Source: Opitutaceae bacterium (lineage in GTDB: Bacteria > Verrucomicrobiota > Verrucomicrobiia > Opitutales > Opitutaceae). Taken from it: a stretch of 40,674 nucleotides of DNA. The DNA lies in NCBI GenBank assembly GCA_025352845.1, contig JANXSC010000374.1, positions 1-40,674 of the forward strand, written 5' to 3'. This document shows, in pieces, positions 1 through 40,674 of the stretch; position 1 is the stretch's first letter; the number at the start of each line of letters is the position of its first letter. Made by a program: the position numbers and the translations under genes. The notes under the pieces are model-generated. The model was not told the origin of the DNA. It made no database searches and was given only the letters and a program-made list of their open reading frames with translations.

Positions 1-1821
1 TCGAATCTCGTCGTCCGCTCGCTCGCGCTCGCCGAATTGCTCTCACGCGCATCAAACGCCACCGCCACCGCGGGCGCATCCCTCCGCGCCGCCGCCACCC
101 GCCTCGTCGCCGGCACCAATCAAAACGCCGACGAAACCGCCGCGCTCCCGATCTTCTTCGCCCTCGAGCGCCTCGCGTCCGGCCGTAGCGACGAGCGCCC
201 GCAAGCCGACGCGATCGACGCATTGCTCCGCCGCGCACTCACGCGTCGCGAGAGTGGCGTCGCCCTCGCCGCGCTCCGCGTGCTCGCCGCGCGCGAGGCG
301 TTGCCCGCAGACTCCGAGAAACTCTTCACTGACCTCCTCGCTCCGCCCGCATCCGGCATGGCCGCACGCCTCGCCGCCGATATTTTCCGCCGTCACCCGC
401 AGCCGTGGCAGCCGGCGCTCATCCTCGCGACGCTCGGCAAGGCGCCCGCCAACGACCCCGAACTCATCTACGCGCTCCGGCTCGCACTCAAGACCCACGC
501 GCTCGAAGCCGATCTCGCGACGCTCCAACGCTGGGCGGCCGTCAATGCCGCCACCGCTACGCAGGTCGCCGATCTCGCACTGGCGTTGCCGACGTCGGCC
601 GCGTCCCGGTTTCTTCTCGTGCATTTGAAATCCGCCAAAGCCGACGACCCGCGCTTCGGCGACTACGCGCGCCATGTGGCGCTCCAGCTTCCGACCGAAG
701 AGTTCGATAATTTCTCCGCGCTCCTTCGACCACTCACGGCTGCTCCCGCTGCGCAGCGGCTCATCGCCGCCGAGGGACTCGCCATGATCGCGGCGAAAAA
801 AGATCGCACGCTACCCCACGATGTCGCCGCGTGGATGCACCGTGAACTCTTCGCCCAGCTCGAAGGCAAGGCCGCCGAATCCGTCCGCGCCGCCAACGCC
901 CTCAAGCCGCTCGATCTTCCGGAGAAAGCCGCGCCTCTCCGACGCCGCGCGCTCAACCCCTCCGTCGCCGAAAGCGCCCGCGCCGCCGCGCTCCGTGCAC
1001 TGAAGCCCGGCACACCCGACACCGAAACCACGCTCGTCACCGCGCTCACATCCACAACGCTGCCCGCGGTGCGCCGCGCTGCGGCGGAGTTGCTCGGCAC
1101 GGCCGACGCCAGTGCCGAAGCCCGCGCCGCGCTCGCCGGCACCTTCGCCACCGCGCCCGCCGACCTCGCGCTGACGCTTTGTGTCGCCCTCGCGAAAAGC
1201 GACGCCGGGGCCGCGGACCTGCTCGACCTCGCCGCCGCCGGCCGCGTGCGCCCCGCGTTGCTGAAGCACCGCTATGTCACCACCGCCTTCGAGAAACGCT
1301 CCGCCGCTCTCCGCGAACGCGCGACCGCGCTCACGAACTCGCTCCCGCCCGAAGACGCGCGCCTCGACGCCGTGATCGCAGCGCGCCTCGGTGCCGCCGG
1401 CAACCACCAGCCCGACGCCGCGCGCGGGGCGCCGCTTTTCGCCCTGCACTGCGCCGCGTGCCACCGCTTCCGCGACGCCGGTGGCAACCTCGGTCCAAGT
1501 CTCGACGGCATCGCTTCCCGCCCGCTCCCGCGCCTCGTCGAAGACATCCTCGACCCCAGCCGCAACGTCGATCCGACCTTCCGTCTCACAACCGTCACCC
1601 TAAAAAACGGCGAAACGAAATCCGGCATGAATCATCGCGAGAAAGGCGACAGTGTTCTCCTCACCGATCCTGCGACGGGGCAAAACATCGTCGTCGCGAA
1701 AGCCGACATCGCTTCGACCGCGATTTCGTCCGTCTCGCCCATGCCCGCCGCCTTCGAGACCGCGCTCTCGGAAAAAGAATTTTTTGATCTACTGGAGTTT
1801 CTGCGAAGTCCGGCGAAATAG
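1..1821 (+). CDS. HEAT-repeat protein with C-terminal cytochrome c / putative heme-binding domain (5' end outside window)
   Basis: Frame open from base 1 (TTG at 37 is internal); Ala/Leu-rich helical repeats, then LFALHCAACHRFRDAGGNLGPSLDGI...LVEDILDPSRNVDP (CxxCH) typical of planctomycete/verrucomicrobial heme-binding C-terminal domains. Confidence 0.85.
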   Translation, partial: SNLVVRSLALAELLSRASNATATAGASLRAAATRLVAGTNQNADETAALPIFFALERLASGRSDERPQADAIDALLRRALTRRESGVALAALRVLAAREALPADSEKLFTDLLAPPASGMAARLAADIFRRHPQPWQPALILATLGKAPANDPELIYALRLALKTHALEADLATLQRWAAVNAATATQVADLALALPTSAASRFLLVHLKSAKADDPRFGDYARHVALQLPTEEFDNFSALLRPLTAAPAAQRLIAAEGLAMIAAKKDRTLPHDVAAWMHRELFAQLEGKAAESVRAANALKPLDLPEKAAPLRRRALNPSVAESARAAALRALKPGTPDTETTLVTALTSTTLPAVRRAAAELLGTADASAEARAALAGTFATAPADLALTLCVALAKSDAGAADLLDLAAAGRVRPALLKHRYVTTAFEKRSAALRERATALTNSLPPEDARLDAVIAARLGAAGNHQPDAARGAPLFALHCAACHRFRDAGGNLGPSLDGIASRPLPRLVEDILDPSRNVDPTFRLTTVTLKNGETKSGMNHREKGDSVLLTDPATGQNIVVAKADIASTAISSVSPMPAAFETALSEKEFFDLLEFLRSPAK

Positions 1822-1969
1822 GCGCGGCCCGCGGGGCTTTTCAAGGGGTTGGGCGAGCAGTTGTGACTCGCAAAGAGACTGCATCACTTGTGAAGATTCG
1901 CGTCGTCCTTTGACGTCGAGCCCCGGCCCCTCGGTGGCGCGACGAGTCAGGTTCGCTACCGCCCACCCC

Positions 1970-4900
1970 ATGAAAGCATCCCGATCGTTTGGTCGCACGC
2001 GGGTTCTCGCACCCTTCACCGCCAGCACGGCGTTTCTTTTCACAGTTTCGACGGCACCCCTCGCTCGCGCCCAACCCGCGCCGAGTCCAACCAACCAAGC
2101 GGGCAGTAAGAAGGACGACGTGAGCGTCATGTCGGAGTTTAAGGTCTACGACAAGAAGGCCGTGCCGTTCACCGATGCGAACATGGACATCCCGCGCGGC
2201 GTGAATGACGTCCAGCCCTACTATATCATCGGCCCAGACGAGATCGAAAATTCCGGCAAGGCCAACCTCGACGATCTCCTGAAGGACGTCCTCACGCAAA
2301 ACACCGTCTCCGAAACCAACGCCCAGATCGATCCGAGCGCGCTTACCAATCAGCTCGGTGCCACGAGCACAATCAACCTGCGCGGGCTCGGCTCGGCGCA
2401 GACGCTGATTTTGATCAACGGGCAGCGCACGTCCAACTTCGCCAATCGCGGCGCGACGTTTCAGCCCGAGACCAACGGCATTCCGCTCGCGGCCATCGAG
2501 CGCGTCGAAGTGCTGCCGGGCAGCGCCTCCGCGATTTACGGCGGCACCGCCGTCGGCGGCGTGGTGAACGTCATCCTCAAGCGCAACTACGTCGGTGGGC
2601 AGCTGAGCACGACCTACCAGAACACATTCGATTCCGACGCCCCGATTCGCACGGTGAGCGCCATTTTCGGTTTTTCCGTGAAGAGTAAAACGCACGTCAC
2701 GCTCAGCACCAGTTTCAGCGACGGCAAGCCGCTCCGCCTGAAGGATCGCCCCTTCATCCAGGATTATTTTAGGCGCGCCGTCGCCAACAGCCCGGCGACG
2801 TTCTACTCGCAGACACAGGTTTTCCTCAGCGGCGCGACGCCCAACATCGCGTTGAACACCGCCGCCGTAAACGGCTTCACGAATGCGCAGACCGCGAGCC
2901 TCACGCTCAAGTCAACCGGCCAGGCCATTGGCGCGCGTTTCAGTTACATTCCCTCCGGCACCTCGGCCTCGACGCCCGCCGCCACGCTTGCGACCGGCCT
3001 CCTCGCCAACGCCGGCAAATACAATCTCGATTTCGGGTCCACCGCATTTCGCGGCGACGAGAGCACGCTCGCACACGTCACGCGGAAGCAATCCGTGATG
3101 GCCCGCATCGACCACCAGGTTAATTCCGCCATCAGTGTCTTCGCCGATTTTTCGTTCAACCGGAACAACGTCCTCGAGTCGCGCTGGGATCCACTCGGCA
3201 ACGGCGTGTATCAGTTTGCCATCCCCGGCAACGCGCCCGGCAATCCGTTTCGGGAAAACGTGCTCGTGAGCATCCCGCTGCCCTATGCCCAGTCACCGCA
3301 CAACGACGTCGGCAACCAAGTCTCCAACGGCGTCGTCGGCGGCGTGGTCAAGCTGCCGCGCGAATGGCGACTCGCGGCCGATCTCAACTATTCCGTCACC
3401 GCGCAGAAGGTTTCCTACGGCTTGGGAAACTTCGCCAACACCACCACCTTTGGCGGCTACCAGGGGCTGCTCTTCAACGGCACCGTCAATCCCTTCGTGG
3501 ACACGATCGCCAATCCGCTCGATGTCGTGAAATATTTCGGCGAGTGGACGGGCTACAACAAGGACACGATGCTCGACTACAACGTGCGCGCATCGGGCCC
3601 GATGTTCTCGCTGCCGGGCGGGCGGCCCGTGCTGACGGTCGGCTCGGAAGTTTACACCGAGCGGTTGCCGCAGGCATTCGTTGGCGGCGCGTTTCCGCCG
3701 GTGCCGCCCGCGACGGCCAATCCGACCAACCAATATTCCTATTTCATCGGCCAGCGCATCTCGACCTATGCCGGTCATGCCGAGGTAAGCCTGCCGATCG
3801 TATCGGGGCAGAACGGGCGCCCGTTCCTGCGCGCCCTCGAAGTCCAGGTCGCCGTGCGCACCGAGTATTTCAAGGTGTTCACGAACCCCGACGCCCGCGT
3901 GAACCTCTTCCCCGATGCTGTGCCACCGCGCGAGACGCACAGCGCCGTCATCAGCCGGAACGATGTCGCCAAGCTGCACGCGACGAAGCCGACCTTCGGA
4001 CTAAAATACTCGCCGACGCACGCCCTCACGTTTCGCGCCTCGTATGCGACGGCGTTTCTGCCGCCCACGTTTGCGCAGCTTACCCAGCGCGTGAACACCA
4101 CCGGCGTCGCGCCGCCCACGCCGACCGCGGTATTTTTCGATCCCGTGACGAACACCAACTACGCGTCCGTCAGCGTGCAGGGCAACAACCCCAACCTAGG
4201 GCCGGAGACCTCGAAAAACTGGAGCTACGGCGTCATCTGGCAACCGTCGGGCGCGCTGAAGGATTTCCGGCTCAACCTCGAATACTGGAAGATCGACAAA
4301 CTGAATTTGATCCGCGCCGTGAACACGCCGCAGTTACTCGCCAACCTCGGTGACCAAGCCCCCGCCGGCAGCGTGACCCGCGATCCCACGACCAAGAAGA
4401 TCGATTTGTTCACCTACGCGAATTACAACGTCGGCAACGGCACCACGAACGGCTGGGACGTTTCGGTGGACTACCGCCGCGGCACGCCGATCGGGGCGTT
4501 CGCGATCCGCAGTCGCGCGACAATCACGGAGCATTTGAAACTGCCGCCCTCGATCAGTTTTCCCGCGATGGAGTATGCCGGCTACGTCAACTCCGGCGGC
4601 GTGAACAAACTGAAAAACAATACGGCGCTGAGTTGGGCGAGCGGCGGGCATTGGCGCGCCGTCTGGTCCGCAACCTACCACAGCGGCTACAAGCAATCCG
4701 GCGCCCCCGGCGATCCGGTGTATCTCGGGGCCGCCAATCCCACGCTCATCACGACGAGCACCGGGCCGCAGGGCGGCTACCGCGTCTCGTCGCAGATCTA
4801 TCACAATGCGTCCGTCACCTATGCGTTCGGCCAGAAAGACACGCACCGTCTGCTGCAAGGCGTCACGCTCCAACTTACCGTTAACAATGTCTTCGACACC

Positions 4901-5005
4901 CTGCCGCCCTTCGACGCCGTGAATGGACACGTCCCGTTTTTCTACAGCCGCTACGGCGACGTCCGCCTGCGCGACTACATTCTCCGCTTCAAAAAAGATT
5001 TTTGA
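1970..5005 (+). CDS. TonB-dependent receptor
   Basis: ATG at 1970 in frame with the 1652 ORF; signal peptide MKASRSFGRTRVLAPFTASTAFLFTVSTAPLARA; plug domain (INLRGLGSAQTLILINGQRTSNF, IERVEVLPGSASAIYGGTAVGGVVNVILK); C-terminus RDYILRFKKDF. Confidence 0.93.
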   Translation: MKASRSFGRTRVLAPFTASTAFLFTVSTAPLARAQPAPSPTNQAGSKKDDVSVMSEFKVYDKKAVPFTDANMDIPRGVNDVQPYYIIGPDEIENSGKANLDDLLKDVLTQNTVSETNAQIDPSALTNQLGATSTINLRGLGSAQTLILINGQRTSNFANRGATFQPETNGIPLAAIERVEVLPGSASAIYGGTAVGGVVNVILKRNYVGGQLSTTYQNTFDSDAPIRTVSAIFGFSVKSKTHVTLSTSFSDGKPLRLKDRPFIQDYFRRAVANSPATFYSQTQVFLSGATPNIALNTAAVNGFTNAQTASLTLKSTGQAIGARFSYIPSGTSASTPAATLATGLLANAGKYNLDFGSTAFRGDESTLAHVTRKQSVMARIDHQVNSAISVFADFSFNRNNVLESRWDPLGNGVYQFAIPGNAPGNPFRENVLVSIPLPYAQSPHNDVGNQVSNGVVGGVVKLPREWRLAADLNYSVTAQKVSYGLGNFANTTTFGGYQGLLFNGTVNPFVDTIANPLDVVKYFGEWTGYNKDTMLDYNVRASGPMFSLPGGRPVLTVGSEVYTERLPQAFVGGAFPPVPPATANPTNQYSYFIGQRISTYAGHAEVSLPIVSGQNGRPFLRALEVQVAVRTEYFKVFTNPDARVNLFPDAVPPRETHSAVISRNDVAKLHATKPTFGLKYSPTHALTFRASYATAFLPPTFAQLTQRVNTTGVAPPTPTAVFFDPVTNTNYASVSVQGNNPNLGPETSKNWSYGVIWQPSGALKDFRLNLEYWKIDKLNLIRAVNTPQLLANLGDQAPAGSVTRDPTTKKIDLFTYANYNVGNGTTNGWDVSVDYRRGTPIGAFAIRSRATITEHLKLPPSISFPAMEYAGYVNSGGVNKLKNNTALSWASGGHWRAVWSATYHSGYKQSGAPGDPVYLGAANPTLITTSTGPQGGYRVSSQIYHNASVTYAFGQKDTHRLLQGVTLQLTVNNVFDTLPPFDAVNGHVPFFYSRYGDVRLRDYILRFKKDF

Positions 5006-5020
5006 CCGACCACCCAACCC

Positions 5021-5118
5021 TTGTCATTCTGAAGGCAGCGAAGAATCCATTTGGATCTTCACTGCGCTTTTCGGTTGCGAGGCTCCTGCTGGATTCTTCG
5101 CTACGCTCAGAATGACAA
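5021..5118. repeat. Palindromic intergenic element, TTGTCATTCTGA...GCGAAGAATCC arms
   Basis: Left arm 5021-5048 vs reverse complement of right arm 5091-5118: 25/28 identical. Confidence 0.85.
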
Positions 5119-5134
5119 TCCCCGCGCCCCACTC

Positions 5135-6577
5135 ATGAAGAAACTCTTCGCCTTCGTTTGCTCGCTCCTCGCGCTCGCTGTGTCCGACTTCGCCGCCACT
5201 CCGCCGCAAAAACCCAACGTCGTCCTCATCCTCGCCGATGATCTCGGGTGGACGGACCTCGCGTGTTTCGGCAGCGATCTGCACGAGACGCCCGCGCTCG
5301 ACCGGCTCGCGCGCGATGGGATGAAGTTCACGCAAAACTATTCCGCCTGCACGGTCTGCTCGCCCACGCGCGCCGCGCTGATGACCGGAAAATATCCCGC
5401 GCGACTCCACATCACCGATTGGATTCCCGGTTCGATGCCCGACAATCCCAAACTGCTCGTGCCCGACTGGACGAAATACCTGCCGCTTGAAGAAGTAACC
5501 ATCGCGGATGTTTTCAAAGCCGCGGGCTACGTGACCGCCAGCATCGGCAAGTGGCACCTCGGCACCGAGCCCTACTACCCCGAGAAACACGGCTTCGACC
5601 TCAACATTGCCGGCACCGACAAGCCGCAGCCAACCACCTACTACGCGCCGTGGAAAATACCCACGCTCACGCCCGAGGGCAAGGACGGCGAATACCTCAC
5701 CGACCGACTCGGCGACGAGGCCGTAAACTTCATCGAACGATCCAAGGACAAGCCGTTCTTCCTCTACCTGCCGCATTTCGCGGTGCACCTCCCGCTGCAA
5801 GGCCGCGCCGATCTCGTGGAGAAATATGAGAAGAAGATCGCGGCGAAGGGTGCGGACAAACTCAACCACAAGAACCCCGCCTATGCCGCGATGACCGAGA
5901 GCCTCGACACCGCCGTTGGTCGCGTGCGCGCGAAACTTGCCGAACTCAACCTCACCGAGCGCACTATCGTCATCTTCACTTCCGACAACGGCGGTCGCGT
6001 GCCCACTACGTCCAACGTCCCGCTGCGCGTCGGCAAAGCCTCCGCCTACGAGGGCGGCGTGCGCGTGCCACTGATCGTCTCGTGGCCCGGTGTCACAAAG
6101 GCCGGCAGCGTCACTGACGCCCCCGTGATCACGATGGATCTTTTCCCGACGCTCGTGGAGATGGCCGGACTGCCCGCGTCCGCCGCACGCACCGCGATCG
6201 ACGGCGTGAGTTTTGCGTCGGTGCTGCGCGGCGGCGCGAAGCCCGCGCGCGACACGATGTTTTGGCACTACCCGCACCACCAGCACTACCAACTCGGCGG
6301 TGCCATGCCCTACGGCGCGATCCGCTCGGGTGATTTCAAGCTCATCGAGTTCTTCAACGACATGCACGTCGAGCTCTACAACATCCGCGAAGACATCGGG
6401 GAAACACGCGACCTCGTTACCTCGCGACCCGAACTCCTCGCGCAACTCCGCGCCCGCATCCACGCGTGGCGCACGGAAGTCGGCGCACAGATGCCCACGC
6501 CCAATCCCAAGCACGATCCGACGAAGCCGGAATACACGCCGCTGCCGGGCAAGGCAAAGAAAGCGGCGAAGCAGTAG
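5135..6577 (+). CDS. Sulfatase (formylglycine-dependent, secreted)
   Basis: MKKLFAFVCSLLALAVSDFAA signal; PNVVLILADDLGWTDLACFGS; CSPTRAALMTGKYPAR (C-x-P-x-R motif); GKWHLG. Confidence 0.95.
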   Translation: MKKLFAFVCSLLALAVSDFAATPPQKPNVVLILADDLGWTDLACFGSDLHETPALDRLARDGMKFTQNYSACTVCSPTRAALMTGKYPARLHITDWIPGSMPDNPKLLVPDWTKYLPLEEVTIADVFKAAGYVTASIGKWHLGTEPYYPEKHGFDLNIAGTDKPQPTTYYAPWKIPTLTPEGKDGEYLTDRLGDEAVNFIERSKDKPFFLYLPHFAVHLPLQGRADLVEKYEKKIAAKGADKLNHKNPAYAAMTESLDTAVGRVRAKLAELNLTERTIVIFTSDNGGRVPTTSNVPLRVGKASAYEGGVRVPLIVSWPGVTKAGSVTDAPVITMDLFPTLVEMAGLPASAARTAIDGVSFASVLRGGAKPARDTMFWHYPHHQHYQLGGAMPYGAIRSGDFKLIEFFNDMHVELYNIREDIGETRDLVTSRPELLAQLRARIHAWRTEVGAQMPTPNPKHDPTKPEYTPLPGKAKKAAKQ

Positions 6578-6655
6578 CGCCCCGCTAATTTTCCCCTTCC
6601 GCCCGGACTCCTCGCGCCCGTTGACCCGCACCGCGACCTCGCCCACAGTCGCCCA

Positions 6656-8410
6656 ATGCACTCTCCCTCGTCGCGCCACCCTCGGTTCCGCGTGCTCCCA
6701 TCGCTGGCTGCCATCGTTTCGATTCTCGGCCTCTGCACCGCTCAACTCTCCGCCCAAGTCGATCGCGTCACCGGCCGGCCGTTCGCCACGCGCTCCGAGG
6801 TGATCGCGCAGCACGGCATGGTTTGCACCAGCCAGCCGCTCGCGACACAGGTCGGCCTCGACGTGCTCAAGCAGGGCGGCTCCGCCATCGATGCGGCCAT
6901 TGCGGCGAATGCCGCGCTCGGCCTGATGGAGCCCGTGAGCAACGGCATCGGCGGCGATCTCTTCGCGATCGTCTACGAGGCGAAGACGAAAAAGCTCCAC
7001 GGGCTCAACGCCTCCGGCCGCTCGGCACTCGGGCTCAGTGCGGCGCAGCTCAAGGCCGAACTCGCGAAGCTCGGCCGCACGACGATTCCCTCGCGCGGCT
7101 TTCTTCCCATCTCCGTTCCCGGCGCGGTCGACGGCTGGTTTATGCTGCACGGGAAATTTGGCCGCCTGCCGATGCAGCGCCTCCTCGCGCCCACGATTCT
7201 CTACGCGCGCGAGGGCTTTCCCGTCAGCGAACTCATCGCCCACTACTGGGCGCGCAGCGTGCCCGTGCTCGGCAAGGAGTCCGGCGCGTTTCTCGCGACC
7301 TACGCGCCCGGCGGCCGCGCGCCCGCCAAGGGCGAGATTTTCAAAAACCCCGATCTCGCGCGCACGCTCTCGCTCCTCGCGGATCAGGGGCGCGACTGTT
7401 TCTACCGGGGTGAAATCGCGGGGAAGATCGATGCGTTCTTCGCCGCGAATGGCGGTTGGCTGCGGAAAATTGATTTTGAAAAGCACACGTCGAACTGGGT
7501 CGAGCCCGTCTCGGTCAACTACCGCGGCTACGACGTCTACGAACTCCCGCCCAACGGTCAGGGCATCGCCGCGCTGCAAATGCTGAACATCCTCGAGGGT
7601 TTCGATCTGCGCGCGATGGGTTTCAATTCGCCCGACGCGCTGCACGTGATGATCGAGGCGAAGAAACTCGCGTTCGAGGATCGCGCGAAATTCTACGCCG
7701 ACCCGGAGTTTTCCAAGATTCCGCTCAAAGGCCTCCTCGCGAAAGAATACGCCGCGCAGCGCCGCGCGCTCATCAAACTCGATCGCGCCGGAAAATCCTA
7801 CGACACCGGCAACCCCGCATTACAGGAGGGCGACACCATCTACCTCACGACCGCGGACTCCGACGGTAACATGGTCTCGCTCATCCAGAGCAACTATCGC
7901 GGCATGGGCAGCGGCGTCGTCGTGCCGGGCCTTGGCTTCGGTTTTCAGAATCGCGGCGAGATGTTCACGCTGCAGGAGGGCCACGCCAACAACTACGCGC
8001 CGGGCAAGCGGCCGTTTCACACCATCATCCCGGCCTTCATCATGAAGGACGGCGCGCCGTGGGCGAGCTTCGGCCTGATGGGCGGCGCGATGCAGCCGCA
8101 AGGCCACGTGCAGATCGTCGTCAACCTGATCGATTTTGGGATGAACATGCAGGAGGCCGGCGACGCCGCGCGCTGGCAGCACGAGGGCTCGACCGACTAC
8201 GACACACCGAAGATGGCCACGGGAGGTTTCGTGAACCTCGAATCCGGCGTGCCGTGGGCGACGCAGGCCGAACTCAAGCGCCGCGGCCACGATCTGCGGA
8301 TCGATCTCGGCGGCTACGGCGGCTACCAGGCGATCCGCTGGGACGCGAAAAACAAAGTTTACCTCGGCGCGAGCGAGAGCCGGAAGGATGGGCAGGCGGC
8401 GGGGTGGTGA
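6656..8410 (+). CDS. ggt: Gamma-glutamyltransferase
   Basis: QVGLDVLKQGGSAIDAAIAANAALGLMEPVSNGIGGDLFAIVY; TIYLTTADSDGNMVSLIQSNYRGMGSGVVVPGLGFGFQNRG. Confidence 0.93.
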   Translation: MHSPSSRHPRFRVLPSLAAIVSILGLCTAQLSAQVDRVTGRPFATRSEVIAQHGMVCTSQPLATQVGLDVLKQGGSAIDAAIAANAALGLMEPVSNGIGGDLFAIVYEAKTKKLHGLNASGRSALGLSAAQLKAELAKLGRTTIPSRGFLPISVPGAVDGWFMLHGKFGRLPMQRLLAPTILYAREGFPVSELIAHYWARSVPVLGKESGAFLATYAPGGRAPAKGEIFKNPDLARTLSLLADQGRDCFYRGEIAGKIDAFFAANGGWLRKIDFEKHTSNWVEPVSVNYRGYDVYELPPNGQGIAALQMLNILEGFDLRAMGFNSPDALHVMIEAKKLAFEDRAKFYADPEFSKIPLKGLLAKEYAAQRRALIKLDRAGKSYDTGNPALQEGDTIYLTTADSDGNMVSLIQSNYRGMGSGVVVPGLGFGFQNRGEMFTLQEGHANNYAPGKRPFHTIIPAFIMKDGAPWASFGLMGGAMQPQGHVQIVVNLIDFGMNMQEAGDAARWQHEGSTDYDTPKMATGGFVNLESGVPWATQAELKRRGHDLRIDLGGYGGYQAIRWDAKNKVYLGASESRKDGQAAGW

Positions 8411-8433
8411 TTTGAGGAGCCGGCGCGGCGCGA

Positions 8434-8494
8434 CGTAGCACGGTCAGCCTGACCGTGCCGGATTGGAAAACGCGGTCAGGCTGGCCGTGCTACG
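8434..8494. repeat. GTAG-hairpin / hairpin-CTAC palindromic element, copy 1
   Basis: Arms 8434-8457 and 8471-8494 are reverse complements at 22/24; each arm is itself near-palindromic. Confidence 0.8.
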
Positions 8495-8560
8495 CCATGC
8501 ATCGCGCAGGGTTTGGCTGGAATCAATCGCGCCTCTGCCTTTTCCCGATCCGCAGCCTTC

Positions 8561-8601
8561 GCCCGGGTGGTGGAATGGTAGACACTAGGGACTTAAAATC
8601 C
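8561..8601 (+). pseudogene. Truncated tRNA-Leu (5' half, UAA anticodon loop)
   Basis: gcccgggtggtggaatggtagacactagggacttaaaatcc resembles the 5' half of tRNA-Leu(UAA); no T-arm or matching 3' acceptor follows. Confidence 0.7.
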
Positions 8602-8812
8602 GTCAACCCCCGTCTCATTTCGAAAAGAGATCCCACATCAATGGATACAGGACACGCGGGTTGCCAATGTTCGCCAACATGGGACAAATTAAAAAACCGC
8701 CGTTTTTGCCCACTTCTTGCCCAATTTTTTGGGCGCTCCGAAACAGAGCGGAAAAAGCGGACATTCCGGCTGGCGTTTTTTTGCCCCCCGCTGCTATTGA
8801 ATCTGTGACATC

Positions 8813-8898
8813 GCCCGGATGGCGGAATGGTATACGCATTCGACTTAAAATCGAATTTCCGAAAGGGAGTGTGGGTTCGAGTCCCACTCCGGGCACCA
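8813..8898 (+). tRNA. tRNA-Leu (UAA), CCA encoded
   Basis: Acceptor GCCCGGA/TCCGGGC, anticodon stem-loop TTCGA-CTTAAAA-TCGAA, long variable arm, T arm GTGGG-TTCGAGT-CCCAC, ACCA end. Confidence 0.95.
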
Positions 8899-8977
8899 TT
8901 TCTACTCACCCAAATGACCTCGAAAGCGGCATGGTCACTCGCGGCTCTGCGAGCAGCGGCAGGCGCTCGCGAGGAAG

Positions 8978-9890
8978 TCAGCTCTTCGCCGAAGTGCCGT
9001 TGATGTGAGCTTTCAGTGCTTTCAGAACGGACACGATTTCCGACCCAGTCGGTGGTGATCGGCAAAACATTTCCTGCAGCGCCCGGTAGTCGTCCTCCAG
9101 GGCAGCCAATCGTTCTGCCGAGGGAATGAGCTTAAGTGTGCCGGGCACCGCCGTTTCATAATTTGCCCAAGCCGCCGGGAAAAACACCTGCTTGTGCGCC
9201 ACCACACGGGCGCGCAGATCGTCGCGAGCGAGCGCCTCGGGACCGGAGGTGTGCTGCGCCAGAGCGGCGAGATCGACGTAGTGGCGGGAGAAGCGTTCCG
9301 AGATGGCCTTATCCGCCGGGCGGTGGACTTCGGCGTGCAGGATGGTAGCATTTTCCCAGAATGTGCGCTCGATGCCCAATACCGGCACAGTGAAGACCGC
9401 ATCGGGAAATGCCTGCGGATAGGCCTCAGCGACGTAGGCAATCACGCTTTGCTCGGCGACGGGCCAGCGATCAGAGCGCGCCCCGCACTCGATCTTCACC
9501 ACGGGACGAACATAGCCCCCGCCGGTGCTCTCCGCAAATACGCTGGGGTAGCGGAACAACAGGCTTTGCGGATCACCGTCGGAAACTTCAAGAGTCCAAC
9601 CTTTGGGGCCGAACGCGCTCGCGATACGTTGGTGAAGAGCAGGAGCAACCTCGACTGGCAGCTTGGTCGCACAGGTGGCGGAGAGTTCATCGGCAGCTTG
9701 GTTCGTTGCTTGCGACTGACGGCCGCTTCGGGGTCACGCGCTCCCGAAAACCCCAGCCACTCGCGGCTCAGGGAGATGTCGATGTCCTCGGAAAAACGAT
9801 GGATGACCTTCCACCCCTTGGAGAGCGAGGTGCCCCTTTAAAGATGACGTGTGCCCGCGCGGGCTCGACAATAAATACACGCGTCCGGTC
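8978..9890 (-). pseudogene. AbiEii/AbiGii-toxin-like nucleotidyltransferase, frameshifted remnant
   Basis: Minus-strand frames joined: (V)[34 protein letters not shown] / [56 protein letters not shown] / [13 protein letters not shown]...GIERTFWENATILHAEVHRP; at least two frame changes. Confidence 0.8.
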
Positions 9891-9911
9891 GGATTTCACG
9901 GAGGATGCCGG

Positions 9912-11342
9912 TTAATCTTTCGGCAGCGTGAAGAAAAACGTCGCGCCTGCATCCTGAGCTGCCTCCGCCCAAATCCGCCCACCGTGGCGTTCAACGATGC
10001 GTCTCACGGTTGCGAGGCCGACGCCGGTGCCCTCGAATTCATGCGCGAGATGCAGTCGTTGGAACACGCCGAAAAGTTTGTCCGCGTTGCTCATGTCGAA
10101 ACCGACCCCGTTATCACGGACGAAAAAGACCGGACTTGGCTCATCGCTTTTCTGCACGACCCCCACTTCGACCACAGCGGGATCGCGCGTCCGTGAGTAT
10201 TTGAGGGCATTGGAGAGGAGATTGACGAATACGACGCGCACCAACGCTGGATCGGCGTCAACGTCGGGTAGCTGCGCAACACGCGTTTGGACACGATGAC
10301 CGCGATATTCGCCCTCAAGTTCTTTCAAGACCTCGCGCGCAAGGCGTTCGACGTTCAAGGTCTGGCGCGCCAGTTCCCGACGGCCCAGCCGAGAAAACGA
10401 GAGAAGGTCCTCGATCAACTGGCTCATCTGGGCTGAGCCATCGCGGATCAGAGCGACGTAACGCTTCGCTTCTGGCGGCAAATCGCCCACCCGGTGATCG
10501 AGCAACACGTCGGTGAAGCCCTTAATCGCGCGCAACGGGGTGCGCAGATCGTGCGCCGCCGAAGAGCCAAAAGCTTCAAGTTCATCGTTGGCGGCTTCCA
10601 GTTCGGCGGTGCGCTCGCGAACGCGTTTTTCCAAGACCGCGTTTTGCTCCTGAATTTGTGCGAGCATGTGATTGAACGCTTCCGTGAGCAGCCCCAGCTC
10701 GTCGGTCCCGTGTTTCGTGGCGCGCACCGAATAATCGCGACGGTCGGAGACGGCTTTCGCCGTGTCAGCCAAGGCCAGAATGGGCAGCGAGATTTGCCGC
10801 TGGAAAAATCGCGAAAGCGCGTAAGCGACAGTCGACGAAAGCGCGATCACCAACACGGCGATGCCACCATAAAGCCGCAGCCGATCATACATGGCCTCCA
10901 TGTCGGAGCCGAGATAGAGCGTGCCGAGGCGGTCGCTGCCCTTCACTTGCACGAGCGGGGTGCAACCGACCAATCGTCCGTCGATAAAACGATAGCCGTC
11001 CGGCATCGGCGCGAGCGGCAAATCGCCGTCAGGCAAATCGGCCGGGTAACGCGAAAACAGCCTGCCCTGTTTATCGTAGAGGCAGGCGGCCACAATGTGC
11101 CGTTCGGCTTTGAGCGCTGACAAAATCTCCGTCGCGTCGTGCGGGTTATCGAACGCGACCGCACCCGTGCTTTGGGTTGCGATGATTTCACCCAGAGTGG
11201 AGAGCTCTCGGATCGCGGTCCGCCGATACGTGAGGAATTCGTAACCGATGAACGCCGCACAGGTCAGGAACAGCACGACCCCGCTGGTTCCCAGAATCAT
11301 CGTCATCAACTTGCGCCGGATCGGTGTGTTCTGAAAGCGCAT
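9912..11342 (-). CDS. Membrane sensor histidine kinase (periplasmic sensor + HAMP + HisKA + HATPase)
   Basis: Start at MRFQNTPIRRKLMTMILG; H-box AHDLRTPLRAIKGF; N box FVNLLSNALKYSR; FVRDNGVGFDM; GTGVGLATVRRIVERHGG. Confidence 0.92.
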   Translation of the reverse strand: MRFQNTPIRRKLMTMILGTSGVVLFLTCAAFIGYEFLTYRRTAIRELSTLGEIIATQSTGAVAFDNPHDATEILSALKAERHIVAACLYDKQGRLFSRYPADLPDGDLPLAPMPDGYRFIDGRLVGCTPLVQVKGSDRLGTLYLGSDMEAMYDRLRLYGGIAVLVIALSSTVAYALSRFFQRQISLPILALADTAKAVSDRRDYSVRATKHGTDELGLLTEAFNHMLAQIQEQNAVLEKRVRERTAELEAANDELEAFGSSAAHDLRTPLRAIKGFTDVLLDHRVGDLPPEAKRYVALIRDGSAQMSQLIEDLLSFSRLGRRELARQTLNVERLAREVLKELEGEYRGHRVQTRVAQLPDVDADPALVRVVFVNLLSNALKYSRTRDPAVVEVGVVQKSDEPSPVFFVRDNGVGFDMSNADKLFGVFQRLHLAHEFEGTGVGLATVRRIVERHGGRIWAEAAQDAGATFFFTLPKD

Positions 11343-11346
11343 GACC

Positions 11347-11946
11347 TTAGTCCTTGCCGGCGGTAACAATCGTGGCCGGTCTGATTATCTTTGAGCTGAT
11401 CGTGAGACCGCAGGCTTTCGCGGCCTCGACGTTGATTCGCAGCCGGATTTTACCGCTGTCCGTGACGAATCGGACCATTCCTCCGTGTCGAGTGAAGGCA
11501 TCCGCATCGCTGATCGTTAGGATGCTTTGGCCCTTTAAAACGGGAATGATGCGGTCGAATCGTGCGGCCTCGGAACGGCTGACGAACAGGATATGGCATC
11601 CGACAATATCTTTCACCTCGCGGTAGCGTCGAACGGCCAACGGTCGCTCCCCGATTTTTTCGTTCTTCACCAATTCGTCCAAATAAGCACCGAAAGGATC
11701 GTCGCCCAAAATCCCGATGACCAGCGGAACCCGGGCATCGGCAAACGCTCGTGCCGGCCACTCGGCGAACTGGGCAAAATTGAAAAGAAAGACGGCTTTG
11801 ACCTGATATTCAGCCGACGGCGGCGCGACTGCGGCCGAATCGGCCGCGGTCGCCCGTAGCGCACAAAGCACGAAGAGACCGACGGTCCACCATCGTCCCA
11901 CTACCCACCACTTCCCGCCACACGCGATCGCGGTCAGAAACGCCAT
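11347..11946 (-). CDS. YfiR family (DUF4154) periplasmic protein
   Basis: YQVKAVFLFNFAQFAEWPARAF...PLVIGILGDDPFGAYLDELV...CHILFVSRSE...GQSILTISDADAFTRHGGMVRFV...RLRINVEAAKACGLTISSKIIRPATIV. Confidence 0.9.
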   Translation of the reverse strand: MAFLTAIACGGKWWVVGRWWTVGLFVLCALRATAADSAAVAPPSAEYQVKAVFLFNFAQFAEWPARAFADARVPLVIGILGDDPFGAYLDELVKNEKIGERPLAVRRYREVKDIVGCHILFVSRSEAARFDRIIPVLKGQSILTISDADAFTRHGGMVRFVTDSGKIRLRINVEAAKACGLTISSKIIRPATIVTAGKD

Positions 11947-13907
11947 GATGCTTTGGTATAGACGCTGCGCTCGATTTCACGGCGGCTGCCGGGCGCGTTG
12001 AACTCCGGGTGATGGTTATGGAGGAGATTTTTTCCGATGACCGAGATTTCCCACGTAGCCGATGGGTTCCAGCCGACGCGAAAGTCTGCTTCGCTGTAGC
12101 CGGGCACGGTTTGATTGGTGATGGCCGAAACGTAGCGAAATTCGGCATCGCATTCCCATTTCGCGGACAAATCCCAAAGTGAGCGCAGGTGAAATTGGTG
12201 ATTCGGATCGCGCACAATACTGTTGCGCGTGCCGCGACCGATCGCACCGGGCTGCGGTTCGCTCCTCACGCGCATCTCCGTGTAGCCTGCCCGCAAGCGC
12301 CACGCCGGGGTCGCGCGCCATTCTGCGGTCAACTCCGCGCCGGCCGATCGGCCGCGGAGACCACTGCTGGTTTCCACGGGAAACGCGAGCGGAGGATGTA
12401 GCGGTTCGAGGCTCCGCAAATCGTCGTAGTCGTTAAAAAAAGTCGCGAGGGAAACGAGGACGCGCGGATCAAGCTGCACCCGGTATCCCAATTCAGAGGC
12501 GATCAATTTTTCAGAGACGACGTGGCTCCCTCCTGCAACGCGATAGGGCGGCGTTGCGGGCGAAAACAAATCCCGGTCAACCCGTGAAGGCGTGCGCACC
12601 GCGCGCGAGATTGCGAGCCAGACCGTATTCTGCTTGTTCGGGGTCCACGCTGCTCGCGCGCTGGGCTCGAACTCAAGACCGGTGTAGCCGTCGTGCTCGA
12701 TTTTAGTGCCGAGCGTAAGGACCAAGCGGTCCTTGCTCAGGATAATTTCATCCTGCGCGAAGGCATTAAACAACTCGCGCGAGACCCTTGGAGGAAGGAA
12801 TGCGTTGGCGGGCGTGTTCACGATGTCGTCGGCCACGACCCGGTAGCCGAATCCCCAGACGAGGTCGTGAGCAGTGCCAAGCGGGAAGCGATGCTGGAAA
12901 TCGAGGTCGGTCGTATTGAGGTCCTGCGTAAACGAGCCGGGAATGCGCCGGTGAGTGCGGTCAAAATAAACCTTGAGCTTCAGGTCGGAGTTCTCGGCCA
13001 GCGTCCGTGTCCAGCGCCCGAGCATGTTCACGCCGTTCACCCGAATGTTGTCCGGCCCCACCTGACCGATTGATCCATTGTAAGCGTCAGCTTGGAGCGT
13101 AAACGAGTTGTTGGCGACCGCATCCCAGTCCACACGAAAGCCGCCTTGGATCGTCCGCCATGCGTCATTTGACCTGCGCCCATCGGACCTAACAGAATCA
13201 CCTCGGTCGAAATACTTTCCATAGACGCGATAGTAGACGCCGGGAGCGAGTTGGCCGCCGTAGCGCGCTCCGGCCGAATTGCGCAGATCCGTCCCAACTC
13301 CACCGAGGAGCAGGCCGCCTTGCGTATCTTTCGCACTCTTCGTCGTGATATTAATCACGCCGTTGACGGCGTTTGCGCCCCATTGCGTGGCACCGGGGCC
13401 GCTGATGACTTCGATGCGGTCTAGGTCTTCCAGCAGCGTGTCCTGCACGTCCCAATAAACGCCGGCATACAACGGCGTGTAGACCGACCGACCGTCAATC
13501 AGCACGAGCATCTTGTCGGCAAAGACATTGTTGAAACCGCGCGCCGTGATCGCCCATTGCCGCGAGTCGATCTGCGCAACCTCTAGGTTTGAAGCGAGGC
13601 GCAACGCTTCAGGGATGCTCGTGGCCCCGGAGCGACGAATGTCATCTGCCGTGACAACCTGAATCGCGGAGGCGGTTTCGAAAAGCTTTTCGGGGCGCTT
13701 GGACACCGACGTCACGTCGATGTCCATGAGCTGACCGATCGTGAGGTTTTTCAGCGCACCAGGGGACGGCAAGGTTCCGGGATTTTGCCCCAAAGCATGC
13801 GCCGCCAACCCCACGAGCACAAACCAGAGCGAGGTGGCCCGCAATGCCCGTGTAAATTGCCACCTGCCTTGTTCTGTAATCGACCGCTGAAAAGCTGAAG
13901 GACGCAT
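11934..13907 (-). CDS. TonB-dependent receptor
   Basis: VTSVSKRPEKLFETASAIQVVTADDIRRSGATSIPEALRLASNLEVAQIDSRQWAITARGFN; DRIEVISGPGATQWGANAVNGVINITTKSA; ends SVYTKASWRF. Confidence 0.93.
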   Translation of the reverse strand: MRPSAFQRSITEQGRWQFTRALRATSLWFVLVGLAAHALGQNPGTLPSPGALKNLTIGQLMDIDVTSVSKRPEKLFETASAIQVVTADDIRRSGATSIPEALRLASNLEVAQIDSRQWAITARGFNNVFADKMLVLIDGRSVYTPLYAGVYWDVQDTLLEDLDRIEVISGPGATQWGANAVNGVINITTKSAKDTQGGLLLGGVGTDLRNSAGARYGGQLAPGVYYRVYGKYFDRGDSVRSDGRRSNDAWRTIQGGFRVDWDAVANNSFTLQADAYNGSIGQVGPDNIRVNGVNMLGRWTRTLAENSDLKLKVYFDRTHRRIPGSFTQDLNTTDLDFQHRFPLGTAHDLVWGFGYRVVADDIVNTPANAFLPPRVSRELFNAFAQDEIILSKDRLVLTLGTKIEHDGYTGLEFEPSARAAWTPNKQNTVWLAISRAVRTPSRVDRDLFSPATPPYRVAGGSHVVSEKLIASELGYRVQLDPRVLVSLATFFNDYDDLRSLEPLHPPLAFPVETSSGLRGRSAGAELTAEWRATPAWRLRAGYTEMRVRSEPQPGAIGRGTRNSIVRDPNHQFHLRSLWDLSAKWECDAEFRYVSAITNQTVPGYSEADFRVGWNPSATWEISVIGKNLLHNHHPEFNAPGSRREIERSVYTKASWRF

Positions 13908-13941
13908 CGGTTGAAAATGCTATATTATCAAGGCATGGCAA

Positions 13942-14256
13942 TCAGCCGCAACAAGGAAGCGGGTTACGCGCACCGAACGATTGAAGACCGCGGGGCGAGA
14001 GCGCGCCCGGCTGCGTGAAGTCGCCGGCCAGCACCTTTTCCGGCTTCAATCCGCCAAGCAGTTCAATGTCCGACGTGAAACGCGCCAGCGAACGCAGCAC
14101 GCGTTGATACGCGTGCGACAAATCTTCGGCGCGCACCAGCAGCAGGACGCTCTCCCACTCCGGCTTGGCGAGAAGGTCGGCGGCGAGCGCGCCTCCGAGA
14201 AAACCGGTGGCACCGGTGACGAGAATCGTGGGCTTAAAAGGGGATTCGGGGTGCAT
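13942..14256 (-). pseudogene. N-terminal fragment of a thioester-reductase-like SDR (NAD-binding-4 type)
   Basis: MHPESPFKPTILVTGATGFLGGALAADLLAKPEWESVLLLVRAEDLSHAYQRVLRSLARF...VLAGDFTQPGAL, then ends in unrelated residues. Confidence 0.65.
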
Positions 14257-14351
14257 GAGGGGATCCTGCCCCATCCCAGCATCCCCGCCTGCTCCCCGTC
14301 TGCCAGCCCGTGACGAAACGCGTGTGCGGTGTCGCCCTACATCGCGCCGGG

Positions 14352-15035
14352 CTACAGACCACGCTGCCGGTCGTGCCACAGCACGGCTTCGCGCATCAAT
14401 TCGCCGGCGTCGCTGAACCCGAGCTTCTCTTTGATGCGCGCCTCGTAGGAACCGACCGTCTTCACGCTCACGCTAAGTTGATCGGCGATTTCCTTCGTGG
14501 CGCGACCCTGTCCGCGCAGACGAAAAACCTCCATCTCCCGGTCGCTGAGCACTTCCTCGGGTCGGCCGCCGCTGCGCGTGCCGGCAGCGAACATCCGCCC
14601 GGCGAGTTGCGCCGTCAGCGACGGGCTCGCATAGAATTTTCCTTCAAGCACCGCGCGGATGCCTTCGATGATCTGCGGCCCCGATTCGCGCTTCACCGCA
14701 TAACCGTGCGCGCCCGCCCGGAACGCCCGCTCGGCCACGCTGGCTTCGTCGTGCATCGACAAAACGAGCAATCGGACCACGGGAAATTGCGCCCGCATGT
14801 CTTTGATCAGGTCCAAGCCCGAACTGCGCGGCAACGAGAGATCGACCACCATCACGTCCGGTCGCGCGAGCGACACCGCTGCCAAGGCAGCGGCGACCTC
14901 CTCGGCCTGTCCGCACACCTCGAGATCCGACTCCAGACCGACCATGCTCGCGAGCCATTCCCGGACCAGTGGATGATCGTCGACGAAAAATACGCGGCGA
15001 CGCGCAGGCTTGGTTCCTTTCTCAGCGTGTTTCAT
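14352..15035 (-). CDS. LuxR/NarL family response regulator
   Basis: VFFVDDHPLVREWLASMV...PDVMVVDLSLPRSSGLDLI...LVLSMHDEASVAERAFRAGAHGYAVK; HTH LSDREMEVFRLRGQGRATKEIADQLSVSVKTVGSYEARIKEKLG. Confidence 0.93.
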   Translation of the reverse strand: MKHAEKGTKPARRRVFFVDDHPLVREWLASMVGLESDLEVCGQAEEVAAALAAVSLARPDVMVVDLSLPRSSGLDLIKDMRAQFPVVRLLVLSMHDEASVAERAFRAGAHGYAVKRESGPQIIEGIRAVLEGKFYASPSLTAQLAGRMFAAGTRSGGRPEEVLSDREMEVFRLRGQGRATKEIADQLSVSVKTVGSYEARIKEKLGFSDAGELMREAVLWHDRQRGL

Positions 15036-15258
15036 GGGCGTGTGACTGGGTTAACGAGGGAACCCAATGCTTGATGGCATGGACACAGACATGAAACTTT
15101 TTGGCGCGGTATTTCGCTCGGAGCAAATTATCTCTTCGGCAGTGGCCGACGCACGCGCCGCCAAAATTGCGGCAATGGATTTTCATTCGCCATTTCCCGT
15201 CGCAGCGAGAACCTCGATGGGCGTGATCCATCGGTCATCTTGCACGCTGAAGCTGCGC

Positions 15259-16095
15259 TTCTCGTCGGCCCGCCTGAAACGGCTTGTCTGTTTGCTAATT
15301 GCCACGGCGAGTCGCGGGTATGCGGCCCCGCCAGCGCTTGAATTTCAGGTTGATACGGTCGCAACTGGCGCGCGTCAGTTGGAGGCTGGGGGCCCGCGAA
15401 TTTCAGACAGAGCTTCGCAAGCGATTACGGGCTCACTCCTCGCGCGCCAACCTCTGAGTGCGTAAGGCTTGTATTGGGGTTACGGGCTCCGAGGCGAAAT
15501 TTTTTTCTCCGAGGGAAACAAGGGCTTGCTGCGGCGGTTGCAGGACTATGCAGCGGTGTTCGCTCTCGAATAGTATGAAGGCACCGAACCCGTCGCGGCG
15601 CTAACTCTGCGTCCCGGCTGGTATTTCGCAGACCGCGTCACAGCGAATGCCTGAGATGTGCCGGTGGATTTGACCACCGGACTGCCCATCGCACGAAACC
15701 TCCATGGCGTGATCGGATTCGGCAACAGCCGTTTCTATCATCATCCACTTCCGATCTTGGGTGTCCTCTGGATGGTGAATGAGCACGTGCGGATCGAGGC
15801 GATCTATCCCGAGCCTGCGGTGGTGTTCACATTGAGCGCCACCCGTTCGCTACGGCTCGGCGGCGAACTCACCTATGGCGGCTTTTCGCTGGACGGCCCC
15901 ACGCGGCGCGCCGTGGTCGAATACGAGAGCTATCGTGTCGGCGCCGTGTGGAGCGCGGAATGGCGTCCCGGTTTGAAGCTGGAAATCGGCGCAGGGGTCG
16001 AGACCGAGCGCAGCTTCGACTTCTTTCGCGAACCGCGGCGTGTGCATCGAGGCGGAGTTGGTTACCTGAAACTTGGCGCGAGTTTTTCTCGATAG
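15259..16095 (+). pseudogene. Outer-membrane beta-barrel-like gene (possibly DUF6268 type) with three in-frame stops
   Basis: One frame reads ...ARQPLSA*GLYWGYGLRGEIFFSEGNKGLLRRLQDYAAVFALE*YEGTEPVAALTLRPGWYFADRVTANA*DVPVDLTTGLPIARNLHGVIGFGNSRFYHHPLPILGVLW...VGYLKLGASFSR; 5' limit uncertain. Confidence 0.55.
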
Positions 16096-16195
16096 TCGTT
16101 TCGGCCGGCAGCCGATCGATGTAGGTGATCACCCTACGAATCAGTTCCCACCGCTCTGGCAGACGGAGACGGTTGATTTCGGGTATGCTTAAGTC

Positions 16196-17077
16196 GTGTC
16201 CCTCGTTTCTCACGCCCGCCCCATCGGCGAAACCGCGAACTTGCTCCTCGCGGAAACCTATGTCGCGCCTTCGCGCTTCCGTGCCGAGAACAGAGATCGA
16301 TTCGCCCCATTTCGCCCCGGTGCGGCAATCAGCGCGACGATCCTGACCAAAAACAGTGCGGCGTTGCTGAGGGAGGTTTTGACCTCCCTGGCTTGGTGCG
16401 ACGAAGTCGTGATTTTCGATACGGGTTCGACGGATACGACCCTCTCGATTGCCGCTTCGTTCGGGAACGTGAGTTTGCATCGGCTTACCGGTCCTTTCCC
16501 TGGTTTCGGCCGAGCGCACCAGCGGGCCGTCGCGCTGGCCCGCCATGACTGGATTCTTTCCATCGACAGCGATGAGATCGTGTCGCCCGAACTCCGGGCT
16601 GAGATCGCCCGGACGGTTCTGGATTCCGCCACCGTGTATGTGATTCCCTTTCGGAATTATTTTAACGGAAGGCACATCACGACTTGTGGCTGGTCGCCCG
16701 ACCGGCACGAGCGGCTGTTCAACCGGACGACGACCAATTTTTGCGCGAGCGAAGTGCACGAACGCGTGCAAACCGAACTGCTGTCCGTCGTTCACTTAAG
16801 GCATCCGATCGAGCACTACTCCTATCGCTCGCTCGATGATTTCCTGCGCAAAATGTCGTCGTATGGCCACCTCTTCGCCCAACAAAATGTCGGTCGTAAA
16901 ACGTCGAGCCCCGCCAAAGCGGTGGCGCGCAGCGTTTGGGCTTTTTTCAAGAGCTACGTGCTGGAGCGCGGCATTTTCCAAGGGACCGAGGGCCTCGTGA
17001 TCAGCGCCTACAAGGCACAAACGGTTTTCTGGAAATACCTGATGCTGCATGAGGCGAATGCCCGACGCCCCACGTGA
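16196..17077 (+). CDS. Glycosyltransferase family 2, KdtX/WaaE-like
   Basis: ISATILTKNSAALLREVLTSLAWCDEVVIFDTGSTDTTLSIAASF...WILSIDSDEIVSPELRAEI...RHERLFNR...VHERVQ; GTG start in the ORF track. Confidence 0.85.
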   Translation: MSLVSHARPIGETANLLLAETYVAPSRFRAENRDRFAPFRPGAAISATILTKNSAALLREVLTSLAWCDEVVIFDTGSTDTTLSIAASFGNVSLHRLTGPFPGFGRAHQRAVALARHDWILSIDSDEIVSPELRAEIARTVLDSATVYVIPFRNYFNGRHITTCGWSPDRHERLFNRTTTNFCASEVHERVQTELLSVVHLRHPIEHYSYRSLDDFLRKMSSYGHLFAQQNVGRKTSSPAKAVARSVWAFFKSYVLERGIFQGTEGLVISAYKAQTVFWKYLMLHEANARRPT

Positions 17078-17462
17078 TTCGAGCGGCGGGGACAGGTGTT
17101 CCCGGCGACAATCTGAAGGCGGGCGCACTTAATGCCTGCCTGACCTTCGATGACGGCTACTTCAATTTCTACGGGGTCGTATTCCCGCTGCTTGTGAAGC
17201 ACAAGCTGCGGGCACTGCTCGCGATCCCGCCCGGTTTCGTTGGCGAGAGCACTGACGCAAAAAAGAACGACCGGCTGAATATGGAAGGCGAAGCAGCGTT
17301 CGCCGATCCCAGCCGCAGCGGATTCTGCACTTGGTCGGAGCTGAAGGAAATGGCGGGCAGCGGGCACGTGGTCATCGCCGCTGAAGGTTTGATCCATCGG
17401 CACCTGCATAGTCCAGATATGGACCTAGCGACGGAAATCGATTCTGCACAGACCATGCTCAG
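17074..17462 (+). pseudogene. Polysaccharide deacetylase (NodB-like) fragment
   Basis: ALNACLTFDDGYFNFYGVVFPLLVKHKLRALLAIPPGFV...SGFCTWSELKEMAGSGHVVIAAEGLIHRHL (TFDDG motif); family sequence stops near 17460. Confidence 0.65.
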
Positions 17463-17834
17463 CTCCACGAGCCGACGTTCAAACAGGTGGTGGGCGATGC
17501 GGTATTCAACAAGGCGCGGGTGATCGTCACGCTCGGCAATCGCGCCGTTCACAGTCATCGACCGATCACCGCGGGTGACGCGCAGGTGGCGGTGAAGGAA
17601 TTGTTTCAAGTCTGATACTGGCTGGCCCACACCTACGCGCGCGGCGCGAAGCCATCGCCCGCGATGGCCTTCATCGAACACCTCACGGCGCAGGGCTTCA
17701 TGGATCCGCCGCTGCTTTACGAATCGCCGTTCACCGATATCGATCCCAAAGGGTCCGAAGGGTTGTTCGAGCTGCCACAGGTTGAAGAATTGATCTCAAT
17801 CCTAGAGCGCATTCGAGCACGAGCGACCGGCTGA
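17463..17834 (+). pseudogene. Type I restriction enzyme R subunit (hsdR) relic with central deletion and in-frame stop
   Basis: LHEPTFKQVVGDAVFNKARVIVTLGNRAVHSHRPITAGDAQVAVKELFQV*YWLAHTYARGAKP fused to AFIEHLTAQGFMDPPLLYESPFTDIDPKGSEGLFELPQVEELISILERIRARATG*. Confidence 0.75.
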
Positions 17835-18059
17835 GTCAGCGACGTAACCGGCGGACTCGTGGCCACCAAAGCCGCCCACGCCCTCGGTCGGCGTGGCGCA
17901 CGAACGTAACGCGCGCGGAAGTCCGGTGCTGAAAATTAGAACCCATCGCCGGGTGATCTTCGCCGATGAAATTGTCTTACATGCGCGGCCCCGGCCACAA
18001 TTGACTCGCGGCACCGCCCCGCCGTAGGCAAACCACCATTCATCTTAAACCCTCCCCTG

Positions 18060-18098
18060 GGAAATATCGGCGGCAGGTCCGTCGGTATTTCCGTTTTT
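18060..18098 (+). promoter_or_regulatory. Hairpin plus U-run immediately upstream of the pyrophosphatase start codon (terminator/attenuator-like)
   Basis: GGAAATATCGGC-ggcaggtcc-GTCGGTATTTCC pairs over 12 bp with two G.U pairs, followed by GTTTTT; ATG at 18105. Confidence 0.6.
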
Positions 18099-18104
18099 CA
18101 CCCT

Positions 18105-20579
18105 ATGAAAGTCCAGAACTCCCTTAAGTGGGTCGCCGCTGCTTTGGTGACTCTTACCCCCTCCGTCCTCCGCGCGAGCGAGGCCGATATCCGCATCCCC
18201 GATCTGCGGACCATCACGTTTTTCGGCGGCGCGCTGAGTGGCACCGCGATCCTGATGATCGGGCTCGTCGTCTGTGCGCTCGGCACGATCTACGGGTGGA
18301 TGCAATACGTGCAGACGCGCAACCTTCCCGTGCACTCCTCGATGGCGGCCGTTTCCCAAATCATCTGGGAGACGTGCAAGACCTACCTGTTTCAGCAGGG
18401 CAAGTTTCTCGCCGCGCTGTGGGTGCTCATCGCGATCTGCATGGGGTATTATTTCGGCGTGCTCTCGCACCTGTCCGCCGGCCACGTGGCCATCATTCTC
18501 GCGGCGTCGGTGCTCGGCATCCTCGGCAGCTACGGGGTCGCGTGGTTTGGGATTAGAATCAACACCGTCGCGAATAGCCGCGCCGCGTTCTCCGCGCTCC
18601 AGGGCAACCCGCTCGCCACGCTGCTCATCCCGCTCAAGTCCGGCATGAGCGTCGGCCTCGTGCTCGTCGCCGTGGAGCTGTTCTTCATGATCTGCATTCT
18701 GCGGTTCCTCCCTTCGGACCTCGCCGGGCCGTGCTTCATCGGTTTCGCGATCGGCGAATCGCTCGGTGCCTCCGCGCTGCGGATCTGCGGCGGCATCTTC
18801 ACCAAGATCGCCGATATCGGCGCCGACCTCATGAAGATCGTCTTCAACCTGCCCGAGGACGACCCGCGCAACCCCGGCGTGATTGCCGACTGCACGGGCG
18901 ACAACGCCGGCGACTCCGTCGGACCCACCGCCGACGGCTTCGAGACCTACGGCGTAACCGGCGTCGCGCTGATCGCGTTTCTCGCGCTCGCGCTCGCGGC
19001 CAATCCCACGCTCTGTGGCGTGCTCATCGTGTGGCTCTTCGCGATGCGCATCCTGATGGTCCTCACCTCGCTCGCCAGCTACTGGATCAACGACGCGATC
19101 AGCAAATCCGTCTGGGGCTCCGCCAAGGATTTCAACCTCGAGCACCCGCTCACCAATCTCGTCTGGATCACCTCGCTCGTCTCGATCGCGGTCACTTACG
19201 TCGCAAGCTACCTGCTGCTCGCCAGTCATCCCAGCGTGGGCACGAATCTCTGGTGGGTGCTCTCGACCATCATCTCGATCGGCACCATCGCCGGCGCGCT
19301 GATTCCCGAGTTCACGAAGGTGTTTACCTCGACCGAGAGCCGCCACGTGAAGGAAGTCGTCACCTCCTCCCGCCAAGGCGGCGCTTCGCTCAACATCCTC
19401 AGCGGCCTCGTCGCGGGCAACTTCTCGGCGTTCTGGACCGGCCTCTGCATTCTCACGCTGATGTTCGGCGCGTATTATTTTTCCGGCCACGCCGCCGTGC
19501 AGGCGATGATGCCGGAGGCGTTTCGCTTCGCCGCGCCGATCTTCGCGTTTGGCCTCGTGGCCTTCGGCTTCCTCGGCATGGGCCCCGTCACCATCGCGGT
19601 CGATTCCTTCGGCCCGGTCACGGACAACGCGCAGTCCGTTTACGAGCTCTCGCAGATCGAGGCGAAGCCGGGCATCGTCGCCGAGATCGAGCGCGACTTC
19701 GGCTTCAAGCCCGACTTCGCGCACGCCAAGCACCAGCTCGAGAAGGGCGACGGCGCCGGCAACACCTTCAAGGCGACCGCCAAGCCCGTGCTCATCGGCA
19801 CCGCCGTCGTCGGCGCGACCACGATGGTCTTCGGCATTATCATGATGCTGAAGGCGCATTTCTCCGCGATCGATCCGACCTTCAACGTCCTTGAGAAACT
19901 CTCGCTCGTGCATCCCGAGGCACTGATGGGCCTGCTCATGGGCGGCGCGGTGATCTACTGGTTCACCGGCGCGAGCACGCAGGCGGTCGTCACCGGCGCC
20001 TACCGCGCGGTCGTTTACATCAAGGATAACATGAAGCTCGACGCGACCACCGCCGCCGTCGAAGCCTCGAAGGAGGTCGTGAAGATCTGCACGCAGTATG
20101 CGCAAAAGGGCATGATCAACATCTTCATCGTCATCTTCTGCTTCAGCCTCTCCCTCGCATTCTTCGATCCGTTCTTCTTCATCGGCTACCTGATCGGCAT
20201 GGCGTTCTTTGGTCTCTTCCAAGCCATCTTCATGGCCAACGCCGGCGGCGCATGGGACAACGCGAAGAAAATCGTCGAGGTCGAACTCAAGATGAAGAAC
20301 ACCCCGCTCCACGCCGCGACCGTCGTCGGCGACACCGTGGGCGATCCGTTCAAGGACACGTCGTCGGTCTCGTTGAATCCGGTAATCAAGTTCACGACCC
20401 TCTTCGGCCTCCTCGCCGTCGAGATCGCGGTGAAGATGGAAGCCGGCCTCAAGCACGGCCTCGGCGTGGCGATCTTCCTTGTCGCGCTCGTCTTCGTCTA
20501 CCGCAGCTTCTACGGCATGCGCATCCCGCTCAACCCCGGCGACGCCGATGTCACGCCGCACCAGATGCAGAAGGGGTGA
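18105..20579 (+). CDS. hppA: Membrane-bound ion-translocating pyrophosphatase
   Basis: DCTGDNAGDSVGPTADGFETYG signature, multiple TM segments, GNTFKATAKPVLIGTAVVG, GGAWDNAKKIVE, TVGDPFKDTSS. Confidence 0.96.
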   Translation: MKVQNSLKWVAAALVTLTPSVLRASEADIRIPDLRTITFFGGALSGTAILMIGLVVCALGTIYGWMQYVQTRNLPVHSSMAAVSQIIWETCKTYLFQQGKFLAALWVLIAICMGYYFGVLSHLSAGHVAIILAASVLGILGSYGVAWFGIRINTVANSRAAFSALQGNPLATLLIPLKSGMSVGLVLVAVELFFMICILRFLPSDLAGPCFIGFAIGESLGASALRICGGIFTKIADIGADLMKIVFNLPEDDPRNPGVIADCTGDNAGDSVGPTADGFETYGVTGVALIAFLALALAANPTLCGVLIVWLFAMRILMVLTSLASYWINDAISKSVWGSAKDFNLEHPLTNLVWITSLVSIAVTYVASYLLLASHPSVGTNLWWVLSTIISIGTIAGALIPEFTKVFTSTESRHVKEVVTSSRQGGASLNILSGLVAGNFSAFWTGLCILTLMFGAYYFSGHAAVQAMMPEAFRFAAPIFAFGLVAFGFLGMGPVTIAVDSFGPVTDNAQSVYELSQIEAKPGIVAEIERDFGFKPDFAHAKHQLEKGDGAGNTFKATAKPVLIGTAVVGATTMVFGIIMMLKAHFSAIDPTFNVLEKLSLVHPEALMGLLMGGAVIYWFTGASTQAVVTGAYRAVVYIKDNMKLDATTAAVEASKEVVKICTQYAQKGMINIFIVIFCFSLSLAFFDPFFFIGYLIGMAFFGLFQAIFMANAGGAWDNAKKIVEVELKMKNTPLHAATVVGDTVGDPFKDTSSVSLNPVIKFTTLFGLLAVEIAVKMEAGLKHGLGVAIFLVALVFVYRSFYGMRIPLNPGDADVTPHQMQKG

Positions 20580-20612
20580 GAGTCAGATCGCGATCGGTCG
20601 GATGATATTTCC

Positions 20613-20642
20613 AAAGCGGGCTCCACGTGAGCCCGCTTTTTT
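20613..20642 (+). terminator. Rho-independent terminator after hppA
   Basis: AAAGCGGGCTC-cacgt-GAGCCCGCTTT followed by TTT; 11-bp perfect stem. Confidence 0.9.
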
Positions 20643-20698
20643 CGCACCGCTCCCGCGCCTCCGCTTGCCACGTCGCCTCCGACGCGCAGGATTTTCCC

Positions 20699-21523
20699 AT
20701 GGCCGAAACCGCGACGCCCGACCTCGAAGCCTACTTCGCGCGCATCGGTTACGACGGGCCGCGCACCGTCTCGCTTGCGACGCTTGACGGAATTCACCAG
20801 CACCACGCGCAGACGATCCCTTTCGAGAACCTCGACATCCAGCTCGGCCGCCGCATCGCCGTCGATCTCGCCGCGATCGAGCGGAAACTCGTCCACGAAA
20901 AACGCGGCGGCTACTGCTTCGAACACAACACCCTCCTCGCCGCCGTGCTGCGCGCGCTGGGGTTTCAAGTCACAACGCATCTCGGCCGGGTGCGCTGGCA
21001 GATTCCGGTGGAGACGCCAACCGCTCTCACCCATCAGGTCTTGCGCGTCGAGATCGCGGACGCCGGGCCGCATCTGGCCGACGTCGGCTTTGGCAGCATG
21101 TCGCTTTTCCGGCCGCTGCGCTGGGAATTCGACGTGGCGCAGGCCGGCTGCCTCGAGTCACGCCGCCTCGTCCGTCGTGGCGAACTCATCGCGCACCAGG
21201 CCCGAATCGGCGGGACGTGGACCGATGTCTATGTCTTCACGCCGAACGACGTCCCCGGCATCGATATCGAGGTCGCCAACTGGTTCACGTGCGCGCACCC
21301 GCAGTCGCCGCTCCGGCAAAACCTCCGCGCCTCCCGCACGCTCGCCGACCGCCGCTACACACTCCTGAATTCCGAGTTCAACATCCGTCACGCCGACGGC
21401 CGCGTCGAGCGCCGCACGATTGCGACCGCCGAGGAACTCCTCGCGATCCTCGCCGAGTATTTCGGCCTGCACTTCCCGCCCGGCACGCGCTTCGGCCAGC
21501 CCGGCGCGCCCTGGCCACAATAA
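20699..21523 (+). CDS. Arylamine N-acetyltransferase
   Basis: ATG at 20699; IPFENLDIQLGRRIAVDL...KRGGYCFEHNTLLAAVLRALGF...LTHQVLRVEI...HLADVGFG. Confidence 0.92.
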   Translation: MAETATPDLEAYFARIGYDGPRTVSLATLDGIHQHHAQTIPFENLDIQLGRRIAVDLAAIERKLVHEKRGGYCFEHNTLLAAVLRALGFQVTTHLGRVRWQIPVETPTALTHQVLRVEIADAGPHLADVGFGSMSLFRPLRWEFDVAQAGCLESRRLVRRGELIAHQARIGGTWTDVYVFTPNDVPGIDIEVANWFTCAHPQSPLRQNLRASRTLADRRYTLLNSEFNIRHADGRVERRTIATAEELLAILAEYFGLHFPPGTRFGQPGAPWPQ

Positions 21524-21599
21524 TTGCTTTTCTCCACAGCCCTCCGCCTTCTTACATCTCCCTTCACCCATCTTCCATCTCCGCCCGCCTCCGCCTCCC

Positions 21600-23360
21600 A
21601 TGCGTCTCCCCTCCTCCCTCCGTCTCGCCTCGCTCGCCCTCCTCGCCTCCACGCTCCACGCCGCCGATCCCGCGTTCGATACCTTCGCGCAAAAACTCGC
21701 CGACGAATGGATGCGCGCCAATCCCGCCGGCGCGACGCAGCAGCAGTATTTCTCCGGCGCGGAGCAGGACGCGCTCGACCGCCAGCTCACGCCAATTACG
21801 CGCGAGGCCCGCTCCGCGCGCGCCGCGCTCGCCGCCCGCGGCCTCACCGAACTCGCGAAATTCGACCGCGCGCGTTTCTCCGAGGCGCAGCGCAACTCCG
21901 CCGCGATGCTCGCGTGGCAACTCGACGACATCGTGCGCGCCGAACCGTTTGAGGAGCACGCCTTCGTCTTCAACCAATTCCGCGGGCTCCAGCTCGGCCT
22001 CGTTAATTTCCTCAGCCAGACTCATCCGATCCGCAACGCGCGCGACATCGACAACTACCTCGCGCGCCTCGCCCTCGTCGCCGCGCAGCTCGACGAAGGC
22101 ATCGCGCAAGCCCGCGACCGCGCGAGCCGCGGCCTGCTCCCGCCGAAATTCATCCTCACCGCCACCATCGATCAAATCGGGCGCTTCATCGGCGATGGCG
22201 CGGCGGGCGCCAACGTCCTTGTCGCCTCGCTCGGCGAACGCGCGGCCAAGTTGAAAAATTTTCCCGCCGCCGATCACGCCACGTCCGTCGCCACCGCCGA
22301 GAAAATCGTGGCCGCGCAAATCATCCCGGCCTTCCAGCGCGTGCGCGCACTCCTCCAGGAGCAGCTCCCGCGCGCCTCCGACGCCGCCGGCCTTTCGAAC
22401 CTCCCCGGCGGCGCCGCCGCCTACGCCAACGCCCTCAAGCGCAACACCACGACCTCGCTCTCCGCCGACGAGATTCACGCGCTCGGCCTCCGCGAGGTCG
22501 AGCGCATCGAGACGCAGATGGACAAACTCCTCCGCGAACTCGGCTACACCGACAGCACCGTCAACGCCCGCTACAAAAAACTCGAGGCTGACCTCCAACC
22601 GAAGGAAGCCGACCCGCGTCCCGCGCTGCTCGCGCGCTACACCGAGCTCGTGCGCGACGCGGAAAAACGCGCCGCCTTGATTTTCGATCTGCGGCCCGTC
22701 GCGCCCTGCGAGGTTCGCCGCGAGCCACCGTTCAGCGAGAAGAACGCCGCCGCGCACTACACCGGCCCGGCGCGCGACGGCACGCGCCCCGGCGTGTTTT
22801 GGGTGCCGCTCCCCGGCCCGACCTTCCGCATCGTGTCGATGCGCTCGCTCGCCTACCACGAGGCCGTGCCCGGCCATCATTTCCAAATCGCGCTGCAGGC
22901 CGAGAGCACCGAGCTGCCCGCGTTCCGCCGCGATCGCGTCTTCGGCGGACTCTCCGCGCATTCCGAGGGCTGGGGACTCTACGCCGAGCGCCTCGCCGCC
23001 GAGAACGGCTGGTATGAGGGCGACAAAGTCGGCGCCCTCGGCCAGCTCGACAGCGAACTCTTCCGTGCGCGCCGACTCGTCGTCGACACCGGCCTCCACG
23101 CGAAAAACTGGACGCGCCAGCAGGCAATCGACTACGGCATCCCGGTCTCCGAGGTGGAGCGCTACGTCGTCCTCCCCGGCCAGGCCTGCTCCTACAAAAT
23201 CGGCGAACTCCGCATTCTCGCGATCCGCGATCAGGCGCGGCAAAAACTCGGCGCAAAATTTTCCCTGAAGGAATTCCACAACGTGATCCTCCGCAACGGC
23301 AACGTCCCCCTCGACGTGCTCGAACAGATCGTGGGCGACTGGGTGCGGGCGAAGGGCTGA
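21600..23360 (+). CDS. DUF885 domain-containing secreted protein (putative metallopeptidase)
   Basis: Signal MRLPSSLRLASLALLASTLHA; SLAYHEAVPGHHFQIALQAES; HSEGWGLYAERLA; PGQACSYKIGELRI. Confidence 0.9.
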   Translation: MRLPSSLRLASLALLASTLHAADPAFDTFAQKLADEWMRANPAGATQQQYFSGAEQDALDRQLTPITREARSARAALAARGLTELAKFDRARFSEAQRNSAAMLAWQLDDIVRAEPFEEHAFVFNQFRGLQLGLVNFLSQTHPIRNARDIDNYLARLALVAAQLDEGIAQARDRASRGLLPPKFILTATIDQIGRFIGDGAAGANVLVASLGERAAKLKNFPAADHATSVATAEKIVAAQIIPAFQRVRALLQEQLPRASDAAGLSNLPGGAAAYANALKRNTTTSLSADEIHALGLREVERIETQMDKLLRELGYTDSTVNARYKKLEADLQPKEADPRPALLARYTELVRDAEKRAALIFDLRPVAPCEVRREPPFSEKNAAAHYTGPARDGTRPGVFWVPLPGPTFRIVSMRSLAYHEAVPGHHFQIALQAESTELPAFRRDRVFGGLSAHSEGWGLYAERLAAENGWYEGDKVGALGQLDSELFRARRLVVDTGLHAKNWTRQQAIDYGIPVSEVERYVVLPGQACSYKIGELRILAIRDQARQKLGAKFSLKEFHNVILRNGNVPLDVLEQIVGDWVRAKG

Positions 23361-23440
23361 TTGGATCGGCGCACGAGGACCCTGGCGCGCGGCGCATCTC
23401 AGTTTTTTTGCACGCTTCATTGAGCGGGAACGCGCCGCAA

Positions 23441-23501
23441 CGTAGCACGGGCAGTCTGCCCGTGATGGATCGGAAAACGCGGTCAGGCTGACCGCGCTAC
23501 G
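23441..23501. repeat. GTAG-hairpin / hairpin-CTAC palindromic element, copy 2
   Basis: Arms 23441-23464 and 23478-23501; shares ggaaaacgcggtcaggctg[g/a]ccg[t/c]gctacg with copy 1. Confidence 0.8.
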
Positions 23502-23603
23502 CCCGGCATCGGCCGCAGTTGCAAGAAAGTGGGATGCGCCCTTGGCGCGGGGTGCCGTTCGCCGGTTGCGACGGACGCCCGGCACGCTCAACCTCGCGAC
23601 CGC

Positions 23604-24468
23604 ATGGCTCGCATCCGGCCCGACCTCCTCGGCGTTTTTCTGCTCTCGGCGGCGACGCTCGCCGCCCAACCGCTCACGCGCGTCGCGGCTACGTCGCTGC
23701 GCCTGCCGCCAAATCCACCCGCGACCAACTACACCACCGTCCGCGCATTCGCGCCGCTCTCGTTCACACAACCTGTCGCCGTCGTCACGCCGCCCGGCGA
23801 GACCCGGCGGCTCTTCGTGGTCGAGAAGACCGGCCGCATCTGGGTCATCCCCGATGTCACCGCGACCACACCCACGCGCACCCTGTTTCTCGATCTCGCG
23901 GCGCGCCCGGCGACCCCGCGCACTCCCGCCTGCTCCAGCGCATCTCAATCCGCGGCCCCGGCCAGATGCCGCTCCTCGCCACCAACGAGCGCGACCTCGC
24001 CGGCGAATCGCTCCTCGCGCAATGGATCGCATCGCTCGCCACCACCGGCCCGGCCGAACCGCCGAGCCGGCTCATCAACCTCGCCGCTCGTGCGCAAGTC
24101 GGCACCGCCGCGAATGCACTCATCGCCGGTTTCGTCATCGGGCCGGGCACCGAGAAAACGTGCTCGTCCGCGCCGTCGGGCCGCCGCTCGGTGCCGCGCC
24201 CTTCAATGTGCCGGGCGTGCTCGCGCAACCCGTCGGCACGCTCTTCTCCGGCGCACAGGCCGTCGCAAGCAACGCCGCGTGGAACTCCGCCACCAATGCC
24301 GCCGCGATCCGCGACACCGCGCGCACCGTCGGTGCGTTCGCCCTCACCGAAGGCAGCCGCGACAGCGCGCTGCTCGTCACGCTCAGTCCCGGCGCCTACA
24401 CGATTCAAGTCGCCGGCGCGAACGCGACCACGGGTCTCGCGCTCGTCGAAGTTTACGAAGTGCCGTAA
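23604..24468 (+). pseudogene. PQQ-dependent sugar dehydrogenase-like gene with internal deletion and frameshifts
   Basis: Frame 0: signal + FAPLSFTQPVAVVTPPGETRRLFVVEKTGRIWVIP...LFLDLAAR; frame 2: GDPAHSRLLQRISIRGPGQMPLLATNERDLAGESLLAQWIASL...GPGTEK; frame 1: NVLVRAVGPPLGAAPFN...ALVEVYEVP*. Confidence 0.75.
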
Positions 24469-24492
24469 AGGCGCGGGTCTCGGCCGCGCGAT

Positions 24493-25044
24493 TCAATTTT
24501 CCACCTGCGCCGCCGCCCACTCCGCCGACAGCCCGAGTCGCACGCACGCCGCGCCAATCGCCGCCCGGTCGATGGCTTCGCCACTGACCAAGAGCATACC
24601 GCGGATGTCGCGCAGGTGTTTCTCCCCGCCGCCGGCGCGAAAGAACCGGAGCTTGTGCAGAATCACGGACTCCGGTGCCGCAAACCACACCGGGCGACCG
24701 GAAATCTCCAGCGCCCGCCGGCGGGAAAACCACGCGCGCTCTTCGCCCGCCAGCGGATAAAAATCCGCCTTCGTCATCGACTCCAGTGCGATCACATTGA
24801 GGTGCCCGCCTTGCGCCCGGCCGAGCTCGACGATCACCACTTCCTCGGGCGGCACGTAAAAACGATCCGCGGGAAAGGCGCACACGAGCTTCGCGGCATC
24901 GGCCGTCTCGAGTTGGATGACCAAATCGACATCATTGGTCGCCCGCGGCTCACCATAAAGCGACGACGCCACCGAGCCGACGACCGCGTAAGGCACACCG
25001 ATTTCGTCCAACGGTTCGGTGAACTGAAACAGCCAGTCCCACAT
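24493..25044 (-). CDS. Nucleotidyltransferase-superfamily protein
   Basis: VPYAVVGSVASSLYGEPRATNDVDLVIQLE (GS...DxD signature); PESVILHKLRFFRAGGGEKHLRDIRGML. Confidence 0.75.
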   Translation of the reverse strand: MWDWLFQFTEPLDEIGVPYAVVGSVASSLYGEPRATNDVDLVIQLETADAAKLVCAFPADRFYVPPEEVVIVELGRAQGGHLNVIALESMTKADFYPLAGEERAWFSRRRALEISGRPVWFAAPESVILHKLRFFRAGGGEKHLRDIRGMLLVSGEAIDRAAIGAACVRLGLSAEWAAAQVEN

Positions 25045-25047
25045 CGC

Positions 25048-25272
25048 TCAGTCGCGGGCCGACAACCACCAGCGACGCACGCTGGCCCGCTGCTGCGCTG
25101 CGGACCAGTCGGGGTGCCGCCGCGCGACATCCGCCTCCTTGATCGCCGTCAGCGCGGCGTTGATCCGGGCCACCACCGCAAGCTTCGCCGTCGGTGTGGC
25201 GGCGCGATACAACGCCACGAGCCGCGGTTCGAGTGCGGTCTCCCGCGATGCCAGCCGGACGCCCATTTCCAT
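25048..25272 (-). CDS. Small helical protein upstream of the nucleotidyltransferase (function unknown)
   Basis: MEMGVRLASRETALEPRLVALYRAATPTAKLAVVARINAALTAIKEADVARRHPDWSAAQQRASVRRWWLSARD*; 3-bp gap to 24493..25044. Confidence 0.6.
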   Translation of the reverse strand: MEMGVRLASRETALEPRLVALYRAATPTAKLAVVARINAALTAIKEADVARRHPDWSAAQQRASVRRWWLSARD

Positions 25273-25690
25273 GCGCGGATTTCTTGAAGACGCATCCTCG
25301 AATGGCAAGCGCGCTACTCGCCGCGTCCCGGTCGCGGCCCAAGTCCCCGCTTGCCACCGGTCACGCACGGATTCACACCCTCAGCCGCTTCGTCTGTCAT
25401 CCCCTTGCGTTACCCCTGTCTCGCTGCCCGGTCCTGCCGGGTGACGTTTCGTGCGTGGGTTAGTTCAACCCTGTCCGCTTCCTTCCTACCCGCGATGAAA
25501 ACTGTGCCTGCCCTTCCTCCGCCACGCCCGCCATGTTTTCGGCGCGCTCGTTTTTTTCCTAGGCACCGCGCTCCGCGCGCAGGCGCTCGACCCCGCCTTC
25601 ACCCCCAACCCCAACGCCGATGTCTTCGCTCTCGCCGCCCAGCCGGACGGGAAGATTCTGGTCGGCGGCAATTTCACCCTCATCGGCGGC

Positions 25691-28600
25691 GTGGCACGGA
25701 GTCGGCTCGCGCGCCTTAATCCCGACGGCACGGTCGACAGCACGTTTAATCCCAGTCCCAACACGACAGTCGCAGCCCTGCTCGTGCAGCCTGACGGAAA
25801 AATCCTGGTTGGCGGGGGATTCACTACGATTGCCGGCACCACGCGGGTCCGCTTGGCGCGGCTCAATCCCAACGGCTCGCTCGACTCCGGCTTCACGGCC
25901 GGCGCCGATGGCAGCGTGTATTCGCTCGCCGTGCAGGCCGACGGAAAGATCCTGATTGGTGGCCTGTTTGCCATCGTTAACGAAACTCCGCGCAGCGCAA
26001 TCGCCCGCTTGAACGCCGACGGATCCCTCGACGCAGCGTTCAATTTGAACGTGACCGGCGTCAACGTCGGCACCCAACAACAGCTCGCAGCGATCGTCGT
26101 CCAGCCCGATGGCAAAATCTTGCTTGGGGGAAATTTTTCTCAAGTCGCGGGACAGCCGCGCGCGAGCCTGGCCCGCGTGAACCCGGATGGTTCACTCGAC
26201 AGCACGTTTAACATCGGCACCGGTTCGACCAGCGATGTGCAAACCATCGTTTTGCAGCCCGACGGGAAAATTCTGATCGGCGGCTCGTTTTCTCTGTTCT
26301 CCGGTCAGATCCGGCGCGGTATCGCCCGCCTCAACCAGGATGGATCGCTCGACAACACCTCGACCTCCGGCCCGAGCGGCGTCGTGCGGGTGATTGTGTT
26401 GCAGCCCGACGGAAAGTTCTTTGCCGGCGGAAATTTTAACGCCGTCGGCACGGTCCCACGCAGCCGCCTCGCGCGATTCAATTCCGACGGCACCCTCGAC
26501 AGCGCTTTCGACCCCGATGTGACCGGCGCCATCGGCTTATCTACCCCGGGAATCTATGCGATGGTCGCGCCAGCCCCAGGACAGTTGGTGTTCGCCGGCA
26601 CGTTCGCTGCCGTTTCCGCCCAGCCTCGGAGCGGTATCGCCCGGCTCGGCTCGCCGCTGCCGTCGATCACGACGCAACCCACCGGGCTCTTCGCCACTAG
26701 CGGCGCCAACGTCACCCTCACCGTGGCCGCCACCGGCGATGCGCTCCGCTATCAGTGGCGGCGCGACGGTGCCGACCTTCCCGGCGCCACCCAATCCACG
26801 CTCTCGCTCACCAATCTTCAGTCCAACGCCGGAGGCGCCTTCAACGTCGCCGTCGCCAATGCTTACGGTGCGAGCGTTTCCAGCTCCGCCGTCGTATCGC
26901 TCGCCACGCCGCCGACGGTCGCGTTTACGTTTTCGACCCTCGCCGGCTCGTCGACGGCGATCGGTCGCGTCGACGCCACCGGCGCTGCCGCGCGCTTCGA
27001 TCATCCCACCGGCCTGACGATCGATGCCGCGGGCATCATCTACACCGTCGACAGCGTGAGCAATTTCATCCGCAAGATCACGCCGGCCGGAGTCGTGACC
27101 ACGATCGCTTCGCAGGTTGGTCTCGGCATCGCCGTCGATGGCGCGGGCAATCTCTTCGTGGCCGACGCGCGCTCGCGCATCATCCGCATTTCGCCGACGG
27201 GTGTCTTCACCACCTTCGCCGGCTCCGCGACCGCGGGGCGCGCCGACGGCACGGGAGCCGACGCGCAATTCGACACGCCGAGCGCCGTCGCCCTCGATCG
27301 CGTGGGAAATATTTTCGTCGCCGACACCAACAACCGCACCATCCGCCGCATCACGCCCGCCGGGGTCGTCACCACGCTCGCGGGCACCGCGGGCCAATCC
27401 GGTTCCACCGATGGGGTCGGCGCGGAGGCGCGCTTCGCGTTTCCTCGTGGACTCGCACTCGACGTCGCGGGCAATCTCATCGTCGCCGACGGCGTCAGCG
27501 TCCGCAAGGTGACGCCCGTCGGCGTCGTCACCACCCTCACCACCGCGGCCAACGCTATCGGGGTCGCCACCGATCCGGCGGGCAACACCTACATCGCCGA
27601 AGTCGGCGCGCACACGATCCGCCGACTCGCGCCCGACGGCACAAACACACTCATAGCCGGCGCGACCGACGTCAGCGGCAGCGATGATGGCGCCGGTGCC
27701 ACCGCGCGCCTCAACAGCCCGTGGGGCCTCGTCGTTGATTCCACCGGCAACCTCTACGTCGCCGACAACGGCAACAACACGATCCGCAAGGGCACGGCGA
27801 GCGTGCTCCCTTTCGCGATCACACTGCCTCCCGCGCCGTCGCACTCGGCGGCCGGCGCCAGCGTCGCGCTCTCTGTCGGCGCCTCCGGCGGCAACCTCGC
27901 CTACCAGTGGAAGAAAGACGGCGCCATCATCGCCGGCGCGACCAACGCCGCCTTCACGTTGGCGAATCCCTCCGCCACCGCCGACATGGGATACTATTCG
28001 GCCGTGGTCACCAGCGCAGGCACGAGCGTCGAGACTGCGTCGGCGTTCCTCTCCGTCACCAATCCCGCCGCGCCCGGCCGCCTCATCAACGTCGCCACGC
28101 GCGGCCTCGTCCAGCCCGGCGGCGCGCTCACGCCCGGCTTCGTGCTGCGCGGGACCGGCACGAGGCAACTCGTCGTCCGCGGCGTAGGTCCGACCCTTCT
28201 ACGCTTCGGCCTCGGAGGTTCGCTCGCCGATCCGCGCTTCGAACTCGCACCGCTCGGCGGCGCGACGTTGCTCACCAACGACGACTGGGCCACCGGTGGC
28301 AGCACGCTCGCCGCATCGAGCGCCGCCGTCGGCGCGTTTCCGCTCGATCCGTTGTCGAAGGACGCCGCGGCCTTCACGACGCTCACGCCCACGGGCAACG
28401 GCACCGGCTACACCGTGCGCGTCACGGGTGCCACCGCCACCGACTCCGGCATCGCGCTCGCCGAAATCTACGACGCTGATCCGCTCACCTCGCCCGTGCA
28501 GATTGTGAATGTTTCCACGCGCGGCTTTGTCGGCACAGGTGCGAATGCGCTCGTCCCCGGTTTCGTCATCGGCGGCAGCGGTCCGCTCCAGCTTCTCATC

Positions 28601-28891
28601 CGCGCCGTCGGCCCCGGCCTCGCGCCGTTTGGCGTGACCGGCCTGCTCGCCGATCCGCAGCTCACTGTCACACCGCTCGGCAAAGACACGCCCGTCGCGA
28701 CCAACGACAACTGGGGCGGCACCGCCACGCTCACCGCTGCGTTCGCCGCCGCCGGCGCCTTCGCCCTCCCGCTCGATAGCAAAGACGCCGTCGTCCTACT
28801 GCGCCTCCCGCCCGGCGCCTACACCGTCACCGTCTCCGGCGTCGGCGGCACCACCGGCACCGCCCTCGTCGAAATCTACGAGGTGCCGTAG
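25691..28891 (+). CDS. Large secreted delta-60 repeat / Ig-like / NHL-repeat protein (frame open further 5', see findings)
   Basis: About seven copies of xLQPDGKILVGGxFxxxxGxxRxxLARLNPDGSLDxxF, Ig-like YQWRRDGADLPGAT..., NHL-like GNIFVADTNNRTIRRITPAGVVTTLAG, two C-terminal modules ending ALAEIYDADP and ALVEIYEVP. Confidence 0.88.
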   Translation: MARSRLARLNPDGTVDSTFNPSPNTTVAALLVQPDGKILVGGGFTTIAGTTRVRLARLNPNGSLDSGFTAGADGSVYSLAVQADGKILIGGLFAIVNETPRSAIARLNADGSLDAAFNLNVTGVNVGTQQQLAAIVVQPDGKILLGGNFSQVAGQPRASLARVNPDGSLDSTFNIGTGSTSDVQTIVLQPDGKILIGGSFSLFSGQIRRGIARLNQDGSLDNTSTSGPSGVVRVIVLQPDGKFFAGGNFNAVGTVPRSRLARFNSDGTLDSAFDPDVTGAIGLSTPGIYAMVAPAPGQLVFAGTFAAVSAQPRSGIARLGSPLPSITTQPTGLFATSGANVTLTVAATGDALRYQWRRDGADLPGATQSTLSLTNLQSNAGGAFNVAVANAYGASVSSSAVVSLATPPTVAFTFSTLAGSSTAIGRVDATGAAARFDHPTGLTIDAAGIIYTVDSVSNFIRKITPAGVVTTIASQVGLGIAVDGAGNLFVADARSRIIRISPTGVFTTFAGSATAGRADGTGADAQFDTPSAVALDRVGNIFVADTNNRTIRRITPAGVVTTLAGTAGQSGSTDGVGAEARFAFPRGLALDVAGNLIVADGVSVRKVTPVGVVTTLTTAANAIGVATDPAGNTYIAEVGAHTIRRLAPDGTNTLIAGATDVSGSDDGAGATARLNSPWGLVVDSTGNLYVADNGNNTIRKGTASVLPFAITLPPAPSHSAAGASVALSVGASGGNLAYQWKKDGAIIAGATNAAFTLANPSATADMGYYSAVVTSAGTSVETASAFLSVTNPAAPGRLINVATRGLVQPGGALTPGFVLRGTGTRQLVVRGVGPTLLRFGLGGSLADPRFELAPLGGATLLTNDDWATGGSTLAASSAAVGAFPLDPLSKDAAAFTTLTPTGNGTGYTVRVTGATATDSGIALAEIYDADPLTSPVQIVNVSTRGFVGTGANALVPGFVIGGSGPLQLLIRAVGPGLAPFGVTGLLADPQLTVTPLGKDTPVATNDNWGGTATLTAAFAAAGAFALPLDSKDAVVLLRLPPGAYTVTVSGVGGTTGTALVEIYEVP

Positions 28892-29099
28892 CGCCGCGCT
28901 GAGTAGATTCGCGCCACCGAACAGTAACGCTGACTTGCCGCGCTCCGGGTTTTCGCGCAGAACGTGCTCCCCCAGCCGTTCCCGTCTTGATTCGCAACTT
29001 CCTCCCAACCTCCCGCGCGCGTCCGTTTCGCGTCCTCGCCACCTTGGCGGGGGAGGTTTCGCCACGCTCGCAACCGCTCCGCCGGTCCCGCCGCATCCG

Positions 29100-29687
29100 A
29101 TGAACTTGCTCCCCTGGCTCGTCGTCCCCGCCGCCTACCTGCTCGGCGGGGTGTCGCCCGGCTACTGGCTGGTGCGGCTCCGCACGGGTGAGGACGTGCG
29201 CACGGTCGGCAGCGGCACGACGGGCGCGACCAATACCGCGCGCGTGCTCGGCGGCGGCGGGTTCGTGCTCGTGCTCGCGCTCGATGCCGCGAAGGGCGCG
29301 GTGGCCGCCCTCGCCGCGCGTTGGGCGGGGCTCGACGGCGGCTGGGAATTTGCCGCGGCCCTCGCCGTCGTGGCGGGTCACGTGTGGCCGGTGCAACTAG
29401 GTTTCCGCGGTGGCAAGGGCCTCGGCCCGCTCCTCGGCGCATGGCTCGTGCTCGCGCCGCTCGCGATCGGCGGCTGTCTGCTCATCGGGGCCGCGGTGTG
29501 GGGTCTCACCCGGCGCCGCGTGCCCTCGGGGTTGTTCGGCGTGCTGTTGCTGCCGGGCGCGACATGGCTCGAAACCCGCTCGATGCCTGCCGCGGTTTTC
29601 ACAATGGTAACATTTGGCATTGTCGCCCTCGCCCATCGCTCGCATTTCATACCGGCCCCCAACGCCAACCCTCCTTCACCGTCATGA
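29100..29687 (+). CDS. plsY: Glycerol-3-phosphate acyltransferase PlsY
   Basis: YLLGGVSPGYWLVRLRTGEDVRTVGSGTTGATNTARVLG...LDAAKGAVAALAA...VVAGHVWPVQLGFRGGKGLGPLLGAWL. Confidence 0.92.
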   Translation: MNLLPWLVVPAAYLLGGVSPGYWLVRLRTGEDVRTVGSGTTGATNTARVLGGGGFVLVLALDAAKGAVAALAARWAGLDGGWEFAAALAVVAGHVWPVQLGFRGGKGLGPLLGAWLVLAPLAIGGCLLIGAAVWGLTRRRVPSGLFGVLLLPGATWLETRSMPAAVFTMVTFGIVALAHRSHFIPAPNANPPSPS

Positions 29688-31339
29688 ACCCCACCACCCC
29701 CACGCTGAGGATCAAGGTCGCCACGGAAGAGTGGGAGTTCGAGCAGATCCACCGGCTCAACTACCGGACCTTCGTGGAGGAGATCCCGCAGCACGCGCCC
29801 AACCCCGAGGGCCGGCTCGTCGATCGGTTTCACGCGGAGAACAAATACCTCATCGCGCTCAACGGCCGGGAGCTGGTCGGCATGGTGGCCCTGCGCGCCC
29901 AGCGGCCGTTCTCCCTCGATAGCAAGGTGCCCAATCTCGACGCCCATCTGCCCGCCGGCCGCAAGCCGATCGAGGCGCGCCTCCTCGCCGTCGTGCCCGA
30001 ATTCCGCAAGACGGCGGTCTTCGTCGAATTCTTCGAGCGCGTGGTCCGGCAGTGCCTCGACGATGGCTACGATCTCGCCGTGCTCTCGGGGACCACGCGC
30101 CAGTTGAAACTCTACCGCCACCTCGGCTGCACGCTCTTCGGCCCGCTCGTCGGCAGCGCCGGGGCGCAATACCAGCCGATGTATCTCACGTTCGAGGACT
30201 TTGGCCAGGCGACCGAGCGCAGCGCCGTTTTCCGCGATGTCCTGACCGGCGACCGCGACGCGACCCGCCCGCTCAATCTCCTGCCCGGCCCCGTGCTCAC
30301 CGCGCCCGAGGTCGATGCCGCCTTCACCGCTCCCGCGATCTCGCACCGCAGTCCGGCGTTCCTCGATCTGCTCGCCGGGCTCCGCTCGGGACTCTGCCGG
30401 CTCACCGGCGCGCGCGATGTGCAGGTGCTCGCCGGTTCCGGATCGCTCGGCACCGCGGTCGTCGCCGCGCAGCTCGCGTTGCGCACCACCACCGGGCTCG
30501 TGCTTTCCAACGGCGAATTCGGCGAACGCCTCGCCGGCGAGGCCCGCCGCGCCGGCCTGCGCTTCGACTGGATGCGGCTGCCATGGGGCGACACCTTCGA
30601 TCTCGAGCAGGTTCAGGCGTTTGTCGCCCGTGTGCCGCGCGGGGGCTGGGTGTGGTTCGTCCACCACGAGACCTCCACCGGGATCCTCAACCCCCTCGGC
30701 GAACTGAAACAACTCGCCGCCGATCACGGGCTGCACCTCTGCGTCGATTGCATCAGCTCGATCGGCGCGCTGCCCGTGGATTTGCGCGGCGTGCATCTCG
30801 CCACCGGCACGAGCGGCAAGGGCCTCGGCGCCTACCCCGGGCTCGCGCTGGTGTTTCACGACTACAACCCGCGCCCCGAGCCCGACCGACTGCCGAGCTA
30901 CATCGATCTCGGCCACTGGGCCGCGCACGCGAGCGCGCCGCATACCCACTCCTCCAACCTCATGGCCGCGCTCGCCACGGCCGTGACGCTCGCCACACCG
31001 GAGCGCATCGCGCGCATCGCCGCCAACGCCCGCTGGCTCCGCGAGGAGCTGCGCGCGCGGGGCTTCACGCTCGTCGCCCCCGATCACGCCGCGTGCCCGG
31101 CGGGCATCACGCTCGCCATCGAGGGTCCGATCACCGCGGCGCAGCTCGGCGAGGAGCTGGAGCAGCGCGGCTTCGCGCTCAACTTCCGCAGCAGCCACAT
31201 GCTCGCGCGCAACTGGATTCAGCTCTCCCTCCTCGGCGATCCGCCGCGCGCGGCCCTCGCGCGCCTGCTCCACACGCTGCGGCTGATCGTTGAGCCGGCT
31301 GCGACGCGGAACGGCGCGAGCACTCGCGTTACGCCATAG
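29684..31339 (+). CDS. Fusion: GNAT/FeeM-like N-acyltransferase + class V PLP-dependent aminotransferase
   Basis: N-term FEQIHRLNYRTFVEEIPQHAPN...DRFHAENKYLIALNGRELVGMVALR...EARLLAVVPEFRKTAVFVEF...LYRHLGC; C-term GSLGTAVVAAQLAL...HHETSTGILNPL...LCVDCISSIGALPVDL...GTSGKGLGAYPGLALVF (PLP Lys). Confidence 0.88.
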   Translation: MNPTTPTLRIKVATEEWEFEQIHRLNYRTFVEEIPQHAPNPEGRLVDRFHAENKYLIALNGRELVGMVALRAQRPFSLDSKVPNLDAHLPAGRKPIEARLLAVVPEFRKTAVFVEFFERVVRQCLDDGYDLAVLSGTTRQLKLYRHLGCTLFGPLVGSAGAQYQPMYLTFEDFGQATERSAVFRDVLTGDRDATRPLNLLPGPVLTAPEVDAAFTAPAISHRSPAFLDLLAGLRSGLCRLTGARDVQVLAGSGSLGTAVVAAQLALRTTTGLVLSNGEFGERLAGEARRAGLRFDWMRLPWGDTFDLEQVQAFVARVPRGGWVWFVHHETSTGILNPLGELKQLAADHGLHLCVDCISSIGALPVDLRGVHLATGTSGKGLGAYPGLALVFHDYNPRPEPDRLPSYIDLGHWAAHASAPHTHSSNLMAALATAVTLATPERIARIAANARWLREELRARGFTLVAPDHAACPAGITLAIEGPITAAQLGEELEQRGFALNFRSSHMLARNWIQLSLLGDPPRAALARLLHTLRLIVEPAATRNGASTRVTP

Positions 31340-31428
31340 TCGTTGTAACCGGGTCGGACCGACGCGAACTCTTTCCTTTTTTCCTGCGTCCAACGACACT
31401 CCGGATCTTCGTCCCCTTCCATTTTACC

Positions 31429-32865
31429 ATGCTTCACTCCCTCCGCTCCGCCACTCTCGTCCTGCTCGCCAGTCTCGCCCTTCCCAGCGTTGCTTCCGCC
31501 CAGACCGTTCGCACCGGCACCGTCGCCCAGCGCTATCAAGAGCTCTGCGCCACTTGCCACGGCAAAGACCTCGAGGGTGCCTCCGCGCCCACGATGCTCA
31601 AGGACGTGTGGCTGCACGGCGGCGACGACGACAGCATCGCCAAGAGCATCCGCAACGGTTTCCCGGAAAAAAGCATGCCGCCTTGGGGCGCCGCGATCCC
31701 CGAGAAGGAAATCCGCGCGATGGTCGTCTACATCCACGAGATGCGCGCGAAATACCTGCGCGAGCACACGGAGTTTCCCAAGCCCGCCGAGTCCCTCACC
31801 GTCAAGAGCCAGCTCCACGGCTACCAGCTCAACACCTGGGTCGCCGGCGTGAAGGAGCCGTGGTCCCTCGCCTTTCTCTCGCCCACGCAGGCGATCATGA
31901 CCGAGAAGCGCGGCTTCGTTTACCTCATCGACAAGGATAAGCTCGCCGAGCGCCCGCTCATTGGCGTGCCGCTCGCCGACACTGGTGGCCAGGCTGGCAT
32001 CTTCGATGTCGTCCCCCATCCCGACTACGCGAAAAACGGCTGGGTCTATTTCTCCTTCAGCGATCCGCAGACCTTCGAGGGTAATGCCGTCAGCCTCACG
32101 CGCATCATCCGCGGCAAGATTTCCAAGGAGGGCGCGCTCGTCGAGCAGCAGACGATTTTCCAGGGCAAGCTCGAGCACTACATCAAGGCCGGCGGCGTCC
32201 ACTTCGGCGGCCGCATCGCCTTCGACGGCAAAGGCTACATTTTCTTCACCATCGGCGAGCGGGGCCAGGCCATGATGGCGCAGGACACCTCCCGCCCCAA
32301 CGGCAAAGTCCACCGCCTGCACGACGACGGCCGCGTGCCCGCCGACAATCCGTTCGTCAACGACCCCAAGGCTGTCCCCTCCATCTGGAGCTACGGCCAC
32401 CGCAACCCGCAGGGCCTGGCGATTCGTCCGGCCACCGGCCAGATCTTCGACGCCGAGCACGGCCCGCGCGGCGGCGACGAACTTAACCTCGTCGAGAAGG
32501 GAAAAAACTACGGCTGGCCCATCATCACCTACGGCTTGGACTACTCCGGCGTCACCTTCCCCGGCAGCGAAGGCACCGCCAAGGCCGGCATGGAGCAACC
32601 CCTCGTCTACTGGGTGCCCTCCATCGCGCCCTGCGGAATTAATTTCTACACCGGCGACAAATTCCCGAAATGGAAGAACCAGATTTTCCTCGCCTCGCTC
32701 GTCGCCGAGGAACTCCGCCGCATCGACATCACGGACGGCAAGGTCACCGCGCAGGAAGTCCTGTTCAAGGGCCTCGGCAAAATCCGCCACGTGATCACCG
32801 GCTCGGACGGCGCCCTCTACGTCCTCCTCCCGACCCGCATCGCAAAGATCACGCCGGCGGAGTGA
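31429..32865 (+). CDS. Cytochrome c - PQQ-dependent aldose sugar dehydrogenase-type fusion
   Basis: Signal peptide; CATCHGKDLEG; KEPWSLAFLSPTQAIMTEKRGFVYLID; GGRIAFDGKGYIFFTIGERG; SYGHRNPQGLAIRPATGQIFDAEHGPRGGDELNLVEKGKNYGWP. Confidence 0.93.
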   Translation: MLHSLRSATLVLLASLALPSVASAQTVRTGTVAQRYQELCATCHGKDLEGASAPTMLKDVWLHGGDDDSIAKSIRNGFPEKSMPPWGAAIPEKEIRAMVVYIHEMRAKYLREHTEFPKPAESLTVKSQLHGYQLNTWVAGVKEPWSLAFLSPTQAIMTEKRGFVYLIDKDKLAERPLIGVPLADTGGQAGIFDVVPHPDYAKNGWVYFSFSDPQTFEGNAVSLTRIIRGKISKEGALVEQQTIFQGKLEHYIKAGGVHFGGRIAFDGKGYIFFTIGERGQAMMAQDTSRPNGKVHRLHDDGRVPADNPFVNDPKAVPSIWSYGHRNPQGLAIRPATGQIFDAEHGPRGGDELNLVEKGKNYGWPIITYGLDYSGVTFPGSEGTAKAGMEQPLVYWVPSIAPCGINFYTGDKFPKWKNQIFLASLVAEELRRIDITDGKVTAQEVLFKGLGKIRHVITGSDGALYVLLPTRIAKITPAE

Positions 32866-32920
32866 GGGCGGCGTCAGTTTCAGACGACCCGCAATTCAAC
32901 GTCCCTCCATCCCGTAGCGC

Positions 32921-33859
32921 TCAGCGGGAGGAAAAAAGCCGGGCGAGTGCTTCCGGCAGCGACGGCGTCGCGCCTGCGCAGGCACACACGTGCCGCGCGA
33001 CTTCGCCCGCGGCGCAGTTTACTTCGTCGAGTTCCATCCCGCGCAGGAAGCCGTGTGCCATCGCGGCCGTGAACGCGTCGCCGGCACCAACGGTGTCGAC
33101 GATCGTGACGGGACGCGGGTGGCACTCTGACCACTGCCCACCACGATAGAGCAGGCTGCCGCGCGCGCCGAGCGTCAGCGCCACGACGCGCAGATCGAAG
33201 CGCGCGGCGAGTGCGGCGATCTGTGCGCGGGTATCGCCGGGCAGGCCGAACATTTCCGCGAGCACGGGCAGCTCGGTGTCGTTCAGTTTTGCGACGTTGG
33301 CTAGTTGCAGCGAGCGCTCGATCACTTCGCGGGAAAAATAGTGCTGGCGGAGGTTCACGTCGAAGATGCGCAGCGCCTTCGCAGGCGCTTGCCGCACGAG
33401 ATCGAGAATGGTCGAGCGCGACGGCTCGGCACGCTGCGCAAGGCTGCCGAAACAAACCGCATCCGCCGCCTGCACGGCGCGTCGCGCGGCTGCGGTTAAT
33501 TCCAATCGATCCCACGCGACGCCCTCGTGGATCGTGAAGTCGGGCACGCCGGCGGCGTTGAGTTTCACGGTCACGGTGCCGGTCGGCGCGGTTGCGTCGA
33601 TTTGCACGAGGTCGAGCGGCAGTTGCATCGCGGCGAGCCGCGCGAGGATGTCGCGGCCCAGCGCGTCGTCGCCCACGCGTGTCACGATGCCGGCCTCCGC
33701 GCCGAGCGCGCGGGCGTGATAGGCGAAGTTGCCCGGCGCGCCGCCGAGCTGTGCGCCCGTCGGGAGCAAGTCCCAGAGGATTTCGCCGAGGCCGATGATT
33801 TTGGAGGTAATGGTTTTTCTGAGCGGCGACTTGCCAGTCGCCGATTTTTTCGTCGTCAA
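32921..33859 (-). CDS. PfkB family carbohydrate kinase (fructokinase-like)
   Basis: GLGEILWDLLPTGAQLGGAPGNFAYHARALGAE...DVNLRQHYFS...TIVDTVGAGDAFTAAMAHGFL. Confidence 0.92.
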   Translation of the reverse strand: MTTKKSATGKSPLRKTITSKIIGLGEILWDLLPTGAQLGGAPGNFAYHARALGAEAGIVTRVGDDALGRDILARLAAMQLPLDLVQIDATAPTGTVTVKLNAAGVPDFTIHEGVAWDRLELTAAARRAVQAADAVCFGSLAQRAEPSRSTILDLVRQAPAKALRIFDVNLRQHYFSREVIERSLQLANVAKLNDTELPVLAEMFGLPGDTRAQIAALAARFDLRVVALTLGARGSLLYRGGQWSECHPRPVTIVDTVGAGDAFTAAMAHGFLRGMELDEVNCAAGEVARHVCACAGATPSLPEALARLFSSR

Positions 33860-33891
33860 GATTCGACGGCTGGAAAGACGTCGCTCCGTTT

Positions 33892-35427
33892 TTACTTCGC
33901 CGGCGTGGCGGCCACAAAATTTGCCGCGTCGTCCGAACTGCCGGTGCCGGAGTATTTCGCGAATTGCGGAAACGGGAACAGTGGGCGCGTGCGGAGGACT
34001 TTGCCGGACGCATCCTTCACTTCACCGAGCAGGCGATCGAGTGCCTTGCCTTCCTCGACCCAGCGAATGAGCGCCGACTGCGTGCCGGCCGGTGTCGGGC
34101 CGGCACCACGGAAGCCGTGATCCACGCCGGGCACGAGGAAGAACCGCGCGAACTTGGCGGCCCTTTCCGCGCCGCCCATCCGTTGCTGCACCTTTTCGTA
34201 ATACTCGATCGTGCTCTGCGGCGGGATGAGCTGGTCCGCGAGCCCGTGCGTGATGATCAACTTGCCCCCGCGGTCGCGGAAGCGGGTGAGGTCGGGATCG
34301 TCGGCGCTGAAGACGGGGCCGAAGAGTTCGGCGGACTGGCCGAGGAAGAGTTCGTATTCGTCGCGCTTGAGCGAGGTGCCGTCGTAGTTCGGGTTTTGCG
34401 CAAGGAAAAATTTCATCCAGTCGAACGCGACGCCGAACGGTTTCGGCTGGAGCGGCGCGCCCTCGGTGCCCGCCACCGCGAAGAGATTCGAACCGCGGGT
34501 GTAGCCATGCCACAGGAATTTTCCGTCGCGCGTGCGTGCGCCGTCCCAGATTTTGCGCAGCACCTCGGCGTCGGCCGCCGTGAACGTCTCCTCGCCCACG
34601 GCGGTGCCGACGAGCGCCTGCGGATCCCAGATGCACCGGATCGGATCGTCGATCACGCCATCGGTCACGCCGTCGGCGGCATCGCAAGCGGCGACGGCGG
34701 CGGCGGTCGCCGCGTCGAGCTTGGCCTTGGAAACGAAGTGGTTCATCTCGCGCATGACGGCGTGCCCCCACGCGCCGCCCGGCACCATGCGCGCCCAGTT
34801 CACCGCGGGGCAGCCGGAGAAAATCCCATCGTAGTCCTCGGGGTAGCGCTGCGCCTCCATCAGCCCCTGCCGACCACCCGTGGAGCTGCCGATGAAATAG
34901 GAAAAGCGCGGTGGCTTGCCGTAGAACGCCTGCGTGAGCGCCTTGCCGACGACGGTCATCTCGTGGATGCCGAGATAGGCGTTGTCGCGGATTTCCGGCC
35001 AATTAAGCCGGCCGCTGGCGTTGAGGGCGAAACTCCCGCTGCCGCCCTCGTGACCGGTGTCGGTCGCAGCCGTGGCGAATCCCTGTGTGACCGGAACGCG
35101 CAGACTGCCGGCGTTGCCGCCGACAAAACCGCCGCCGCCGTTGCCCTGAAAACGGCCGTTCCAATTCTTCAACGGCAGCGCGACCCACACCGTCACGCGA
35201 TCTTTCGCGGGCGGATGCGTGACGATCGCGGTGATGCGAACCGAGCCTTCCTTTTCGTCCGCGACGACGGATTCGATGGTTGTGTTGGGCAGCGAAATTT
35301 TCCGCAGCGCATCGAGGGAGAGGACAGGCGCGGCGTCGGGATAGAGCGGCGCGGGTCGCTGCGCAAAGACGGTGGCGGCGAAAACAAGCGCGATGAACAG
35401 GGCGGCAATTCGGGTCGGAGTTTTCAT
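33892..35427 (-). CDS. Tannase/feruloyl esterase family protein
   Basis: NWNGRFQGNGGGGFVGG...GFATAATDTGHEGG...YFIGSSTGGRQGLMEAQRYPEDYDGIFSGCPAVNW; LIITHGLADQLIPP; PGVDHGFRGAGP. Confidence 0.93.
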   Translation of the reverse strand: MKTPTRIAALFIALVFAATVFAQRPAPLYPDAAPVLSLDALRKISLPNTTIESVVADEKEGSVRITAIVTHPPAKDRVTVWVALPLKNWNGRFQGNGGGGFVGGNAGSLRVPVTQGFATAATDTGHEGGSGSFALNASGRLNWPEIRDNAYLGIHEMTVVGKALTQAFYGKPPRFSYFIGSSTGGRQGLMEAQRYPEDYDGIFSGCPAVNWARMVPGGAWGHAVMREMNHFVSKAKLDAATAAAVAACDAADGVTDGVIDDPIRCIWDPQALVGTAVGEETFTAADAEVLRKIWDGARTRDGKFLWHGYTRGSNLFAVAGTEGAPLQPKPFGVAFDWMKFFLAQNPNYDGTSLKRDEYELFLGQSAELFGPVFSADDPDLTRFRDRGGKLIITHGLADQLIPPQSTIEYYEKVQQRMGGAERAAKFARFFLVPGVDHGFRGAGPTPAGTQSALIRWVEEGKALDRLLGEVKDASGKVLRTRPLFPFPQFAKYSGTGSSDDAANFVAATPAK

Positions 35428-37058
35428 GGGGTAAAGGATTTCATCCAGGCAAGCTGCGGCCAGCCGCGCGTGTCCACCGTCTGCGGCACGCCCGGTGTGC
35501 TGCGACCGCGCTCGATGATTTCGCGTAGTGCACGGCCGAGACGCTGCGCGATTTCTGGGTGCGCGCCGGCGAGGTTTTTCGTTTCGGCGGGATCGGCGGC
35601 GAGATCATAGAGTTGAAAGGGCGGGAGTTTTGAAAGATCGGCGGGCTCGACTGGGAGCCATTGCGAGGGCGTCGCGGTGGGCGCGCTCCAGCCGCCGGAG
35701 CCGGGGCAGAGGAGCAGTTTCCATTTCCCCTCACGGATCGCGAACTCGCCGTCGGCGGAGTGATTCACGAGTGGTGGGCGGGGCGGCGCGGATTTTTCGC
35801 CGCGCAGGTGCGCAAGGAAACTCACGCTATCCTCGGCGGCGGTGGCAGGGAGCGGCGCGCCGAGAATCTCCGCGCACGTCGCAAACAAATCGAGCTGCCC
35901 GATCGTAACGTCGCAGCGCGCGCCGACGGGTGTGACACCGGGCCAGCGCGCAATGAACGGCACGCGGTGCCCGCCCTCGAAGAGGTCGGCCTTGTAGCCG
36001 CGGCGGCCGGCGCCGGGGTCGTGGGAGATTTTTTGCAGCGCGGCGAGGCCGCCGGGCGGCGCGAAGCCGTTGTCGGCGGTGAAAATCACGAGCGTGTTTT
36101 TCGCGAGGCCGAGGCGGTCGAGCGCGGCGAGGAGGCGGCCGACATCGTCGTCGATCTGCGCGACGAAATCGCCGTAGGGCGTCGTGCCGGTCTTGCCGTC
36201 GAAACGGCCGGTCGGGAGGACGGGCGTGTGCGGCGCAGCGAGCGGGAGGTAGAGGAAAAACGGTTTGGCGTCGCGCGCGGCGGCGCGTTCGCCGAGGTAG
36301 GCGAGCGTTTTTTCGACGAGGCGCGGTTGCACTTCCTCCATGCGAAAATCGTCCGCGATGGGACCACCGCGCCAAAGTTTCGGCACGGGACTGTCGGCAA
36401 TCGTGCCGGTGGGCACGAGCGTGGCGCGGTCGCCGTCGAGCCACACGTAGGGCGGCATGTCGAGCGACGCGCTGAGGCCGAAGAACCGATCGAAGCCATG
36501 CGCGCGCGGACCACCGGCGAAGGGTTTCGTGAAATCGACGTCCTCGGGTTGCGGCCCGCGCTTCGCCCAATCGAGCCCAAGGTGCCATTTGCCAAACGCG
36601 GCGGTCGTGTAGTCATGTTGCCGGAGAAATTCCGCGACGGTGATGCGGCCGGGTTCGAGGAGTGGCGGGCTGTAACCTTGCAGGACGCCTTTTTTCAGCT
36701 TCGTGCGCCACGCGTAGCGCCCCGTGAGCAGCGCGTAGCGGCTCGGCGTGCAGAGCGACGACGCGGAGTGGGCATCGGAAAAGATCATCCCCTCGCGCGC
36801 GAGCCGGTCGAGATGCGGCGTCGGCCACTTGCACTCCGGATTCAGCGCGGCGACATCGCCGACACCCATGTCGTCGGCGAGGATGTAGAGGATGTTGGGG
36901 GCGGCGGCGCGGGCGGTGGTGGCGATGAAGAACAGCGCGAGCCACCAACCGATGCAGGAGCGAACGCGTGCAGTAAGGCGGGTCTCAGACCCGCCCTCGG
37001 GCGCTGATTTTCGGAAGGGCAGGTCGGAGACCTGCCCTACTTTGCTGAGTTTTTTCAT
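35424..37058 (-). CDS. Sulfatase (formylglycine-dependent)
   Basis: PNILYILADDMGVGDVAALNPECKWPTPHLDRLAREGMIFSDAHSASSLCTPSRYALLTGRYAWR (C-x-P-S-R); GKWHLGLDWAKRG; ATGA overlap with tannase start. Confidence 0.94.
   Translation of the reverse strand: MKKLSKVGQVSDLPFRKSAPEGGSETRLTARVRSCIGWWLALFFIATTARAAAPNILYILADDMGVGDVAALNPECKWPTPHLDRLAREGMIFSDAHSASSLCTPSRYALLTGRYAWRTKLKKGVLQGYSPPLLEPGRITVAEFLRQHDYTTAAFGKWHLGLDWAKRGPQPEDVDFTKPFAGGPRAHGFDRFFGLSASLDMPPYVWLDGDRATLVPTGTIADSPVPKLWRGGPIADDFRMEEVQPRLVEKTLAYLGERAAARDAKPFFLYLPLAAPHTPVLPTGRFDGKTGTTPYGDFVAQIDDDVGRLLAALDRLGLAKNTLVIFTADNGFAPPGGLAALQKISHDPGAGRRGYKADLFEGGHRVPFIARWPGVTPVGARCDVTIGQLDLFATCAEILGAPLPATAAEDSVSFLAHLRGEKSAPPRPPLVNHSADGEFAIREGKWKLLLCPGSGGWSAPTATPSQWLPVEPADLSKLPPFQLYDLAADPAETKNLAGAHPEIAQRLGRALREIIERGRSTPGVPQTVDTRGWPQLAWMKSFTP
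36973..37040. repeat. GTAG-hairpin / hairpin-CTAC palindromic element, copy 3, inside sulfatase reading frame
   Basis: Arms 36973-36997 and 37016-37040 reverse-complementary at 21/25; each arm internally palindromic (GGCGGGTC tca GACCCGCC; GGGCAGGTC gga GACCTGCCC). Confidence 0.8.
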
Positions 37059-37065
37059 CGGTGTC

Positions 37066-38805
37066 TCAGGAAATCTTCAGCGTGAAATCGAAGGGCGTCG
37101 CACCCGTGAGATAAACGCTCTGGCCGTCCCATTTCGGCAGCGCACCGCGCACCTGCGTGTAGGTGTGTTCGACGAGGCCGGGGCCGAACTCGATCGTGTC
37201 GGCGCCGAGCGTGTAGCGTCCGGTGCCGGCACGGAGGAAGAACGCATCCTTCACGTCCGTGACCGGCTCGACGCCGTGCAACGCGCCGCCGTGGCGAAAC
37301 GCCAGCTCGATCGCAACGGGCACGTGCTCGGTGCCCCGGATCGAAAAGGCGAGGGAGAATTTTCCGCCGGACTCCGTCACTTCGACCGTGGCGGTGAGTG
37401 TCTGCACCTCGGAGCGCGCGCGGAACGCCTTGCTGTTCGTGGCGAGCGTGCCGTTGGGCGCCATCTTGGTGTGCTCGCCGCTCGCGATCTGTTCCTTCGT
37501 GAGCGGTTGGAAATACGGGCCGTCGAGTTCCTGGCGGAGAATGTAGCGGCCGTCGCGGAATTCGAGCATATCGGAGGTGAACTGGCCCTTGCCAAAAAAC
37601 GCCGTGGCGAAGCGCACGGCCTCGAGCGCGGCGGAGTTTTTGCGGAAGGAAAAGAGCGTGGAGTTGCCCGCGAGGATGGTGCCGCTCGCCGGGCCGTGGC
37701 GGATGCGCGCGAGGCTCGAGTGGGCGAAGACCTTCGCGTAGTCGGTCGGCAGGGGCGCGTCGGGCGGGAGCGCGCGCGCGAAGTCCGGCTCGGTGAGATA
37801 CACCGCGAGCTCGCCCGGATGGCGCGGCGCGGCGCTGCGCTCGATCTGGCGGCACATCGCGGCGAAGCGGCCGTTGCCATCGCGGAGCGCGAGCGTGCGA
37901 TAGGAATAATAGTAGCGTGCCATGCTGCCGCGCGTGGCGCGGTCCTGCCGGCGCGAGGCCTCGGTCACGACCTCGCCGTCGGGGTGGACGTAGAAGAGCG
38001 TCATCTCGAGATTTTTTCGCACCGGCTCGAGGAGCGCCGGTCGGTCGAGGAAACGCGCCACGGTGATAAGCGCGCGATTCACGATCGGCGAATAGACGGT
38101 GGTGGATTTTTCCGTGTATTGCCCGTCGGGATCGAGGTCGATGCCCTCGGCGAGCCACTGGTCGATGCGCGCGCCGTAGCGCGGATCGGGGAAGAGCGCG
38201 TTTACCCATGCGAGCGCGGCACACACGACCCAACGATGGTTCGGCGTATGCACGCCGCCGACGACCAACGCGTCAGCAGCGCGCTTGATAAACGTGGCCA
38301 ACTCGGCGATGACCGGCGCGAACTCGCGCACCGGACTCGCGCGCAGCAGCGCATACGCGGGACACGTGCCCTCGAGGATAAACGCGAGATCGGGCGGCGA
38401 ATGGAAATTAGTCGCGTAGTAGTCGACCGTGCCATCGGCGTGCTGCGCCTTCAGCATGTAGCGGAGGCCCGCGAGCATCGGCTCGGCGAGATCCGTCGAG
38501 CGGAAATATTTCGAACCGGGTGCGCACGCGGCGGCGGCGAGCGCGGCGACGAAGCCATTGGTGCCGGCGACGGTGTGGATACCGTGCTCATTCGCGAGGC
38601 CGCCGAACCAGCGGTGGCCGGCGCGGCGCTCCTGTTTCGCAAGGAGCGAGGGAATTTGTTCGTCGTGCGCGCGGATGATCGCGCGGAGCGTTTCATCGCC
38701 CGCGCCCGCGCCGGCGGGGGACGAGACCGCGGCCACGGCACGCGGACCGACGACGGCGAGCGAAGCGGTGGCGGCGGAGGAGAGGAGAAATTGGCGGCGT
38801 TGCAT
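37066..38805 (-). CDS. Tat-exported protein, heparinase/polysaccharide-lyase-like (tentative)
   Basis: MQRRQFLLSSAATASLAVVGPRAVA Tat signal; helical N-terminal half (HRWVVCAALAWVNALF, MARYYYSYRTLALRDGNGRFAAM), beta-rich C-terminal half; inferred from architecture and neighbours. Confidence 0.55.
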   Translation of the reverse strand: MQRRQFLLSSAATASLAVVGPRAVAAVSSPAGAGAGDETLRAIIRAHDEQIPSLLAKQERRAGHRWFGGLANEHGIHTVAGTNGFVAALAAAACAPGSKYFRSTDLAEPMLAGLRYMLKAQHADGTVDYYATNFHSPPDLAFILEGTCPAYALLRASPVREFAPVIAELATFIKRAADALVVGGVHTPNHRWVVCAALAWVNALFPDPRYGARIDQWLAEGIDLDPDGQYTEKSTTVYSPIVNRALITVARFLDRPALLEPVRKNLEMTLFYVHPDGEVVTEASRRQDRATRGSMARYYYSYRTLALRDGNGRFAAMCRQIERSAAPRHPGELAVYLTEPDFARALPPDAPLPTDYAKVFAHSSLARIRHGPASGTILAGNSTLFSFRKNSAALEAVRFATAFFGKGQFTSDMLEFRDGRYILRQELDGPYFQPLTKEQIASGEHTKMAPNGTLATNSKAFRARSEVQTLTATVEVTESGGKFSLAFSIRGTEHVPVAIELAFRHGGALHGVEPVTDVKDAFFLRAGTGRYTLGADTIEFGPGLVEHTYTQVRGALPKWDGQSVYLTGATPFDFTLKIS

Positions 38806-38906
38806 GGCGTGAGTTACTCAGCGCGCGGCGAGGACGGAAAGGATGAAGTCGAGTCCGGAAGCCTCAGCTAAATGTCTGTCCGGGCGCACTGCCGCCCAAC
38901 CATCAA

Positions 38907-40674
38907 TCACCGCTCGATATCGAATGAGAGGACGAATTCGCGGCCGGCCTGGCGGCCGTAGTTGCGCGGGACGCCGTTGGCGAAGGTGCGGGTGACGAAG
39001 AGGCGCTCGGTGTTGAAGGCGTTGTTCACGTTGAGCTGCACGCGCCACGACGTGCCGGCCGTGCCGCGGAAGCGATAATTGGCCATGAGGCCGGTGATGA
39101 CATAGCCCTCGGACTTGTAGGGGTTGTCGCGGTCGGTGCGGGTGCGGCCCTTGGCATCGATCTTGTTCGGGAAGCCGAGGAGCGAGGGGCCCCGGTAGCG
39201 GAAATTGGCGCTGACGGCCGCGCCCTTGAGCCGGCCCTCGGTGAAGCTCTGGGTGGCGACGAGGTTGGAGCGCCACGTCTGGGCGTTGCCGCCCTGGCTG
39301 CCGAGGCTCGCCTGGATGTCGTCCACGGGGCCTTGGATGAGCTGGGTGAACGCGGCCTCGACGGTGCGGGTCGCATCGTAGGGGGCCGCGGCCCAGTTGC
39401 CGCCGATGGCGCGCCAGACGGCGACCTTGGTGTTGATGTAGTCATACCACGGCTGCGTGGAGAGGTCGTCGAGCTCGGTCTCGGTGCGCCCGAGGTTCCA
39501 GAAGAGACGGAGGTTGCGCGTTGGGTTGTAGGTGAGGTCCACCTCAAGGCCCTTGCTGTTGCGATCGCCGGGGAGGCGGAATTCGCCGACGAGGGGATTG
39601 CGCGTCTCGATGAAGAGCGGATTAATCGGGTAGCTGCGGTCGTTGGTGTGGAGCTGCTGCTCGAAGTTGATCAGGTTCTGGCGGAGGCCGCTGTCGGCGA
39701 GGGTGAGGTTCCGGTTGAGGGAATTGAAAAAATTCACCTTGAGGTTGAGCCGGTCGTCGAGGAGGCGGAAGCGCACACTGTATTCGTGGGACTCGCCGTA
39801 GGGTGACTCGAGGACGGTGCCGTTCACATCGCGCACGACGGCGACCTCGTTAAGCGAGGAGTTGCGCGAATAGTCGTAGCCGAAGGAAATCCATTTTTCG
39901 AGCCACGGCGGGCGGACGATGAAGCCGTAGTTGAAACGCGTGGCGGAGCGGTAGGGCGTCCAGATGGAGGGCGGCTCCTGCTGCCGGAAATCGGAGTAGG
40001 CGCGAAAGCCGGTGCCGAGGGGATTCTGCGCCGTGATCGGGCCGTCGGTGAGGATGGGTTGGAAGGAGCCGAAGTTGGCGTTCCGCACGCGGTCGTAGCG
40101 CACCCCGAGATTGGCGACGACGTGGTTTTTGAAAAACACGCTCGACGTGCTCGCCGCGAGCGAGCCGCGCTGGAGGTGGTTGGCGGAGGGTGCGGTGCCG
40201 ATGTTGCCGACGGGATTTTGAAACGCCGTGACGCCGAAGCGCTCGCCGGCGGCGGTGGTGAAATACATCGTCTCCATCAGGTCGCCGTAGGCGGTGGGCG
40301 CGGCGAGACCGTAGTCGTGGGGATTGGAACTCGCGCCGAAGGCCGGGAGGTATTGCCGAAGAAAAATCGCGCGCTCGACGTGGAGGGGATTGTCGCGCGC
40401 GGCAGCGGAGAGGAAACTCGGCTTGCCGATGATGAGATTGCGGAGTTGGGCGAGCGTGTAGGTGGCGGAGTCCTCGTAGCTGGTGAAAAACCCGAGACGG
40501 TGGCGACCGAGGTGGTGCGTCCAACCGGCGTTGCGGCTGAAGTCCTGCTCGTGCGTGATCACGGCGCGGTATTGGTAGATGTAGTTGTCGGCCCAGTTGC
40601 CCTGGCCGGTGGAGTTGTTGGCCTCAAGGTAGGGGCGGCCGTAGAGCGGATTGGGGGTCGCGCCGTCGGGCAGG
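38907..40674 (-). CDS. TonB-dependent receptor, C-terminal part (5' end outside window)
   Basis: Frame continues to the window edge (LPDGATPNPLYGRPYLEANNSTGQGNWADNYIYQYRAVITHEQDF); beta-barrel pattern, ...VQLNVNNAFNTERLFVTRTFANGVPRNYGRQAGREFVLSFDIER. Confidence 0.9.
   Translation of the reverse strand, partial: LPDGATPNPLYGRPYLEANNSTGQGNWADNYIYQYRAVITHEQDFSRNAGWTHHLGRHRLGFFTSYEDSATYTLAQLRNLIIGKPSFLSAAARDNPLHVERAIFLRQYLPAFGASSNPHDYGLAAPTAYGDLMETMYFTTAAGERFGVTAFQNPVGNIGTAPSANHLQRGSLAASTSSVFFKNHVVANLGVRYDRVRNANFGSFQPILTDGPITAQNPLGTGFRAYSDFRQQEPPSIWTPYRSATRFNYGFIVRPPWLEKWISFGYDYSRNSSLNEVAVVRDVNGTVLESPYGESHEYSVRFRLLDDRLNLKVNFFNSLNRNLTLADSGLRQNLINFEQQLHTNDRSYPINPLFIETRNPLVGEFRLPGDRNSKGLEVDLTYNPTRNLRLFWNLGRTETELDDLSTQPWYDYINTKVAVWRAIGGNWAAAPYDATRTVEAAFTQLIQGPVDDIQASLGSQGGNAQTWRSNLVATQSFTEGRLKGAAVSANFRYRGPSLLGFPNKIDAKGRTRTDRDNPYKSEGYVITGLMANYRFRGTAGTSWRVQLNVNNAFNTERLFVTRTFANGVPRNYGRQAGREFVLSFDIER

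Follow-up and report, generated by a model that had tools for sequence, protein, structure and literature searches.

PlsY is regarded as the dedicated enzyme of a committed step in phospholipid synthesis. The O-acyltransferases known from bacterial aminolipid pathways are PlsC-like, PF19576 or alpha/beta-hydrolase proteins (PMC11631085, PMC12493201). In the OlsB/OlsA and GlsB/GlsA systems, the gene of a GNAT-type N-acyltransferase adjoins that of an O-acyltransferase, and an amino compound receives two acyl chains (PMC11631085). FeeM-type GNATs produce free N-acyl amino acids (PMC12479983, PMC11631085). The gene pair described here resembles OlsB/OlsA, GlsB/GlsA and OlsF in that a PF13444-type N-acyltransferase is found beside an O-acyltransferase. 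However, the O-acyltransferase of those systems is PlsC-like (PF01553) or belongs to PF19576, whereas that of the module belongs to the acyl-phosphate-using PlsY family (PF02660), and none of the systems in PMC11631085 has a fused PLP domain. The planctomycete ornithine lipid pathway OlsH/OlsI (PMC12493201) is comparable as a two-gene Planctomycetota aminolipid route outside OlsBA/OlsF; however, it consists of a GH3-like ATP-dependent ligase and an alpha/beta-hydrolase, protein families other than those of the module. The module also shares with FeeM and stieleriacine-type N-acyl amino acid synthases a GNAT domain that passes the PF21926 cut-off, but their clusters contain ThiF and nitroreductase genes, and the stieleriacine paper mentions neither an aminotransferase nor glycerol-3-phosphate (G3P). 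In the open-access literature on PlsY paralogs, GNAT-aminotransferase fusions and aminolipids (most subscription journals lie outside it), we found no description of the pair; it is absent from the aminolipid review (PMC11631085) and from the OlsH/OlsI (PMC12493201) and stieleriacine (PMC12479983) papers.

The window is the whole 40,674-nucleotide stretch of Opitutaceae DNA that was analyzed. The pair and its parts lie on its forward strand:

29100..29687, + strand: plsY2, first gene of the pair, encoding a PlsY-family membrane acyltransferase paralog of 195 aa (PF02660, AlphaFold model, residue matches)
29684..29687, + strand: ATGA shared by the end of plsY2 and the beginning of the fusion gene, which thus overlap (sequence)
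29684..31339, + strand: gene of the GNAT/class V PLP-enzyme fusion, 551 aa
29684..30238, + strand: N-terminal FeeM/Acetyltransf_5-type GNAT domain, about aa 1-185 (PF21926, PF13444, profile match to 5w8a, conserved residues)
30272..31288, + strand: C-terminal class V (AGT/PhnW-like) PLP domain, about aa 197-535 (TIGR03301, Foldseek)
30818..30820, + strand: PLP Schiff-base lysine K379, within GTSGKGLG (alignment of fusions and control aminotransferases)
31220..31222, + strand: Gln513, which replaces the AGT/PhnW substrate-carboxylate Arg (alignment of fusions with class V paralogs and 1vjo)

The plsY2 gene starts with ATG and ends with TGA at 29685-29687, and its overlap with the fusion gene likely reflects translational coupling. 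The first-pass annotation had placed both genes and the ATGA overlap exactly to the base, and its reading of the downstream frame as a single ORF joining a GNAT/FeeM domain to a class V domain agrees with Pfam matches above the cut-offs for both halves. Because gene order, strand and spacing are kept across several phyla, the two frames are real rather than chance. Current genome annotation labels ("glycerol-3-phosphate acyltransferase" and "aminotransferase class V") hide the cassette. A promoter and terminator scan found none, and no phage carriage of the module was found. Directly upstream of the pair, positions 25691-28891 encode a large predicted protein in which DUF5122 beta-propeller, NHL and Ig-like repeats occur; its gene is not conserved at other module loci.

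PlsY2 is encoded upstream of the GNAT gene on the same strand at all 36 loci checked. Ten loci share the -4 ATGA overlap (the window, L006, L025, L028, L034, L035, L036, L037, L097 and L104), and in most of the other pairs the two genes lie within a few tens of bases. When 384 genomes of the class were searched with a PlsY2-only profile, 18 scored at least 195 bits, the next score being 152; a GNAT gene followed PlsY2 in all 18, seven of which were new, versus none of four lower-scoring genes. Chance adjacency is rejected by these counts (36/36 loci and 18/18 profile-found PlsY2s), and plsY and the fusion do not vary independently; independent variation had been named in advance as evidence against a dedicated pathway. 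Fusions that lack PlsY2 are L026, L040, L098 and the divergent L107-L111, and stand-alone GNATs are L030, L043 and L029, the last from a Neomarinimicrobiota genome outside the main group.

An all-against-all comparison of flanking ORFs over about 39 loci revealed no third conserved gene. A larger operon that would name the substrate was rejected, since no flanking gene is common to more than three loci, and the neighbors bioD, rlmN and cmk-plsC, named by eye from the sequence, look incidental. In the cultured Cytobacillus spongiae (Bacillota), the pair is located on a 690-kb plasmid, where an LtaS-like gene overlaps the end of the fusion gene (L158:9602-11455; NZ_CP089998.1 205220-207073) and a gene for a TMEM164-family membrane protein lies upstream of PlsY2. 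The LtaS-like protein scores 657 bits against the NCBIfam lipoteichoic acid synthase model (cut-off 970). This context, at one locus, suggests a lipid or envelope role, and the two genes are possibly part of an extended version of the module. In Candidatus Electrothrix gigas, two ORFs of equal protein length (L027:6066-6596 and 6800-7330) lie just upstream of PlsY2; their first 40 residues are identical (CPTGAT... motif), which represents either a tandem duplication or an assembly artefact.

In the search of relatives, the fusion was found in 9 of 56 other genomes, the lower-scoring matches being ordinary aminotransferases. It was also found in further Verrucomicrobiota, in a Planctomycetaceae-titled metagenome-assembled genome (MAG) and in Ca. 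Electrothrix gigas, and the pair as such recurs in Verrucomicrobiota, in planctomycete- and Desulfobulbia-side genomes and on the one Bacillota plasmid. Most module genomes are MAGs, and mis-binning of single cases is possible. Conservation past close relatives had been put forward as a test of the pairing; the pair is present far outside them, in other phyla, and the idea that it is a local oddity of the genus was rejected. Few genomes have the GNAT family, and these are scattered: it was detected in 12 of 236 genomes of the window's class, in 7 of 258 of the Electrothrix class and in 16 of 294 of the phylum to which the planctomycete-titled MAG belongs, where five are divergent fusions.

A branch supported at 99/97 separates the module PlsYs, as one clade, from the housekeeping PlsYs of the same and other genomes. 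PlsY and fusion trees agree in placing the planctomycete-titled L025 and L097 among Opitutaceae and in grouping L094 and L095, from the Electrothrix class, with L101-L106. Distances between PlsY2s correlate with those between GNATs (r = 0.71, and 0.58 after removal of the housekeeping-PlsY signal; permutation p = 0.0005). These matching groupings and correlated distances are most simply read as joint transfer of the two genes. The pair is almost certainly a genuine functional unit.

The same Opitutaceae genome encodes one PlsX and, on another contig (G000:C42), a canonical, higher-scoring PlsY. The separate housekeeping plsY that the first-pass annotation had suggested looking for is thus present, and the window gene is not a plain sole copy. 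PlsY copy number was counted in 58 sampled genomes: at least two PlsYs are encoded in 29 of 40 genomes with the GNAT family versus none of 18 without it (Fisher p = 1.5e-7), the 29 including G285 and G290, where the second PlsY is not adjacent to the GNAT gene or adjacency is not visible. A few further PlsYs (L177-L180, from G093, G125 and G067) are intermediate between the housekeeping and module types, scoring about 150 bits with the PlsY2 profile. They have no GNAT gene nearby, G093 has two copies, and they are perhaps another PlsY paralog group.

PlsY2 of the window matches PF02660 with 121.9 bits (cut-off 24.1) and scores 99.6 bits against the curated equivalog TIGR00023, below its cut-off of 137.2. 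Its AlphaFold model (pLDDT 91.7) superimposes on aaPlsY (5xj6) with a TM-score of 0.79, and S38, R48, H94, K106 and H179 correspond to Ser35, Arg45, His92, Lys104 and His177 of aaPlsY. PlsY2 shares with aaPlsY (PDB 5xj5-5xj9) the PF02660 fold, the acyl-phosphate site (His92 and the G-G-K/R-G loop, GGKG) and a partial phosphate clamp (Ser35, Arg45). It differs in forming a separate clade, in which Ser142 is lost throughout and Asn180, Lys104 and Thr41 are relaxed. The complete G3P pocket (Ser35, Arg45, Lys104, Asn180; Ser142, His177) is not found in the window protein, which has Gly144 at the position of Ser142 and His182 at that of Asn180.

We compared the pocket, in aaPlsY numbering, between 30 housekeeping PlsYs and 37 module PlsYs, a set that includes L088, the non-adjacent PlsY of G285, which has a long branch and is of uncertain type. 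Residue roles follow the aaPlsY structures, where Ser142 touches the 2-OH of G3P (PMC5700162). This serine is present in all 30 housekeeping proteins and in none of the 37 module proteins; the register may shift by one residue in some rows, with a serine neighboring it there, so we claim only that the position is unconserved, and a hydroxyl nearby is still possible. Asn180 is kept in 20 of 37 versus 30 of 30, the Lys104 position is Arg in 12 of the module proteins, and the Thr41 position is Arg or Lys in 24. Ser35, Arg45, His92 and His177 are retained in nearly all of them. In aaPlsY, the N180H substitution nearly abolishes activity on G3P (PMC5700162), and since the window protein has His at this position, its activity may be low or altered. 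Earlier, this PlsY had been read as a plain standard step, a reading that the altered pocket does not support.

The GNAT domain scores 33.1 bits against FeeM (PF21926, cut-off 27; the Cytobacillus copy scores 33.4), 28.0 against Acetyltransf_5 (PF13444, cut-off 22.4) and 12.4 against the OlsB equivalog NF052554, far under the cut-off of 350; it is thus closer to FeeM than to the OlsB model. Its profile matches the autoinducer synthase 5w8a. Of 48 aligned rows, 47 keep the E97-x-R99-L-L motif and R108, and the remaining one has a gap; the alignment does not show the usual CoA-loop pattern R/Q-x-x-G-x-G/A. Absence of this pattern is expected for acyl-ACP-using relatives, and by homology only, the domain would use acyl-ACP.

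The PLP domain scores 27.6 bits against Aminotran_5 (PF00266, cut-off 21.5) and 129 bits against TIGR03301 (cut-off 360.8), and its best Foldseek matches are 1vjo (AGT) and 7e7g (AEPT). In the AlphaFold model of the fusion protein (pLDDT 78.6), the C-terminal part resembles alanine-glyoxylate and 2-aminoethylphosphonate aminotransferases. The domain has the fold and the PLP site of the class V aminotransferases AGT, PhnW and AepZ: K379, D355 and E329 are invariant, with K379 and D355 found in 40 of 40 fusions. Lysine also occupies the K379 position in all 15 control aminotransferases, ordinary class V paralogs taken either from related genomes or from genomes that bear the module. Loss of catalytic residues was looked for in both domains, and the GNAT core and the PLP Lys and Asp are conserved. 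However, the position of the substrate-carboxylate Arg (AGT Arg360), which is Arg in 15/15 controls and in 1vjo, is Gln513 in 40/40 fusions, and scores lie far under the NCBIfam equivalog cut-offs. S503 is invariant in the fusions only, and R502 was rejected as a universal stand-in for the lost Arg, because it is variable (Arg in 23 of 40). A PhnW-like domain C-terminal to another enzyme is also known from the PntC-AEPT fusion (6pd1), but the partner there is a phosphonate cytidylyltransferase and here a GNAT. The first-pass description of a complete class V aminotransferase domain is therefore half right: full length, PLP site and lysine stand, and the substrate-binding Arg does not.

The PLP domain is absent from L028, L036/L176, L093, L166 and L175, where PlsY2-GNAT remains. 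Thus, it is not always required, and the stable core of the module is PlsY2 plus GNAT. A search of these PlsY2-GNAT-only genomes for a separate substituting aminotransferase returned only ordinary class V paralogs, or none. The earlier proposal that an ordinary amino-acid aminotransferase at the C-terminus supplies the amine is not supported, given the invariant Arg-to-Gln exchange and the pairs lacking the domain. In L095/L112 (G412:C153), an in-frame stop or frameshift breaks the PLP domain while PlsY2-GNAT appears intact, reflecting decay or an assembly error. The divergent GNAT-PLP fusions without PlsY2 (L107-L111, from G613, G605, G717, G832 and G823) group together as a sister clade, in which the Gln is likewise invariant, and may reveal the ancestral activity.

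What might the module make? The layout is akin to that of OlsB/OlsA or GlsB/GlsA, but the O-acyltransferase is from an unrelated, acyl-phosphate-using family and the N-acyltransferase is fused to a PLP domain, which favors an amide-plus-ester lipid with an unusual amino head group. Since the catalytic residues of both fusion domains are kept, the pair extends far beyond close relatives and a second plsY accompanies a pair that does not vary independently, a dedicated lipid of this kind stays the leading idea. On balance, we lean toward a horizontally transferable cassette of two genes for a membrane or amphiphilic lipid in which a small head group containing an amino function carries two acyl chains, one bound through an amide and the other through an ester. 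As to which acyl donors, substrate and product are involved and in what order the steps run, we infer the following route: the class V PLP domain would make or reshape an amine-bearing head group, the recognition of which would not go through an alpha-carboxylate as it usually does; the FeeM-type GNAT of the same protein would N-acylate this head group from acyl-ACP; and PlsY2, drawing on acyl-phosphate from the genome's PlsX, would add a second acyl group to one of the hydroxyls of that molecule. The dedicated aminolipid proposed at first pass thus gains from the pairing, its conservation and the second plsY, and loses its ordinary amine-making aminotransferase and its standard PlsY step.

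A different role for the PLP domain is possible, though we rather doubt it: PlsY2 and GNAT may build the diacylated aminolipid on an amino acid or amine that is already available, with the PLP domain in an accessory role (other PLP chemistry or substrate recycling) and not as a head-group-making transaminase. This is a variant of the preferred explanation, and confidence in the two overlaps. It would account for the five loci with PlsY2-GNAT and no PLP domain (L028, L036, L093, L166, L175) and for the Arg-to-Gln exchange in all fusions; however, most members in the various phyla have the fused domain, and its PLP-site residues are fully conserved, which argues that it normally matters. We consider it unlikely that PlsY2 is a conditional G3P acyltransferase with no link to the product of the fusion, which would then be an N-acyl amino acid or amine secreted as a FeeM/stieleriacine-like amphiphile, and that the two genes are transferred together because both enzymes draw on a common acyl pool. 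The near-obligate pairing and common history of PlsY2 and GNAT speak against this separation, as does the loss of Ser142 in 37/37 with relaxation of Asn180, unexpected in a plain G3P enzyme, even if the fold (TM 0.79) and Ser35, Arg45, His92 and His177 persist in nearly all PlsY2s and FeeM-type GNATs do yield free products (PMC12479983, PMC11631085).

The most specific head-group idea compatible with the altered residues is an aminated glycerol-phosphate. In its narrowest form, which we regard as very improbable, the product would be a phosphatidic-acid look-alike built on, e.g., serinol phosphate: the PLP domain would aminate dihydroxyacetone phosphate, the GNAT would N-acylate it and PlsY2 would O-acylate the 1-OH. 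Retention of the phosphate-clamp residues Ser35 and Arg45 with loss of the 2-OH contact, a PLP domain without the carboxylate-binding Arg and the LtaS-like phosphoglycerol-transferase gene after the Bacillota copy are all in line with such a substrate. However, the clamp residues Lys104 and Asn180 are relaxed, Thr41 is often Arg, and the carboxylate of the amino donor would still require binding.

The cassette assigned above to an amide-plus-ester lipid is small, occurs in several phyla and is carried by a plasmid of a cultured Bacillota species, which makes it testable by expression and lipidomics. The boldest version of this reading, a new class of membrane lipids with mixed amide/ester diacyl chains and an aminated glycerol-phosphate-like head, made by an acceptor-switched PlsY and a GNAT-PLP fusion whose two genes have traveled together between phyla as a cassette, is a long shot. 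If true, the combination of an acyl-phosphate-using PlsY with a FeeM-type N-acyltransferase would represent a new enzymatic logic, and PlsY would have been recruited to another acceptor.
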